From: Nitrosospira briensis
GTDB taxonomy: Bacteria > Pseudomonadota > Gammaproteobacteria > Burkholderiales > Nitrosomonadaceae
NCBI RefSeq assembly: GCF_900115125.1
Contig: NZ_FOVJ01000001.1
Span: forward strand, 405,852 to 469,851
DNA length: 64,000 nucleotides
Direction: 5' to 3'
Positions within the stretch are counted from its first letter, which is position 1. Each line of letters opens with the position of its first letter. The notes below the pieces were generated by a model. It did not search any database, was not told where the DNA came from, and saw only the letters and a program-made list of their open reading frames with translations. Shown here in pieces: positions 1 through 64,000 of the stretch. The position numbers and the translations under genes are program-made.

Positions 1-1
1 T

Positions 2-3000
2 CACCTGATGATGGCGCACGGCGTTGCCACGGACACGGTCTCCTACGAGACCGACCGCATGGCTTTCATCGGGCGGGGAAATGATGTGTCCGCGCCACAG
101 GCAATGATGGATGCGGCACCGCTTTCCGGCGGCGCGGGATCGGTTCTCGACCCGATAGTAGCGATCCGGAAATGCGTAACCATCGAACCGGGAGAGTCCG
201 CGACGATAGATATCGTTACCGGGGCAGGAGATTCGCGTCACGCAGCCATGCATCTGGTTGATAAGTACCAGGATCAGCACTTGACGAATCGTGTCTTTGA
301 TCTCGCATGGACTCATAGTCTCGTTGTGCTGCATCAGCTCAACGCGACTGAAACTGATGCGCAATTGTTCGGCCGGCTGGCTGGCTCGGTGCTGTACGCG
401 AATTCCTATTTGCGTGCGGACGATTCCATACTCGTCAAGAACCAGCGTGGGCAGTCCGGCCTGTGGGGGTACGCCATCTCCGGTGACCTGCCAATTGTGC
501 TGTTGCAGATCAGCAACGTCGCCAATATCAATCTGGTGCGGCAGTTGGTGCAGGCCCATTCCTACTGGCGCGTGAAGGGATTGGCGGTCGATCTGGTAAT
601 CTGGAATGAGGACCACTCCAGTTATCGGCAACTGCTGCACGAGCACATCATGGGTTTGATCGCGGGCAGTGCGGAGGCACATGTGCTTGATCGTCCCGGT
701 GGCATTTTTATCCGGCGCGCAGAGCAGATTGCTCCGGAAGACCGGATTCTGATGCAAACCGTTGCGCGCGTGATCATACTCGACAGCAACGGGAATCTGG
801 TGGAACAGCTGGCGCGGCGCCTTCCCGTAGAGTTGCCGCGTCCCCAAGCCATGCTGACGCCGATCCGGGCTCTGGAACCTTATGAGCCTGTCACGTTGCC
901 CCGCCGCGAACTGCTCTTCGACAACGGGCTTGGCGGATTCACCCCTGATGCGCGCGAGTATGTCATAACGACGGGGCAGAATCAGGCAACGCCCGTGCCT
1001 TGGTCGAACATCCTGGCAAACCCTGAATTCGGGACTATTATCTCGGAGAGCGGCCAAGCTTACACCTGGTATGAAAACGCCCACGAGTATCGGTTGACGC
1101 CGTGGGATAACGATCCTGTTTGCGACTCGAGTGGCGAGGCTTATTACTTGCGGGATGAAGAAACCGGTGATTTCTGGTCCCCGACGCCTCTGCCAAAGCC
1201 GGGAGCGGCGCCATATGTTACCCGGCATGGATTTGGTTACAGTATTTTTGAACACACCGAGAGCGGCATTCATTCAGAACTCGAGGTCTATGTCGCCCTG
1301 GACGCTCCCGTGAAGTTTGCGGTACTGAAAGTGCGTAACGAATCCGGACGACCCCGGAAGCTTTCGGCAACAGGTTGTATGGAATGGGTACTGGGTGACC
1401 TGCCGGCGAAGAGCAGAATGCATGTCGTAACGGAGATAGAACCCGAAAGCGGAATTCTGTTTGCGCACAATCCTTATAACAACGAGTTTTCCAGCCGTGT
1501 TGCTTTTTTTGATGTAGACGATGAAACGCGCAGTATCACAGGAGACCGAACCGAATTTATCGGCCGCAATGGCAGATTGAAGAATCCTGCCGCGATGGCT
1601 GCGAAGGATCTCTCGGGCCAAGTGGGTGCGGGGCTTGATCCCTGTGGGGCTATCCGTGTTCCGTTCGAGTTGCTGGAGGGGGAAATGCGGCAGGTCACGT
1701 TTCGCCTGGGCGCCGGGCTTCATGCTGATGACGCCCTCCAGATCGCTCGGCGCTTCCGCGGAGCCGGGGTCGCGCATGAGGCACTGCAAAAAGTGCGCAA
1801 CTACTGGCTCCGGACGCTCGGCACTGTACAGGTCGAAACGCCGGATCCATCCGTAAACGTAATGGTCAACGGCTGGCTGTTATATCAGGTGATGGCATGC
1901 CGTTTGTGGGGGCGGAGCGGCTATTATCAATCAGGGGGAGCTTTCGGATTCCGCGATCAGCTGCAGGATGTGATGTCGCTGGTTCACGCCGAACCCGCTC
2001 TTGTCCGCGAGCATCTGCTCCGGGCGGCGGCGCGCCAGTTCATCGAAGGAGATGTCCAGCATTGGTGGCATCCACCGGGCGGCCGCGGCGTCCGTACGCG
2101 CTGCTCCGATGATTATCTGTGGTTGCCTCTGGTAGCCTGCCGGTACGTTGTTACCACCGGCGACATCGGCGTGCTGGATGAACACGTTTCATTTCTGGAA
2201 GGACGGCAGGTGTCCCCCGATGAGGAGTCATACTACGATCTGCCAGTCCGTTCTGAACAGGCCGCGACCTTTTATCAGCATTGCGTACGTGCCATCGAGC
2301 ATGGCCTGCGATTCGGCGAACACGGTCTTCCGTTGATGGGCACCGGCGACTGGAACGACGGAATGAACCTCGTGGGTTTTCACGGACGTGGCGAGAGCGT
2401 CTGGCTGGCCTTCTTCCTGTATGACATCCTTATCCAGTTTTCGGAACTTTCCGAACGGTATGGGGATATGGCGTTTGCCGGTCGTTGCAAAAAGGAAGCC
2501 GATCTTCTACGCCAGAATATCGAACAGCATGGCTGGGATGGAAAATGGTATCTCCGCGCCTACTTTGATGACGGTACTCCTCTTGGTTCCCACAGTAATC
2601 CTGAATGCCGGACCGACTCAATTGCGCAGAGCTGGTCGGTCTTGTCCGGCGGAGGCTCGGGGGGGCGTCAACGGCAGGCGATGGAAGCCGTAAATAAGCA
2701 TCTGGTCCGTCGGGACGCGCGTCTCATTCAACTTCTTGATCCCCCTTTTGATCAGTCTCACTTGAACCCGGGTTATATAAAAGGTTATGTGCCGGGCGTA
2801 CGCGAGAACGGGGGGCAATACACACATGCCGCGATCTGGGCGACCATGGCTTTCGCGGTGCTGAAAGATCATGAGCGTGCCTGGGAACTGCTGGAGATGA
2901 TCAACCCGGTAAACCACGGGAAATCACCGGAGATGGTATCTGTCTACAAGGCGGAACCCTATGTGGTTGCCGCCGATGTTTATGCGGTTCCCCCGCATAC

Positions 3001-3319
3001 GGGCCGCGGCGGATGGTCGTGGTATACGGGTTCCGCGAGTTGGCTGTACCGTTTGATGCTGGAGACGCTGCTCGGTCTTACACTGGAGGGGAACCGGCTG
3101 TGCTTTAACCCTTGCCTGCCTGCGAAATGGGATACATTCACGGTGAAATACCGTTATGTGGAAACGATCTATGACATTACGGTGACACAGACGGTTAGCG
3201 CTATGGGTAACGAGAGCCTCACAATCGATGGCGTTGGCCAGCCCGACCTGGCTATTGTTCTTGTCGACGACCGGTCGCCGCATACAGTCAAAGTCCAGCT
3301 GGGCCGTTCTCCCGCCTGA
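2..3319 (+). CDS. ndvB: Cyclic beta-1,2-glucan synthase, C-terminal part (5' end outside window)
   Basis: The frame is open to the left edge, so this is the last ~1,105 residues of a protein that is normally near 2,800 residues. Visible are GH94 (glycosyltransferase 36) features: a 'super-sandwich' domain around residues 310-600 and an (alpha/alpha)6 catalytic barrel around 620-1,030. The barrel has YYQSGGAFGFRDQLQDVM and the conserved GDWNDGMN motif, which in this family holds the general-acid Asp. In NdvB/ChvB proteins the N-terminal GT84 region polymerises beta-1,2-glucan from UDP-glucose and the GH94 end sets ring size by phosphorolysis. The segment DRMAFIGRG...LDPIVAIRK near the start resembles DRTEFIGRN...LDPCGAIRV about 500 residues later, so the sandwich unit appears to be duplicated. 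The product would be a periplasmic osmoregulated glucan. The family call is firm; the N-terminal domains cannot be seen here. Confidence 0.9.
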   Translation, partial: HLMMAHGVATDTVSYETDRMAFIGRGNDVSAPQAMMDAAPLSGGAGSVLDPIVAIRKCVTIEPGESATIDIVTGAGDSRHAAMHLVDKYQDQHLTNRVFDLAWTHSLVVLHQLNATETDAQLFGRLAGSVLYANSYLRADDSILVKNQRGQSGLWGYAISGDLPIVLLQISNVANINLVRQLVQAHSYWRVKGLAVDLVIWNEDHSSYRQLLHEHIMGLIAGSAEAHVLDRPGGIFIRRAEQIAPEDRILMQTVARVIILDSNGNLVEQLARRLPVELPRPQAMLTPIRALEPYEPVTLPRRELLFDNGLGGFTPDAREYVITTGQNQATPVPWSNILANPEFGTIISESGQAYTWYENAHEYRLTPWDNDPVCDSSGEAYYLRDEETGDFWSPTPLPKPGAAPYVTRHGFGYSIFEHTESGIHSELEVYVALDAPVKFAVLKVRNESGRPRKLSATGCMEWVLGDLPAKSRMHVVTEIEPESGILFAHNPYNNEFSSRVAFFDVDDETRSITGDRTEFIGRNGRLKNPAAMAAKDLSGQVGAGLDPCGAIRVPFELLEGEMRQVTFRLGAGLHADDALQIARRFRGAGVAHEALQKVRNYWLRTLGTVQVETPDPSVNVMVNGWLLYQVMACRLWGRSGYYQSGGAFGFRDQLQDVMSLVHAEPALVREHLLRAAARQFIEGDVQHWWHPPGGRGVRTRCSDDYLWLPLVACRYVVTTGDIGVLDEHVSFLEGRQVSPDEESYYDLPVRSEQAATFYQHCVRAIEHGLRFGEHGLPLMGTGDWNDGMNLVGFHGRGESVWLAFFLYDILIQFSELSERYGDMAFAGRCKKEADLLRQNIEQHGWDGKWYLRAYFDDGTPLGSHSNPECRTDSIAQSWSVLSGGGSGGRQRQAMEAVNKHLVRRDARLIQLLDPPFDQSHLNPGYIKGYVPGVRENGGQYTHAAIWATMAFAVLKDHERAWELLEMINPVNHGKSPEMVSVYKAEPYVVAADVYAVPPHTGRGGWSWYTGSASWLYRLMLETLLGLTLEGNRLCFNPCLPAKWDTFTVKYRYVETIYDITVTQTVSAMGNESLTIDGVGQPDLAIVLVDDRSPHTVKVQLGRSPA

Positions 3320-3501
3320 GTGCATTTGCGGTTGTAAGGGCAGCAGTTGTTGCTACTCGAAGAAGGCCGCGAGGATTGCTTATCGGGTTGTATTAATGAG
3401 ACCGGGCTGGCGTGACGCCAGAATTCTGCAGGCGTCGAGCGCAGCTTGAGTCAAGGCTGCAAGACCAGCAGCCTCCATGAATGAGAATGCCTCTATGCCA
3501 T

Positions 3502-4023
3502 TCAAGCCAAAGGAGCAGGTGAACTGCTTAACGGCATGCTGGACCTGATGGCGGGATGAGCGGAATGAGCCGGGCGAATGCCCGGCATCAGGGTTTGGGC
3601 GATCCGGGCCGAAAGGCTCTGGGTATACCGCTGAAGCAAGTAGCGCAACGGGCTGCCGAGTTCGAACTCTCTCCGCAGATTGGCAGCCTTGAGGCGATAA
3701 CCGAAACCGGCATTCTGAACCACTGCCCGGGTTGGAGTGATTTTTCGCCCCATAAGCATGGAAATGCCGAATACACCTTCATTGCCGATAGCGGCAATCT
3801 TGATAGGCTCTCCCTTATCGGTAAGGGTGATCAGGGAAATGATACTGGTAGTGGGAAAATAAACAAGATCCAATTCACCACCATTTTCGTAAACGGCCCA
3901 TCCTTTGGCCAGGGATACAAGTTCAAGGCAGGATTGCAGCCGCTCGTAATCTTTTTCGGGAAGAGCAGCCAAAAACAGGTTTTGCTTGGGGGTATGAAGC
4001 CCGGGGGTAAGAATATATGACAT
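3502..4023 (-). pseudogene. Truncated Crp/Fnr-type regulator lacking its DNA-binding domain
   Basis: The first ~145 residues match the cyclic-nucleotide-binding-like sensor domain of Crp/Fnr regulators: a beta-roll with VYFPTTSIISL, IGNEGVFGISMLMG and the linker helix LLQRYTQSLSARIAQT. In intact relatives this helix continues into a winged helix-turn-helix. Here the similarity stops abruptly and the last ~28 residues (MPGIRPAHSAHPAIR and onward) are unrelated, so the HTH is absent. A 7-bp-stem hairpin (3569-3586) lies at the breakpoint. The 173 residues compare with about 230 for the family. It probably no longer binds DNA. A small free-standing sensor protein is possible but less likely. The truncation is read directly; loss of function is inferred. 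Confidence 0.65.
3569..3586. repeat. Hairpin at the Crp-like truncation point
   Basis: Perfect inverted repeat GCCGGGC - GAAT - GCCCGGC (7-bp arms, 4-nt loop). It sits just where the regulator on the minus strand loses similarity to its family. It may be a REP-like element or a transcription end; no T-run follows on either strand. Confidence 0.4.
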
Positions 4024-4403
4024 TTACATTCCTCGTTATTTGCTGGTCTCGATAATCATGGGCTGCTGCCAGGTGCAAAAATAGTAATGGTTCGTATTCC
4101 AGTACGGCGGGGCATAATGTTTACAATTGGAGACGCACGACACGGTTTGACTTTACATCAAAATCAGAAAGCCGTATGTGCGGTGACCGACAGACGGAGG
4201 GGACGAAAAGGAGGTACAAAGGTTCTGGAAGAGGTAACGAAGCCGCGCGAGTGGAGGGGATTGCTGCACGAGCGTCACCGCGAGAGCATAACGAGTATAC
4301 AGAGTGTTTTCCTGTTATGAAAGCGTCCGGTTCGTATACAGATTAAGCAGCGAGTTGCGGAATATAAATAGAAAACGATGTTAATTTTATATGGAGGATT
4401 GTA
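4024..4403. other. Intergenic region, 380 bp, no gene supported
   Basis: Divergent spacer between the truncated regulator (minus) and the DUF883 gene (plus). It must carry the promoter for the latter, but I see no convincing -35/-10 pair. The 77-codon open frame inside it has no recognisable features. The AT-rich stretch just before 4390 and the GGAGG at about 4393 belong to the DUF883 translation start. Confidence 0.5.
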
Positions 4404-4718
4404 ATGGCCAGGAATGCCCGGGAAACCAAAGAGAAGCTCGTCAACGACTTTCAGTCGGTTATCGCCGATACCGAAGAATTGATGAAATTTGTAAGCAATG
4501 AAAGCGGCGGAAAGGCTCAGGCCCTGCGCGACAAGCTCGACCGCAATTTGAAGCTCGCCAAGGATTATTTGCATGATGTGGAAGGCTCCGTCGTAGATAA
4601 ATCCAGAGTGGCGGCCAGGGTAACAGATGAATATGTGCATGAAAACGCGTGGCGTACCGTAGGGCTAGCCATTGGGGTTGGTATTCTGATCGGGTTTCTG
4701 ATACGGGACCGCGATTGA
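4404..4718 (+). CDS. DUF883 (ElaB/YqjD-type) membrane-anchored protein
   Basis: 104 residues with the DUF883 layout. A long amphipathic, charged N-terminal helix (residues 1-75, with the ETKEKLVNDFQ repeat-like pattern) is followed by a short C-terminal hydrophobic anchor (about 84-99, TVGLAIGVGILIGFLI) and a charged tail RDRD. Relatives YqjD and ElaB of E. coli are inner-membrane proteins that bind stationary-phase ribosomes; that role is known for the family and not shown here. A GGAGG about 7 nt before the ATG decides the start. The gene stands alone between a divergent regulator and a PEP-CTERM hydrolase. DUF883 genes are often stress-linked, as are the small genes at 10-12 kb. Confidence 0.85.
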   Translation: MARNARETKEKLVNDFQSVIADTEELMKFVSNESGGKAQALRDKLDRNLKLAKDYLHDVEGSVVDKSRVAARVTDEYVHENAWRTVGLAIGVGILIGFLIRDRD

Positions 4719-4828
4719 TTCCCGCTCGTGAGCAAAACGTCATGAGGATGAGCGGGCAGCGGAGCGAAGCGGATTCTATTGTCGGGCCCGGTTCCATCAA
4801 GCCACAACTCGCTGGGAGGAGGTTGATC

Positions 4829-5821
4829 ATGAGAATACGAATTACATTTGCCGCGCTTTCTGTTTTGGTGTTGACCGGGGGAAATGTCTGGGCGGCTCCG
4901 GCTTTCAGCAGTTTGTATACGTTCGGAGACAGTCTTTCGGATGCGGGAGACAGCCCTTCCTCAGTGATGAGCATTTACAAGATTCTGAATAACAACTGTG
5001 ATCCTCTTCATTTCTGCCCGCCCTATGATGATGGCCGCCTCTCCAACGGACCTGTTGCCTCTGAATATCTCGCGGAATCTCTGTTCCCCGGAGGTGTAAC
5101 TACCACGAATTTCCGCAGTTATGCCGTGGGCGGTGCCACATCCGGGATAGGAAATAGCGGTGATATAGGAGGCAGCGCAACTGATAAAGGGGATTTGGGG
5201 CTGCCGGGTATGAAACAAGAGGTGGATCGCTACATCAGTGATTCCGGGGGAAACGCCGATCCCAACGGTTTGTACCTTGTATGGGGGGGGGCAAATGACT
5301 ATTTAACGCATGATTCTCCCATCTCGGCGGCCCAAAATATTGGGAGCTATGTAAATATGTTGGCGGCGGCAGGTGCAAGGCACATCCTGGTTCCGAATCT
5401 CGCGAACCTGGGCCACACCCCGCTCGCCAGAGCGGAGGGTGAGGAAGCTCAAGCTCGAGATTATACGATTGTTTTTAATAACGAGCTGGCCACACAGTTG
5501 GGGAATACCAGTTCAAGTTTTCCCACAACAGATATTTTTCGATTCGATACCTATTCTTTCGTAAATAATGTTATTCAGAATCCTGGGGACTATATGTTAC
5601 CCAATGTAACGGGTCCCTGTATTTCGCTTCCCTTTGATGTTTCGTGCGGCAATCCGGATGGTCATCTTTACTGGGATGACGTTCATCCAACAACTCGGGC
5701 TCATGCCATTTTGGGAGGAGCTTTCGCAAGCGCCGTGCCAGAGCCTGGAATTGCAGTTATGTTCATCGGGGGGCTGTTTGTCCTTGGTATGGTTGTATGC
5801 AGACGGCGTACCCTGATGTGA
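4829..5821 (+). CDS. PEP-CTERM-anchored SGNH/GDSL lipase or esterase
   Basis: 330 residues from the ATG at 4829, which has GGGAGGAGG directly upstream. An in-frame upstream start at 4649 would overlap the DUF883 gene and add a non-signal leader. A signal peptide (about 1-22, ending VWAAP) leads into the SGNH hydrolase fold: block I FGDSLSDAGD with the nucleophile Ser, block III WGGAND (Gly/Asn of the oxyanion hole) and block V WDDVHPT with the Asp-x-x-His pair. The C-terminus is a PEP-CTERM signal: the motif VPEPG, a hydrophobic stretch IAVMFIGGLFVLGMVV and the basic tail CRRR. Proteins of this kind are exported, then processed at the inner membrane by an exosortase and delivered to the surface or to exopolysaccharide. 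The substrate is unknown. Confidence 0.85.
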   Translation: MRIRITFAALSVLVLTGGNVWAAPAFSSLYTFGDSLSDAGDSPSSVMSIYKILNNNCDPLHFCPPYDDGRLSNGPVASEYLAESLFPGGVTTTNFRSYAVGGATSGIGNSGDIGGSATDKGDLGLPGMKQEVDRYISDSGGNADPNGLYLVWGGANDYLTHDSPISAAQNIGSYVNMLAAAGARHILVPNLANLGHTPLARAEGEEAQARDYTIVFNNELATQLGNTSSSFPTTDIFRFDTYSFVNNVIQNPGDYMLPNVTGPCISLPFDVSCGNPDGHLYWDDVHPTTRAHAILGGAFASAVPEPGIAVMFIGGLFVLGMVVCRRRTLM

Positions 5822-5866
5822 ATACACGACCGGCTTTGTGCTGATCAATACAACGCGTAAAATGCC

Positions 5867-5889
5867 ACGCAACCAGCACAGGGTTGCGT
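5867..5889. terminator. Possible hairpin terminator after the GDSL gene
   Basis: ACGCAACC and GGTTGCGT form a perfect 8-bp stem around a 7-nt loop, 46 nt after the stop codon. The nearest T-rich run (ATTTTTAT) is about 20 nt further on, so a Rho-independent terminator is possible but not canonical. Confidence 0.35.
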
Positions 5890-5914
5890 CGTAGGATACC
5901 CTTATGGGATTTTT

Positions 5915-6232
5915 ATGCTGATAACATTCAAGAGCGATGCTTATGCCGACATAACCATGTTCGGCGATGTCGCGCAGCGGCTATTAAAGATGATGGGGCA
6001 TAGCGGGACTGTGCCCGGCGCCATACTGGCCGAGGATGTCCCGGCTGCGCTGGAGCGCTTGAAACGCGGCGTTGAGCAAGAAACGCCGAGGGCGCAGGAG
6101 CCGGACGTCGTTGCTGAAGGCAATGAGCCCGCCGATCAAGCGGTGAGCCTTGCCCATCGCGCACTGCCAATAATCGAATTGCTCACCGCCGCGGAAAAAA
6201 AACGTTGTGACGTGATGTGGGAGAAGATGTAG
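5915..6232 (+). CDS. DUF1840 family protein
   Basis: 105 residues. The start MLITFKSDAYADITMFGDVAQRLL and the LLKMMGHSGTVPGAI segment are characteristic of the DUF1840 family, small cytosolic proteins found mainly in Beta- and Gammaproteobacteria with no established function. The end (AAEKKRCDVMWEKM) is also typical. The middle is an acidic, low-complexity linker (residues ~50-75). The gene is single, between two PEP-CTERM genes, and no operon partner is visible. Confidence 0.8.
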   Translation: MLITFKSDAYADITMFGDVAQRLLKMMGHSGTVPGAILAEDVPAALERLKRGVEQETPRAQEPDVVAEGNEPADQAVSLAHRALPIIELLTAAEKKRCDVMWEKM

Positions 6233-6485
6233 ATTACCTTGTCAAATTGTGTTACCTGCCAGCAGGGTGCAGGATGAGTGCAGAATTAACCTGACTACAG
6301 TCCGGACGCCTTGTTTTATGTGAGGCAGCGAACGGACGGCTTTTCCAAACAGAGCAAGACTATAGGTGGGCGTCGTTCGACCCTCCCCTTGAACGACACT
6401 CCTGGTCCGGCGCGATTATATCGTTCCGGACTTTTTCACATTCGGCGCGGCGGTCTCCACCGCCGGAGCACCCTTCGACGACAGT

Positions 6486-7289
6486 TCAGGCCGTATTGCG
6501 AGGCAGGCGCCGCCGCAAGACGGTGCCCATCAAGGCGAGGCCGGCGAGCAGCATGGCGTAGGTTTCCGGTTCGGGTACGGCTCCCGCGATCAGGGTGCCG
6601 GTAACGCCATACTTGCTCTGCAAATTCGGGTTGGCGATATCCTGAGCAAAATAATCCGCCCCTCCCACGAATACAGAATAGTCGCCAGCCGCCAGATTCA
6701 TGAAGGTATGGGAGACTTTCCCATCAGGTGCGCCATCCGAGCCAAAGCCCGAGCCATCATAGGCATGACCAATATATTTGAAAAAACTCAGGCTCGCCGG
6801 AACAGACGTGCCGTTCAGATCGCCTGGATCATTGCCGATTGACCAATCGGTCAAGGCTCGGAATGAGCCCTCCGCGTTAACCGGACGGTTAGAGAGGGAT
6901 ATATTGGCAGAATCATGATCCGCCTTCATGGGCGCAATATGTGCAAGCCCCTGGTAGAGCGAGAACCCGGGTAGCAATCCGAGATGAGAAGTGGAGATGT
7001 TGCCGAGGTGATCTGTAACCTGCGAGGTTGCCTGCTCGAACGTAAGGTTAATATTGGCAGACTCGAGCAGCGTGAAGCGGTAGGCACGTAATTTGTGACT
7101 GTCGCCATAGTCGGCATCCGTGCCATCCATCCAGCCATAGTTCCCGGTCACCGCTTGATCGATTCGAGTGGAAGTAGTGTAGGTATTATCAAAAGTTCCA
7201 AAATCACGGCCGCCATAACCCACATGCGCCATCGCAGGTAATGAGGCCATGCCAGCCAGAAAAAATGCGCACTGAAGTGTTTTTTTCAT
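6486..7289 (-). CDS. PEP-CTERM sorted secreted protein, unknown function
   Basis: 267 residues when started at the ATG at 7289 (MKKTLQCAFFLAG), which gives a normal signal peptide ending PAMAH; a start 15 codons upstream would put a polar leader before it. The body is a beta-rich extracellular domain with alternating Gly, Asn, Asp and Thr (GYGGRDFGTFDNT; MNLAAGDYSVFVGG) resembling FxDxA/pre-peptidase-type PEP-CTERM proteins. The C-terminus has VPEPETYAMLLAGLALMG followed by RRR, a complete exosortase sorting signal. There is no catalytic motif. It is presumably a surface or matrix component, co-sorted with the GDSL hydrolase nearby although on the other strand. Confidence 0.8.
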   Translation of the reverse strand: MKKTLQCAFFLAGMASLPAMAHVGYGGRDFGTFDNTYTTSTRIDQAVTGNYGWMDGTDADYGDSHKLRAYRFTLLESANINLTFEQATSQVTDHLGNISTSHLGLLPGFSLYQGLAHIAPMKADHDSANISLSNRPVNAEGSFRALTDWSIGNDPGDLNGTSVPASLSFFKYIGHAYDGSGFGSDGAPDGKVSHTFMNLAAGDYSVFVGGADYFAQDIANPNLQSKYGVTGTLIAGAVPEPETYAMLLAGLALMGTVLRRRLPRNTA

Positions 7290-7399
7290 ATTTTGATCTC
7301 TCGTAAACTGATTAACGACATAAAGTAATTTCAAGATACCGGCATAATTCTCGTAACTGGCCGACGTGGTGAGTATTTATTACTCTTATCGATAAATCA

Positions 7400-7433
7400 A
7401 TGTGGCATATTGTCGCATGTGGCAAATTGCCGC
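7400..7433. repeat. 17-bp tandem direct repeat upstream of the PEP-CTERM gene
   Basis: ATGTGGCATATTGTCGC is followed immediately by ATGTGGCAAATTGCCGC: two copies, two mismatches, no spacer. It lies 111 bp upstream of the 7289 start in the divergent spacer shared with nothing else, so it is a candidate regulator-binding site. No known operator was recognised. Confidence 0.5.
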
Positions 7434-7631
7434 GGCTCAGCAAACGGGATGCATCGGCAGGCCGAAGTTCAATAAGGAGGACGCATTTCGAGTACAGGCA
7501 GCTATACCCGCATCACTTGCGGTTGCCGACAGGTATTCAGGATAAAAAGGTGCGAACCTTTGAAGGAGCAGGAAGGCGCCGAGAATGGGCCAAGCGCCGC
7601 CAGGGGCGATTTTTCCTGACCGGAGGAAGGA

Positions 7632-9710
7632 TTATTCGTCGGCCCCGTTCCGGCCGAGGAGGGCATTAATAGCGGTGATCAACTCATATGAATCGACAGG
7701 TTTGGGCAGATGTATCTGGTAGCCTGAGCTTATGGCCCTGGTTTTGTCTTCCCCAGCGGCAAACGCCGTGAGCGCAATGGCGGGAGTGTTGCCGCCATCT
7801 TCCGGGGAAAGGTTTCTCACATCCTCAATGAATTCATACCCGTTCCGCTCCGGCATGCTGATGTCGCTGATGATCACATCCGGTCTTTCCATCTTAAAAA
7901 ATTCCAATCCTTCGTTAGCACCCGTGGCAGTGACCACGCTGGCTTCGCTTTGGGTCAATATTCGCCTGATGAGTTCGCGTGCGTCCAGTTCATCGTCAAT
8001 TACCAGTACTTTCAACCCTGCAAACGAAGCGCCTTTTCCATCAAAATGCCCTCTCAGGGATGATACTGGCTCATTTTTCAGGACAGCAACGGGAGAGAGC
8101 GGCAAATTCACGACAAATGATGACCCTTGACCGGCGCCTGCACTTTCTGCGCGTACTGTTCCCCCATGAAGCTCCACCAATTGCTTGACAATCGCAAGGC
8201 CCAGGCCAAGACCGCCGTACTGCCGTGTAAGTGAAGCATCACCCTGCCTGAAGCGATCGAAAACGTAAGGCATGAATTCCGGAGCGATACCCAAGCCCGA
8301 GTCGCTGATCCTGATTTCAACGAACGAGCTGAACTGCTCAACTCGAATCTCTATATTGCCCCCTTTTGGCGTAAATTTTATCGAGTTGGAAAGTAGATTC
8401 CACAAGACTTGCTGGAGCCGGTTGGAATCCGCGGTGATGGGGTCGATATGTGGAGCGATCATTTTTTGTAGCGCCACGCCCTTGGCCTGCGCCGTTGGCT
8501 TGACCGACTCCACTGCCGCGTCGACTAGGCTGGCGACATCCAATTGCTGCATGTCGAGCCTGACCTTGCCTGATATGATGCTGCTCATTTCAAGGAGATC
8601 TTCTATAAGCTTATTCTGGGCGCGAGCATTTCTTTCGATCGTTTCCAGGCCTCGATGGATGTCTTCCTTTTTCATGTTTCCGCTCAAGATGAGCTGCGAC
8701 CATCCCAGAATTGCATTCAGCGGGGTTCTCAGTTCATGGGAGAGGGTTGCCAGAAACTCATCCTTGAGTTGGCTGGCGCGCTCAGCCTCATTCCGCGCAA
8801 TTCGCTCGTTCTCGAGAAGTTGCCGTTTCTCCGCATCCGCCAAAGTCAATGCTTCGCCGAGTTTGGATACTTCGTTACTCGTCGCTTTACCATATCGGCT
8901 GGGATGAATACCGCGGGTTACGCCGGCTACCTGGCGGCCAAGTTCCGCCAGAGGTTGCAATATGCCGAGGCGGGTATAAAAAATGATACCGGTCGTAGCA
9001 AGCAGGGCGATAAAGATGAGCACCATTTCAAAGATAATTTGGCGTTCCAGTCGGGCAAGGCCCCGGTTAGATTGGGTATACATGCGTTCACTGAAGAGAT
9101 CCATGAACTTCTGGATCGGCTCCGAGACAGCGGCTTTCCCGGCAAGATAGCGCTCACTGAACAGCAGGCGTATTGCGAATTCCCGGTCGGGCTTGCGGCG
9201 TACCGTAAAATTTCCCTTGCCATCATCATGCAAGCCTTCCACGGCCGCGAATGCCTGCCGTTCCAGGTTGACGAGCTTATCGGAGTGCTCCAGCGCGGCT
9301 TGTAGCAAGGAAAATTCCTCATCGCTGAAGTTTGCCCGGCGGAACCTCTCCAGCAAGGAAACAGCTTCCCTTTTTTCTACGGAGGGATTTTTTCCTGCTG
9401 CCACAAGGTGCCAGTACGTGGGAGAGTAGTGCAGCGGACCTGGTCGCATGCCATTGCGGATATCCAGTACTTCGATGAAATAGCGCTTATAAACCGGGGC
9501 GCCCGTAACAACGTACTGCCGCGCCAGGTCCGTGAGATCATCCGAGCTCTGGAGCAATTCATCGGCAAGCAGAAGCGCCTGAAACCGGTGACGCTCACTA
9601 TTGTTGAGGTCATCCCGAATGCTCAGCGAATGAAATACAAGTGCGCCGATACTGGTCAGCAGCAGGGCAAGGACGACATTGGAAAGGCTGGTAAATTTTC
9701 TGATATTCAC
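7632..9710 (-). CDS. Hybrid sensor histidine kinase with receiver domain
   Basis: 692 residues. Two membrane segments (about 10-30 and 225-247) enclose a ~195-residue periplasmic sensor. A HAMP-like linker and coiled coil (about 250-315) follow, then HisKA with ATLSHELRTP (phospho-acceptor His325). The HATPase_c domain has an N box near WNLLSNSIKFT and G boxes DSGLGIAP and GGLGLGLAIV. A C-terminal receiver domain (about 570-690) has phospho-Asp616 in SDISMP and Lys in LPKP. There is no HTH, so output must go through a separate response regulator or phosphotransfer protein, none of which is adjacent. The sensor portion is clearly homologous to that of the NarX-like kinase at 41950-43938. The signal is unknown. 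Confidence 0.9.
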   Translation of the reverse strand: MNIRKFTSLSNVVLALLLTSIGALVFHSLSIRDDLNNSERHRFQALLLADELLQSSDDLTDLARQYVVTGAPVYKRYFIEVLDIRNGMRPGPLHYSPTYWHLVAAGKNPSVEKREAVSLLERFRRANFSDEEFSLLQAALEHSDKLVNLERQAFAAVEGLHDDGKGNFTVRRKPDREFAIRLLFSERYLAGKAAVSEPIQKFMDLFSERMYTQSNRGLARLERQIIFEMVLIFIALLATTGIIFYTRLGILQPLAELGRQVAGVTRGIHPSRYGKATSNEVSKLGEALTLADAEKRQLLENERIARNEAERASQLKDEFLATLSHELRTPLNAILGWSQLILSGNMKKEDIHRGLETIERNARAQNKLIEDLLEMSSIISGKVRLDMQQLDVASLVDAAVESVKPTAQAKGVALQKMIAPHIDPITADSNRLQQVLWNLLSNSIKFTPKGGNIEIRVEQFSSFVEIRISDSGLGIAPEFMPYVFDRFRQGDASLTRQYGGLGLGLAIVKQLVELHGGTVRAESAGAGQGSSFVVNLPLSPVAVLKNEPVSSLRGHFDGKGASFAGLKVLVIDDELDARELIRRILTQSEASVVTATGANEGLEFFKMERPDVIISDISMPERNGYEFIEDVRNLSPEDGGNTPAIALTAFAAGEDKTRAISSGYQIHLPKPVDSYELITAINALLGRNGADE

Positions 9711-9763
9711 GGGACTGTTCTCGGTTTACATCCTCGTCAATGTGTTACGGCTAAATTTTATAC

Positions 9764-9783
9764 GGCACGCCTCCCGGCGTGCC
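9764..9783. repeat. Strong hairpin upstream of the hybrid kinase
   Basis: GGCACGCC - TCCC - GGCGTGCC, a perfect 8-bp GC-rich stem with a 4-nt loop, flanked by A/T on both sides (TTTATAC, ATTTAATT). It is 54 bp upstream of the kinase start, so it could be an attenuator, a binding site or a small REP-like element. Confidence 0.5.
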
Positions 9784-10134
9784 ATTTAATTGCTGGTCGA
9801 AAACAGCAGTGGGAGAAAACCGCGTGTTTACGTTATTTTTTTACCTGCTCGGGGCACTCCCGTTTTCCTTATCAGGGGCGTCTTCAATTACTCGATTTCT
9901 TCATTATCATGCAATGCCGCTGAATAGCCGAATGTGCTTATAAAACGCTACGATCCCGTTAATGGCTTTGGAGAACGGTTTTTTTCAATATGTGCGCCAG
10001 CGCACTGAGCCGTTGGCTGAAAAGCGTGATCATGATGCTGCAGTCGGCCAGTGGAGAGCCGAACACGAATTCTCGTCTTTAGCTGTAAAGGCATTGGCCA
10101 CTTCTAATTCAAATCTACTGTGGAGAAAAACAGC
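9784..10134. other. Intergenic region, about 350 bp, no gene supported
   Basis: Divergent spacer between the hybrid kinase and the BON lipoprotein. It must hold promoters for both. No convincing sigma-70 pair or RNA gene was recognised. Confidence 0.4.
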
Positions 10135-10740
10135 ATGAATATTCAAAATAAATTAGTAGTTCTGACTATAACGCTTATCGGCGCCTTGTCTATTGCTGCA
10201 TGCGGAAAAACCGAGGACAAGGGGCCCGAGCCCGGAACACCGGAGACCAAATCCGAACCTGCGCCTGAGGCAAAAACGACCATTGGAACGGATGTAGATG
10301 ATAGCGCCATTACCACCAAGGTAAAATCCGCGCTGCTCGCGGATGAGATTGTCAAGGGCCTGGATATCCAGGTTGAAACGCATAAAGGAGAAGTTCAACT
10401 AAGCGGCTTCGTGGATAACCAGACCCAGATCGATCGGGCCATCTCGATTACGAGGGGGGTTGAGGGCGTAAAAAACGTGGACAATAAAATGACCTTGAAG
10501 ACTGCCGAAACCACGGTAGGCGAAAAGATCGATGACGGGATTGTCACCACCAAAGTCAAGGCTGCGTTGCTTGCCGAGTCTGGCGTCAACAGCACCGATA
10601 TTGCCGTTGTGACGCGCGATGGGGAAGTCCAGCTCAGCGGTTTCGTGGACGACCAGGCTCAGATCGACCGAGCTACGCAGGTTGTCAAGGGAGTCGAGGG
10701 CGTCAAGAACGTCATCAATGAACTGAGCGTCAGGAAATAA
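10135..10740 (+). CDS. Lipoprotein with two BON domains
   Basis: 201 residues from the ATG at 10135 (GGAG 9 nt upstream); a GTG five codons earlier overlaps that ribosome site and is rejected. The N-terminus has a lipoprotein signal with lipobox IAAC (Cys about 22), then an acidic Pro/Glu linker. Two tandem BON domains follow, about 60-125 and 130-200, each with ITTKVKSALLAD / VTTKVKAALLAE, GEVQLSGFVDxQxQIDRA and GVEGVKNVxN. The repeats are nearly identical in plan to OsmY. BON domains are thought to bind phospholipid or membrane surfaces, and OsmY-type proteins are periplasmic and osmotically induced. It is followed after 41 bp by a CsbD gene, another stress-associated family. Confidence 0.9.
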   Translation: MNIQNKLVVLTITLIGALSIAACGKTEDKGPEPGTPETKSEPAPEAKTTIGTDVDDSAITTKVKSALLADEIVKGLDIQVETHKGEVQLSGFVDNQTQIDRAISITRGVEGVKNVDNKMTLKTAETTVGEKIDDGIVTTKVKAALLAESGVNSTDIAVVTRDGEVQLSGFVDDQAQIDRATQVVKGVEGVKNVINELSVRK

Positions 10741-10781
10741 AACTTTACCTGTTATCAACGACACTACAAAGGAGCATTAAT

Positions 10782-11003
10782 ATGAACTGGGACCAAGTAG
10801 AAGGTAACTGGAAGCAATTCAAGGGTAAAGTCAAGGAACAATGGGGCAAGCTTACCGACGACCATCTTGACACTATTGCGGGAAAACGGGAACAACTTTC
10901 CGGAAAAATCCAGGAATCGTACGGTATTTCGAAGGAAGAAGCGGAGGAACAAATTGCCGAATGGGAAAGAAACCAGAAGGATGTGTATCCCCCGAAATAC
11001 TAG
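10782..11003 (+). CDS. CsbD family stress-response protein
   Basis: 73 residues, the standard CsbD length. It begins MNWDQVEGNWKQFKGKVKEQ and carries KLTDDHLDTIAGKREQLSGK and YGISKEEAEEQI, all signatures of the CsbD-like family (small, charged, four-helix stress proteins; YjbJ in E. coli). AAAGGAG lies 8 nt before the start. It probably shares a transcript with the BON lipoprotein upstream and the secreted Cys-pair protein downstream. The biochemical function is unknown for the family. Confidence 0.95.
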   Translation: MNWDQVEGNWKQFKGKVKEQWGKLTDDHLDTIAGKREQLSGKIQESYGISKEEAEEQIAEWERNQKDVYPPKY

Positions 11004-11070
11004 AGCGAGCAAGATGGGCGAATCGCAGCGTGCAGATAATCATCAGCGTAACCACACATCGAGGGAAATC

Positions 11071-11475
11071 ATGCGTAAATTGAACGTCATCCTGGCACTC
11101 GTGGGGTTTTCATTCAGTATGGGCGTAGTGGCAGAGCAGACCATGCCACATGATGTCTATGTAACCGACAAGGATCGTATTCAGCGTGAATATGACGTGG
11201 ACAAGGAGCGTTGCGATTCGCTGGCGGGTAATGCCGAGGATATATGCGAGGCTGAAGCCAAGGGGAAGAAAGAAGTTGCGGAGGCAGATCTTGAAGCGCG
11301 GTATAAGCCATCTAGAAAAGCCAGCTACGAGGTTAAAGTGGTTAAGGCTGAGGCTGACTACAGGGTGGCAAAGGAAAGGTGTGACGATCAGGCCGGTAAC
11401 GTGAAAGACGTTTGCCTTGAAGAAGCAAAAGCTGCAGAAGCAGCTGCGAAAGCTGACGCCAAGAGAGAGTATTAA
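11071..11475 (+). CDS. Secreted small protein with two Cys-pair repeats
   Basis: 134 residues starting at the ATG at 11071 (GAGGG upstream). A signal peptide of ~22 residues ends GVVAEQ. The mature part is highly charged and helical and has two related segments, ERCDSLAGNAEDICEAEAK and ERCDDQAGNVKDVCLEEAK. Each carries a Cys-x10-11-Cys pair, consistent with two disulfide-linked helical hairpins in the periplasm. The C-terminus is an Ala/Lys/Glu helix. I do not recognise a named family; similar proteins accompany CsbD and BON genes in Burkholderiales, from general familiarity. It is co-directional with CsbD 67 bp upstream. Confidence 0.75.
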   Translation: MRKLNVILALVGFSFSMGVVAEQTMPHDVYVTDKDRIQREYDVDKERCDSLAGNAEDICEAEAKGKKEVAEADLEARYKPSRKASYEVKVVKAEADYRVAKERCDDQAGNVKDVCLEEAKAAEAAAKADAKREY

Positions 11476-11578
11476 GCAGCAGGGGCGGCCCGGGCCAGCT
11501 GGCAGAATCGGAATCGAATAATACAATTAGCTGGCTAAGCGCTTGTAGATAAATTTCACATATAAAGAGGAAATTATC

Positions 11579-11728
11579 ATGCTCTATACGATCGCTGTTG
11601 TTTTGATCATCTTGTGGCTATTGGGTTTGGTGAGTTCGTACACCATGGGTGGTTTTATTCACATACTTCTGGTGATAGCCATAGTGGTTGTCCTGCTCAG
11701 GGTCATTAGCGGCCGCAAACCGCTTTGA
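11579..11728 (+). CDS. Lmo0937-type small membrane protein (DUF5670-like)
   Basis: 49 residues from the ATG at 11579, preceded by AAGAGGAAATTATC (ribosome site AGAGGA). It is almost entirely two transmembrane helices: MLYTIAVVLIILWLLGLVSS, the loop YTMGGFIH, then ILLVIAIVVVLLRVI and the tail SGRKPL. The W-LLG pattern, the GGxIHxLLVIA turn and the length match the Lmo0937 family of tiny membrane proteins, usually found among stress genes. It is in line with the CsbD and BON genes upstream and the CBS gene 45 bp downstream. Confidence 0.8.
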   Translation: MLYTIAVVLIILWLLGLVSSYTMGGFIHILLVIAIVVVLLRVISGRKPL

Positions 11729-11773
11729 TTATTTTACGCCTGATGGTGCGGAGTTTTTGACGAGGAGAATGAG

Positions 11774-12199
11774 ATGCAGAAGGTTAGTGAGGTGATGAGC
11801 ACCGACGTGCATGTTATCAGCCCTGACGCCACCATTGAGGAAGCGGCCCAGGAAATGCGGGATGGCGACTTCGGACTGTTGCCTGTGGCAGAAGATGAAG
11901 ACGAGCAGTTGCTGGGGGTTATAACCGACCGCGATATTGCCGTAAGGGCAGTTGCCGAAGGGAAGGATCCGGATACGTCGGTGGGGGAGGTCATGTCCGA
12001 AGGGGTGATCTGGGTTGAGGAGGACGATTCCATAGAAGACGCGGCCCAAATCATGAGCGACCATCAGATTCGGCGGTTGCCGGTGGTGGATGCGGATAAA
12101 CGCTTGGTGGGAATCGTATCGTTGGGAGACTTTGCCGTCGATAGTGCCGATATCGGTCCTGTAGCCGAAGCGCTCACAGATATTTCAAGCCCGCCGTGA
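11774..12199 (+). CDS. CBS-domain pair protein
   Basis: 141 residues comprising two CBS motifs (about 1-60 and 70-128) and nothing else. Hallmarks are VSEVMSTDVHVISPDATIEEAAQ, GLLPVAE, VITDRDIAVRAVAEG (the GxxTxxDI adenosine-binding pattern), then VGEVMSEGVIWVEEDDSIEDAA and RRLPVVD with GIVSLGDFA. Stand-alone CBS pairs bind adenine nucleotides and act as energy sensors on partner proteins. GAGGAGAATGAG precedes the ATG. It closes the stress cluster; the AT-rich palindrome at 12281 lies between it and the convergent dhaK. Confidence 0.9.
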   Translation: MQKVSEVMSTDVHVISPDATIEEAAQEMRDGDFGLLPVAEDEDEQLLGVITDRDIAVRAVAEGKDPDTSVGEVMSEGVIWVEEDDSIEDAAQIMSDHQIRRLPVVDADKRLVGIVSLGDFAVDSADIGPVAEALTDISSPP

Positions 12200-12280
12200 A
12201 GTCTACTTACTCATCAAGCCCCTGCTACACGTCCGTTAGAAAATCCGGCAATAATCGATGCAGGGCATCGATAGCCGTCG

Positions 12281-12304
12281 ATAAATAATGAATTCATTAT
12301 TTAT
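12281..12304. repeat. Perfect 24-bp AT-rich palindrome between convergent genes
   Basis: ATAAATAATGAA immediately followed by its reverse complement TTCATTATTTAT; no mismatch and no spacer. It lies 82 bp after the CBS gene and 21 bp after the stop of the convergent dihydroxyacetone kinase. It could act as a bidirectional transcription end or a protein-binding site; the stem has no GC clamp beyond one pair. Confidence 0.6.
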
Positions 12305-12324
12305 TATGAACAGATACTTAAAAT

Positions 12325-13947
12325 CTAAAATTCGGCCAAGTGCTCGAACAGCCGCGCGATTGCCTCAGCACCTGGATCGGCGTGACCGACCAATTGCGTG
12401 GCATTGACATAGGAAGCGCGGCCCGCATTCGCCTTGCTCATGCGGACAGTGCGATCGGCACCCGCACGCGCGGCTTTCGCCGCCTCGGATAGGCTCTTTT
12501 CCAGGGCATCAAGAGCCGGCGCAAGGGCGTCGACCATGGTGCGATCACCCAACCGCGCCCCGCCGATCTCCTGCATTCTCCGCAATCCGGCTTGTAACGC
12601 TTCGCACATTGGCATGCCGCTTGAGGCGGCGTCGCCCGTTGCAGCGAAGAAGATCGCGAGGAGCACACCGAACGAGCCTCCCATGGTCTTGGAAAGCTCC
12701 AAGCCAATGGCGCGATAGAGTTGGGTATGATCGGCAAGCGGCAATCGGTCCACGGCGCTGATCAGGGCGCGTGCCGCGCCGGCCAGCGTGCTGCCGGTGT
12801 CGCCATCGCCTGACTTCGCGTCGAGCGCATTGAGGTCGTTCTCGGCGGCGATCAGAACCTCGCAGCATCTGGTCAGGAACTCCCTGGTCGGCTTGTGCAT
12901 CGAGGGCACCGGAACGACAGGCGTCAGGCCGTCCGGCAGTGCCTGAACCGCGACCTGGCCCAGCCGGGAGACCCGCGGCCATGCCGCCAGCGGCGTGTGC
13001 TGCTTGAGCAGGGCGATCTCGGCATCGTCGGCAGGATAGACCGAAATCGAGAAGCCATGCATGTCGAGCGACGTCATCATGGCCGCCGGGCCGACGACGT
13101 GGTTTATCTGCTCGCCAATCGCTGATCGCCGGATTTCGTTGAGAATGATCGACATCTCGATGACCGATGTGCCGCCGAGATTGTTGACCATAGCGACATG
13201 CCTCTTTCCTTCCATTGCAGCGGACAGGCGCTCGACCATGGCCGCGACAGCTTCGCTCGCGTCCCTGAACTCGACTTGCTCAACTCCGGCTTCACCGTGG
13301 ATGCCGAGCCCAAGCTCGGCCATGCCCGGCGGAATGCGATCCTCCTTTGGAGAACCTGGGATGGTGCCGGTGCCTAGCGACATGCCGATGCTTTTTGTCT
13401 TCGACACGACCTTGCGCGCGGCTGCGGTGACGCGCGCAAGGTCGGTGCCATTCTCGGCCAGCGCGCCAGCGATCTTGTGCACGAAAAGTGTACCTGCGAG
13501 GCCGCGGGCCTGGGGCAAGTCGGGCAGCGCCACATCATCGTCGACGATGACTATCTCTACATTCAAGCCGAACTGGCGAGCGCGTTCGGCCGCCAGCCCG
13601 AAATTCAGCCGGTCACCGGTATAGTTCTTGACGATGAGCAGGCAGCCGGACGGTCCAGTCACGGCAAGGATGCCTGCCAGTACCGCGTCGGCTGTGGGCG
13701 AGGCGAAAATGTCGCCGCACACCGCAGCCGTCAGCATCCCTTCCCCGACGAAACCCGCATGCGCCGGTTCGTGCCCCGATCCACCGCCCGAGATCAGCGC
13801 GACCTTGGACTTGTCCCAGTCGTTGCGCACGACCACCCGTATGTGTGGATAGCCGTCGAGCCGCGCCAGCATGCCGCCAGACGCCGCGACCAGACCATCG
13901 ACGGCTTCGGTGACGATGTTTTCCCTGGTGTTGATGAACTGGGCCAT
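12325..13947 (-). CDS. dhaK: Dihydroxyacetone kinase, fused DhaK-DhaL (ATP-dependent type)
   Basis: 540 residues. The DhaK domain (about 1-325) has SGGGSGHEPAH near the substrate site and LGIHGEAG, whose His forms the covalent hemiaminal with dihydroxyacetone. The DhaL domain (about 345-540) has DAKSGDGDTGST, the Asp triad that holds two Mg ions and ATP. Fused forms use ATP directly rather than the PTS, like the Citrobacter and yeast enzymes, and make dihydroxyacetone phosphate. There is no glycerol dehydrogenase or transporter next to it. It is on the same strand as guaA, 311 bp downstream of its stop. It appears GC-richer than its neighbours and its pathway is not otherwise represented in the window, so acquisition at the guaA 3' end is possible. 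Confidence 0.9.
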   Translation of the reverse strand: MAQFINTRENIVTEAVDGLVAASGGMLARLDGYPHIRVVVRNDWDKSKVALISGGGSGHEPAHAGFVGEGMLTAAVCGDIFASPTADAVLAGILAVTGPSGCLLIVKNYTGDRLNFGLAAERARQFGLNVEIVIVDDDVALPDLPQARGLAGTLFVHKIAGALAENGTDLARVTAAARKVVSKTKSIGMSLGTGTIPGSPKEDRIPPGMAELGLGIHGEAGVEQVEFRDASEAVAAMVERLSAAMEGKRHVAMVNNLGGTSVIEMSIILNEIRRSAIGEQINHVVGPAAMMTSLDMHGFSISVYPADDAEIALLKQHTPLAAWPRVSRLGQVAVQALPDGLTPVVPVPSMHKPTREFLTRCCEVLIAAENDLNALDAKSGDGDTGSTLAGAARALISAVDRLPLADHTQLYRAIGLELSKTMGGSFGVLLAIFFAATGDAASSGMPMCEALQAGLRRMQEIGGARLGDRTMVDALAPALDALEKSLSEAAKAARAGADRTVRMSKANAGRASYVNATQLVGHADPGAEAIARLFEHLAEF

Positions 13948-14258
13948 GTTTTCTCCTATCTAATCCTTTGCCCTCGCTATCAAGGAAGAACGGCTTCACA
14001 GGTTGGATCTTCGCGATGTTTCCCCTTTTCAGCGTGTGAACTCTACGGGGCAAAGGGTTGCTCCACAAGGTCTATGATGGCTTGTTCGATTTCTATGGCA
14101 TTTGCGGAAGTATCAAACGCCACGCTCCTTCCCGCCCTCGCGTTGCCTCATCTTCACTTCGATCTACTCACGAACTTCGCCTTGCGCTGCTCAAGTCTGG
14201 ACCGTGCGGGCTTTGCGGCTTTTATGCCATCAGGTGCCTGGACACGCAAGACGCGGGA
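13948..14258. other. Spacer guaA-dhaK, 311 bp, with a possible gene remnant
   Basis: On the minus strand a short open stretch without a start codon reads FDTSANAIEIEQAIIDLVEQ and ends at a TAG near 14053. It looks protein-like (amphipathic helix) but is too short to assign. AGGAG just before 13947 is the dhaK ribosome site. The rest shows nothing recognisable. Confidence 0.35.
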
Positions 14259-15821
14259 TCACTCCCACTCGATGGTCGCAGGGGGCTTGCCGGAGATATC
14301 GTAAACCACGCGGTTGATGCCGCGTACTTCGTTTACGATGCGGTTTGATATTTTGGCCAGCAGGGTATAGGGGAGTTCGGCCCAGTGGGCTGTCATGAAG
14401 TCTTCGGTTTGCACCGCCCTTAACGCTACCACATAATCGTAGGTGCGCCCGTCGCCCATGACGCCCACTGATTTTACCGGCAGGAATACCGCGAAGGCCT
14501 GGGAGGTTTTTTCGTACCAGCCCGATATGCGTAATTCTTCAATGAAGATCGCGTCGGCCCGACGCAGCAGTTCAGCATACTCGCGCTTTACTTCCCCAAG
14601 AATACGAACGCCCAGGCCAGGTCCCGGAAACGGATGGCGAAAGACCATTTCGTGCGACAGGCCGAGCGCCAGGCCGAGTTCGCGCACCTCATCCTTGAAT
14701 AATTCACGCAAGGGTTCCAGAAGTTTCAGATGAAGCGTATCAGGCAAGCCCCCTACATTGTGGTGCGATTTGATCGTGTGAGCTTTTTTTGTTTTACCTC
14801 CGGCGGATTCGATCACATCAGGGTAAATCGTGCCTTGGGCCAGCCACTTGGCATTGGCAATTCCGGCTGCTTCACGCTGAAACACTTCGACGAATTCCCT
14901 GCCGATAACACGGCGCTTTGTTTCCGGATCGGCAACACCTTGCAAATGTTTCAGGAACTCTGCACTGGCGTCCACGTGGATGACTTTTACGCCCAGGTTT
15001 CTGCCAAAGATATCCATTACCTGCTCGGCTTCGTTTTGCCGCAGCAGGCCGTTATCCACGAAAACGCAGGTGAGCTGCTTACCGATGGCGCGATGAATCA
15101 GTGCTGCGGCGACCGACGAATCGACGCCACCTGACAGGCCCAGAATGACTTCGTCCGCTCCTACCTCGGAACGTATCCTGCCAATCGCTTCATCCATATA
15201 ATCGGGCATGTTCCAGTCATGGCCGGCTCCGCAGATTTCGTGCACGAACCGTTCGATAATGGCCTTGCCCTGCAGCGTGTGTGTCACCTCGGGGTGGAAT
15301 TGCATGCCATAAAATTTTCGCTTCTCATCCGCTATGGCGGCTAGCGGAGTTGCGGCATTGCACGCCATGACTTCAAAGCCGGGAGGAAGCGCTGTCACGT
15401 TATCGCCATGGCTCATCCATACATCGAGCACCTGTTTACCCGCCGAATCGGTACGGTCGTGAATGTCCCGCAGTAGAGTCGTCTGGTCTTGCGCCTGCAC
15501 TTCGGCATAGCCGAATTCGCGCACCCTGGCGTTTTCAACCGCGCCCCCCAGTTGCGCAGCCATCGTCTGCATGCCGTAGCAAATACCCATTACCGGCACG
15601 CCCAGTTCGAAGACGCTTTGGGGGGCCCGCGGCGTTTTATCTTCGGCTACGGAAGCCGGGCCACCGGAAAGAATAATGCCTGCCGGCGCAAAATCTCTGA
15701 CAAATTGAGAGCTGATGTCGGAGGGATAAATCTCGCAGTAGACGTTATTCTCCCGTACCCGGCGGGCAATCAGCTGTGTATATTGGGAACCAAAATCGAG
15801 GATGAGTATTTTTTGATGCAT
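14259..15821 (-). CDS. guaA: GMP synthase (glutamine-hydrolysing)
   Basis: 520 residues, full length. The N-terminal class I glutamine amidotransferase domain (about 1-200) has nucleophile Cys in GICYGMQTM and the His/Glu pair in FHPEVTH. The ATP pyrophosphatase domain (about 205-395) has the PP-loop [11 protein letters not shown]. The C-terminal dimerisation domain ends PPATIEWE, as in nearly all GuaA proteins. It converts XMP to GMP. It lies downstream of guaB on the same strand with a 160-bp gap, so the two consecutive steps IMP to XMP to GMP are encoded together. Confidence 0.97.
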
Positions 15822-15981
15822 GATGTATTGCGCCAGAAATATCTTGCGTAACAGTCCCGATAAGAAACCAGAGCGGAAATTTTAAATGGGTGGATAAATC
15901 CCGGGCGGAGGTAGAGAGCATCGGTATTCACGTGGAAGGCAACCGGAAGCTCTACCAGGAGGGTGACCGCTACACCGGTTG

Positions 15982-17442
15982 CTATTCCACGCGATAGTTC
16001 GGCGCTTCCTTGGTAATCTGCACGTTATGGACGTGCGATTCACGAATGCCGGCGGAGGTGATTTCGATGAACTCGGCTTTTGCATGCATGTCGGCGATGG
16101 TTTCACAACCAAGGTAGCCCATACCCGAGCGTACACCACCTACGAGTTGATGGATTACGGCAACGACGCTGCCTTTGAACGGGACGCGGCCTTCCACGCC
16201 TTCCGGCACCAGCTTCCTCGTATCCTGCTCGGCTTGCTGGAAATAGCGGTCGCTTGAGCCTTGCTGCATGGCGGAAAGCGACCCCATGCCGCGGTATGTT
16301 TTGTAAGAGCGCCCCTGGAATAGTTCGATTTCGCCTGGTGCTTCCTCCGTCCCGGCGAACAATCCTCCCAGCATCACAGAGCTTGCTCCGGCTGCAATCG
16401 CCTTGGCGATATCGCCGGAATAGCGGATGCCTCCATCGGAAATCAACGGTATTCCCGTATTTGCCAAAGCATCGGATACGTTCTTGATCGCGGTGATCTG
16501 TGGTACACCCACCCCCGCAACGATACGCGTGGTACAGATCGAGCCAGGGCCTATTCCGACCTTTACCGCATCAACCCCTTGATCTACCAGCGCACGGGCA
16601 GCAGCAGCGGTAGCGATATTGCCACCAATGACCTGTATTCCCGGAAATCGTTTTTTTACCCAGTGGACGCGGTCCAGCACGCTCTGCGAATGGCCGTGGG
16701 CGGTATCCACCACGATTACGTCCACGCCTGCTTCGGCTAGCGCTTCCGCGCGTTCTTCACTGCCTTCGCCAACCCCAATGGCGGCGCCCACCCGCAAGCG
16801 TCCGAGGTCATCCTTGCATGCATTGGGATGTTCTGAGGTTTTGATGATGTCCTTCACGGTTATCAATCCACGAAGCTCGAAATCGCTATTCACGACCAGC
16901 ACCCGCTCCAACCGGTATTTGTGCAGAAGCGCCATCGCGTCCTCGCGGCTGGTCCCTTCGCCTACCGTCACCAAACGCTCTTTCAGCGTCATGATATTCT
17001 TGATGGGTTGATCCAGATTGGTTTCGAAGCGAAGGTCGCGATTGGTGACGATACCCACCACTTTTGAGCCTTCTACCACCGGTAAGCCGGATATCTTGTA
17101 TTTGCGAATGAGGTTGAGTACCTCCCGCACCGTCATATCCGGCGGGATGGTAATGGGATCTTTCACCACGCCGCTTTCGAAGCGCTTGACATTGGCCACA
17201 TGGGCCGCCTGGGATTCTGCCGGCATATTCTTGTGGATGATGCCTATACCGCCTTCCTGTGCGAGCGTAATCGCAAGCGGTGCCTCGGTAACCGTATCCA
17301 TGGCGGCTGAAACCAGGGGAATATTCAGAGAGATGCCGCGGGTGAGCCGGGTAGTCAGATTGACATTGCGTGGCAAAACCACGGAGTGTGCGGGAAGCAA
17401 CAAAACATCGTCAAAGGTTAGAGCTTTCTCAACCAGTCGCAT
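15982..17442 (-). CDS. guaB: IMP dehydrogenase
   Basis: 486 residues, typical length. The TIM barrel is interrupted by a CBS pair (about 95-205; [16 protein letters not shown] and [11 protein letters not shown]). The active-site loop [17 protein letters not shown] contains the catalytic Cys, and RYRGMGS-type flap residues appear as [11 protein letters not shown]. It oxidises IMP to XMP with NAD+, the committed step of guanine nucleotide synthesis. It precedes guaA on the minus strand. Confidence 0.97.
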
Positions 17443-17605
17443 GATATTGATCCTTCACAAAGCGGCATTATAGCGAAACGCGGGGAGTTATGGGGAGTGA
17501 ACCTCAGGACGAGTGCCTGCGGCGCAGCTTACAATGCTCCAGTATCTGATCTTCGTTGACGGGTATGATCTTTATTATTCGAGGCGGGGCAAGTGAGATT
17601 CGCAC

Positions 17606-17920
17606 TTACGCTTCTATCTTCCTCTTCGAACCGAGCTCCTTCGCGCGTTTTCTACGACTTTCCTTTGGATCAACGGCTAGAGGCCGATAGATCTCCACGC
17701 GATCTCGATCATGCAGAACCGTGTCAGGGCTGACGAGCTTGCCGAATATGCCCAGCTTGTTCCGGAAAAGATCGATTTCCGGAAAAAGGCTGGTAATTCC
17801 GGAATATTCCACAGCCTGCTTCGCAGTTGTTCCGGCTGGAAGGTCCAAACGCCGGACAAGCTGATTTTCGGGCAAAGCGTACGCTACTTCGATTTCGATT
17901 TTTCCTTCATGAACTTCCAT
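17606..17920 (-). CDS. rnfH: RnfH family (UPF0125) ubiquitin-like-fold protein
   Basis: 104 residues from the ATG at 17920, which has GGAAGAAG upstream and overlaps the end of ratA by 14 nt. A longer frame to 17956 would run further into ratA and is rejected. Signatures: IEVAYALPENQLVRRLDLP, GTTAKQAVEYSGI, NKLGIFGKLVSPDTVLHDRDRVEIYRPL. The fold is a beta-grasp like ThiS/MoaD but without the C-terminal Gly-Gly; the tail is basic (RRKRAKELGSKRK). ratA-rnfH is a widely conserved pair, translationally coupled here. The function is not settled. Confidence 0.93.
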   Translation of the reverse strand: MEVHEGKIEIEVAYALPENQLVRRLDLPAGTTAKQAVEYSGITSLFPEIDLFRNKLGIFGKLVSPDTVLHDRDRVEIYRPLAVDPKESRRKRAKELGSKRKIEA

Positions 17921-18344
17921 AAACTTCTTCCGCACGCTCGATGAACGCTTCCACAAAGCTGTTGGCTATCATGAAGAATACCGGGCCCACCAGTTTTTCA
18001 AGAAAAATGTGCGAGAACGTATAATGCAGGCGAAATTCGATCTTGCAGGCGTTTTCAGCCAGGGGAACGAAACGCCAGTGGCCGTCAAGATTCTGGAATG
18101 GGCCGTCCAGAAGTGTCATGGTGATCAATTCCGGCGGCTTTCGGATATTCTCGGTGGTAAAGCTGTGCTTGATGTGATGATAATCGATCATGATGGTTGC
18201 ATGCGTAACGGTTTCATCCTGTCGAACGACGGATGAACCTCCGCACCAGGGCAAGAACTTGGGATAGTCTTCCACTGCATCCACTAATGCAAACATACGG
18301 CTCGCAGAATAACCGATCAGTACCGATTTTTCGATTTCTGCCAT
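17907..18344 (-). CDS. ratA: RatA family START-domain protein (coenzyme Q-binding type)
   Basis: 145 residues with the SRPBCC/START-like fold: IEKSVLIGYSASRMFALVDAV, DYPKFLPWCGGS and the C-terminal helix GPVFFMIANSFVEAFIERA are standard for the family. Relatives are described either as RatA, a factor said to block 70S ribosome assembly in E. coli, or as Coq10-like ubiquinone-binding proteins; the sequence does not decide between them. It is divergent from smpB, an arrangement shared by many Beta- and Gammaproteobacteria, and overlaps rnfH. Confidence 0.92.
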   Translation of the reverse strand: MAEIEKSVLIGYSASRMFALVDAVEDYPKFLPWCGGSSVVRQDETVTHATIMIDYHHIKHSFTTENIRKPPELITMTLLDGPFQNLDGHWRFVPLAENACKIEFRLHYTFSHIFLEKLVGPVFFMIANSFVEAFIERAEEVYGSS

Positions 18345-18434
18345 AAGATAAACTGCGCTGATCCAACGAGATAGTATTGAAAGCTGTTAAAATACACGAA
18401 ACCGGCGTGGAACTCACCCTTTTTCTTCCCTTAC

Positions 18435-18878
18435 ATGAGTATTGTTCAGAATAAGAAAGCTTTTCACGATTATTTTATCGAGGAAAAATTTGAAACCGGC
18501 GCGGTTCTGGAGGGATGGGAGGTCAAGGCGATTCGCGCGGGGCGAGTACAGATAAAAGAAGCTTATGTTGTCATCCGTAAAGGTGAACTGTTTCTTATCG
18601 GTTGTCATATCAGCGCTTTGCCGACGGCTTCAACCCATATCCTGCCGGATCCGGTCCGTACTCGAAAGCTGCTGTTGCATGCTGAAGAAATCAAACGGCT
18701 CATCGGTAAGGTGGAGCGCGCGGGCTACACGCTGCTGCCATTGGATATGCATTATAAAGCAGGCAAGATCAAAATTGAAATCGGTCTTGGCAAGGGCAAG
18801 AAGCAGCATGACAAGCGCGAATCCGAGAAACAGAAAGAGTGGGTGCGCGACAAGCAACGCCTGATGCGTGCGAAATAA
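18435..18878 (+). CDS. smpB: SsrA-binding protein SmpB
   Basis: 147 residues. An OB-fold core with [39 protein letters not shown] and the basic C-terminal tail [18 protein letters not shown] that enters the ribosomal decoding site. It binds tmRNA and delivers it to stalled ribosomes. The tmRNA gene itself was not found in the window. It is divergent from ratA (90-bp spacer). Confidence 0.97.
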
Positions 18879-18967
18879 ATTTGCAAATTCCCCGGTTTAG
18901 AAAATCCTGGACGAGCGATTCATTCGCTATCGTTAATTTCCCCTTATAGTTAACTTTCAATTTGATC

Positions 18968-19978
18968 ATGCAGAAACCCATTGCCATCTGGTTGCTTGTT
19001 TGCTGCGCTCTGGTGTTTGCCATGGTGGTTGTCGGCGGCGTTACGCGGCTCACCCATTCCGGACTGTCCATTGTCGAATGGCAGCCCATCGTTGGCACCA
19101 TGCCCCCGCTGAGTCAAAGCGATTGGGACGAACTTTTTGAAAAATACCACCAGACGCCCCAGTATAAAAAAATCAATCTGGGCATGAGCCTGGATGAATT
19201 CAAGTATATTTTCTGGTGGGAATATTTTCACCGGCTATTGGGTCGTGTCATCGGACTGGCTTTCTTTTTCCCGTTCCTGTATTTCATTGCGAAAAAGGCA
19301 ATCGATCGACCGTTGGGCCTCAAGCTGACGGGAATTTTTATTTTAGGAGGGTTGCAGGGCGGAATGGGCTGGTACATGGTAAAGAGCGGGCTGGTGGATA
19401 ATCCGCATGTAAGCCAGTACCGGTTGACAGCCCATCTAGGGCTTGCCTTTGCGATTTATGCCGCAATGTTCTGGGTGGCGCTGGATCTGCTTTACCCAGT
19501 TGGGGCATCACTTGTAAACAGTAAAATGCGAAGTTTGCGCCGTTTCTCGATTGCCCTGACCACCCTGATATTCATAATGGTACTTTCGGGCGGTTTTGTA
19601 GCGGGTATCCAGGCAGGTCTGGCTTACAATACTTTTCCTTTGATGGATGGCCACATCATCCCGCCTGAACTATTCATGCTGGAGCCATGGTATCTGAATT
19701 TCTTTGATAACATGACGACAGTCCAGTTCGATCACCGCCTGATTGCATGGACGCTGGCGATTCTGATTTCAATCTTCTGGTTTAAATCCAGGAGTGTGCC
19801 GCTGTCTGGTTCAGCTCGCCTGGCCTGCACTCTATTATTGGTCATGCTGGCGGTGCAGATAAGCCTGGGTATTTCCACATTGCTGCTTGTCGTCCCTCTA
19901 TCGCTCGCAGCAGCTCACCAGGCGGGCGCCGTACTTTTGGTTACGGCTGCCTTGTGGGTCAATCACCAATTACGCTAG
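18968..19978 (+). CDS. ctaA: Heme A synthase (CtaA/COX15)
   Basis: 336 residues from the ATG at 18968. Eight membrane segments are apparent. The first holds [18 protein letters not shown] with the conserved RLTxSGLS. Heme-ligand histidines appear in [10 protein letters not shown] (segment 2 region), in LTAHLG, in FDHRLIAW and in AAAHQAGA. It oxidises heme O to heme A for aa3-type cytochrome oxidase. The ~45-residue periplasmic loop with [16 protein letters not shown] and EYFHRLLGR is the proteobacterial COX15 variant lacking the Bacillus-type Cys pair. It stands alone, with 233 bp before the convergent end of ccmI. Confidence 0.93.
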
Positions 19979-20211
19979 CCGGGAATTCCAGAAGTCCACC
20001 GGCACCTTGGGTTCGTGCCATGGGGCCAGCCGGAAGAGATGATTAATGATTAAAAGGCCCGGATTGGGGGGCGAACGGTTTACAACGCCTTAAGCCGGCC
20101 GGGCGCGCATGGTTAATTTCTTCATGCGGTGCAACGCGCTTCCCTTTTTGCACCCTGCACTTTGGCACGGTGGTAAGCCGATATCCGCGGACAACTTGTG
20201 TGTAGAATCCG

Positions 20212-21528
20212 TTAGGGTAGCTGCTGATCGATTACGACCTTGATATCCTTGCCGCCGATCCTGATTGGTTGACTGAAACCCTGTAGATCCCCGCTCTGCG
20301 GCATAGGAGAGCCCGACTTCGAGATTCTTGCACCTACCACCATTTCTGCTTGAAAAGTGGATAGCTGTACACCAGACCTGGCCATGGAGTCGTTCAGGGA
20401 AAAGGACGCGGGTAAGTCCTTTACCTGCAAGCGCAGGGTCGCCAACGGAGCCTTGGGGCCGGTTTTGGCGCGAGCAAAGATATACAGGCTATCGTTGGGC
20501 GATGCTTTGCCGGCCAGGGAAGGGCTCAACGTTACTGTGCCGGAAAGCGTGCCTGAGGTTGCAGCCCCGGCAGCAGCCACCGACTCGGGTTTGTTTTCCG
20601 CAGGAGGCGGAGTTTGTCCACCCGAAAACTGTTGCTGTGCTCTTGCCACCAGGCTCCCTTTTCCTGATGCCAGGGATTTCGCTTCGGCGATACTGGCGCT
20701 TATCGAATTCACCAGGTCGGCCTCTGACGGAGGGATGAGCGCGAGCAGTTTTTCCCAGTATGCGGCAGCTTCCTTGTATTTTTTCTGCTCGAATTCGGCC
20801 GTGCCTGCCAGCGCCAAGGCCTTGGGGTTGCCGGGATCGAGGCGCAGCGCCTTGTTGATCAGTTCTAGCGGCTGCCCCAGCAGGCTGCCATTGTTCGTCA
20901 TCGCGACAATGTCCGCATAATCCGTAATAAACTCGGAATTATCCGGGGACAAGGCCAGTACTTTTTCGTAGGCATCCTTTGCTTCATTAAAGCGTTGCAT
21001 CATGGCGTAGGTTCGTCCCAGCATGAGCCAGCCTTCCACATCATCAGGCTGTTCCCTCAGGCGTGCCGTCAGGTTTTCCAGCACCGATGAAATATTTGCG
21101 TGACCTCCATCATCGGCCGCCGCACCTATCGGCATCTGCTCCATTGCCGGTTGTGGCAGCAAAGCTTTCGTATTGCCCAGCCAGAGATAGAGCGAAACCG
21201 CCAGAAGCGGTACCGCCAAAGTTGTCAATGTAATGGTTGCAACATTGCGGTTACCGCCCATAACTGCTGTTGTCATGGTTTCTCCCTCGGATACATCCTG
21301 CAACATTCGTTGCTGCAGCTCCCGCTTGCTTTGTTCATATTGCTCGCGAGTCAGAATATCATTGAGAAAATCGCTATCGAGTTCGGCCAACTGATCGCGA
21401 TAGATGCTGACATTGGTCGCGTCCCGAGCCACACCGCCCGGACGATTCTTTTTGCTCCACAATGTCGGAAGTACGAACAGCAATGCACAGGCAATGAATA
21501 TGCCGGCCACAACCCAAAATGACGTCAT
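20212..21528 (-). CDS. ccmI: Cytochrome c maturation protein CcmI (CycH)
   Basis: 438 residues. Two N-terminal membrane segments (about 3-22 and 100-120) flank a cytosolic loop with NVSIYRDQLAELDSDFLNDIL and EQYEQSKRELQQRML, typical of CycH. A periplasmic TPR domain follows (about 150-290; GWLMLGRTYAMMQRFNEAKDAY). A C-terminal beta domain (about 320-438) ends GKDIKVVIDQQLP. CcmI holds apocytochrome c for the heme lyase complex CcmFH. It is the last gene of the ccm operon, overlapping ccmH by 4 nt (ATGA). Confidence 0.95.
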   Translation of the reverse strand: MTSFWVVAGIFIACALLFVLPTLWSKKNRPGGVARDATNVSIYRDQLAELDSDFLNDILTREQYEQSKRELQQRMLQDVSEGETMTTAVMGGNRNVATITLTTLAVPLLAVSLYLWLGNTKALLPQPAMEQMPIGAAADDGGHANISSVLENLTARLREQPDDVEGWLMLGRTYAMMQRFNEAKDAYEKVLALSPDNSEFITDYADIVAMTNNGSLLGQPLELINKALRLDPGNPKALALAGTAEFEQKKYKEAAAYWEKLLALIPPSEADLVNSISASIAEAKSLASGKGSLVARAQQQFSGGQTPPPAENKPESVAAAGAATSGTLSGTVTLSPSLAGKASPNDSLYIFARAKTGPKAPLATLRLQVKDLPASFSLNDSMARSGVQLSTFQAEMVVGARISKSGSPMPQSGDLQGFSQPIRIGGKDIKVVIDQQLP

Positions 21529-22076
21529 GCGTTATTACCCTTGCTTTCCTTCAGCAGCGCTTCAGCCTGTTTGCGTTGCTGTTCGGATAGCACTGGTTCT
21601 TCAATCTGGTTGCGGCGGCGTTTGAGATAAACAAACAGTATTACCGCACCGATTATCAGAAAAATGAATGGACCGAACCACAGGAATACGGTCGTAGGCT
21701 TGACCGGCGGATTATAGAGTACAAAATCACCATAACGCGCCACCAGAAAATCGACAATTTCCTTATCGCTTTTGTTTGCTTGCATCTGTTCGCGGATTTC
21801 ACGCCGGAGATCGTTGGCAAAATCGGCCCGTGAGCCCGCGAGCGATTCGTTCTGGCATACCAGACAGCGTAAATCTTCGGATAATGCAATCATGCGTCTC
21901 TCGATCTCGGGATCCTCGGCAACGGGCGCAGCCTCCTTCGCCCATCCGGACGATGCCAGAAGCATCAAGGTGAGCAGCAGCGCGAATTTTTTCAGGCCCA
22001 AGGCGCCTTTCCGCCCAGCGTCGCGCTTGTGCATCAAGGCAAAACTTGATGATGGAAATAAAAGCACCAGATTCAT
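21525..22076 (-). CDS. ccmH: Cytochrome c maturation protein CcmH (CycL)
   Basis: 183 residues starting at 22076 in a 4-nt ATGA overlap with ccmG. An internal Met at residue 15 is an alternative start. An uncleaved or cleaved signal (about 28-46) leads into the thiol motif LRCLVCQNESLAGS (Cys-x-x-Cys), then DLRREIREQM and VDFLVARYGDFVLYNPPV. A membrane helix (about 132-152) and a basic C-terminal tail end the protein. CcmH reduces the apocytochrome CxxCH thiols together with CcmG. Confidence 0.95.
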   Translation of the reverse strand: MNLVLLFPSSSFALMHKRDAGRKGALGLKKFALLLTLMLLASSGWAKEAAPVAEDPEIERRMIALSEDLRCLVCQNESLAGSRADFANDLRREIREQMQANKSDKEIVDFLVARYGDFVLYNPPVKPTTVFLWFGPFIFLIIGAVILFVYLKRRRNQIEEPVLSEQQRKQAEALLKESKGNNA

Positions 22077-22597
22077 CCCTGCAGTTCCTTCACCAGCGGC
22101 AAAATTTTCGTCTCAAGCGCTTCTACTGTTACAGGCCCGATCTGCTTGTATCGGATTACTCCGTTCTTGTCGATGACATAGGTCTCCGGTACGCCGTAGA
22201 CGCCAAAATCGATGCCTGTCCTGCCTTCCGGGTCACGGACGCTGACTGTGTAAGGGTCCCCGAATTGCCTCAGCCATTGCAAAGCCAGGTCGCGCTCGTC
22301 CTTATAGTTGAGGCCGTAGACCGGCACGATGCCGGATTTGGCGAGCTCAACCAGTACCGGATGCTCTTGCCGGCAGGAGACACACCATGAAGCCCACACA
22401 TTCAGGAGCCATACCTTGCCCAGATTTTCCTTGGATGTGAGCGTCTTTTCCGACTCGTGCAGCTGTTCCAACTGGAAATCAGGGGCGGGTTTTCCGATCA
22501 GCGGGGAAGGAACCTGCCTGGGGTTCAGGTTCAGGCCTACCAGCAGAAAACCAACAAGTACGATAAATGCCGCCAGCGGCAGCAGAAAACGCATCAT
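22073..22597 (-). CDS. ccmG: Thiol:disulfide interchange protein CcmG (DsbE)
   Basis: 174 residues. An N-terminal membrane anchor (about 5-24) is followed by a periplasmic thioredoxin domain with active site WASWCVSCRQEH, preceded by GKVWLLNVW and followed by the cis-Pro loop YGVPETYVIDKNG; the GVPETYVID stretch is a DsbE signature. It keeps apocytochrome c cysteines reduced. It overlaps ccmF upstream and ccmH downstream by 4 nt each. Confidence 0.96.
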   Translation of the reverse strand: MMRFLLPLAAFIVLVGFLLVGLNLNPRQVPSPLIGKPAPDFQLEQLHESEKTLTSKENLGKVWLLNVWASWCVSCRQEHPVLVELAKSGIVPVYGLNYKDERDLALQWLRQFGDPYTVSVRDPEGRTGIDFGVYGVPETYVIDKNGVIRYKQIGPVTVEALETKILPLVKELQG

Positions 22598-24633
22598 GCC
22601 TTCTTGCTCCTCGCAATCATGGGTGCAGCCGGCGCCTTCTTGCCGGCCGGAACTTTCTTGCCTGCAGCTTTTCTGTCGTCCACAGGCTCACGTTCCTTGC
22701 GTGGCGACAGACGGTAACGCCGGTCGGTTACAGCCAGTGCTCCACCAAATGCCATCAGCAGGCACCCAAACCAGATCCAGTCCACGAACGGTTTGTGATA
22801 GACACGTACCACCCATGCTCCATTCTCCAGCGGCTCCCCTAACGCAACATAGAGATCCCGAAGTATGCCCGTGTCGATTGCTGCTTCGGTCATCGCCATT
22901 CCCGATGCGTTGTAAACCCGCTTTTCCGGTTCCATGGCGCCAACCTTTTCACCATTGCGCAGCACGTCCATATTACCGATATCGGCCATGTAATTGGGTC
23001 CAGGCGCCTTGTGAACGCCATTGAAACGGAAGGTGTAACCTCCCACCTCGACGGTCTCGCCAATTTCCATGCGTACGTCTTTTTCGGTCTCATAACCGCC
23101 CACCAGCGCCACGCCGATGATGAACACGGCTATGCCCAGATGCGCAAAATGCATGCCGTAATAGCTGCGTGATTGTGCGGCGAGTTTCGCCAATAATCCC
23201 TTCCTGCCGCTGCTTCGCAAGCGATGTGTCACGCTTACGGCTATGGTGGCCACGACCCAGAATGCCATCAGCAAACCGAAGCTTACGAATGGTTTCCATT
23301 CGCCCATGACGAACGGCATCAGCAGGGCGCTAACCAGACTAACGGCAAAAGCCCAACGCAAACGCACCATAAGCTCGGGCAGGTGCGCCTGTTTCCAGCG
23401 TGCGAGGGGACCCAGGCCCATCAGAAAAACAGCAGGCGCCATCAATGGCACGAATACGGATTCGAAGTAGGGCGGGCCCACAGATATCTTGCCGAGCTCA
23501 AGCGCATCCATGACCAGGGGGTAAAGTGTACCCAGCAGGATGCTGCCGGCCGCGACCATCATCAAGAGATTGTTGCCGAGCAGCATGGATTCTCTCGACA
23601 CCAGTTCGAATTTGCCGCCCAATCCGATTTTCGGCGCTCGCCAGGCAAAAAGCAGCAGGGAACTTCCGATGACGATAACCAGAAAGGCCAGGATGAAAAT
23701 GCCACGCTTGGGATCGGTTGCAAAAGCATGTACGGAAGTCAACACACCCGAGCGAACCAGGAACGTGCCGAGCAGGCTCAAGGAGAACGCGCATATTGCC
23801 AGCAGCACGGTCCAGCTCTTGAAGCTCCCGCGCTTTTCCGTCACCGCAAGGGAATGAACCAGTGCCGTTCCTACCAGCCACGGCATGAAAGAAGCATTCT
23901 CGACGGGGTCCCAGAACCACCAGCCGCCCCACCCAAGCTCGTAATAAGCCCACCAGCTTCCAAGCATGATGCCGATGGTGAGGAACATCCATGCAACAGT
24001 CGTCCACGGACGCGACCACCGTGCCCAAGTCGCATCCATTTGTCCGCTGAGCAGTGCGGAAATGGCAAAAGCAAATGCCACGGAAAAGCCTACGTAGCCC
24101 ATGTACAGCATGGGGGGGTGAACCACCATGCCCGGGTCTTGCAGCAAGGGGTTGAGATCGCTTCCTTCCATCGCCGCCGGCAGCATACGTTCGAATGGAT
24201 TGGAAGTGAAAAGCATGAACAGAAGAAAGCCCACGCTTACCAGGCCCATAACGCCCAGTACCCGCGCCACCATCTCGTTCGGCAGATGACGGCTGAATAC
24301 GCTGACTGCAATCGACCAGCTCGCCAGCATCAATGTCCATAGCAACAAGGACCCTTCATGCGAACCCCAGGTTGCCGCAAACCGGTACTCGGCAGGCAAT
24401 TTCGAGTTGGAGTTCTGCGCGACGTTTATCACCGAAAAGTCGCTGGTGACGAATGAATAGGCAAGGCAGAAGAACGCGATGGCGACAAACACAAATTGTC
24501 CCTGAACCACCGGCCGGGCCAGCGCAATCCATGAAGGAATGCCGCGGGCTGCACCGATAATGGGCAGGGTGCCTTGTATAAGCGCCAGCAGGAGGGCGAG
24601 GATCAGAGCGAAATTACCAAGTTCTGGGATCAT
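22594..24633 (-). CDS. ccmF: Cytochrome c heme lyase subunit CcmF
   Basis: 679 residues with about 14-15 membrane helices. The tryptophan-rich WWD heme-handling signature is GWGGWWFWDPVENASFMPWL. Flanking conserved segments include WGSHEGSLLLW near the start, MVVHPPMLYMGYVGF (conserved His) and GTFLVRSGVLTSVHAF. With CcmH and CcmI it transfers heme from holo-CcmE to apocytochrome c. The C-terminal ~20 residues are Lys/Ala/Pro-rich (KKVPAGKKAPAAP), longer than usual. Confidence 0.97.
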   Translation of the reverse strand: MIPELGNFALILALLLALIQGTLPIIGAARGIPSWIALARPVVQGQFVFVAIAFFCLAYSFVTSDFSVINVAQNSNSKLPAEYRFAATWGSHEGSLLLWTLMLASWSIAVSVFSRHLPNEMVARVLGVMGLVSVGFLLFMLFTSNPFERMLPAAMEGSDLNPLLQDPGMVVHPPMLYMGYVGFSVAFAFAISALLSGQMDATWARWSRPWTTVAWMFLTIGIMLGSWWAYYELGWGGWWFWDPVENASFMPWLVGTALVHSLAVTEKRGSFKSWTVLLAICAFSLSLLGTFLVRSGVLTSVHAFATDPKRGIFILAFLVIVIGSSLLLFAWRAPKIGLGGKFELVSRESMLLGNNLLMMVAAGSILLGTLYPLVMDALELGKISVGPPYFESVFVPLMAPAVFLMGLGPLARWKQAHLPELMVRLRWAFAVSLVSALLMPFVMGEWKPFVSFGLLMAFWVVATIAVSVTHRLRSSGRKGLLAKLAAQSRSYYGMHFAHLGIAVFIIGVALVGGYETEKDVRMEIGETVEVGGYTFRFNGVHKAPGPNYMADIGNMDVLRNGEKVGAMEPEKRVYNASGMAMTEAAIDTGILRDLYVALGEPLENGAWVVRVYHKPFVDWIWFGCLLMAFGGALAVTDRRYRLSPRKEREPVDDRKAAGKKVPAGKKAPAAPMIARSKKA

Positions 24634-24728
24634 GGTCGGGGGCTATGAGTTGTGGATTGAAAATATGGATATGGCCAGGTTTGGGCCGGGTCTGACAGGA
24701 GAAGGCGTCCTGATCCTGTCAAACCTTC

Positions 24729-24754
24729 GCTATTTGCGCTATTTGCGCTATTGC
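24729..24754. repeat. GCTATTTGC short tandem repeat in the ccmE-ccmF spacer
   Basis: Three head-to-tail units, GCTATTTGC, GCTATTTGC and GCTATTGC (last one a base short), spanning the end of ccmE (stop at 24748-24750). The 114-bp spacer to ccmF is the widest gap but one in the ccm operon. Confidence 0.6.
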
Positions 24755-25197
24755 ACCAGCACGGTTTTGCGCGCCTTGTCCGCCTGATCAAGCGCATCGG
24801 CGGCTTCAGGCGGCATGTAATTTTCATCGTGTTTCGCGAGTACCTCATCTGCGCGGAAAATACCGTCCTGCGCCATCTTTCCCTGAGCTACCACGCCCTT
24901 GCCTTCCTTGAACAGATCGGGAAGAATACCCGTGTATACCACCGGAATAACTTTTGCGGTATCCGTCACCACGAAATTCACTGTTACGCCGTCGTTCTGA
25001 CGCTTGACGCTGCCTTCTTCCACGAGGCCGCCGATGCGAAAGCTCTTGCCCACAGGCGCTTCCTTGTTGGCTACCTGGGTAGGGCTGAAGAAGAATACCA
25101 GATTGCTCTGGAATGCATTCAACACCAGTACTGAAGCGACACCCAGCGCTGTCACGCTCGAAGCGATGATTGCCAGTTTTTTATGACGTGGTTTCAT
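24748..25197 (-). CDS. ccmE: Periplasmic heme chaperone CcmE
   Basis: 149 residues. An N-terminal anchor (about 9-28) is followed by an OB-fold beta barrel with [41 protein letters not shown] and VVAQGKM. The covalent heme-binding His lies in [13 protein letters not shown], with the conserved Tyr four residues on. The start overlaps the end of ccmD by 17 nt and is preceded by AGAAGGGA. It carries heme from CcmC to CcmF. Confidence 0.97.
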
Positions 25198-25378
25198 TTC
25201 CCTTCTCTTGTTTGGTTGACTGATGAATCAGACTGAGATGTCTGAGCAAAGTTCGCCTGCGGTTGAAAACCAGAAAAATTTCTCCGGCGATGCAGAGGAG
25301 CGCAACCAGATAAGATCCCCATACATAGAATCCGTATCCCCCCATGTTCAGAAATTCGGACAGACCGCTCCAGTTCAC
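25181..25378 (-). CDS. ccmD: Heme exporter protein CcmD
   Basis: 65 residues from a GTG at 25378 that overlaps the ccmC stop as GTGA, the junction type used through this operon. A start ten codons upstream at 25408 would lie deep in ccmC. The single membrane helix carries the family pattern [20 protein letters not shown], followed by a basic segment [10 protein letters not shown]. It links the CcmABC complex to CcmE and allows release of holo-CcmE. Confidence 0.9.
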
Positions 25379-26115
25379 TGTGTGGCCTCTTGCAACTGGC
25401 CCACCCATACTGTATGGCGCTCACGTTCCAGAATAATGGCGCGGGTGCGTATCAGTATCACGGCAATTGCATACATCCAGCATGCGAGCGACATGATCAG
25501 CATTCCGGTCAGCATGGTGCTTGCCATTTTCGGGGATTGGGTAAGACTGACGGAAGCACCCTGGTGCAGGGTATTCCACCATTTCACCGAGAAATAGATG
25601 ATCGGAACGTTGACAACCCCCACCAGGGCGATCATTGCACCGGCTTTGTCTGCCCTGCGCGGATCATCTATTGCCGCCTGAAGCGACATGAAGCCAATGT
25701 AGAGAAATAACAGAATCAGTTCCGACGTTAGCCGCGCATCCCATACCCACCAGGTTCCCCACATGGGTTTGCCCCACAGTGCGCCGGTCCACAAGGCAAG
25801 AAAGGTGAACATTGCCCCGGTCGGCGCAATCGCCGTTGCGACCATGGAAGAAAGGCGGGTATTGAACGCAAGGCCAATGCCAGACCACATGGCCATTATC
25901 ACGTAGAGAAACATGGATAGCCAGGCGGCCGGGACGTGAATGAATATGATGCGATACGCTTCACCCTGCTGAAAATCGGTGGGCGCCACGAAGAACCCGA
26001 TATAAAGCCCCACCACGAACAATACAGCCGCGGCTACGGAAAAAAAGGGGATCATTTTGCCGGCAAGAGAATAGAAGCTTGCCGGAGAGGAATATTTGAA
26101 CCAGTTAATTGCCAT
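25375..26115 (-). CDS. ccmC: Heme handling protein CcmC
   Basis: 246 residues with six membrane helices. The WWD motif is WGTWWVWDARLTSELILLFLY, with conserved His in FIHVPAAWLSM and in VKWWNTLHQG. It presents heme and Ccm E at the periplasmic face and is required for attachment of heme to CcmE. A 108-bp gap separates it from ccmB. Confidence 0.97.
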   Translation of the reverse strand: MAINWFKYSSPASFYSLAGKMIPFFSVAAAVLFVVGLYIGFFVAPTDFQQGEAYRIIFIHVPAAWLSMFLYVIMAMWSGIGLAFNTRLSSMVATAIAPTGAMFTFLALWTGALWGKPMWGTWWVWDARLTSELILLFLYIGFMSLQAAIDDPRRADKAGAMIALVGVVNVPIIYFSVKWWNTLHQGASVSLTQSPKMASTMLTGMLIMSLACWMYAIAVILIRTRAIILERERHTVWVGQLQEATQ

Positions 26116-26223
26116 GTTAAAAAATACTGAACTCCCTATGAGGTCGATAATTGAAGTTTTGGCCTCACGTGCTTAACTTTGAAATTTTAACCTAAAAACC
26201 TTGAATTCAGAATTGGTTTTTCC

Positions 26224-26883
26224 TTACTCCATGGAAATCCGCAATGAGACGGCCGCCGTCCATGGCGCAAGGACCAGGGATGCCAGCAAAAACGCCCCGA
26301 GCAGCGACATGTGCGCTCCAGCGCCCAGGCCTGCCGCGCTTGCTTCCACCGCACCTGCGCCGAATATCAATACGGGTATATACAGGGGCAACACCAGTAG
26401 CGACACCAGAACTCCACCACCTCGCAATCCCAGAGTCAGTGCTGCACCGATGGCGCCAATGAGGCTCAACACGGGTGTTCCCAGCAATAAGGAGGCTGTC
26501 AGCACCAGTAGCGCATCGGTGGACAGATCATATTGGATGCCCAGCACGGGAGCCATCAGCACCAGTGGCACGCCCGTTACCAGCCAGTGCGCCAGCGCCT
26601 TGCCCAACACCAGCAGGGATAGCGACTGGGGCGAGAGCAGCATCTGTTCCAGTGTGCCATCGGCGTGATCGCTTGAAAACATCCGTCCCAGCGACAACAT
26701 GGAGGCCAGCAGCGCCGCTACCCATACGACGCCCGGCGCCATGGTCCGAAGCATGTTCATTTCGGGACCCACGCCGAGGGGAAACAGGCTCACCACGATG
26801 ATGAAAAAAAACAGGGTCGTCAAGACATCTGCCCGTCGCCGCATCGCGAGCAGAAGATCGCGTTGAATTATCCACAGAAACAT
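26224..26883 (-). CDS. ccmB: Heme exporter ABC permease CcmB
   Basis: 219 residues, six predicted helices, with the CcmB signatures RRRADVLTTLFFFIIVVSLFP, LGVGPE, ADGTLEQMLLSPQSL and VLGKALAHW. With CcmA it forms the ATPase part of CcmABCD, which releases holo-CcmE. Only one base separates it from ccmA. Confidence 0.96.
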   Translation of the reverse strand: MFLWIIQRDLLLAMRRRADVLTTLFFFIIVVSLFPLGVGPEMNMLRTMAPGVVWVAALLASMLSLGRMFSSDHADGTLEQMLLSPQSLSLLVLGKALAHWLVTGVPLVLMAPVLGIQYDLSTDALLVLTASLLLGTPVLSLIGAIGAALTLGLRGGGVLVSLLVLPLYIPVLIFGAGAVEASAAGLGAGAHMSLLGAFLLASLVLAPWTAAVSLRISME

Positions 26884-26884
26884 G

Positions 26885-27505
26885 TCAGGCGAGCTGTAAC
26901 CGCTGCGTTGCGACAGCGGTTATCTCGATCTCCTGATGGGTCGTCATTACTATCATGCCGCCATGTTCCAGATGCCGCTCCATTAAATCCTGAATGAGCT
27001 TTACCGCAGTAGTATCCAGCGCCGTCAAAGGCTCATCCAGTATCCACAGGACGGTTTGGCACACCAGCAGACGCGCCAATGTCACCCTGCGCCGTTGCCC
27101 CTGAGACAGTACCTTTGCCGGCAATAGCTCGCGCCCCCCCAATCCCATGTGCTGCAAGGCTTCATGGGCTTTACGCTCATCGATTTCAACACCTGCCAGG
27201 GCACTGGAAATACGAAGATTCTCGATAGCGGTCAAATCATCTTTTACGCCGCTCAAATGGCCGAGGTACGTCATTGCGCCGTGATAACTTCCACCAAGGG
27301 AGCGGATTTCAACGCCATCCCAGCGGATGTCCCCGTGGGCAGGCGTGGCTAGTCCGCACAGCATGCGTAGAAGGCTCGTTTTACCGCTGCCATTGCGACC
27401 CTGAACCTGCATCAAGCCGCCTGTTTCAAGGGAGAAATTGACGTCGCTGAACAGCTTGCGGTCGCCGCGGACGCACGTTAGCTTGTTTCCTTGCAGCGTT
27501 GACAT
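26885..27505 (-). CDS. ccmA: Heme exporter ABC ATPase CcmA
   Basis: 206 residues, single ABC domain: Walker A GRNGSGKTSLLRM, signature LSQGQRRRVTLARLL, Walker B LWILDEPLTALD and switch His in MTTHQE. This is the first gene of the minus-strand ccmABCDEFGHI operon. Its promoter should lie between 27506 and about 27600, divergent from the small membrane-protein gene. Confidence 0.97.
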   Translation of the reverse strand: MSTLQGNKLTCVRGDRKLFSDVNFSLETGGLMQVQGRNGSGKTSLLRMLCGLATPAHGDIRWDGVEIRSLGGSYHGAMTYLGHLSGVKDDLTAIENLRISSALAGVEIDERKAHEALQHMGLGGRELLPAKVLSQGQRRRVTLARLLVCQTVLWILDEPLTALDTTAVKLIQDLMERHLEHGGMIVMTTHQEIEITAVATQRLQLA

Positions 27506-27665
27506 TTGTCGAAACGAAAAAACGGGGATTATAGCGTATCGATGAGGTCGATGCCTTTCATATCATTACGCTAACGGATGCGAGAACAATTCAAGAAATT
27601 GAATTCATCATAATACCCTGAGCCTGGCCCATTTTTTTATACGATGCCTATAGCTAACAAGTAAA

Positions 27666-27977
27666 GTGAGGAGCATTGGACGAATCCACTTTTCGCGCAC
27701 CTATCGCAGCATGACCGGCATTATCATGGCCGCGGTCATTCTCATTATCCTGGCCCTGATTGGTATCAACATGGTGCTATTGCTGGTATCCGACTGGATA
27801 CTGGCTTATGCGGGCACCTTTTTCCTGGGTTTTGGCGGGTCGCTCTGGACTTCCGAGATAGCGATTAATTACTACAAAACGGTATTCGGCGTGGCGGTAT
27901 CGCTCTTTGCTATGGTACTGCTGGTAGGTATCGTCAAGGGTTGCAGATCATCTTTTTTCAGTTTCTTTTATGAATGA
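27666..27977 (+). CDS. Small membrane protein, unknown function
   Basis: Up to 103 residues from a GTG at 27666; ATG codons at 27711 and 27726 would give 88 or 83 residues. None has a good ribosome site: the AGGAG at 27669 is inside the longest version. Two strongly hydrophobic helices (IIMAAVILIILALIGINMVLLL and VAVSLFAMVLLVGIV, roughly residues 19-40 and 77-91) flank a segment with LAYAGTFFLGFGGSLWTSEIA. I do not recognise a family. The stop codon lies inside a 15-bp inverted repeat. It is divergent from ccmA. Confidence 0.5.
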   Translation: MRSIGRIHFSRTYRSMTGIIMAAVILIILALIGINMVLLLVSDWILAYAGTFFLGFGGSLWTSEIAINYYKTVFGVAVSLFAMVLLVGIVKGCRSSFFSFFYE

Positions 27978-28001
27978 TAAAGGACGTTATCATTCATAAA
28001 A
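27966..28001. repeat. 15-bp inverted repeat overlapping a stop codon
   Basis: TTTTATGAATGATAA and TTATCATTCATAAAA pair perfectly around the 6-nt loop AGGACG. The TGA at 27975-27977 that ends the membrane-protein gene is within the left arm. A weak AT-rich terminator is plausible; no separate T-run follows the stem. Confidence 0.55.
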
Positions 28002-28408
28002 AAGAGCTAGAGACTCATCAAGCATTATGATGTAAAAGGTTATCTAATCTGTAGTAGTCGCTACTTCGTCTGCAGTTCCCGCTGCCATAATCGGCAGATT
28101 GGGTACAGCCATGGTAAAACCGTTTTCAATGGCGCCGAAGAAGTTCACTTCCTAGACAATCAGACAATCGCGAGCTGTGCGAGAAGGAAGGAAATGCTCA
28201 GTGGGTTTTCTTAGGCCATCTTTCGAACTCATCTATATTCATGAATACAGCTGACAAACGCCTATGCTTTACCGATGCGAAAAACTACAGGCTTGTCTCC
28301 AGGAAGATCCTTGAGAACAAATGACAGCCCTCTTTTGATTATGGATATGTCACGAGCAGCTGACAAGCAACCAACGCGATGCCGCCCTGAAGACCAACCA
28401 TGCGGGGC
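28002..28408. other. Non-coding or decayed stretch, about 400 bp
   Basis: There is no intact gene. On the minus strand two protein-like pieces without start codons are visible. One ends near 28047 and includes EVNFFGAIENGFTMAVPNLP, with an in-frame TAG just before it at about 28153. The other, near 28265-28360, reads IIKRGLSFVLKDLPGDKPVV. They look like remains of disrupted genes near the IS element, but neither could be assigned to a family. Confidence 0.35.
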
Positions 28409-28690
28409 TCAGTCGCCATCTTCATTCTCCCGCGCAAGTTGCGACTTGAGATGATAGGCATCGATGTCAAAGTCTCTGCTGTCCGAGACCGCGGCCAGTA
28501 CCAGGGGCGTAATGCGCGCCCGCTCTTCCTCGGTCTCGACGTTTGTGAAGTTGGCCGCAGCTGCCTCGGCGAACAGTTTCTCTGACAGCCGCTTTGCCTT
28601 TACTTCATGACTCTCTATGTCGGAATTGGCGCCGGGAGGGATGTTTTCCTCGATCCATGTTTTTGCCCACATCAGGAAGCGATTGCTCAT
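28409..28690 (-). CDS. Small cytosolic protein, possibly DUF768-like
   Basis: 93 residues, acidic and helical: WAKTWIEENIPPGANSDIES, KAKRLSEKLFAEAAAANF and VETEEERARITPLVLAAV. The order 'WI..NIP' then 'KRLSEKLFAEA' resembles the DUF768 family of rhizobia, but this is from memory of the pattern only. The ribosome site is weak (GGTGGGC). It lies between decayed DNA and an IS6 element, so foreign origin is possible. No function can be given. Confidence 0.5.
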   Translation of the reverse strand: MSNRFLMWAKTWIEENIPPGANSDIESHEVKAKRLSEKLFAEAAAANFTNVETEEERARITPLVLAAVSDSRDFDIDAYHLKSQLARENEDGD

Positions 28691-28986
28691 GACTGCCCAC
28701 CCATCTTCTGCGTTGAGTTCGGCGCCGGTCGCCCCTCATGGGAGCATTTTACCCATGACAAAATAGGTTATCAAGGGTAAAAGCTAGTAGTAATTTTCCG
28801 GGATTTTTCGATCGTTTGATTATCGATAATGTATTTCGAGTCACAGATAAAAAAAGACCCGTCACAATGCCCTCCCAGCATAAAATTTGATGACCTAAGG
28901 ACACCCAATGATGAGGAACTTCATAAATCCTCACCCAAGCCAAAGAAGCCTGGGAGCGGTGATTTTACCCTTTGATAACAAAATTG
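28691..28986. other. Intergenic stretch before the IS element, about 300 bp
   Basis: AT-rich, no supported gene. A 64-codon open frame on the minus strand has no recognisable features. Confidence 0.4.
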
Positions 28987-29817
28987 GGCTCTGTTGTTGC
29001 AAAAAAAGGACAAACCAGAAACTATGCGTGTGATCTGATTGATTATGTCCTGTAGATAAGGAATTGCCTTTCAATGAGCCAGATTTCTCCTGTGAGGCCT
29101 TGGCCCCATTTCCAAATGTCCATCTGTCCTTTCTTGAACATCCGCATGAGCTCGAAACCTTTGATGGTGTCGTAGGCTGTTTTCATCGATTTAAAGCCCC
29201 GTACCGGGTTTAACAAGCGTTTGAGCTTGCCATGATCAGCTTCGATAATATTGTTCAAGTATTTGACCTGCCGGTGCACGGTATCCGGCGGACACTTTCC
29301 TTCCGCTTTTAATTCGGCCATGGCGGATCTGTAAGCGGGCGCCTTGTCGGTATTGATAGCACTGGGGTACGCCCAGGGTTCCATGGATTTCAGGGCTTTG
29401 CCCAAGAACCGTTTGGCGGCCTGGGTATTGCGCGTTGGGGAGAGATAGAAATCAATCGTATGGCCACACTTATCAATGGCCCGGTATAAATACGCCCACT
29501 TACCTTTGACCTTCACATAAGTTTCATCTACCCGCCAGCTGTAGCCCATCGTCGGCTTCCAGAACCACCGCAGACGCTTTTCCATTTCGGGCGCGTAATG
29601 CTGAACCCAACGGTAGAGTGTTGTGTGATCCACATCAAGACAACGTTCCAGCATCATTTCCTCCAGATCACGATAACTGATGCCGTATTTACAATACCAC
29701 CTGACACAACCCAGAATCATCACCCCACGGAAATGACGCCACTTAAAATCTGACATTGATGATCTGACCGGAAAAACACAATGGTGCACCTCGCTTCTTA
29801 TTTTTTGCAACAGAACC
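28987..29817 (-). mobile_element. IS6-family insertion sequence, 831 bp
   Basis: Terminal inverted repeats are GGCTCTGTTGTTGCAAAAAA at the left and, read inward from the right, GGTTCTGTTGCAAAAAA. These match the IS6-type end GG(T/C)TCTGTTGCAAA, except that the left end has an extra GTT. The single transposase gene fills the element. The 8 bp on each side (CAAAATTG and GTAAAAAG) differ, so there is no target-site duplication. This could reflect cointegrate formation, a deletion next to the element, or age. Confidence 0.85.
29043..29756 (-). CDS. IS6-family DDE transposase
   Basis: 237 residues from the ATG at 29756 (MSDFKWRHFRGVMILGCVRW). The N-terminal HTH region has YCKYGISYRDLEEMMLERG-like residues. 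The DDE core is visible: first Asp in WRVDETYVKVKGKWAYLYRA, second in NTDKAPAY, Glu in NNIIEADHGKLKRL. The ~237-aa length is normal for IS6. It appears intact and possibly active. The longer frame to 29810 runs into the terminal repeat. Confidence 0.92.
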   Translation of the reverse strand: MSDFKWRHFRGVMILGCVRWYCKYGISYRDLEEMMLERCLDVDHTTLYRWVQHYAPEMEKRLRWFWKPTMGYSWRVDETYVKVKGKWAYLYRAIDKCGHTIDFYLSPTRNTQAAKRFLGKALKSMEPWAYPSAINTDKAPAYRSAMAELKAEGKCPPDTVHRQVKYLNNIIEADHGKLKRLLNPVRGFKSMKTAYDTIKGFELMRMFKKGQMDIWKWGQGLTGEIWLIERQFLIYRT

Positions 29818-29973
29818 GTAAAAAGGGAGGCAGAGAAAAGAAAAAAACTATTTTATAACCGCCTATATTTAAGTTAAGGGTCGTAGCTACCCTAGCGCCT
29901 ATCATCTGCGATGCTGAATTGTGGCGAGTAATTGATGCTATGTTTTTTGGCATCGAAATATAAGGAGAAAAAT

Positions 29974-30540
29974 ATGATTTCCCTGGAGTCTCCTCACATG
30001 GGACTGAACGATCCTCGTGCGCCAGCAACCATTCAGATGTGGAACACCTGGAACGTTAGCCTTACTGAGACCCCCGATCATATTACTAGGTGGGTTGCTG
30101 AAGTCGCTCGTGGCGCACCCAGCGAGAAGCTTAAGCACGTTGTCTTTAGCTGCCACGGTAACGCAAGTTATCTTCAAATGGGTCAAGGAATTGACCGTTC
30201 TCATACGAATCTTTTCAGTAGATGGGCCGGTAAAGTTGAGAAGATCTGGTTTCGTGCCTGCTTGGTCGGATTTATTAGAAACCCTGGAGCTCCAATTACT
30301 GGAGACGGCAATCTATTTTGCTCTGAAATCGCCAAGGCTGCTCAGTGTTATGTGGTGGTATCAACTGAGCTTCAAGTGGAATTTTCGGGTCGTGTGTTGC
30401 CCTACGGTCAGCTTGACACGTTCGAGGGATTGGTATTGAGCTACGGACCAAGCGGAGACATCACATGGTCGTATCGCTACCCATCGACATACCAACGCAA
30501 TCCGTCTAACCTCCGTAGCTGGACAAGGAATCCGGATTGA
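29974..30540 (+). CDS. Orphan protein with caspase-like (DUF4347/CHAT-like) His/Cys pattern
   Basis: 188 residues from the ATG at 29974, preceded by AAGGAG. I do not recognise a named family. The central part reads HVVFSCHGNASYLQMGQG, then about 25 residues later KIWFRACLVGF, then GNLFCSEIAKAAQCYVVVSTE. This order recalls clan CD / DUF4347 / CHAT domains: a hydrophobic strand ending in HG, a second strand ending in (A/G)C, then G..F...IA......VV.S. The candidate dyad is His in SCHGN and Cys in RACLVG. There is no signal peptide. It stands alone next to the IS6 element with no operon partner. Protease or effector activity is conjecture. Confidence 0.5.
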   Translation: MISLESPHMGLNDPRAPATIQMWNTWNVSLTETPDHITRWVAEVARGAPSEKLKHVVFSCHGNASYLQMGQGIDRSHTNLFSRWAGKVEKIWFRACLVGFIRNPGAPITGDGNLFCSEIAKAAQCYVVVSTELQVEFSGRVLPYGQLDTFEGLVLSYGPSGDITWSYRYPSTYQRNPSNLRSWTRNPD

Positions 30541-31135
30541 ATCCGGGAGCCACAGGTATAGCAGGAAGTTTTCGGGATCAATAGTCTTAGTTGTCCAGGT
30601 ATCGGCTTCTGCTGGATGAAAATGCAGGTTGCTTCGAGATCATCATCGTCAAACTTGGATACCTGGAACTTGCTCGTTCGCCGTGAAGGCTAGCGGATTC
30701 AGTTCCTCATATCAGTCACGGTTCGTGCGTCTCGATCTTGTGTCTGTCGTTATCGCCGATGGTGATGAAAAATGAATGTAGCCTCATTCTCATCCCCGAA
30801 AAGATCACATCGTATCAATCCTACTGCGGCCTCATACGTCTCCACCAATAGGGATTTATCGCACATACTCCTTGTGAGCAATCTCTCGTTAGGGCTAGCC
30901 CTAGTGAGAGGTAGTTTAATCCCCTGAAAAGCCTATCAATAGATACTGATTTGATTCATGATCATCTATCTATCACAGCATCTTTAATCCGTGCGAGGGT
31001 AAATGATCTGCTCTACCACGGAACATCGTGCACTATCCCTTACTTTGCCGCGACCTTCCAGTAGCAATCGCTATGATATAATCATAAATGCTTTCGGCAC
31101 TTGCTCGAATCTCTCCTGGATCATGGAGGCTGGCG
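30541..31135. other. Intergenic region, about 595 bp, no gene supported
   Basis: There is no convincing ORF. It contains the long near-palindrome at 30881-30912. GGAGG at 31125-31129 is the ribosome site of the M20 gene. Confidence 0.45.
30881..30912. repeat. Long near-perfect palindrome
   Basis: The core TAGGGCTAGCCCTA (30890-30903) is perfectly palindromic. Pairing continues outward through CTCTC/GAGAG with two G-T wobbles between, for a hairpin of about 32 nt. It is 340 nt after the orphan caspase-like gene and could be a terminator or an operator. Confidence 0.5.
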
Positions 31136-32497
31136 ATGAAGAAAACCAGTTTTGCGGAAGATGTTTGCTTCAAGATGCAGGCGCTCGTAGTTGCGCTCTT
31201 GATACTTGTGACTTCAACGGCTGGAGCCCAGGAGGCTTCATTGGAAGCGCAGATTCGCGAACGCTCGGCGGCCGTCGAAAAGCAACTAATCGCTTGGCGT
31301 CGCGACATTCACCAGCATCCGGAACTTGGAGACCAAGAGCGGCGCACGTCGCGACTTGTCGCAGAGCACCTGAAGCGTCTGGGTGTGGATGTCCAGACCG
31401 GAGTGGGCAGAACAGGCGTTGTCGGCATTTTGAAGGGCGCAAAACCGGGACCGGTTGTAGGACTGCGCGCCGACATGGATGCACTCCCTGTCACGGAGCC
31501 TGAGGGACTGCCGTTCGCTTCCAAGGCGACGGCGGTTTATCACGGCAAGGAGGTGAGTGTCATGCATGCGTGCGGTCACGATGCACACACGGCCATGCTG
31601 ATGGCGACAGCCGAGATCCTTGCCGGCATGAAGGAGCAGCTGCCGGGAACCGTGATGTTCATTTTTCAACCGGCCGAGGAAGGTTCCAGCGTCGTCATGC
31701 CCGGCGAAGGCAAAAGCTGGGGGGCAAAGCTGATGCTGGAGGAGGGACTCTTCAAGAACGTCAAGCCGGATGCCGTCTTTGCGGTTCATGTCATGCCCGG
31801 GCCATCAGGTGAGATTAGCTGGCGCACCGGCGCGACCACAGCAAGTGGTGACATGCTTCAGATCAGCGTCCACGGCCGGCAAGGCCACGGTGGAATGCCG
31901 TGGAACACGATCGATCCGATCGTCACATCCGCACAGGTTCTTACAGGTTTGCAAACCGTCGTCAGTCGGCGGGCAAATCTTGCATTGTCCCCTGCAGTCG
32001 TAACGATTGGCGCGATCAAAGGCGGGACTGGGCCGAACGTCATCCCGGACCGCGTCGATATGTCAGGCACCATCCGGGCCTACGACGAAAGTGTTCGCGA
32101 ACAGGTCGGGCAAGATGTGAAATTGAGCGCCGAGAATATTGCCGAGAGCGCCGGGGCGAAGGCTGAGGTTTCGGTTATACCCATCTACGCAACCACAATC
32201 AACGACGCTGCGTTGGCTGCAAAGATGGAGCCGATCATTCGCAAAGCTGCCGACGGCAAGGTCGCGGTTGCCCGGTTGATCGGTGCATCCGAAGATTTCT
32301 CCTATCTGGCGCAAGAGGCTCCTGGCTTGTATCTGTTTCTGGGTGTCACGCCTGAAGACCAGGATCCTTTAAAGGTGGCGCCAAACCACAGTCCCCATTT
32401 TTTCGTCGATGAGCGGGCTCTCGTGGTTGGTACGCGAACCATGGCGTTGATGACCGCCGCGTTTTTGACAGGCCAGGTTATGGACGTTGCGAAGTAA
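31136..32497 (+). CDS. Secreted M20-family amidohydrolase (hippurate hydrolase-like)
   Basis: 453 residues from the ATG at 31136 (GGAGG 6 nt upstream); an upstream in-frame start at 31088 lacks this. An N-terminal signal (about 10-32, ending STAGAQ) implies export, unlike most cytosolic M20D enzymes. Zinc-site motifs: GLRADMDALPV, MHACGHDAHTAML, FQPAEEG, FAVHVMPG and NHSPHFFVDE. The lid domain is about residues 215-330 (GRQGHGGMPWNTIDP). M20D members cleave N-acyl amino acids, hippurate or indole-acetyl conjugates; the substrate here is unknown. A mutilated copy of its 3' end lies at 59193-59316. Confidence 0.9.
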   Translation: MKKTSFAEDVCFKMQALVVALLILVTSTAGAQEASLEAQIRERSAAVEKQLIAWRRDIHQHPELGDQERRTSRLVAEHLKRLGVDVQTGVGRTGVVGILKGAKPGPVVGLRADMDALPVTEPEGLPFASKATAVYHGKEVSVMHACGHDAHTAMLMATAEILAGMKEQLPGTVMFIFQPAEEGSSVVMPGEGKSWGAKLMLEEGLFKNVKPDAVFAVHVMPGPSGEISWRTGATTASGDMLQISVHGRQGHGGMPWNTIDPIVTSAQVLTGLQTVVSRRANLALSPAVVTIGAIKGGTGPNVIPDRVDMSGTIRAYDESVREQVGQDVKLSAENIAESAGAKAEVSVIPIYATTINDAALAAKMEPIIRKAADGKVAVARLIGASEDFSYLAQEAPGLYLFLGVTPEDQDPLKVAPNHSPHFFVDERALVVGTRTMALMTAAFLTGQVMDVAK

Positions 32498-32533
32498 CGA
32501 TCGCGCCACGCGCGGTTGAAGGAATTGAAGGGA

Positions 32534-32841
32534 TTAAGGAGCGCGACCTTTTATCAAAGCCAGGTTTCTGCGATAGTGCAGACAGGCAATGCCGACAGGG
32601 TCGCCCTCTACCCTGAACCATAGGGGAATCTCTTCATATTTGCTCGCCGCGCATCTTTAACTAATGCCGGGTAGAGCATGGGATTGCTTTCAATCATTTC
32701 CAAAGCTTCCTCGACCTTGGAGGCGAAATCAGCCCCTAATCCCGGTCGCTGCTTTTCGTACCAGTCTCTTGCTTGTGCCACATCATTGAATGCCTGAAGG
32801 GTAACGATCAAGGCGCAAGCTGACGCAACGCGTCCCTCCAC
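32534..32841 (-). pseudogene. RelE/ParE-type toxin gene, frameshifted
   Basis: The first ~67 codons encode a ParE/RelE-like toxin (FNDVAQARDWYEKQRPGLGADF, VEEALEMIESNPMLYPAL, RANMKRFPY). The frame then ends at SG-stop. Reading on in the next frame restores the family's final strand, WFRVEGDPVGIACLHYRR, down to a stop at about 32534, so one indel at about 32618-32625 has split the gene. The family's C-terminal strand carries part of the active surface, so the toxin is probably inactive. The likely start is a TTG at 32811, overlapping the antitoxin stop as TTGA. Confidence 0.75.
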
Positions 32842-33017
32842 GGCAGGGCGGTTTTCTTGTCTTCATCGAATGTCGTCAGACGGGATTCCACTTCATCCCT
32901 TACCTCTGGAGACACCGGGATATTATTTTCTTCAAGGCTTTCCGAAAGCAGATCCATCAGCTCAAGCTTCTGATCCGCTGTAAGGGCCTTTACATCTTCT
33001 TTTGTGAGCATTTTCAT
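32808..33017 (-). CDS. Addiction-module antitoxin (TIGR02574-type)
   Basis: 69 residues from the ATG at 33017 (GGAGGAAG 8 nt upstream). MKMLTKEDVKALTADQKLELMDLLSESL is the family's N-terminal helix; the C-terminal LPWRDALRQLAP resembles the usual 'awrevlarl' end. It precedes and overlaps the toxin gene, and its start overlaps the recombinase stop (ATGA). It is intact, while the toxin is broken. Confidence 0.8.
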   Translation of the reverse strand: MKMLTKEDVKALTADQKLELMDLLSESLEENNIPVSPEVRDEVESRLTTFDEDKKTALPWRDALRQLAP

Positions 33018-33583
33018 GATACGACTTCCTCCAAACTTTCTGCACGAGCAGCAGGCAGGTGATTGTAGAGAGTTGATATGGAAACACCAACACGCTTCGC
33101 AACCTCTGCTACCAATCGCTGGGTTCCGCAATAAGGCTTTCGCGGTCTGCAAATCTCTATCAGATAACAGCCGCTGTCTGCGGCCCCGTTCCGCGCCGAC
33201 TTCAGGCCTGCATTGGTCCAGTCCCGGATAACCCCACGTTCAAACTCGGCTAGTGCCGAAAAAATATGAAAGACCAGTTTTCCGCTTGGTGAACTCGTGT
33301 CAATCGGGTCCTGCAAGGATTTCAACCCAATCCCTCGGACCTCAAAATCCTCGACTGTCTCGATCAGTTGCTTCATGGATCGGGCAAGGCGGTCAAGCTT
33401 CCAGACTATTAGAATATCCCCTTTGCGCATGTACAACAGCGCGGCCTTCAGCTCTGGTCTGTCCCGCTGCGCACCTGAAGATTTCTCCTGAAAGATTTTC
33501 TCGCAACCCTCTTTAGTCAGGGCGTCGATCTGTAAAGCCAAATCTTGATCCTGAGTACTGACCCGCGCATAGCCGATTTTCAT
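33014..33583 (-). CDS. Serine recombinase (resolvase/invertase) with two compensating frameshifts
   Basis: 189 residues. The catalytic domain is standard: IGYARVSTQDQDLALQIDAL with nucleophile Ser9, EKSSGAQRDRPEL, GDILIVWKLDRLARS and the E helix LVFHIFSALAEFER. After KSAR the sequence (residues ~132-156, nt 33116-33190) is foreign to the family. Reading that stretch in the +1 frame gives RRQRLLSDRDLQTAKALLRN, which is the expected linker and start of the HTH. The normal frame resumes with VAEVAKRVGVSISTLYNHLP. Two opposite indels therefore scramble ~25 residues before the DNA-binding helix, so activity is doubtful. The gene may derive from a transposon or plasmid together with the toxin-antitoxin pair. 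Confidence 0.8.
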   Translation of the reverse strand: MKIGYARVSTQDQDLALQIDALTKEGCEKIFQEKSSGAQRDRPELKAALLYMRKGDILIVWKLDRLARSMKQLIETVEDFEVRGIGLKSLQDPIDTSSPSGKLVFHIFSALAEFERGVIRDWTNAGLKSARNGAADSGCYLIEICRPRKPYCGTQRLVAEVAKRVGVSISTLYNHLPAARAESLEEVVS

Positions 33584-33858
33584 TTTTGCCTTTTCTTCTC
33601 CAAAAACTCGTCTCCATGTTACCTGTGCAAGGGCTTTGCCTACGACTGCACGTAAGTGGTAGGTTCGTGCTCACCCAGGCTTGGGAGTGTTGTGTCGCTG
33701 GTTTGAGAAGAACTGGGGTAACCAAGGAGTGCAGGCCTCTGGACCGCCTTCACATTCATGACCCGAGGTGAACCATCATCCGGGTGCAACGATGATCGAA
33801 GGTACAAGGGTTCGGAGAGTGACCCTATAGATCGCTATCAGTTCAGCTGTTCCAATTT

Positions 33859-34365
33859 TCAGGTTTTCACCTGCCCTCCCTTATCTCCTTTATCCCCCTT
33901 GTCCTGCTGGAACATCGTTTTCGCGCGCTGCTTTATTTCGTCCAGAGAGAGGTCTTCGTTATGAGTCGCAAGGAACCACATGTGTCCGAACGGATCTTCC
34001 AATGCGCCTGTCCGGTCGCCATAAAACTGATCCTGGACCGGTTTGACGATTTTTGCACCGGCGGCCACGGCCTGATCGAACAATGCATCCACGTCCTTCA
34101 CATATAAATGAAGGCCAATCGGCGAACCGCCCAAAGCTTGCGGGCTACGGAAGGTGCTTTCTCCGCCGCAAGAGTCAGCCATCATGATGCGGGAATCACC
34201 GATTTGAATTTCGGCATGTCCGACTTTGCCGCCGGGCGCGTCCATTTTATATAATTCAGCTGCATTGAACGCCCGTTTGTAAAAATCGATGGCTTCGGTG
34301 GCGCCATCGATCATCAGGTATGGGGTGATGGTATGGTAGCCATTGGGTATGGGTTTGGTTGTCAT
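33859..34365 (-). CDS. VOC superfamily (PhnB/glyoxalase-like) protein
   Basis: 168 residues. A PhnB-type vicinal oxygen chelate fold: ITPYLMIDGATEAIDFYKRAF, GKVGHAEIQIGDSRIMMAD, LHLYVKDVDALFDQAVAAGA and YGDRTGALEDPFGHMWFLATH. The family includes metal-binding dioxygenases and glyoxalases; the His and Glu positions (GHAEIQ, GH.W) are kept, but the substrate is unknown. The last ~15 residues are a low-complexity GDKGDKGG repeat encoded by a short CCTTTATCC-like repeat, which may be slippage-prone. Confidence 0.85.
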   Translation of the reverse strand: MTTKPIPNGYHTITPYLMIDGATEAIDFYKRAFNAAELYKMDAPGGKVGHAEIQIGDSRIMMADSCGGESTFRSPQALGGSPIGLHLYVKDVDALFDQAVAAGAKIVKPVQDQFYGDRTGALEDPFGHMWFLATHNEDLSLDEIKQRAKTMFQQDKGDKGDKGGQVKT

Positions 34366-34502
34366 TGGCCTGACTCCTTTTTCGCACTATTTCGAATGAT
34401 GATCTGAATGTAATCTTACGGGACGTTGTCCCCGGCGGCACAGGCCGCCATTAATCGATCAGGTCGGCTTGAGGCGCGGTCATACCCCGGCTGCTTGCCG
34501 CG

Positions 34503-35465
34503 TCATGCGCGTATCATTTGACGTTCCAGCGCGAGCCGGTCCCAATCCGACAAAGTAGCAGCTGCTTCGTAAGTGGTCTGAAGGAATGAGAGCAGCGTTT
34601 GTGGCGGGTTTGCAGCGGCGCGCACTGATTCGTAGGGCAGGATGAATTCACCCAGCTTGTCGTGAAAGTACGCGGCCTCCGGCTGAACGGGGTAGTTGCT
34701 GAAACCGGGGGGGCTGGGATAAGCATAAGCGTAAAAAGCGGCTTCGCCCAAACCGGTCCCAGGCCAGAAACCTGCACTCGATACCTCGTGTGAATAAGCT
34801 TCTTGCGTTATCCTGTCGGCAATGTTAGGAAAGCCGCCGGGATGCTTCGGCGCGGTTCGTCCGGAAAACCGGGTCACAGCCAGATCAAACGCGCCCCAGA
34901 AGAAATGCACCGGACTCACCTTGCCTATGAAGCGGGCGCGGAAATCCTTTAAGACACCATCAACAAGCACCAGTGCATGCCAGAAACGAGAAGCGGCATC
35001 TGCGTCATAGCTCGCATGCTGGTTATCTTTCTCAAACGGGATTGCCACTTCCACCTCGACCGGGCGGGCAAAAATTTTGACTGTGATACCCAACTCGGCA
35101 AGCGCCAGCATGGTCTTGCGGTAGAAATCGGCTACCCGCATGGGCTCCAGAGCCAATGAGCGGCTAGTGCCTGCCGACGTAGTGATGTGCAGGGCGTGGG
35201 TTAGGAAATCGAAGTCGATAGCGAAGCTGAACGGTCCGTAAGGGATAGGCGAGGTGGTCAGGCCGCGGGTCGTGACGTAAAGTGTGGATCCCCAACCGTG
35301 GTTGACGTCTGGTGAGAGCATCAGCCGGATTTTTCCGACGACCTGTGTCCACATGTGTAGCGTAGTACAGGTGTCCTGCCAATTTTCAAGCGGAGGCAGT
35401 TCCGGCCAATCGTTTTCGACAGCAATCGGCTGCGTTGTCGTGGTTTTTCCTTTCTGGCTAAGCAT
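34503..35465 (-). CDS. DUF5996 family protein
   Basis: 320 residues. WPELPPLENWQDTCTTLHMWTQVVGKIRL near the start, YGPFSFAIDFDFLTHAL, VSPVHFFWGAFDLAVTRFSGR and GFWPGTGLGEAAFYAYAYP are recurrent in the DUF5996 family, cytosolic proteins of unknown role found widely in bacteria. It starts MLSQKGKT at 35465 and has no signal peptide. A start at internal codons is possible since the first 15 residues are not conserved in pattern. It is in line with the VOC gene downstream but 137 bp apart. Confidence 0.8.
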   Translation of the reverse strand: MLSQKGKTTTTQPIAVENDWPELPPLENWQDTCTTLHMWTQVVGKIRLMLSPDVNHGWGSTLYVTTRGLTTSPIPYGPFSFAIDFDFLTHALHITTSAGTSRSLALEPMRVADFYRKTMLALAELGITVKIFARPVEVEVAIPFEKDNQHASYDADAASRFWHALVLVDGVLKDFRARFIGKVSPVHFFWGAFDLAVTRFSGRTAPKHPGGFPNIADRITQEAYSHEVSSAGFWPGTGLGEAAFYAYAYPSPPGFSNYPVQPEAAYFHDKLGEFILPYESVRAAANPPQTLLSFLQTTYEAAATLSDWDRLALERQMIRA

Positions 35466-35617
35466 TGCTTCCTACTCCACTTGCATTGTACTGATACTGT
35501 CTTGATCTTTGCATGGACGGACTCCGGGTCAGGTATTAATATCATCCAGCTGTATGGCCGGAAGGGCAGGCGACCCTCACCATCAGATCTTCGTTATAAC
35601 GCGTTAACAGGACAAAG

Positions 35618-35914
35618 CTAATTCAGATCAGGGCAAGGGCCGCATGTACCGGCTTCGTGATCGTAGCATCCGCACTCTCCGGTTTCCTCATTGCACACCA
35701 CTATAAGTACGAACGGACCATCCGTATCGGTGGCGCCCGAAGACGAGATTCTGAAATTTGACCACTGAACCGGCGTGCCATGGAGACGATTCATTATCGT
35801 ACTCATCTCCTGCACTTTGCCGGTAATCTCTTCAAATAAGCGGGCCATGCGATCACGATCATCACCCTTGAGGGGCTTGAGAGACTTCAACTTTTTTCGC
35901 ACAGATTTAGGCAT
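35618..35914 (-). CDS. Small protein with Cys-rich C-terminus, unknown function
   Basis: 98 residues; the start at 35914 is supported by GGGAGG 9 nt upstream. The N-terminus is basic and helical (MPKSVRKKLKSLKPLKGDDRDRM), then FEEITGKVQEMSTIMNRL. A beta-like segment WSNFRISSSGATDTDGPFVLIVVCN leads to the tail ETGECGCYDHEAGTCGPCPD, with five Cys in the last ~25 residues, spaced like a metal-binding knuckle or a disulfide-rich peptide. There is no signal peptide. I recognise no family and see no maturation enzyme next to it. Confidence 0.65.
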   Translation of the reverse strand: MPKSVRKKLKSLKPLKGDDRDRMARLFEEITGKVQEMSTIMNRLHGTPVQWSNFRISSSGATDTDGPFVLIVVCNEETGECGCYDHEAGTCGPCPDLN

Positions 35915-36692
<778 letters not shown>

Positions 36693-36699
36693 GGCGCTG

Positions 36700-37182
36700 A
36701 TGGGAATTGTGATTAGTATTCCATCTCAACAGCTTGAAGTTTATAGTGATAATGGAAATATTACTAGACGGTACAACATTTCTTCAGCTGGAAAGGGAGT
36801 GGGGCAGCAGTACGGCAGTTTTTGCACCCCGCTGGGAAAGCACGTCATTCGCGCTAAAATCGGTGCCGGCCAGCCAGTCAATACGGTTTTCGTAAGACGC
36901 CGGCCAACCGGCGAAATCTATACCCCCGAACTGGGCGCAAGCTATCCGGGGCGCGACTGGATTTTAACGCGCATCTTGTGGCTCTCCGGTTGCGAGCCCG
37001 GCTTCAATCGCTTGGGACAGGTGGATACCATGCGCCGCTACATCTACATACACGGCAGCCCTGATAGCGTGGAGATGGGTAAACCCGGTTCCATAGGTTG
37101 TATCCGGATGCACAACAGTGATTTACTGGAATTGTTCGACTTGGTGGATGCGGGCGCAGGGGTCGAAATCAACAATACTTAG
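36700..37182 (+). CDS. L,D-transpeptidase (YkuD domain)
   Basis: 160 residues from the ATG at 36700, with AGGAG about 13 nt upstream. YkuD catalytic motif: IHGSPDSVEMGKPGSIGCIRMHNSDLLEL, with the His and the nucleophilic Cys in SIGCIRM. The upstream beta-domain has SIPSQQLEVYS and TPLGKHVIRAKIGAGQP. There is no signal peptide or membrane segment, which is unusual for an enzyme acting on periplasmic peptidoglycan; this short form resembles the ErfK/YbiS/YcfS/YnhG catalytic core alone. Start choice does not create a signal. It is likely cotranscribed with tadA. Confidence 0.9.
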   Translation: MGIVISIPSQQLEVYSDNGNITRRYNISSAGKGVGQQYGSFCTPLGKHVIRAKIGAGQPVNTVFVRRRPTGEIYTPELGASYPGRDWILTRILWLSGCEPGFNRLGQVDTMRRYIYIHGSPDSVEMGKPGSIGCIRMHNSDLLELFDLVDAGAGVEINNT

Positions 37183-37432
37183 TAGTGCATGCTTTTCGTG
37201 CGATATCGGCAGGGTGAGGAAATAAGTAACCGAAATCCGCCATTTTATTATTTTCAACCATCATTTCCCCCCTAAGCTTCCGTTAATCAATACCCTCGTC
37301 TTGATATGCTCCCTGTAATATTGAGCGAGTATAAAAGGACGAATTAGCCACGATTGAGTCAGGTTTCCCGGTTAAACATCCGCCTCATTCATCCGGTCAA
37401 TTTGTTCAGGCAGGCCTTTTCCGGTATCATAA

Positions 37433-39148
<1,716 letters not shown>

Positions 39149-39344
39149 AAAGCCTTGTTGAAACTGGTCCGCTCAACTCCTACTCCCAGTTGAAGATTCC
39201 TTCATGATCAAAACCAGAAGAAAGCATTAACCCTGAGTACGGGGCGAAATTCAAGCAAACTCGCCGGCGATGGCTTTCTTTTATCTTCAGATCGTCTTTC
39301 CGTAAAGCCCGAATCTCAGCAAAGCAGTTTTTAATAACTTATAA

Positions 39345-40652
<1,308 letters not shown>

Positions 40653-40773
40653 ACCTGTCTGGTTCAACATCTTGAGCCGCGCTGGCATTTCAATATATCG
40701 GCGGTTTCATTTTTATCAGGAAAGGAAAGAGGGCAACGATCGCGTACTCGCAAATTAGTCTTGAGATGTTCAC

Positions 40774-41109
40774 GTGAAAGTATTGAGCCTTATACTCGCT
40801 GCCCTGATTATCCTGCTGCAATATCCACTATGGCTGGGCAAGGGCAGTTGGCTTAAAGTCTGGGAAGTCGACCAGCAGGTCGTGGCACAATACGAAACCA
40901 ACCAGAAACTGAAAACCCGCAATGCTGCCCTGGACGCGGAAGTACGCGACCTCAAACAGGGCTACGAAGCGATTGAAGAGCGGGCCCGTAGCGAACTCGG
41001 CATGATCAGGGAGGACGAGATCTTCTTTCACATAACGGAAGATAGCGCGGAAGATAGCGAAAAAAACTTCTCAAAGGAACCGACTGAGGGCGAAGGGTCC
41101 GTGAAGTAA
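40774..41109 (+). CDS. ftsB: Cell division protein FtsB
   Basis: 111 residues from a GTG at 40774. A short cytosolic N-terminus, one membrane helix (about 3-20, [19 protein letters not shown]) and a periplasmic coiled coil (about 28-70, with [36 protein letters not shown]) that ends in the conserved GMI-EDE(I/T)FF motif. FtsB pairs with FtsL and FtsQ at the divisome. Location after eno is conserved. The tail is acidic and longer than in E. coli. Confidence 0.94.
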
Positions 41110-41187
41110 GAAAATGACGAATTCTCAACCAGCGTGATATGGTTCACTCCCTGCCGAAGTTGAGAGGTCACTGACAAACTTGTGGTG

Positions 41188-41832
41188 CTATTCCAACAAT
41201 TTGTGCTCGGTTACGTAGCGGATTAACTGAGCATTGTTCTGCATTTTCATTTTTTCAAGAAGGCGAGCGCGGTAAGTGCTAACGGTTTTTGCACTTAAAG
41301 CCAATTTTTGCGCAATTTGGGTTAAAGATAATCCGGCGGTGATAAGTTTGAGGACAGTGAATTCCCGATCGGAAAGTATGGAATGCGGCATTTTAGATGT
41401 TGGACCAAGGTCGAACAGCAATTTTTCCGCCAGTGCTGCATCTATGTATTTTTTCCCATTGGCCAAGCGCCGGATTACGGAAATCAGCAGATCCGTTGGA
41501 CTGTTCTTGGTAAGGTAGGCGGACGCGCCTGCGCGTATTGCTCTGATAGCGTACTCATCCTCATGATACGTGCTCAGCATCAGCACCTGATGCTTCTTAT
41601 CGTCGATCATTATCCGTTTCAGTACCTCCAGCCCGCTCATGCCTGGCATGCTGACATCCAGCAATGCCACATCCCACCCACCCAGGTGAATTTTTTCCAA
41701 TGCGTCAAACCCGTCTGACGCTTCGCCAACCACTACAATGTCAGTTGTTTCGCCAAGAATCCGTTTGAGCCCGTCCCGGAATAACCTATGGTCATCCGCT
41801 AAAAAAACTCTTATTGTTTGGTCGTATGCCAT
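41188..41832 (-). CDS. NarL/FixJ-type response regulator
   Basis: 214 residues from the ATG at 41832; a longer start at 41877 adds 15 residues (MGFELPRLFSGYIGK) not seen in relatives. Receiver domain (about 5-125) with acidic pair DD, phospho-Asp59 in LLDVSMPGMSG, Ser/Thr in MLSTYHEDE and Lys in TKNSP. LuxR-type HTH (about 147-210): LSDREFTVLKLITAGLSLTQIA and LSAKTVSTYRARLLEKM. It is the partner of the histidine kinase 117 bp upstream on the same strand. Targets are unknown. Confidence 0.93.
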   Translation of the reverse strand: MAYDQTIRVFLADDHRLFRDGLKRILGETTDIVVVGEASDGFDALEKIHLGGWDVALLDVSMPGMSGLEVLKRIMIDDKKHQVLMLSTYHEDEYAIRAIRAGASAYLTKNSPTDLLISVIRRLANGKKYIDAALAEKLLFDLGPTSKMPHSILSDREFTVLKLITAGLSLTQIAQKLALSAKTVSTYRARLLEKMKMQNNAQLIRYVTEHKLLE

Positions 41833-41949
41833 TTTTCCAATATACCCGGAGAAAAGCCGGGGTAGCTCAAACCCCATTCGTCCCCGGAATATGCCAGGTT
41901 ATAAAAAACAGGCCTGCTGATTTGATCAGTTCGTGCCACCAGCACTTGT

Positions 41950-43938
41950 TCATTTGTGAGCGGAAAGTCCGTTCTCCTTATTTTGCTTCATCGGTATACA
42001 CATGCTAACCACGGTTCCTTGCTGCGGCACACTGCTGATATCGATACTGCCGCCCAGTACAGCGGCGCGCTCTCGCATTCCAAGCAGGCCAAATGACTTT
42101 TTCTTAGGGGCGCTCGCGGGATCGAACCCCTTGCCGTTGTCACGTACCTCAACCATAAAGTCATCCGCATTCTGCCAAAGGGTGATTTTGACACAACTTG
42201 CTTCGGCATGCCGTGTCACATTGGTCAGAGATTCCTGGACGATTCTAAATATGGTCACCGTTTGATTTTCATCCAGGTCGATTGGCGCTTCCATCAGCTG
42301 CAATGTGCAGTTCAGGCCGCTATGTTTGCTGAATTCGTTGGTCAGTTTTCTGATTGCCGATATGATTCCGAACTCCAGTGAAGCCGGACGCAGATGTTCT
42401 GCCACATTACGCACGCTCTGGCCTGCCTGATCCACCAATTCCAGCATGTTATGCCTGATGATTTCCAGTTTTTCGCTTCTATTAACCTGTCCGCTCTTCA
42501 GCAACGAAATTTCCAGGTGCAATGCCGCCAGAAGCTGGCCCAGTTCATCGTGAATCTCGCGGGCGATATATTTGCGATCTTCTTCCCGCATGCGCTCTAC
42601 ATGGGCTGCAAATTCCCGTGTTGCTGCATCGCGCACCCTAAGCTCCTGCTCGGTAAGAATCATTGCCTCTGCGTGCTTGCGCTCAAGCCACTTCCCCAGA
42701 TCGTCCCCGACAACGTCGATCAAGTTCTGCTCCTCTGGCAGTAAGAAGGGCCGATCCTCACTGTAAAATATGGCAATAGAGCCGCAAGCCTCGCCGTATA
42801 CCAGAATTTGCTTTCGTAATACGCGTATATGATCTTTATCATATTGGCCGGAAACAAACTGCTTGCCGTCGAGTTCAATCTTGATTGTGGTAATGTTCGG
42901 AAACTGCATTGCCGCGATGAGTTGCACAAAAATGGTTTTGCAAACTTCCTCAAGCGAACCTGACTCCATGCCGCGGCGAATCCCGTAAAAACAGCGAATT
43001 TCCTTTAATCGCTCCCGCAACGATCCCTCGACCTGCTTGAGTTTGGTAATTTCATGTTCAATGGCTTCTGCCATGGTATTGAAGTCAGCGCCGACCTTGG
43101 CGATTTCATTATGCGTAGAGATGTCGCAGCGGGTGGAATAGCTGCCGCGCGCGATGCTGCTCGCCTGGCGCCTGAGATGATCGAGTGGACGCAGGACATT
43201 GCGCCGCACAAGGAAAGCGGCGCATACCACGATGAGTAGCCCGATGCAAAGCAATGCCAGTATCAACAGCATTTGCTGCTGAAATTTACCCTGCAAGGTG
43301 CTGAGCGTGGTTTGCGTGCGAATATCCAGCATCTGCGTGAATTCGCTGATCGGGAGCATGATTCTGGTTTTCTCAGCTATATAACGCTGACCGAACAACA
43401 GATCAATAGCGAAATCGCGATCAGGCGCGCCGGCTACGGTGAAGTTGCCATACCCGTCGTCGTATAACCCCCTTACAGCAGCGAAAGCCTGTTTTTCCAG
43501 ATTGACCAAATTGTCGGAAATGTTTTGCGATTGTCGCAGGAGATCGAGCTCCCTCTCGCTAAAACCCTCGCGACGCATCAGTTCCATCAGGGAGATAGGA
43601 TTATCGGACTCTGCCTGGACGGGAAACCAGTTTACCTCCCAATAGTTATTCAAGTACTTTGCGGGGCGCGGCAGTGTTCCGTTACGAATGCCGAGGATCT
43701 CAAAAAAAAATTGCTCGTAGTTCGAGTTGCCAGTTATCACGTAGCCTCGGGCCATTTTGGTGAGGTTTTCGGAACTCCGGAACAGCTCATTTGCAAGCTG
43801 CAGGGAGTGGTGTTTTTGGCGCTCGGCGTTTATGACATCGTCAAGAGTGCCCAGTGCCTGGGAAGAGAGTGCTATCAGCAAGCCGAGTCCCAGTAAAATA
43901 ATGACAAGAAAAAAATTCGTGAAAACGTTGATTCTCAT
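41950..43938 (-). CDS. NarX/UhpB-type sensor histidine kinase
   Basis: 662 residues. Membrane segments about 8-30 and 221-244 flank a periplasmic sensor. HAMP (about 245-298), a GAF-like domain (about 315-425) and HisKA_3 with EEDRKYIAREIHDELGQ (phospho-acceptor His463) follow. The C-terminal HATPase_c has VEVRDNGKGFD and FGLLGMRERA. The periplasmic part shares many residues with the hybrid kinase at 7632-9710 (for example LVNLEKQAFAAVRGLYDDGY versus LVNLERQAFAAVEGLHDDGK). It should phosphorylate the adjacent NarL-type regulator. The ligand is unknown. Confidence 0.93.
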   Translation of the reverse strand: MRINVFTNFFLVIILLGLGLLIALSSQALGTLDDVINAERQKHHSLQLANELFRSSENLTKMARGYVITGNSNYEQFFFEILGIRNGTLPRPAKYLNNYWEVNWFPVQAESDNPISLMELMRREGFSERELDLLRQSQNISDNLVNLEKQAFAAVRGLYDDGYGNFTVAGAPDRDFAIDLLFGQRYIAEKTRIMLPISEFTQMLDIRTQTTLSTLQGKFQQQMLLILALLCIGLLIVVCAAFLVRRNVLRPLDHLRRQASSIARGSYSTRCDISTHNEIAKVGADFNTMAEAIEHEITKLKQVEGSLRERLKEIRCFYGIRRGMESGSLEEVCKTIFVQLIAAMQFPNITTIKIELDGKQFVSGQYDKDHIRVLRKQILVYGEACGSIAIFYSEDRPFLLPEEQNLIDVVGDDLGKWLERKHAEAMILTEQELRVRDAATREFAAHVERMREEDRKYIAREIHDELGQLLAALHLEISLLKSGQVNRSEKLEIIRHNMLELVDQAGQSVRNVAEHLRPASLEFGIISAIRKLTNEFSKHSGLNCTLQLMEAPIDLDENQTVTIFRIVQESLTNVTRHAEASCVKITLWQNADDFMVEVRDNGKGFDPASAPKKKSFGLLGMRERAAVLGGSIDISSVPQQGTVVSMCIPMKQNKENGLSAHK

Positions 43939-44367
43939 GTTCTTCCGTTTCGCCTTGTAAAATCATGTCTTGCCACCCATAGCAAACACCGGAAAAATCA
44001 TACCGCAGCAGAGCTTTCTGAGATATTACCGCCTGCGCTCCTTTTAAATAAACCGATGACCTGTTCTTGCGAATCACTTTTTTTTGGCCGCCCCTTCTTT
44101 CTGGAATGGACTCTTGCAACGGATGATAGGGAAGGTTACTAGAGGTAACGCTGAAACAAAATGTAGGAACAAAGGAATATCCTGTCAGGAATCCCCTGCA
44201 TCTTTGCTATTCCGTTAATGATAGCATTTTGAGGATTGGAAAGAATTAGCTGTCTGTTCACGAGAATCAAGTGGGTGTTGACACGTGACGGACGCCCGCG
44301 ATGGCTTGGAGAAAAATTAGACATACTCGGGGATATCTTGTTCAGTACTGTCATGAAGGGGATATAA
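43939..44367. other. Intergenic region, 429 bp
   Basis: Divergent spacer between the sensor kinase and the porin. A TTGACA occurs at 44278-44283, but no fitting -10 lies 16-18 bp downstream. The GAAGGGGATATAA before 44368 is the porin's ribosome site. Nothing else was recognised. Confidence 0.4.
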
Positions 44368-45681
44368 ATGGTTGGCTACGAATTAATGACGGCTGGGAAC
44401 GCTTTCCAGGAAAATGACCGGGGTAAGCGAAGAGGAAGCTTTTTTGCCCGGTTAGCGACGCTGCTAGCGCTAACGGCAGGCTTTATATCCTTATCACCCC
44501 AAGCCCGCGCCGTGGACCATACGCCTTTGAGTAAACCAAAATGGGCGATTGACGATACCCGATGGATGACACTTGGCATGGGGTTCCGCGGCACTGGCTT
44601 ATGGGTGGAAAACCGTGCGACCGGCAGCTTCAGGAATGATTTCAGCATTGACAACGCCCGTGTTTATTTCAATGGGCAGGTCCATGAATATGTGAAGTTC
44701 GAGATCAACACGGAATGCTTTTTCTGTAATAACACCCAGTCCAGTGACAATCCCAGGATGTCCTACAATATTCTTGATGCGATAGGAAAACTGGAGGTTA
44801 ACCGGTATTTCAATATATGGGGCGGGCGCATGCTGGTGCCTACGGAGCGGGGCGAACTGAGCGGACCCTTTTTCCAGGCTACTCATGATGCCTTCAAAAC
44901 ACCTTTTTTCTCGCAGGATTTCAGCACCAAGTTTGGCAGCGGAGGCGCGGGCCGCTATGGCCGTGATGACGGTGGAACGTTTTGGGGCAGCGTCGAACCC
45001 GGATTCATCAAAGGTACGCTCGGCTATGCTGTCGGGGTATACAGAGGGCTCCAGTCATCCAGCACCGTTGGGCCAAACCAGGGTGATAGCGTGCTCTGGG
45101 CCGGACGATTCACCTACAATTTTTTGAACCCCGAAAAAAACCCGGGCTATTACACCAGCAGCACCTATTTCGGTAAAGCGGGAGACATTCTTGCGCTGGC
45201 GTTCGGCGCATCGTATCAGAAAGATGGCGCGGGTTCATTTGCCAATCGCAGTGATTTTCTTGGTCTTGTGGGCGATATCCTGTTTGAAAAAGTGCTGCCG
45301 AAAAATACGGGCGTGTTCACCCTCAACGGCGAGTACAAGCAATTCTATGCCAACTATTCCCCTCTCGCTTTTGCCGATCCAAGCTGCTTTTGCATATTCG
45401 ATGGAAAATCATGGACGGTCACCGGGCTTTACCTGATACCCGTCAAGATAGGGATTGGGCAGTTCCAGCCTTACGGCAGGTTTACCAGTATTCAGCCTGA
45501 TCACAGCAGTAATCGCGAGGAGATCGAGGGTGGCGTGAATTACATCATCGATGGCTTCAATGCGCGTATTTCGGCGTATTACCAGCATGGCGATCTCTTT
45601 ACCAAGGGCTTGAACTATGCACCTGATGTGACAGGAGACAAGGTGGATATTTTTAAATTGTCCTTCCAGTTGCAAATGTAA
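44368..45681 (+). CDS. Outer-membrane porin
   Basis: 437 residues. A signal peptide with a long N-region (about 1-48, ending PQARAVD) is followed by a beta-barrel pattern of alternating residues with many aromatic girdles: FSIDNARVYFNGQVHEYVKFEIN, YFNIWGGRMLVPTERGEL, FTLNGEYKQFYANYSPLA and, at the end, DKVDIFKLSFQLQM. FxIDNARxYF and RMLVPxERxxL are typical of phosphate-selective-porin-like (OprO/OprP superfamily) barrels. The last residue is Met rather than Phe. It lies 303 bp upstream of ureD on the same strand, so a role in urea or ion entry is plausible but unproven. Confidence 0.85.
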   Translation: MVGYELMTAGNAFQENDRGKRRGSFFARLATLLALTAGFISLSPQARAVDHTPLSKPKWAIDDTRWMTLGMGFRGTGLWVENRATGSFRNDFSIDNARVYFNGQVHEYVKFEINTECFFCNNTQSSDNPRMSYNILDAIGKLEVNRYFNIWGGRMLVPTERGELSGPFFQATHDAFKTPFFSQDFSTKFGSGGAGRYGRDDGGTFWGSVEPGFIKGTLGYAVGVYRGLQSSSTVGPNQGDSVLWAGRFTYNFLNPEKNPGYYTSSTYFGKAGDILALAFGASYQKDGAGSFANRSDFLGLVGDILFEKVLPKNTGVFTLNGEYKQFYANYSPLAFADPSCFCIFDGKSWTVTGLYLIPVKIGIGQFQPYGRFTSIQPDHSSNREEIEGGVNYIIDGFNARISAYYQHGDLFTKGLNYAPDVTGDKVDIFKLSFQLQM

Positions 45682-45984
45682 TACCTGAGCTGCGAACGGT
45701 AGTCTCGGAAACAAGAATCGGGCGAGAACTGCTCAGTCCGGCATAGGGGCGAGAAAAGGCGAATGGACTGCAAGGCGGGAAATCATTCTGCTCCGTTGCC
45801 ATCTGAGGTTCAGTGTAGGACAAAGTTATAAATCCTTATATCGTTCAGGGGGTTAAAGAGCATGAACATCATTATGTTTCGGTTTACATCATGCAAGATT
45901 GTGTGTAACGTGCTCAGAAAGGGATGTGATGGAGACCGATTTCAGGAAACCTGATTCAGCTAAATCATAAATACAACAACAAAA
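45682..45984. other. Spacer porin-ureD, 303 bp
   Basis: It should hold the urease promoter if ureD starts the operon. No NikR-like or other operator was recognised and ureD has no obvious Shine-Dalgarno sequence. Confidence 0.4.
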
Positions 45985-46926
45985 ATGTATCCGACTACTA
46001 ATGCGGAAAACCTTTTAACGGGAAAGGAGCCTGCTGCTCCGGTCCATCGTTTGTACCCCGCGAAATCTTTATCGAATCCGGTACCCGCTGTGCCGCATGC
46101 GCCCTTGCAAGCCCGCTTGACGCTGGGTTTTACGAAAGACGCCGGTGCTACCCGGCTGACCGAGAGAAACCACCTTGGCCCGTTGCTGGTGCAAAAACCT
46201 CTCTATCCGGAAGGCCGTGAAGTGTGCCAGGTCGTGATCGTGCACCCGCCTGGCGGAGTTGTCGGCGGGGATAAGCTGGAGGTCACCGCCAAGGTTGGCC
46301 CGGCAGCAAGCGCGCAAATCACTACCCCCGGCGCAGCCAAGTGGTACAAAGCCAACGGCCGTGTTTCGTACCAGAATATAAAACTTGACGTGGGCCCCGG
46401 AGGAACACTTGAGTGGGTGCCGCAGGAAACCATTTTTTTCGACAATGCACAAGTCATGCTGGACCACAGCGTTGCGCTGGAAAAGGATGCGAGCTATATC
46501 GGCTGCGAAATTCTGTGCTTTGGTCGCACCGCGTCCGGCGAGTCGTTCACGGGAGGGCAGATCAGGCAGCGCAGCAGCATCCGTCGCGATGGTAAATTAA
46601 TCTGGTTCGAGCAGTCCCGGTTGGAAGGCGGCAGCACAGCCATGAAAAGCCCTTTGGTACTCTCCGGCAGCACCGTGTGCGCAACCCTGATTGCAGTAGG
46701 CAAAGCAGTTCCTGCCGCGCTGCTACGTGAAATGAGTGAGGGCGCGGATGCCATAGGGGATAGCCCAGGCAATTTCGGCGTTACGCAATTTAAATCCATT
46801 ATCGTCATGCGCTACCTGGGGCATTCGAGCGAAATTGCTCGCCGCATAATGTTGCACGCCTGGGGCTTGCTTCGTCCAGTCATGTTGAACCGGCAGGCCA
46901 TGGTGCCCAGGTTGTGGAACACATAA
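45985..46926 (+). CDS. ureD: Urease accessory protein UreD (UreH)
   Basis: 313 residues. The N-terminal ~30 residues are variable; the core has LTLGFTKDAGATRLTERNHLGPLLVQKPLYPEG, VIVHPPGGVVGGDKLEV, ITTPGAAKWYK and VPQETIFFDNAQV, all standard UreD. It is the platform on which UreF and UreG assemble on apo-urease. The C-terminal part has RYLGHSSEIARRI. First gene of ureDABCEFG; the next start is 102 bp away. Confidence 0.96.
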   Translation: MYPTTNAENLLTGKEPAAPVHRLYPAKSLSNPVPAVPHAPLQARLTLGFTKDAGATRLTERNHLGPLLVQKPLYPEGREVCQVVIVHPPGGVVGGDKLEVTAKVGPAASAQITTPGAAKWYKANGRVSYQNIKLDVGPGGTLEWVPQETIFFDNAQVMLDHSVALEKDASYIGCEILCFGRTASGESFTGGQIRQRSSIRRDGKLIWFEQSRLEGGSTAMKSPLVLSGSTVCATLIAVGKAVPAALLREMSEGADAIGDSPGNFGVTQFKSIIVMRYLGHSSEIARRIMLHAWGLLRPVMLNRQAMVPRLWNT

Positions 46927-47028
46927 GGCCGCTGGTGAACAGGCTATTTTTTCGCCATTTTAAAAATGTGCTACGTATTAGCGCTGTGGAGAATAGAAGC
47001 AGCCGTTAATTTACCGAGGAGATGTCAA

Positions 47029-47331
47029 ATGGATCTTACGCCGAGAGAGAAAGACAAGTTACAAATATTTACCGCAGGGTTATTGGCGGAACGACGGAAA
47101 GCGCGCGGCTTGCGGCTCAATTATCCGGAGGCGGTCGCATTGATCACCTGCGCAATAATGGAAGGGGCGCGCGATGGCAATACAGTTGCTGAGCTTATGT
47201 CGGAGGGCAGAAAGATACTTACGCGCGCCGACGTGATGGAGGGCGTTCCCGAAATGATTCCTGATATCCAGGTCGAGGCGACGTTTCCGGATGGCACCAA
47301 GCTGGTGACTGTCCACAACCCCATTCCTTGA
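47029..47331 (+). CDS. ureA: Urease gamma subunit
   Basis: 100 residues from the ATG at 47029, which follows GAGGAG; an in-frame upstream start at 46966 lacks a ribosome site. [23 protein letters not shown] is the invariant start and [34 protein letters not shown] the invariant end. It is a structural subunit of the (UreABC)3 enzyme; 18 bp from ureB. Confidence 0.98.
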
Positions 47332-47349
47332 AAACCCCGGAGATTAGCC

Positions 47350-47673
47350 ATGGCAAGAATACCATTAGTTCCAGGTGAAATATTTGTGCAGCCTGGCGAG
47401 ATTGAACTGAACGTCGGCAGAAAAACCAAGACGCTGAAAGTTTCGAACGGTGGCGACAGACCAATACAGATTGGTTCGCACTTTCACTTTTATGAAGTCA
47501 ATTCGGCAATGAATTTCGACCGTGAGGCGGCTTACGGCATGCGCCTGAATATCATGGCGGGCACAGCGGTACGTTTTGAACCTGGTCAGGAACGCACTAT
47601 TGAACTGGTTGAACTCGCCGGAGACCGGACGGTGTATGGGTTCAACCAGAAAGTGATGGGCAAGCTGAAATAA
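47350..47673 (+). CDS. ureB: Urease beta subunit
   Basis: 107 residues, normal for a separate beta subunit. IPGEIF-type start ([16 protein letters not shown]), [41 protein letters not shown] and the [12 protein letters not shown] end. It pairs with UreA and UreC; 33 bp before ureC. Confidence 0.98.
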
Positions 47674-47706
47674 CAGTGCCGCGAATAATCTACAGAGGAG
47701 CAGAAA

Positions 47707-49413
47707 ATGACTTTTAAAATTTCCCGCCAGGCCTATGCGGAAATGGTCGGCCCTACTACCGGCGACCGCATCCGTCTGGCCGATACGGAACTTCTTATTG
47801 AAATCGAGAAAGATTTCACTACATATGGCGAAGAAGTCAAATTTGGCGGCGGCAAGGTGATCCGCGACGGGATGGGTCAATCACAGCGCAGTCATGCTGA
47901 TGTAATGGATACCGTAATTACCAACGCGGTCATTGTAGACCACTGGGGCATAGTCAAGGCGGATATTGGTCTAAAGGATGGCAAGATCGCGGCAATAGGC
48001 AAAGCGGGAAACCCGGATATCCAGCCTGACATCACGATGGCCATCGGCGCGGCAACCGAAATTATTGCCGGCGAAGGTTCAATTATCACGGCGGGCGGGC
48101 TCGACGTCCATATCCACTTCATCAGTCCGCAGCAGGAGGAGGACGCAATGATGAATGGGATTACCACCATGCTGGGAGGCGGGACGGGCCCGGCGGCCGG
48201 CACCTCGGCAACAACCTGTACCCCGGGCCCATGGCACATCAAGTCAATGCTGAAAGCATCGGACGGGATGGTGATGAATACAGGGTTTTTCGGCAAGGGT
48301 AATGCCAGCATGCCGGCCCCGCTGGAAGAACAGATTGTGGCCGGTGCTTGCGGGCTGAAACTGCACGAAGACTGGGGCACTACCTACGCGGCTATCGATA
48401 ATTGCCTGGATGTCGCGGATAAAAATGATATTCAGGTAGCCATCCACACCGATACCATCAATGAAGGGGGATATGTAGAAAACACGATCGCTGCGATAAA
48501 GGATCGGACGATTCATACTTTCCATACGGAGGGGGCAGGTGGCGGCCATGCACCCGACATCATGAAGGTTGTGGGTCAGGAAAATGTCTTGCCTTCATCC
48601 ACCAACCCGACGCGGCCCTACACCGTCAACACGCTGGACGAACATCTGGACATGCTGATGGTGTGCCATCATCTCGATGCCAGCATTGCGGAAGATCTTG
48701 CTTTCGCGGAATCGCGCATCCGAAAGGAGACCATCGCGGCCGAAGATATTCTGCATGACATGGGCGCCATTTCGATGATGTCGTCGGATTCGCAGGCAAT
48801 GGGCCGTATTGGCGAGGTCGTGTTGCGCACCTGGCAGACTGCCCACAAAATGAAAATACAGCGCGGTTCCCTGCAGGAAGACAGTTCGAGGAACGATAAC
48901 TTCCGGGTGAAGCGCTATATAGCCAAGTACACCATCAATCCTGCGATCACGCACGGGGTTTCCCACGCCGTTGGGTCCGTAGAGGTCGGCAAATACGCTG
49001 ATCTCGTCTTGTGGAGGCCCGCATTCTTCGGCGTCAAGCCATCCATGATCCTGAAAGGCGGAATGATCGCCGCCGCGCTGATGGGCGATCCGAATGCGTC
49101 TATCCCGACCCCGCAGCCTGTGCATTACCGGTACATGTTCGGCGGATACGGCGGAGCAATCAAAATATCCTGTTTCACTTTTACCTCGCAGGCAGCGCTG
49201 AATGCAGGACTGGTTGATAATCTGAAGCTGGACAAGAACCTGATTGCGGTCAAGAACACGCGCAATTTGCGCAAGAAGGACATGATTCATAATGGTGCGA
49301 CTCCTAAAATGGAAATTGATCCCGAAACCTATGAAGTGCGCGCCGACGGACAACTGTTGACGTGCGGAGCAGAAGATGTTTTACCGATGGCGCAGCGATA
49401 CTTTTTGTTTTGA
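47707..49413 (+). CDS. ureC: Urease alpha subunit (catalytic)
   Basis: 568 residues. Nickel-site residues are all visible: HIHF (two His), the carbamylated Lys in GLKLHEDWG, His in [11 protein letters not shown] and in [12 protein letters not shown], and the Asp near [11 protein letters not shown]. The flap has the catalytic Cys/His in MVCHHLD. The N-terminal [20 protein letters not shown] is standard. It hydrolyses urea to ammonia and carbamate. AGAGGAG precedes the start. Confidence 0.99.
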
Positions 49414-49421
49414 GGCCATAA

Positions 49422-49958
49422 ATGCTTACCTTGAATACCAAGATAGAACACGCGGAATCCATTTTCGCGCAGCTTGTCCTGCCTTATGAATTGCGTGAAA
49501 ACAGCCGCTTGCGCACTACGCTTGCCTCGGGAGAGGAGGTTGCAATTTTTACTGAGCGGGGTACGGTGCTGCGCAACAACGATTTGCTCAAGGGCAATGA
49601 CGGCCGGGTGATTCAAATCGTCGCGGCGAAAGAACTCACGTACCGGATTACCTGCGCTACCTCGCGAGATTTGTTGCGCTGCGCGTTTCATGTCGGTAAT
49701 CGTCATACGCAGACCCAGGTGGAAGAAGGTTTTCTGCGCATCTACCAGGACACCGTATTGAAGGAAATGCTCGAGGGCCTGGGCGCGACGGTGGTCGAAG
49801 AAAATGCGCAATTCGAGCCGGAAGCCGGCGCCTACAGCAGGGGGAGCGGCCATCATCATCATGGGAGCGACGGTCACGCTCATTCTCATGATCATGGGCC
49901 ATTGGCTCCCATTCCGGCCCATCAAAAGATTCACCGGCCCTCGGATCAGCAACGGTAG
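49422..49958 (+). CDS. ureE: Urease nickel metallochaperone UreE
   Basis: 178 residues. An N-terminal peptide-binding domain and a C-terminal metal domain with CAFHVGNRHTQTQVEEGFLRI and EGLGATVVEENAQFEPEAGAY. The tail is His-rich (SGHHHHGSDGHAHSHDHG), a nickel store like that of Klebsiella UreE. It delivers Ni to the UreD/F/G-apo-urease complex. Nine bp from ureC. Confidence 0.96.
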   Translation: MLTLNTKIEHAESIFAQLVLPYELRENSRLRTTLASGEEVAIFTERGTVLRNNDLLKGNDGRVIQIVAAKELTYRITCATSRDLLRCAFHVGNRHTQTQVEEGFLRIYQDTVLKEMLEGLGATVVEENAQFEPEAGAYSRGSGHHHHGSDGHAHSHDHGPLAPIPAHQKIHRPSDQQR

Positions 49959-49975
49959 AACATGAGGTGACAGCC

Positions 49976-50653
49976 ATGCACGCCACTTCCTTGCTACGCC
50001 TGCTGCAATTGGCGAGCCCGTCGCTTCCCATTGGCGCATATACCTATTCGCAGGGTCTGGAGTCGGCTATCGAGACAGGCATTGTCAACGATGAAAGCTC
50101 GGCCCGAGCCTGGATTATCGAATCGCTGGGTATAGTCGCCGATTTTGAAGCGCCGGTACTTTGGCGTCTGTTGAAGGCTTTTTCGGCGCGAGACTTGGCA
50201 GCCGTCACGTATTGGACGGAACGTTTCGTTGCAGCGCGCGATACCGCCGAATTCCGTGCGGAGACCATTCAAATGGGATATTCGCTCGGCAAGCTGGTGG
50301 CTGACCTGAAGATTGCGGACGATACGCTGCTGGAGATACTCGCGGACCAGCATGAAATACCGTTGCCGACAGCGTTTGCCTGTGCTGCGACGGCATTGGC
50401 TGTGCCCCATCACGAAGCTCTGCTTGGCTCGCTGTTTTCCACTATCGAAAATCAGACGCTGGCTTGCGTGAAATCGGTGCCCCTTGGGCAGGTATCTGGC
50501 CAGCGGCTTCTTTTTTCCCTGCATCCCGAAATTGAAGCGGCATCGCAACGCGCGCAGCTGCTGGCAGATGATGAGCTATCAAGCTGGGCACCGGGGTTAT
50601 CGTTATTATCAATGCAACATGAAGTTCAATACAGCAGGATCTACCGATCCTGA
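49976..50653 (+). CDS. ureF: Urease accessory protein UreF
   Basis: 225 residues from the ATG at 49976, with GAGGTGA just upstream; a GTG at 49967 sits in that site. LLRLLQLASPSLPIGAYTYSQGLE is the classical start, with WIIESLGIV, RDTAEFRAETIQMGYSLGKLV and CVKSVPLGQVSGQRLLFSL. An all-alpha protein that acts as the GTPase-activating partner of UreG in the maturation complex. Confidence 0.97.
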   Translation: MHATSLLRLLQLASPSLPIGAYTYSQGLESAIETGIVNDESSARAWIIESLGIVADFEAPVLWRLLKAFSARDLAAVTYWTERFVAARDTAEFRAETIQMGYSLGKLVADLKIADDTLLEILADQHEIPLPTAFACAATALAVPHHEALLGSLFSTIENQTLACVKSVPLGQVSGQRLLFSLHPEIEAASQRAQLLADDELSSWAPGLSLLSMQHEVQYSRIYRS

Positions 50654-50674
50654 ATTTATTCATACGGGATATCC

Positions 50675-51328
50675 ATGAAAAAATTATCAAATCCTCTACG
50701 CGTCGGAATAGGCGGGCCAGTAGGCTCGGGAAAGACCGCTTTGTGTGAAGCGCTCAGCAAGAAAATGCGCGATCGATACGATATGGCGGTTATTACGAAC
50801 GATATCTATACCAAAGAAGATATGGAAATTCTGTTGCGTGCCGATGCGCTCCCGGCTGAGCGCCTGATGGGCGTGGAAACCGGCGGTTGCCCTCACACAG
50901 CGATCCGGGAGGACGCGTCGATCAACCTGGAGGCAATTGCGCGCATGACAGCGGACTTCCCTGATCTGGATCTCATCCTGATCGAATCCGGCGGGGATAA
51001 CCTTGCATCGACTTTCAGCCCGGAACTTTCCGACCTCACCATCTATGTCATCGACGTAGCTGCCGGGGAGAAAATACCGCGGAAGGGCGGTCCTGGCATT
51101 ACACGCTCGGCGTTGCTTGTCATCAACAAGATCGACCTTGCGCCTCATGTGGGAGCGAATCTGGATGTAATGGCACGCGACGCAAAAAGAATGCGTGGTG
51201 AAAGACCATTCGTGTTTACCAATTTGCACACCGGCGAGGGCGTTGACCGCATCGTCGATTTCATTGCGAAACAAGGTCTACTGGACGAAATCAAGGCGCA
51301 AGCCGTCGACGCACGTTCCCAGGTTTAA
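50675..51328 (+). CDS. ureG: Urease accessory GTPase UreG
   Basis: 217 residues. P-loop [15 protein letters not shown], switch/metal motif [15 protein letters not shown] (CPH binds Ni), [19 protein letters not shown] and the specificity motif [11 protein letters not shown]. Its GTP hydrolysis drives nickel insertion. Last accessory gene; the urea transporter follows at 114 bp. Confidence 0.98.
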
Positions 51329-51442
51329 TCAGGATAGGAGAAAACTGGCTCCCGGCTACTTGCAGCAGGAAAATTCAAGAGGCCCGCTTGTGCTGCCCGG
51401 CATAAGAAAGATCGTATATAAAAAACCCAGGAGCTGAGTATC

Positions 51443-52402
51443 ATGAATTGGTCATTAACGATCGATAAAGCGCTTCCTCGGCCTCTACGCATAATTCTGC
51501 GAGGTGTCGGACAGGTATTTTTTTGCTGTAACGCGGTGACCGGATTGATTTTCCTCGTAGCGCTTTTCATCGGGAGCGTGACTGCGGGGGCTGCCGCAAC
51601 GGTGGGAGTGATAAGCAGTACCGTTGCAGCTTACCTTCTGGGGTTTTCGGAAGATGATATCGATGCGGGGTTGTACGGCTTTAATGGCACCTTGGTAGGC
51701 CCCTGCCTGTTTCTGTTCCTGGAGCATTCTCCTCAACTCTGGCTTTATGTCGTGCTTGCTTCGATATTGTCGAGCATTGTGCTGGCCGCCCTGATGCGAA
51801 TTCTTCACCCTTATAATGTTCCTGCTTCGACATCTCCGTTTGTCCTGACCTGCTGGATGTTTCTGGTTGCAGTGTATGCGTTCGACAGCTTTACGCGGGG
51901 TCCGATTTTGCCGCCGCCCGGTATTCCCACGGTGGTGACGGGTGTTGGAGCGATTCCAGCCGAGGTATGGTTCACGGCGCTGACCAAAGGCATTGGCGAG
52001 GTAATGTTTGCCGATAGCGTCGTGGTCGGCATTCTGTTTTTAACCGGTATCGCGATTGTTTCATGGCGGGGTGCGCTGATGGCGCTCTCCGGCGCGTTTG
52101 TTGGCGTTATCGTACCCATGCTTTTCGGGGCAAACCAGAACTTGATCGAAATGGGACTTTATGCATTCAATCCAGTTTTGACAATGATGGCGTTGGGCTG
52201 GGTCTTTCTCAAACCTTCCGGCAAAAGCGCTGTATTGGCTATCTTGGCTGGCATTTTAACCGTGGTGTGTCAGGCTGGTCTGGCAAGTTTTCTCACACCT
52301 ATAGGCTTGCCAACCCTTACATTCCCGTTTGTTCTGGTAATGTGGATGTTCCTGTTCGCGGCGGGGAAATCAAAATATTGGTCAGGTCCTGCCGCCAAAT
52401 GA
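51443..52402 (+). CDS. Urea transporter (UT family)
   Basis: 319 residues, ten hydrophobic segments in two homologous halves. The half signatures are LYGFNGTLVGPCLFLFL (first) and LYAFNPVLTMMALGWVFLKPSG (second), as in bacterial Yut/UT-B channels. LRGVGQVFFCCNAVTGLIFL near the start is also typical. It lets urea cross the inner membrane down its gradient. AGGAG lies 10 nt before the ATG. Position right after ureG supports function with urease. Confidence 0.94.
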   Translation: MNWSLTIDKALPRPLRIILRGVGQVFFCCNAVTGLIFLVALFIGSVTAGAAATVGVISSTVAAYLLGFSEDDIDAGLYGFNGTLVGPCLFLFLEHSPQLWLYVVLASILSSIVLAALMRILHPYNVPASTSPFVLTCWMFLVAVYAFDSFTRGPILPPPGIPTVVTGVGAIPAEVWFTALTKGIGEVMFADSVVVGILFLTGIAIVSWRGALMALSGAFVGVIVPMLFGANQNLIEMGLYAFNPVLTMMALGWVFLKPSGKSAVLAILAGILTVVCQAGLASFLTPIGLPTLTFPFVLVMWMFLFAAGKSKYWSGPAAK

Positions 52403-52509
52403 AAGCAAGCCGACGGCATGGATAAGTTCCCCATGCGACCAGTGGCGTGATTTTAATAGACAGTGGAGATCCGGCACGGCGCAATATTAAGGAATTTGAT
52501 GTGCGGTGG

Positions 52510-53258
52510 TCAGGCCACCAGTGTAACCTCTCCCGTTTTCAGGCTGTAAACGCCACCCACCACGAGAATTTTCCTCTCTTCGACTAGCTTGCTCAAAATC
52601 GGCGGTTGTTTTCGCAGCTTGTCTACATTGCGAATGACGTTCATTCTAACCACATTCTCGAAACGTTCGCCCGGCAGTGTTTTCGCAGCCCTGACCGCCG
52701 GGGCCAGTGCACTTGCCATTGATTGAATGTGACCCGGAAATTGCCTGTTTTTATCCACTGCATCGATAGCGGCCCCGACCGCTCCACAACTTTCATGGCC
52801 GAGCGCCATGATCAATGGCGTATGCAACACCGCAGCGGCATACTCAAGGGTGGCCACACAGTCGGTGGTTAAATAATTGACGGCCACGCGAGCTACAAAT
52901 AGATCGCCACGCTGCTCGTCGAAGCAGAATTCGGGACTTACCCTTGAATCGGACAACTTAGGATGCTCGCATAAGGATTCTAACCGGTAACCAGGGCGCC
53001 CCGCTCGTCGCTAAAATCCAGAAGTGTCGACTGACCGGCCACGTAGCGCGCATTGCCTGCCATCAACCGTTCCAAGGCGGCATCAGCCGTCACTACATTT
53101 TCCGGCAGGGGCGGCGCTTTTGCTTCGATGGCGGATGCCGCTCTTCCTGTTGTTGCGGCAAACCCGAGACCGAGAGCGGAAGCGGCAGCCAGTTTCAGGA
53201 AAAGGCGCTTGCCCGGGTTTTCTTCGGAATCCCTGTTTTTCTTGTTTGTGCCGCACAT
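52510..53258 (-). pseudogene. Beta-class carbonic anhydrase, broken by stop and frameshift
   Basis: The 5' part (53258-52980) encodes a signal-like N-terminus (KRLFLKLAAASALGLGFAATTG) and the start of a beta carbonic anhydrase, RLMAGNARYVAGQ...ERGALVTG, ending at a TAG (52980-52982) where relatives have Gln of GQNP. Reading through gives NPYASILSC; then one base is missing near 52957, after which the other frame continues as SDSRVSPEFCFDEQRGDLFVARVA and ALGHESCGAVGAA to LKTGEVTLVA. All the Zn and dyad residues (C..D.R and H..C) are present across the two frames, so the inactivation is recent. It lies between the urea transporter and nikR. Confidence 0.85.
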
Positions 53259-53288
53259 ATTGAAAGCTGCCTTGCCTGAATCGGATAA

Positions 53289-53750
53289 TCAGGTAAGCGG
53301 ATTGCTATGAGAATGCGGAAAAGAGGTGGTTGAATGTTGCTCTTGCCTGATCTCTACCGGTACCATGTGCAAGCTGCCATGGCGGACACCGCGAGTCGCC
53401 ATGACGAGATTGGCAAAGTCTTTAACACTCTTGATCGTGCCGCGCAGGATAACTACCTCAAGGCAGTTGTCATGATCCATATGCACATGCATACTGGATA
53501 AAGTAAGCTCGTGATGGTCATGCTGCACCGAAGTAACGCGAGTTGCCAGGTCGCTTTCATGATGATTGTAAATATAGCTGAGCGTCGCGACGCAATGGCC
53601 GGACTCCTCTTTTTCCAAACGGGAGGCTTCCAGTTGCTCTCGTATCAAGTCGCGCATTGCTTCGGAACGATTGGTATAGCCACGTGCGTGTATAAACGCA
53701 TCGAACTGATCGGAAAGCTGATTATCAAGTGAAATGGTAAGGCGTTCCAA
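53289..53750 (-). CDS. nikR: Nickel-responsive regulator NikR
   Basis: 153 residues from a TTG at 53750, which has AGAGGGAAA just upstream and gives the normal NikR start LERLTISLDNQLSDQFDAFI. A longer frame to 53804 adds an atypical leader. The ribbon-helix-helix (about 1-45) is followed by an ACT-like nickel domain. His77, His88, His90 and Cys96 (in SVQHDHH and SSMHVHMDHDNCLEV) match the four high-affinity Ni ligands of E. coli NikR (His76, His87, His89, Cys95). The His-rich C-terminus (HSTTSFPHSHSN) is extra. It lies downstream of the TonB receptor on the same strand; candidate operators are at 56121 and 56198. Confidence 0.93.
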   Translation of the reverse strand: MERLTISLDNQLSDQFDAFIHARGYTNRSEAMRDLIREQLEASRLEKEESGHCVATLSYIYNHHESDLATRVTSVQHDHHELTLSSMHVHMDHDNCLEVVILRGTIKSVKDFANLVMATRGVRHGSLHMVPVEIRQEQHSTTSFPHSHSNPLT

Positions 53751-53912
53751 GATTTCCCTCTCAGGAAGAAGACGTTGGATTAATAGCTTACCACAAGCTG
53801 ACACGAGCTATCACAAGGATGGGGATGGCAATTGTGAGCGCTTTATTGCAATTGCCACTCAAAATCACCATTCAAGGCAGTTGAAGATTGACTTTACGAA
53901 AGTTGCCGAAGA

Positions 53913-56057
53913 TCAAAAATTCCCTGTGAGGCTGACGCGGAACGAACGAGATTCGATAGGATGGAAGTGTCTGTCCGGCACGCCGGAGGCCGGTTCTCCC
54001 GGTAGTCTCGACGTATAGAAATAGTCGATTGCATGGGCCTTTGTACCTAGCAGGTTGAAGCCCTGCAGTGCTACGCGAAACTTCTTGCTTAGCTTGAAGC
54101 CAATCTGACCATTAAGGGTCATCGTGTTATCCGACTGCTGGCTATTATCTTCCACCAGCGCCCGTTTTCCGAAATAGCGGAATTGCATGCTGCCGAAGAA
54201 AGGGCCGAGATTATCCACTGCGATACTTGCTTTTCCCACACCCTGAATTGCGCCGGGGATGTGATTACCTGCCGGGTCCCAGCCGGTGAAGCGCGCTTTG
54301 GCCAGCGCGTAATCCAGGTCTACGGTCAGCCAGTGATTCGGCATATAAAAAGCTGATACTTCGAACCCTTCGCGTTTGCTCGGCCGGCTTGCTTCGGTAG
54401 TGCCCGCATCCCCGACGAATAACAGTTCAGAGGCAAGATCCAGCCGGAAAAATGTAAGCGATGCCTGCAGCCCGGGAAGGATCGCTGTTCGCAGCCCTGC
54501 TTCATATCCGGTAGAGCGGACGAGAGGATTGACTCTGCTTATCGCTTCGCCGGACTTAGGGTCTACGGTGGCCGTGGCGCCGCGAGCGTCATTGCTGTGA
54601 AAGCCGCTGCCGTAGTTGAAGTAGTATTCCGTCTTGGCCCACGGCCCGAAGATCAGGCTCAGCTTGGGATTGGTTATGCTGTCATATTGTTCGCCGGAGT
54701 TGAGGCTATTGTCACTGTGGACATCGAACCAGTAAAAATCGCTGCGCACTCCAGCCACGCTCCGGAATTTGTCCATCCACTGGACGCTATTCTGATAATA
54801 AAGCCCCATGCTGTTTTCGAGCACATGGTCTTTGCGAGTGGTGAATAGGCTCTGCCGTTGCCTGGTATGCAACAGGCCATTATCGATCACGTCATTCTGG
54901 AATTGCGCACCCACCGTATTTTCAAACGCGAAACCGCCAAGGTTATTCACCCAGGCGTGGCTTAGATTCAATGCCGATTGGAACCGCTTGTCGACCTGTG
55001 AAAATTGATCGCCGTTGACAGGGTCGTCCAGAAAGTATGTGAAGTTTGAAAACAGGGCAAGGTTGCTATGGATGGTATAGAGATTGATTCTGGTAATCCC
55101 GAGCTTACTCTTGTGCTGCAATGCGCTAGACAGGCTGAAACGATGTGATTCACCCCCATCGCTGGGGTCGATGCTGCCAAGAGGTGAAATCGAACCGGCT
55201 TGGACAGCGCGTTGGGGAATCTGGTCCGTGGCGTTCCAGTTGGCTCCGTAACCCATCGCGGTGATATTGAAGCGGGTGTCTCCGTAACTCTGGCTATACC
55301 GTAACACCGCGTTGAATTTCCTGTAATTTTCCTTCCTGAGCCACGGTCCATCCTTTGTATTTAACTCAAAGGCATAGAGGATAGTGCCTCCGCCTGCCCC
55401 GTGAGAGTTTGCGGCCAGTCCCCGCATGAATCCCTGGTTGCCTACACTGAAATTCGCGATCCCCGCGGGCAATTTATTGACGTAGCCAATATCGACCGCG
55501 CCGGCTGATGAGAAGTCACCTTGATCCGCATAATAAGGGCCCTTCCGATATTGGAGAGAGGAAGCGAGCTCGGGTATCAGAAAATTGAGGTCGGAATAAC
55601 CCTGCCCATGTCCGTGGCTGCGCTGGTTAACAAGCATGCCCTCCACGGATATTCTGAGGTCCGTGCCGTGATCAAGATTGAAGCCGCGCGCGAAATACTG
55701 ATTGGCCTTGCCCTCTCCGCTGTGCTGCGTGACGATCAAGCCCGGTACACTTTCGAGCAATTCTCCCGGGCGGTAAACCGTGCGCTGGTCTATCTGTTGT
55801 TTGAGAACAGTCCCCTGATTCGCCGATTCGGCGGCTCCGATCAAATTATGATTATTGCCCTTGGCTTTTACCACCACCTCCTGAAGCGTCGGTACTCCTG
55901 CTGCATTAAGCGATGGTCCGATTCCCGTCAATACCAATGCGATACTGATGACGAGTGACGGGCGCGGCATTCGTGATGCTCGGGCGGCTGAAGCAGCAAA
56001 ACCCCCGCGTTTTAATGCGGGCCTGTGGTCCGGTAGCAATGCGGCGAGTCGTTCCAT
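53913..56057 (-). CDS. TonB-dependent outer-membrane receptor (candidate nickel/metallophore)
   Basis: 714 residues from 56057; a start at 55970 (MPRPSLVISIALVL) would give a shorter leader. After the signal the plug domain (about 60-190) shows VPTLQEVVVKAKG (TonB-box-like), RPGELLESVPGLIVTQHSG, YFARGFNLDHGTDLRISVEGM and SLQYRKGPYYADQGDFSSAG. A 22-strand barrel follows, ending HFHPIESRSFRVSLTGNF with terminal Phe. Substrate cannot be read from sequence. Adjacent nikR and the NikR-like operators upstream point to nickel. It is divergent from the ABC importer. Confidence 0.9.
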   Translation of the reverse strand: MERLAALLPDHRPALKRGGFAASAARASRMPRPSLVISIALVLTGIGPSLNAAGVPTLQEVVVKAKGNNHNLIGAAESANQGTVLKQQIDQRTVYRPGELLESVPGLIVTQHSGEGKANQYFARGFNLDHGTDLRISVEGMLVNQRSHGHGQGYSDLNFLIPELASSLQYRKGPYYADQGDFSSAGAVDIGYVNKLPAGIANFSVGNQGFMRGLAANSHGAGGGTILYAFELNTKDGPWLRKENYRKFNAVLRYSQSYGDTRFNITAMGYGANWNATDQIPQRAVQAGSISPLGSIDPSDGGESHRFSLSSALQHKSKLGITRINLYTIHSNLALFSNFTYFLDDPVNGDQFSQVDKRFQSALNLSHAWVNNLGGFAFENTVGAQFQNDVIDNGLLHTRQRQSLFTTRKDHVLENSMGLYYQNSVQWMDKFRSVAGVRSDFYWFDVHSDNSLNSGEQYDSITNPKLSLIFGPWAKTEYYFNYGSGFHSNDARGATATVDPKSGEAISRVNPLVRSTGYEAGLRTAILPGLQASLTFFRLDLASELLFVGDAGTTEASRPSKREGFEVSAFYMPNHWLTVDLDYALAKARFTGWDPAGNHIPGAIQGVGKASIAVDNLGPFFGSMQFRYFGKRALVEDNSQQSDNTMTLNGQIGFKLSKKFRVALQGFNLLGTKAHAIDYFYTSRLPGEPASGVPDRHFHPIESRSFRVSLTGNF

Positions 56058-56120
56058 CCTTTGGCCCTGGTTATAAAATATCCTTAGGGAACCAAGGCCA
56101 CGCTACTCAATTTCTGTATA

Positions 56121-56147
56121 GTATGAGATATTTCCAATTCGTCATAC
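56121..56147. promoter_or_regulatory. NikR-like operator 1, GTATGA-N15-TCATAC
   Basis: Inverted repeat GTATGA (56121-56126) and TCATAC (56142-56147), extending to 7 bp as AGTATGA/TCATACT, with a 15-nt spacer. The E. coli NikR operator is GTATGA-N16-TCATAC. It lies 63 bp upstream of the TonB-receptor start and overlaps a TATAGT that could be a -10 element of the divergent promoter. Confidence 0.7.
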
Positions 56148-56195
56148 TCATTGCCGAAACAAGCAGGATGGGAATAGCTTGATACTCTCAAGGTG

Positions 56196-56226
56196 ATGTA
56201 TGAAGATAAGTAAATTCTTCATACAT
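56196..56226. promoter_or_regulatory. NikR-like operator 2, GTATGA-N15-TCATAC
   Basis: GTATGA (56198-56203) and TCATAC (56219-56224) with the same 15-nt spacer as site 1. Here the arms pair perfectly over 11 bp (ATGTATGAAGA and TCTTCATACAT). Site-to-site distance is 77 bp. It is 120 bp upstream of the ABC substrate-binding protein start. Confidence 0.72.
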
Positions 56227-56346
56227 TTTATAATATCTTTGCTGCCTCAAGGTGAACTGATGCAAAGCTATCGTCAACTAATCGCGAGGTAAAGGGTTCC
56301 CAGCTTGCAAGTCGAACCTCATATGGACCCCCACCTATAGAAAACC

Positions 56347-57318
56347 ATGAAAGCTGTCCGGCCTCCCATCCTGTTCTTATTGCTTCTGCTGGCTTTGCCA
56401 TTGCCCGGCGTTGCCCATTCCGCAGACTCCCCTAGAAAGATAATCATTGTCACCACGGTCGCCCCTATTACCAATATTGTCCAGAATGTCGGCGCAGGGC
56501 TGGCTAAGGTGATCGGAATCGTTCCGGACGGGACCGATTCCCACACCTTTGAGCCCGTCCCTGCGGATGCGAAGATACTGGGAGCCGCGGACATGATTAT
56601 CGTAAATGGCCTTGATCTTGAACTGCCTACGGTGAAGCTGGCGGAAAAGGTCAAAAAAGCCACAACAGTTATTTTGCGGCTTGGCGATCGCACACTGCGC
56701 AAGGAAGACTGGCGCTATGATTTCAGCTTTCCACGGGAGCAGGGGCATCCCAATCCGCACTTATGGCCCAATATTGCATTGGCCATCCGATACGCGGAAA
56801 TCGTTCGGGACGACCTCGTTGCTTTCGATCCCACGCGGCGCAAAGGCTATATCGCAAATGCGGAAACTTATATAGCCAAGCTAAGAAAGTTGGATGACGC
56901 CATCTTTGATTGCGTCAAAACCATCCCACCGACGAACCGCAAACTGGTCACCTACCACGACTCCTTCGCCTATTTCGCTCCGCGCTATGGCATGAAGGTC
57001 ATCGCAGCTATTCAGCCATCTGATTTTTCCGAGCCTGGTCCGCAAGAGGTAATCCGCGTCATCAAGCAGATAAAGCGGGAAAAGGTGCCTGCCGTTTTTG
57101 GTTCGGAAGTTTTTCCCAGCAAGGTCATGGAACAAATCGCGCGTGAAACCAGCGTCAAATTCATAGATCAGCTTTCGGATGACGAATTGCCCGCTCCGCC
57201 CAACAACTCTTTTATCGGCATGATGGCGAACAATGTTGCGCTGATGACCGAGGCGCTCGGTGGGAAGCCGCGTTGCATGGCAGGCATCGACACAAGCAAT
57301 GCCGTACCTGGAATTTGA
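56347..57318 (+). CDS. Metal ABC transporter substrate-binding protein (ZnuA/TroA family)
   Basis: 323 residues. A signal peptide (about 1-25, ending VAHSAD) is followed by the cluster A-I binding-protein fold: two lobes joined by a long helix. Metal-ligand segments: DGTDSHTFEPVPADA (first His), QGHPNPHLWPNIA (second His), TYHDSFAYFAPRYG and VFGSEVFPSK (His/Glu) and the DDELPAPPNNSF region (Asp). The His-rich loop characteristic of ZnuA is missing, so zinc is not assured; Mn, Fe or Ni are alternatives. First gene of a three-gene importer operon; the ATPase start is 16 bp downstream. Confidence 0.9.
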   Translation: MKAVRPPILFLLLLLALPLPGVAHSADSPRKIIIVTTVAPITNIVQNVGAGLAKVIGIVPDGTDSHTFEPVPADAKILGAADMIIVNGLDLELPTVKLAEKVKKATTVILRLGDRTLRKEDWRYDFSFPREQGHPNPHLWPNIALAIRYAEIVRDDLVAFDPTRRKGYIANAETYIAKLRKLDDAIFDCVKTIPPTNRKLVTYHDSFAYFAPRYGMKVIAAIQPSDFSEPGPQEVIRVIKQIKREKVPAVFGSEVFPSKVMEQIARETSVKFIDQLSDDELPAPPNNSFIGMMANNVALMTEALGGKPRCMAGIDTSNAVPGI

Positions 57319-57334
57319 AGGCAGGACGGAGAGG

Positions 57335-58123
57335 ATGAATTCCGCAATTAGCCTGAACGACGTTACCGCTGGTTATGAACACAACATCGTGTTCACCCGA
57401 TTATCGCTGGAAATTCCGGTCGGGCGGTTTGCAGGGATTGTCGGCCCCACCGGTTGCGGAAAGACCACGCTGCTCAAAACCATTTTGGGCATGCAGCCCA
57501 TTTTTTCGGGCGATGTACTTCTGCATGGACATCCACTGGATAAGGTGCGGCGGAAGTCGATTGGTTATGTGCCCCAGCTGGGCAGTATAGACTGGGCTTT
57601 TCCCGTCACGGTGGAGGAGGTGATCATGATGGGCTTGTACACCGGCAAGCGCGTCTTGCCGTGGCCCAGCAAGGGAGAACGCGAGCGCGTTCAAGATCTG
57701 GCTCACAGGCTCGGCATTTATGAGATCCTCCGTCATCATATCGTCAATACCTCCGGTGGACAGCGCCAGCGCGCTTTTCTCGCGCGAGCGCTAATCAACA
57801 GTCCGGAACTTCTGGTGCTGGACGAGCCGACATCGGGCGTCGATATCAAGACGCAGCATGAGGTATTGCATCTGCTGGGCGATATCAACGATGAGGGCGT
57901 TACCATTTTGCTGACGACTCACGATCTCAACGCAGTCGCATCGCACCTGCCCTGGGTTATCTGCTTCAACAACGGCGTCGTCGCACAAGGCGAGCCTTGC
58001 GATATTTTTACCAACGAGATCCTGACCAGAACATACGGTGGGGACATCGTCATAGTCAGACACGAAGGCCATTTTCTGATCGCCAACAGCAGGCCTTTAC
58101 ACGTCATGGTCGACCAGCCGTAA
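57335..58123 (+). CDS. Metal ABC transporter ATPase (ZnuC-like)
   Basis: 262 residues from the ATG at 57335 (GGAGAGG upstream); frames extending back to 57260 overlap the preceding gene. Walker A GPTGCGKTTLLKT, signature NTSGGQRQRAFLARALINSP, Walker B LLVLDEPTSGVD and switch His in LLTTHDLNAV. The Q loop is VPQLGSIDWAFPVTVEEVIMMG, typical of Zn/Mn importers. The stop directly abuts the GTG of the permease. Confidence 0.94.
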   Translation: MNSAISLNDVTAGYEHNIVFTRLSLEIPVGRFAGIVGPTGCGKTTLLKTILGMQPIFSGDVLLHGHPLDKVRRKSIGYVPQLGSIDWAFPVTVEEVIMMGLYTGKRVLPWPSKGERERVQDLAHRLGIYEILRHHIVNTSGGQRQRAFLARALINSPELLVLDEPTSGVDIKTQHEVLHLLGDINDEGVTILLTTHDLNAVASHLPWVICFNNGVVAQGEPCDIFTNEILTRTYGGDIVIVRHEGHFLIANSRPLHVMVDQP

Positions 58124-59044
58124 GTGGAATTTCTCCTCGAACCGCTGGCATATGAGTTCTTCCGGCACGGTCTGCTTGCCGCGCTGCTGGTGGGTTCGCT
58201 ATGCGGCGTGATCGGCGTGTACATAATACTCCGCAGCATGAGCTATGTCGGCCACGGCTTATCACATGCCGCGTTTGGCGGCGCTGTGGTTGGCTTTACG
58301 CTTAACCTCAATTTTTATGCCGGTGCGGGCGCGATGGGCCTGCTTGCCGCACTATTGATCAATCGGATTACCAGGAACGGCAGGATCAAACCGGATGCGG
58401 CGATAGGTATTGTTACGACTGCCATGTTCGCGTTGGGCGTAGCCATTATCAGTCAGGTGCGCACCTTTAGCCAAAGCTTTGAAGCGGCTCTGTTCGGCAA
58501 TATTCTCGGTATTACCGGCGAGGACTTGCTGGTGATCGGGCTCGTCACTATTTCGACCATGATCATGATCTTCTTCATGTATAGACCTTTGCTTTTTTCC
58601 ACCTTTGACAATGAGGCGGCGCAGGTATTCGGCATCAGGACGGAAGCGGTACAGTTGATATTTTCCTGCCTCCTGACACTTTCAATCATCGCCTCGATGA
58701 ATGTGGTGGGCGTCACCATGATTGCCGCCACACTTATTACCCCCGCGGCAACGGCCCGAATTCTGACCGATAGTTTCAGCAGGATGTTGATCTATTCTCT
58801 TATCATAGGCGGAATAACCGGAATCACAGGTATTTACCTGAGTTATATTTTCAACGCCGCTTCGGGCGCAACAATTGTGTTATTTGGCGCTTCATTATTC
58901 TGCCTGGCGTTATTTGCCAGCCTTGTACGCAAGAAGCTCACCATGCATACCCATCTCCATCGTCACGGGAATCTCGTTCACTCTCACTTGCATGACCACG
59001 TGCATGAGCACAAGCATGATGCCCAACACCATGAGCCACGCTAG
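58124..59044 (+). CDS. Metal ABC transporter permease (ZnuB-like) with His-rich tail
   Basis: 306 residues from a GTG that begins the base after the ATPase stop. Eight or nine membrane helices with SYVGHGLSHAAFGGAVVGF, IGIVTTAMFALGVA and MIAATLITPAATARILT, characteristic of the ABC-3 family (ZnuB, TroC, MntB). The last ~35 residues (from MHTHLHRHGN through HDHVHEHKHDAQHH) are very His-rich and cytosolic, an extension not usual in ZnuB and suited to bind Zn or Ni. Confidence 0.93.
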   Translation: MEFLLEPLAYEFFRHGLLAALLVGSLCGVIGVYIILRSMSYVGHGLSHAAFGGAVVGFTLNLNFYAGAGAMGLLAALLINRITRNGRIKPDAAIGIVTTAMFALGVAIISQVRTFSQSFEAALFGNILGITGEDLLVIGLVTISTMIMIFFMYRPLLFSTFDNEAAQVFGIRTEAVQLIFSCLLTLSIIASMNVVGVTMIAATLITPAATARILTDSFSRMLIYSLIIGGITGITGIYLSYIFNAASGATIVLFGASLFCLALFASLVRKKLTMHTHLHRHGNLVHSHLHDHVHEHKHDAQHHEPR

Positions 59045-59192
59045 CCAGCAAATTTCATCAGCATCTCGCGGCAATTTTCCGCCTTGAAGGGTGTGAAATG
59101 GCTTTGAACAGAAAAATGGCGTTCAAACCATGCTCGCCGTTGTTATAGCAGGATTGATTGATCAGCTCCAGGATGTTGCGCCATTGACAGGG

Positions 59193-59316
59193 GCATCCGA
59201 AGATTTCTCCTAGCTGGCGCAAGAGGCCCCCTGGCTTGTATCTGTTTCTCGGCGTCACGCCTGAAGGGCCGGGTCCTTTAAAGGCGGCGCCAAAGGTTGT
59301 GGATGTTGCGCAGTAA
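59193..59316 (+). pseudogene. Decayed 3'-end fragment of the M20 amidohydrolase
   Basis: 59193-59293 is nearly identical to 32285-32385 of the intact M20 gene (SEDFSYLAQEAPGLYLFLG region), with TAT changed to TAG and one inserted C after CAAGAGG. It then jumps to the last codons of that gene (GTTGTGGATGTTGCGCAGTAA versus GTTATGGACGTTGCGAAGTAA), so roughly 90 bp in between are deleted. No start or body is present. It lies 27 kb from the intact copy, on the same strand. Confidence 0.85.
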
Positions 59317-59343
59317 CCGGGCAACGATAGATGCTGCTCGGCT

Positions 59344-59844
59344 TTAATATGAAATCGACCCGTTCACTTCAAGTTTTCCTTTACCCGTCTGTATGTTCTG
59401 ATCTCCCTGTAGCTCTGCACTACCAGTTGCCTGGGCAAAGCGTCCTGTTCCCCCCGTTATCTTGAATTTGGCATCGGAATAGCTATACATGGGTGCAGCA
59501 TCCTTTGGAACGAACGAGCCGATGTAATCGCCGGTCAGCTTGTCGCCATTCGCCGCCGTAAGCGTGAATGTACCTTTAAAAGTGAAATGATTTTCCATCG
59601 GCGTAATGCAATCGGCAGCTGTGAGTGAAACCTTGCCCAAGTGCGTACTTTTGCCTGTGCCGGTGACAGTGCCGCCAAACTTGGAGGGGCAATCGGGGGT
59701 AAAGCTGGCCTGTTCCTGAGTCACCAGGCTTGCCTTGAGCGGCATGTCGGTTTTCTCTCCTGACAAGGCGGCAGATGGTGAAACCATTGCTGTAAGAAGG
59801 ATAGCGGAAATGACGATGTGCTTTGAAAAGCCGGAAATTTTCAT
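59344..59844 (-). CDS. Secreted beta-barrel-like protein, unknown function
   Basis: 166 residues. A signal peptide (about 1-27, ending PSAALSGE) is followed by a Gly/Thr-rich beta sequence: FGGTVTGTGKSTHLGKVSLTAADC, HFTFKGTFTLTAANGDKLTGDYIGSF, KFKITGGTGRFAQATGSAELQG. The GGTGRFAxATGS pattern is common in small secreted barrels of the allene-oxide-cyclase-like type; that link is only a resemblance. Two Cys (positions ~52 and ~79) may form a disulfide. It is followed on the same strand by nothing close. No function assigned. Confidence 0.75.
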   Translation of the reverse strand: MKISGFSKHIVISAILLTAMVSPSAALSGEKTDMPLKASLVTQEQASFTPDCPSKFGGTVTGTGKSTHLGKVSLTAADCITPMENHFTFKGTFTLTAANGDKLTGDYIGSFVPKDAAPMYSYSDAKFKITGGTGRFAQATGSAELQGDQNIQTGKGKLEVNGSISY

Positions 59845-59885
59845 GAATGGTCCTTTTGTAATATAGAAATTTTGATAAACCCCGA

Positions 59886-61343
59886 TCAGTTTACTACCTC
59901 GCCTGCCTGCTGTTTTCCTATATGGCTATGCTTCCGGGCGTAGCCGAAATAAACAATCAAACCGATTACGGCCCAGTACAGGAACAATCTTATTGTGCTC
60001 CAGCCTAGGCTTACGAATAGCAAGGCGCACCCGGCCATAGCGGACGGGCCGACGATCCAGATCATCGGCGTTTTGAAAGGCCGATGCCTGTCAGGTTCGC
60101 GGCGGCGCAGCACCATGACGCCCAACGCCACCATGAAGAATGCGAAAAGCGTACCGGAATTCGAGATATCTGCAAGCATTCCGACAGGGAAAACCGCGGA
60201 GAAGAAGGCCACGGCGACACCTGTCACCAACGTAACCACATGCGGGGTGTGATATCGATCATGCACGCGGGAGAAAAACTTGGGCATGAGCCCGTCATGC
60301 GACATGGTGAACAAGACGCGGGTTTGCCCGTACAGCATCATGAGCACCACAGAGGGCAGGGCGATGATGGCGGCCGAAGCCACCCAGTTGCCGATGTTGG
60401 GGTATCCCACTTCCCGCAGCACAAAGGCCAGAGGTTCTTTGGATAAGGATAGCGCGCCCCCGGGTTGTGCGCCGACAGCCCCTACCGCCGCGAAGGCAAC
60501 AATCAGGTAAAAAACCGTGCAAATCGTCAACGAACCTATTAGTCCGATGGGCACATTACGGTTGGGGTTGGCAGTTTCTTCCGCCGCAGTCGAGACGGCG
60601 TCAAACCCGACATAGGCAAAAAAGATGGAAGCGGCGGCTCCAAGTATTCCGACGCCGGAAAACGGCGTACCCCAGCCATTGGGCAGCATGGGTTCAAAGT
60701 TGACGGAATTGACGGCGGGGAGGGCGAGAATGATAAACGCCGTGAGTGCGATAACCTTTACGACGACGAGAATGGCGGTGAATCTGGCACTTTTTGCGGT
60801 GCCTATGACCAGCAGAAAAGTGACGAAGAGCGAGACCAGAAACGCCAGCAGGTTGAAGCCTCCCGCAGCGATGGTGCCATCCGTCAGCACGATGGTGTCG
60901 AGTGGACCCGCAGTTAAAGTCAGGGGCAATCCATAACCTATCTCATGCAGGAAGCCATTGATGTAGCCGGACCATCCAACAGCTACCGCCGCCGCAGCTA
61001 TCGCATATTCCAGTATAAGCGCCCATCCCACCATCCATGCAGTCAGTTCGCCAAATACCGCATAAGAGTAGGTATAGGCTGAGCCCGCAACCGGCACAAT
61101 GGCGGCGAGCTCGGAATATACCAGGGCCGCCAGCCCACACACGAAACCAGCGATGACGAACGAAAACATCATGCCTGGTCCGGCCTTGTCCGCGGCAACC
61201 GACGTCAGCACGAAAATGCCGGTGCCGATGACGGCCCCGATACCAAGCATGGTCAGGTCAAATGCCCCCAGCTGCCGCTTGAGCCCCCTTGTTCGTGCCG
61301 ACTCAAGGATATGATCCAGCGATTTAACCCGCTCAAACAACAT
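59886..61343 (-). CDS. APC-family amino acid permease
   Basis: 485 residues, 12 predicted helices. The first helix has LTMLGIGAVIGTGIFVLTSVAADKAGPG (the GAVIGTGIF substrate-binding unwinding), with YVGFDAVSTAAEETANPNRNVPIG in helix 6-7 region and RRREPDRHRPFKTPM before the last helices. These are features of the cationic amino acid transporter (CAT/YfnA) branch of APC. The substrate is not determined. It stands alone 42 bp from the secreted protein gene. Confidence 0.92.
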   Translation of the reverse strand: MLFERVKSLDHILESARTRGLKRQLGAFDLTMLGIGAVIGTGIFVLTSVAADKAGPGMMFSFVIAGFVCGLAALVYSELAAIVPVAGSAYTYSYAVFGELTAWMVGWALILEYAIAAAAVAVGWSGYINGFLHEIGYGLPLTLTAGPLDTIVLTDGTIAAGGFNLLAFLVSLFVTFLLVIGTAKSARFTAILVVVKVIALTAFIILALPAVNSVNFEPMLPNGWGTPFSGVGILGAAASIFFAYVGFDAVSTAAEETANPNRNVPIGLIGSLTICTVFYLIVAFAAVGAVGAQPGGALSLSKEPLAFVLREVGYPNIGNWVASAAIIALPSVVLMMLYGQTRVLFTMSHDGLMPKFFSRVHDRYHTPHVVTLVTGVAVAFFSAVFPVGMLADISNSGTLFAFFMVALGVMVLRRREPDRHRPFKTPMIWIVGPSAMAGCALLFVSLGWSTIRLFLYWAVIGLIVYFGYARKHSHIGKQQAGEVVN

Positions 61344-61559
61344 CTGTTTTCTCCGGTAAAAAGCGCCAAACGGAGCTGCTCGTGCTTATGCTCAAGTGCA
61401 TCGGCATTTTTAGGCAAAGACGGCATTCTAAACCAGCGGGAGGCGGTGCGATAAGAATGCTTGCGTGGGAGCGCGGGAAACTATCCAAAGTACGATAAAA
61501 AAGCGCGGCGGCGCCAACGCCCGCTCGCTCAGGTGGCCGTTGACGGCGCAGAGAAAATG

Positions 61560-62237
61560 CTAGCTTCCCCTTGTCTTCTTCACGTAGCCCGGCAACGATG
61601 GAACGCGCCATAGATACCAGGATGCGATGGTTCGATAAGGGCTGCAAGGTAAACCCGCTTTTTGCATTTCCCTGGAATCTGGGATGCTGTCGAGAGATTT
61701 GATAAAACGGTATCCCGCTCGTATGCCGAAATCATCAGCTGGCATGACATCTGTTCGCATCAGCGTGTAGATGAGCAGCATTTCGACTGTCCAGCGGCCG
61801 ATACCGGGTAGCTCCACTAGCCGGGCAATGAGCTCATCGTCGGGCATTTGCTCCGCGATATGGCGAGATGGCACCACGCCGCTGAGCGCACCTTCTGCAA
61901 TGTGTCTTATGGTGCTGATCTTGCGTGCCGAGAATCCGCAGGCACGAAAACCGTCAGACTGTGTTGCCAAAATTTGCGCCGGGCGCGGAAATACGTTTCC
62001 GGGATACATATTCAGGAACCTGGCGACAATCGCATCAGCGGCTCGCGCATGCAGTTGCTGATATGCGACAGCCCTTATCAAAGCCTCGTAGGGTTCCCGC
62101 TCAGGCGCCGGCCGGTGCGTACATGGCCCCACAATTGCTACCAGCCTCGCCCAATCCTCATCGATCGAAGTGAGATGGTCAATGGCGTGTTTATATGTAT
62201 CGGTCTGATCCATATACGTTATCGCAGTATCTGTCAT
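61560..62237 (-). CDS. DNA-3-methyladenine glycosylase (AlkA-like HhH-GPD)
   Basis: 225 residues. YEALIRAVAYQQLHARAADAIVARF at the start of the glycosylase fold, the helix-hairpin-helix LVELPGIGRWTVEMLLIYTL, and catalytic Asp in MPADDFGIRAGY; the end SPYRTIASWYLWR is typical. It removes alkylated bases. Near the C-terminus the segment REMQKAGLPCSPYR is slightly shorter than in relatives. It ends 17 bp from the start-side of the NorD-like gene's stop, both on the minus strand. Confidence 0.88.
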   Translation of the reverse strand: MTDTAITYMDQTDTYKHAIDHLTSIDEDWARLVAIVGPCTHRPAPEREPYEALIRAVAYQQLHARAADAIVARFLNMYPGNVFPRPAQILATQSDGFRACGFSARKISTIRHIAEGALSGVVPSRHIAEQMPDDELIARLVELPGIGRWTVEMLLIYTLMRTDVMPADDFGIRAGYRFIKSLDSIPDSREMQKAGLPCSPYRTIASWYLWRVPSLPGYVKKTRGS

Positions 62238-62253
62238 GAGGGTAAAACCCGAT

Positions 62254-64000
62254 TCATGCCCTTATTAATTTCCGGAGGATGTCTACCAGCACGACCGGCA
62301 GGAGTTGAGCGTGTTGTAGCACAGCGTAGCGTCCAGGTCCAAATATACCTGCAAGGTATTGTGGCGCGTGCCGATCGACAGTTATGCAAAAAGGGTGGAT
62401 AGACTGAAGTGCGGCTTCAGCAACGGCTTGACGCATATCTTCCACGCCATATCGGCCTTCATACTGATCGACATCGTTCGGTTTGCCATCTGATAGCAAA
62501 ATTAGCAAACGATGTTCGGCAGCGCAAGTGGCGAGCAAGGACGCCGTATGACGGATAGCCGCGCCGGCTCGCGTGTATCGCTGAGGTTCCAGCGCGGCGA
62601 TGCGGCGTTGTGCGAGGCTCCCGCCCGTTTCATCGAAATCTTTTAGCGTCCACAAGTCTACATTTTGTGCGCTCTCGCCCGAGAACGCCTGAATGCAAAA
62701 TGGGTCGCCCAGAGCCATCAGTGCCTGGTGCACCAGCAACAGCGCTTCCTTTTCCACATCGATGATGCGTAAGTCATTGGAAACCCAGCCATCCGTCGAG
62801 GCACTGATATCGATCAGCAATGCTATGGCAATATCGCCGCGGGCACGCCTTGCCGTTTGGTACAAGCGATCCTGTAGCGGCAGGCCAGCGTGCTGCTCCG
62901 CATATGCGCTAACGTAGGCGCTAATGTCGATGTCATCTCCGTCCGGCTGTCGGCGTCGTCGGATGCGGCGCGGCTGCATGCCCTCGAAGCGACGCTGAAT
63001 CTCGCGTAATAAGGCACGGTGCCTGGCAAGCAAGGACTCGGCCCATGCTGCTTCGCCCAAAAGCGGCGACCGAAGTCGAACAACTGCGCCATGTTCACGG
63101 TAGCCGGAGATGCGAAAATCCCATTCCGGATAGGGAATGCCGGCCATTGTGCGCCTGGAGCCGGCGGGTAGCAAAGTGCGCCCGCTCACCGGATTTTCGG
63201 AAAGCAACACCTCTTGTGCAGGTTTTGGAGAAGCGATAAGGCTGGCTTCGGGCAGTTCGGATAACGAATCGGCAAGGTCTCCCGCGTCGGCATTATCGTC
63301 GCGATCGGTAGGACGTTGCATCCCCGCCGGGTCTTCCACATGTTGCTGCGGGTCATCCATTTGCAGCATCCACATGCCTTGGGAGCGATCGTCTTCATCC
63401 ATCTTTTTCTCCCGCACTTCGGGGCTGCGCGCAAGCTGCGAATTGCGCTGCGGGCGAGGGAGCGTATCTGGTCCATCGGCAGTGGGCTCGATGCTGCACG
63501 ACCCCCGCTGCGCCACCGCAGGAAGCGTCCTGCCGAGCCAGAGGCCTTTGCGGATCCCGCGATGACGTATTTTTTTCCTTGCTATCCTGGCCGGGATTTC
63601 CGCCAACATCTGTTCCGCCGTTGCGATTGCCCACGTAATTGAATCGCCCGGTATCCGTGCGAGAATCAGAGGAGATGGAATGTTGGCCGGATGAGCGCGG
63701 AGTACCTGGCAATAAAGCTCTTCAATTGCACGTTCAGGCATATTCAGCAGCCGCGGTTGCGGCCGGTCGGGCAAGGTAGCGCGGCGCAAGGCGATAAGGT
63801 CTGGCGTGAGCCCGGGAAGCTCGAGAGCGAGCGCATGATCAACCGCTATGGCTTCACTTATGTAAAAAAGGTCCTGCACCAGTCCATCCCCCGGAAATGC
63901 GTTCTCTGCGGGATACGTATGCAAGACTCTTCGCCGGGCTCGCGCCGCCTGCTGCACGGCAAGTATCCGGAACAGTTGCAGTGGAGGCGGACCGTCGGAT
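62254..64000 (-). CDS. norD: NorD-like VWA-domain protein (5' end outside window)
   Basis: At least 582 residues, open to the right edge. A helical N-terminal region (LPGLTPDLIALRRATLPDRP; AIEELYCQVL) and an acidic, disordered middle precede a C-terminal von Willebrand A domain. The MIDAS is IALLIDISASTDGW (DxSxS) with Asp in ILLSDGKPNDVDQYEGRYGVED. The DGKPNDxDxYEGRYGxxD string is typical of NorD and also of CbbO. NorD with its MoxR partner NorQ activates nitric oxide reductase; CbbO with CbbQ activates Rubisco. The gene's partner is outside the window, so the choice is open, with NorD preferred. Confidence 0.8.
   Translation of the reverse strand, partial: SDGPPPLQLFRILAVQQAARARRRVLHTYPAENAFPGDGLVQDLFYISEAIAVDHALALELPGLTPDLIALRRATLPDRPQPRLLNMPERAIEELYCQVLRAHPANIPSPLILARIPGDSITWAIATAEQMLAEIPARIARKKIRHRGIRKGLWLGRTLPAVAQRGSCSIEPTADGPDTLPRPQRNSQLARSPEVREKKMDEDDRSQGMWMLQMDDPQQHVEDPAGMQRPTDRDDNADAGDLADSLSELPEASLIASPKPAQEVLLSENPVSGRTLLPAGSRRTMAGIPYPEWDFRISGYREHGAVVRLRSPLLGEAAWAESLLARHRALLREIQRRFEGMQPRRIRRRRQPDGDDIDISAYVSAYAEQHAGLPLQDRLYQTARRARGDIAIALLIDISASTDGWVSNDLRIIDVEKEALLLVHQALMALGDPFCIQAFSGESAQNVDLWTLKDFDETGGSLAQRRIAALEPQRYTRAGAAIRHTASLLATCAAEHRLLILLSDGKPNDVDQYEGRYGVEDMRQAVAEAALQSIHPFCITVDRHAPQYLAGIFGPGRYAVLQHAQLLPVVLVDILRKLIRA

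Follow-up and report, generated by a model that had tools for sequence, protein, structure and literature searches.

NikR represses nickel uptake genes (PMC2667541, PMC7055735), and its operator in Escherichia coli is given as GTATGA-N16-TCATAC (PMC7055735). The enterobacterial NikR signal has been published as GTATGAT-[N13/14]-ATCATAC, a site of 27-28 bp that leaves 15 or 16 bases between the GTATGA and TCATAC half-sites (PMC545781). In Helicobacter, the NikR-repressed TonB receptors FrpB4 and NikH feed urease, and the inner-membrane nickel step is carried out by NixA or by a FecDE/CeuE-type ABC system (PMC3856676). A survey of 2009 reported some organisms that have nickel-dependent proteins and lack known nickel transporters (PMC2667541). 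A description of NikR-controlled nickel import in Nitrosospira or Nitrosomonas was not found in the literature searched, and we do not claim that such a description is absent from print.

Here, we analyzed a window, i.e., a whole stretch of 64,000 nucleotides (64 kb) of Nitrosospira briensis DNA. The divergent spacer between the ORF starts of a leftward TonB-dependent receptor gene and a rightward ABC importer operon (56058-56346, 289 bp) holds the only two GTATGA-N15-TCATAC palindromes without mismatch that the motif scan found in the window: operator 1 at 56121-56147, on the receptor side, and operator 2 at 56198-56224, on the importer side, neither assigned to a strand. Both have the form that we used to define a NikR operator, namely, a GTATGA/TCATAC inverted repeat with 15 or 16 bases between the half-sites. 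The two exact repeats of the preliminary description were thus confirmed; its "77 bp apart" holds as the start-to-start distance and not as the gap, which is 50 bp, and its extent of 56121-56226 begins correctly, with the second repeat ending at 56224. The likeness to the E. coli operator also stands insofar as the half-sites are identical, but the one-base difference in spacing is nothing special, because signals of 27-28 bp are already published (PMC545781); the idea of N15 as a new spacing was rejected, N15/16 being in print there.

The remaining matches in the window all carry three mismatches and are at chance level (20 in total versus 16.8 expected). Across the genome (3,233,677 bases), GTATGA-N13..18-TCATAC has three exact matches, every one with N15; the third, at C10:1117795, lies within an ORF of 1124 aa, and no exact match besides the spacer pair falls outside a long ORF. 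Base composition predicts 0.14 exact N15 sites per genome and 2.6e-5 for the 289-bp spacer. Four further N15 sites have one mismatch, of which three overlap long open frames; the fourth (L006) does not, and its neighbors are uninformative. Another 72 sites have up to two mismatches, and at this level there are 76 forward matches versus 50 with a reversed control motif. A chance origin of the spacer palindromes was rejected on the basis of the window scan, the genome scan and the 2.6e-5 expectation.

Aligned across six close relatives, the spacer has a mean pairwise column identity of 0.86 in operator 1, 0.76 in operator 2 and 0.40 elsewhere. The operators are thus its conserved islands, and the best 27-bp window begins at 56121, level with those beginning at 56119 and 56120. 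Both half-sites of operator 1 and the right half-site of operator 2 are invariant in these relatives, as are five of the six columns of the left half-site of operator 2; the flank 56111-56120 is partly conserved. Immediately outward of each operator lies an A/T-rich block: TATAAT at 56229-56234 on the plus strand, four bases beyond operator 2, and TATACA at 56120-56115 on the minus strand, abutting operator 1 within the partly conserved flank. We regard these blocks as candidate -10 elements of the importer and receptor promoters, respectively; because the promoter scan gave no full match to the sigma-70 consensus, both promoters are put forward as predictions. Each operator would overlie the region just upstream of its own candidate -10.

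The two operators could also work as one unit, in which NikR tetramers bend or loop the DNA and cooperate, each promoter needing both sites. This arrangement would fit the paired operators that several members of the genus and three genomes from a different genus possess, but most other-genus loci listed have a single site, and the distances between paired operators vary from 37 to 82 bases, with no common helical phase. A phased DNA loop between the operators was rejected on account of these varying distances; the absence of a common phase therefore favors two independent switches, and we consider the single unit distinctly unlikely. For the close relative L076, the search gave no receptor; its two operators occupy the interval from nikR to the binding-protein gene.

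The regulator gene nikR (53289-53750, minus strand), which is co-oriented with the receptor gene upstream of it, encodes NikR_C and RHH_1 domains and is the sole NikR_C gene that a profile search found in this genome. The protein, with its ribbon-helix-helix and NikR_C domains, exceeds the curated cut-offs of NF002815 (195 versus 83 bits) and NF003381, which assigns it to the NikR regulators, and falls under that of TIGR02793 (160 versus 175). Its alignment with E. coli NikR begins at the first residues. Residues H77, H88, H90 and C96 align with H76, H87, H89 and C95, which we take to be the E. coli nickel ligands, and their columns are conserved in 106, 105, 106 and 106 of 106 aligned NikR rows, respectively. 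Thus, the three-His-one-Cys nickel site is present in the alignment, and the earlier claim of a nikR gene with all four ligands beside the cluster was borne out. The strand that we assume to read the DNA has R-L-T-I-S here versus R-V-T-I-T in E. coli. Within the named collection, the closest NikR (88% identical) belongs to Nitrosovibrio sp. Nv6. The position of nikR behind the receptor gene, in the same orientation, makes it probable that operator 1 also controls nikR. Seven genus members (L073, L075, L080, L082, L084, L087, L088) have a second nikR away from the receptor; the one inspected adjoins a response regulator gene. Behind nikR, a carbonic anhydrase gene is split over two frames of the minus strand (52980-53258 and 52510-52956), which suggests a frameshift or a sequence error within 52510-53258.

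We then compared the locus across the family Nitrosomonadaceae, using a set of 125 genomes with 73 NikR_C matches in 64 of them; the 72 matches outside our genome, from 63 genomes, were fetched with their surroundings. These stretches contain the binding protein in 51, a TonB receptor in 53 (at an identity of at least 60% in 47) and urease alpha in 46 of the 63 genomes, counts that are depressed by short contigs. A different TonB receptor, 40-43% identical to that of the window, is found near nikR and the importer in L074, L078, L095 and L124. The importer was fetched separately in 20 genomes in which it is unlinked to nikR or nikR is absent. Sites were counted in the 400 bases upstream of the importer, once per genome and with our own genome included; G107, whose importer is at a contig edge, was left out, which leaves 62 rather than 63 testable genomes with nikR. 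Of the 62, 31 have an exact N15 palindrome; allowing one mismatch raises the number to 43, and allowing two raises it to 48. Dinucleotide shuffles gave N15 matches within one mismatch in 0/189 cases and within two in 4/189. Spacings besides N15 and N16 never come within one mismatch upstream of the importer in these genomes, and in none of the nine genomes that have the importer and lack nikR does either N15 or N16 give a match with two or fewer mismatches. The site therefore tracks nikR (48/62 with nikR versus 0/9 without it), and the conservation upstream of orthologous genes, for which the preliminary description had proposed such a scan, is observed, with 14 exceptions.

These exceptions, i.e., genomes with nikR whose importer has no upstream N15 site of up to two mismatches, are G112, G115, G009, G060, G075, G013, G057, G101, G020, G027, G089, G031, G019 and G073. 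One of them (L089/G112) is the only genome with nikR that has an exact N16 site, where its genus relatives have N15, and represents a natural spacing variant. In G115, G009, G060 and G075, the region upstream of the receptor contains an N15 site with at most two mismatches, and in G013, G009, G075, G060 and G057 such a site precedes urease. The other seven gave no N15 site (up to two mismatches) in the importer, receptor and urease stretches scanned, not all three of which were scannable in each genome.

The receptor itself (53913-56057, minus strand; PF00593 and PF07715) has its ORF start at 56057, but the onset of a signal-peptide-like stretch makes 55970 a possible true start. In a sample of 29 nikR loci from outside the family (L194-L224 minus L202 and L204), seven have an exact N15 site and 22 do not, and an N16 site within one mismatch occurs in none of the 29. 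Six of the seven exact sites start 97-114 bases before an HGxDADH motif, presumably typical of nickel permeases, near nikR; conversely, three of the nine loci that have the motif lack a preceding exact N15 site. The two HGxDADH genes that were scanned with profiles (L199 and L212) encode NicO permeases, and the next gene in both loci is a TonB receptor 46-47% identical to that of the window. On plasmids, 52 of 72,556 records match the receptor, and four were opened. A Paraburkholderia acidisoli plasmid has the order nikR-HoxN-receptor, a Bradyrhizobium 62B plasmid has HoxN-receptor-hydrogenase genes, and in Cupriavidus necator pHG1 the receptor relative lies ~4.4 kb from a gene of the HoxN family and ~7.4 kb from one for a NiFe hydrogenase; in Methylorubrum extorquens CM4, the relative is instead near another receptor, an ABC system and cobalamin genes. 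Thus, receptor relatives are found beside HoxN, nikR or hydrogenase genes in three of the four plasmids opened, and the linkage of this receptor family to nickel permeases or NikR is apparent, with the Methylorubrum relative as the exception. The operator scan of the four plasmid loci yielded a one-mismatch N16 site just before the Bradyrhizobium 62B HoxN gene, unremarkable two-mismatch N14 matches in two other loci and nothing in the fourth. A search of plasmid DNA with the spacer as the query gave one weak match only, in the binding-protein gene.

Because the spacer palindromes are rare and conserved, track nikR and, as exact N15 sites elsewhere, precede a nickel-permease motif near nikR, they are very likely NikR operators. 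A zinc-type importer would by name fit Zur, and the palindromes might in principle belong to Zur, to Fur or to an unknown regulator, or have arisen by chance. We consider this extremely improbable, given that the half-sites are those of E. coli NikR, that the expected number of sites in the spacer is 2.6e-5, that all nine genomes that keep the importer without nikR lack the site, and that the site precedes nickel permeases near nikR.

The rightward operon encodes a ZnuA/AztC-like periplasmic metal-binding protein (56347-57318; PF01297, supported by model and fold matches), an ABC transporter ATPase (57260-58123; PF00005) and an ABC-3 family permease with a His-rich C-terminal tail (58124-59044; PF00950), all on the plus strand. 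Many relatives share such a tail, which the majority of the other listed Nitrosomonas-type permeases lack. Three metal positions of the binding protein (H66, H138 and H204) are occupied by His in 75/75 aligned rows, and the third position aligns with a His of AztC and with a Glu of YfeA and manganese proteins. Structural matches of its predicted fold (mean pLDDT 83.8) are iron, manganese and zinc members of the cluster, 22-30% identical; the predicted fold and the alignment together give a cluster A-I protein with zinc-type His ligands. The closest named families of the importer are AztABC and manganese importers. Based on the three His ligands, the fold matches and these closest families, the importer family is zinc-like. 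It should be noted that the zinc equivalog cut-offs are not reached (AztC 170/350, AztA 161/220, AztB 190/280 and ZnuA 76/268 bits), and the three proteins are under the cut-off of every NCBIfam family among the matches listed.

An importer that mainly carries zinc, or zinc and nickel, and is shut by NikR because nickel also enters would leave the operators as they are. Consistent with such a cargo are the three His ligands, the third of which is shared with AztC and not with YfeA or manganese proteins, the AztABC and manganese importers as closest named families, the fact that the genome yielded no PF01297 protein other than the binding protein, and the retention of the importer without nikR in nine and without urease in four of 125 genomes. 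However, the importer accompanies nikR and urease in most genomes: by raw counts that ignore phylogeny, 62 of the 125 family genomes have both importer and nikR, 2 nikR only, 9 the importer only and 52 neither, and the corresponding numbers for urease are 67 with both, 8 with urease only, 4 with the importer only and 46 with neither. The scores under the zinc cut-offs and the nickel permeases beside relatives of the partner receptor also argue against zinc, as does a ZIP protein (one match in the genome), which offers an alternative zinc route, together with the lack of any match in this genome to NicO and HupE/UreJ, the two nickel permease families searched. A chiefly zinc or mixed zinc/nickel cargo is therefore unlikely in our judgment, and nickel is, from regulation and context, the better guess. 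The earlier term "zinc-type" holds for the family and the metal-binding residues and not for the cargo, for which the context argues for nickel.

Urease requires nickel, and the neighboring urease is the likely user of it: urease genes and a urea transporter occupy 45985-52402 on the plus strand, with UreE, the urea transporter and urease alpha identified. In 6/51 other family genomes scanned (G094, G013, G009, G075, G060 and G057; loci L075, L096, L130, L137, L139 and L237), an N15 site with 0-2 mismatches precedes the urease operon, 1929-1978 bases upstream of ureC, and in these six genomes NikR may control urease. A two-mismatch match at another position before urease in a seventh genome was taken as chance. 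In our genome, a NikR site before urease was rejected, the best match (45815-45841) having three mismatches, at chance level. Antisense within the urease alpha gene, Rfam RF02514 (5' ureB antisense RNA) matches at 47861-48140 on the minus strand with 88.7 bits versus a gathering score of 40; the match may merely mirror conserved coding sequence.

From these patterns we infer NikR binding, repression, the promoter positions and nickel as the cargo, and suggest the following model. Operator 1 would serve the leftward TonB receptor gene, probably with nikR behind it, and operator 2 the rightward operon of binding protein, ATPase and permease. When cytoplasmic nickel is high, nickel-loaded NikR would sit on each palindrome, just upstream of the -10 element, and block both transcripts; when nickel is scarce, both promoters would be open, and nickel would enter through the receptor and the ABC importer and supply urease. 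We consider this reading, i.e., NikR operators, two back-to-back promoters and nickel-dependent repression of a receptor and an importer that supply urease, to be highly probable as a whole. The proposal of the preliminary description that both divergent transcripts are NikR-controlled is the reading best supported by the genomic comparisons, since the site tracks nikR, is more conserved than any other part of the spacer and precedes the nickel-permease motif in six outside loci. The balance is even for a broader proposal, namely, that the ZnuA/AztC-like cluster A-I importer clade of ammonia-oxidizing Nitrosomonadaceae is dedicated to nickel and not to zinc and, with a NikR-repressed TonB nickel receptor, feeds urease, NikR control extending to the urease operon in a few relatives.

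The value of the locus is a predicted, widely conserved NikR-controlled nickel route to urease in ammonia oxidizers, through an importer of a zinc-type family; the receptor and importer would be a candidate nickel route in a soil ammonia oxidizer without a NicO or HupE/UreJ match. If this is true, a nickel importer belongs to a protein cluster whose solved members bear zinc, manganese and iron names, and nickel supply and urea use come under one regulator in a few relatives. The family is in addition a natural experiment on such sites: the spacing is N15 in most cases and N16 in a single genus member, the operators number one or two, and some sites lie before urease. As sites, the operators are of an ordinary kind. 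What is less expected is to find a cluster A-I importer as a presumed NikR target and, in some relatives, N15 sites before the urease operon.

The importer shares family, fold and the His ligands of its binding protein with AztABC and ZnuABC, but it is below their equivalog cut-offs and linked to urease and nikR; those systems have Zur sites, whereas the operators here are of the NikR type, a comparison that rests on a scan for NikR-type sites. The Helicobacter FrpB4/NikH system is similar in regulation and role, with a TonB receptor gene under NikR (predicted here) that feeds urease; its inner-membrane step is NixA or a FecDE/CeuE-type system, whereas here it would be a cluster A-I importer. 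At the betaproteobacterial nikR-NiCoT-TonB loci L199 and L212, nikR likewise has an exact N15 site nearby and the receptor, 46-47% identical, belongs to the same family, with a NicO permease in place of the ABC importer. The E. coli nikABCDE operator has the same GTATGA/TCATAC half-sites and likewise adjoins nickel uptake genes and nikR; the spacing is quoted as N16 there and is N15 here, where two operators share one divergent spacer and the importer belongs to another family.
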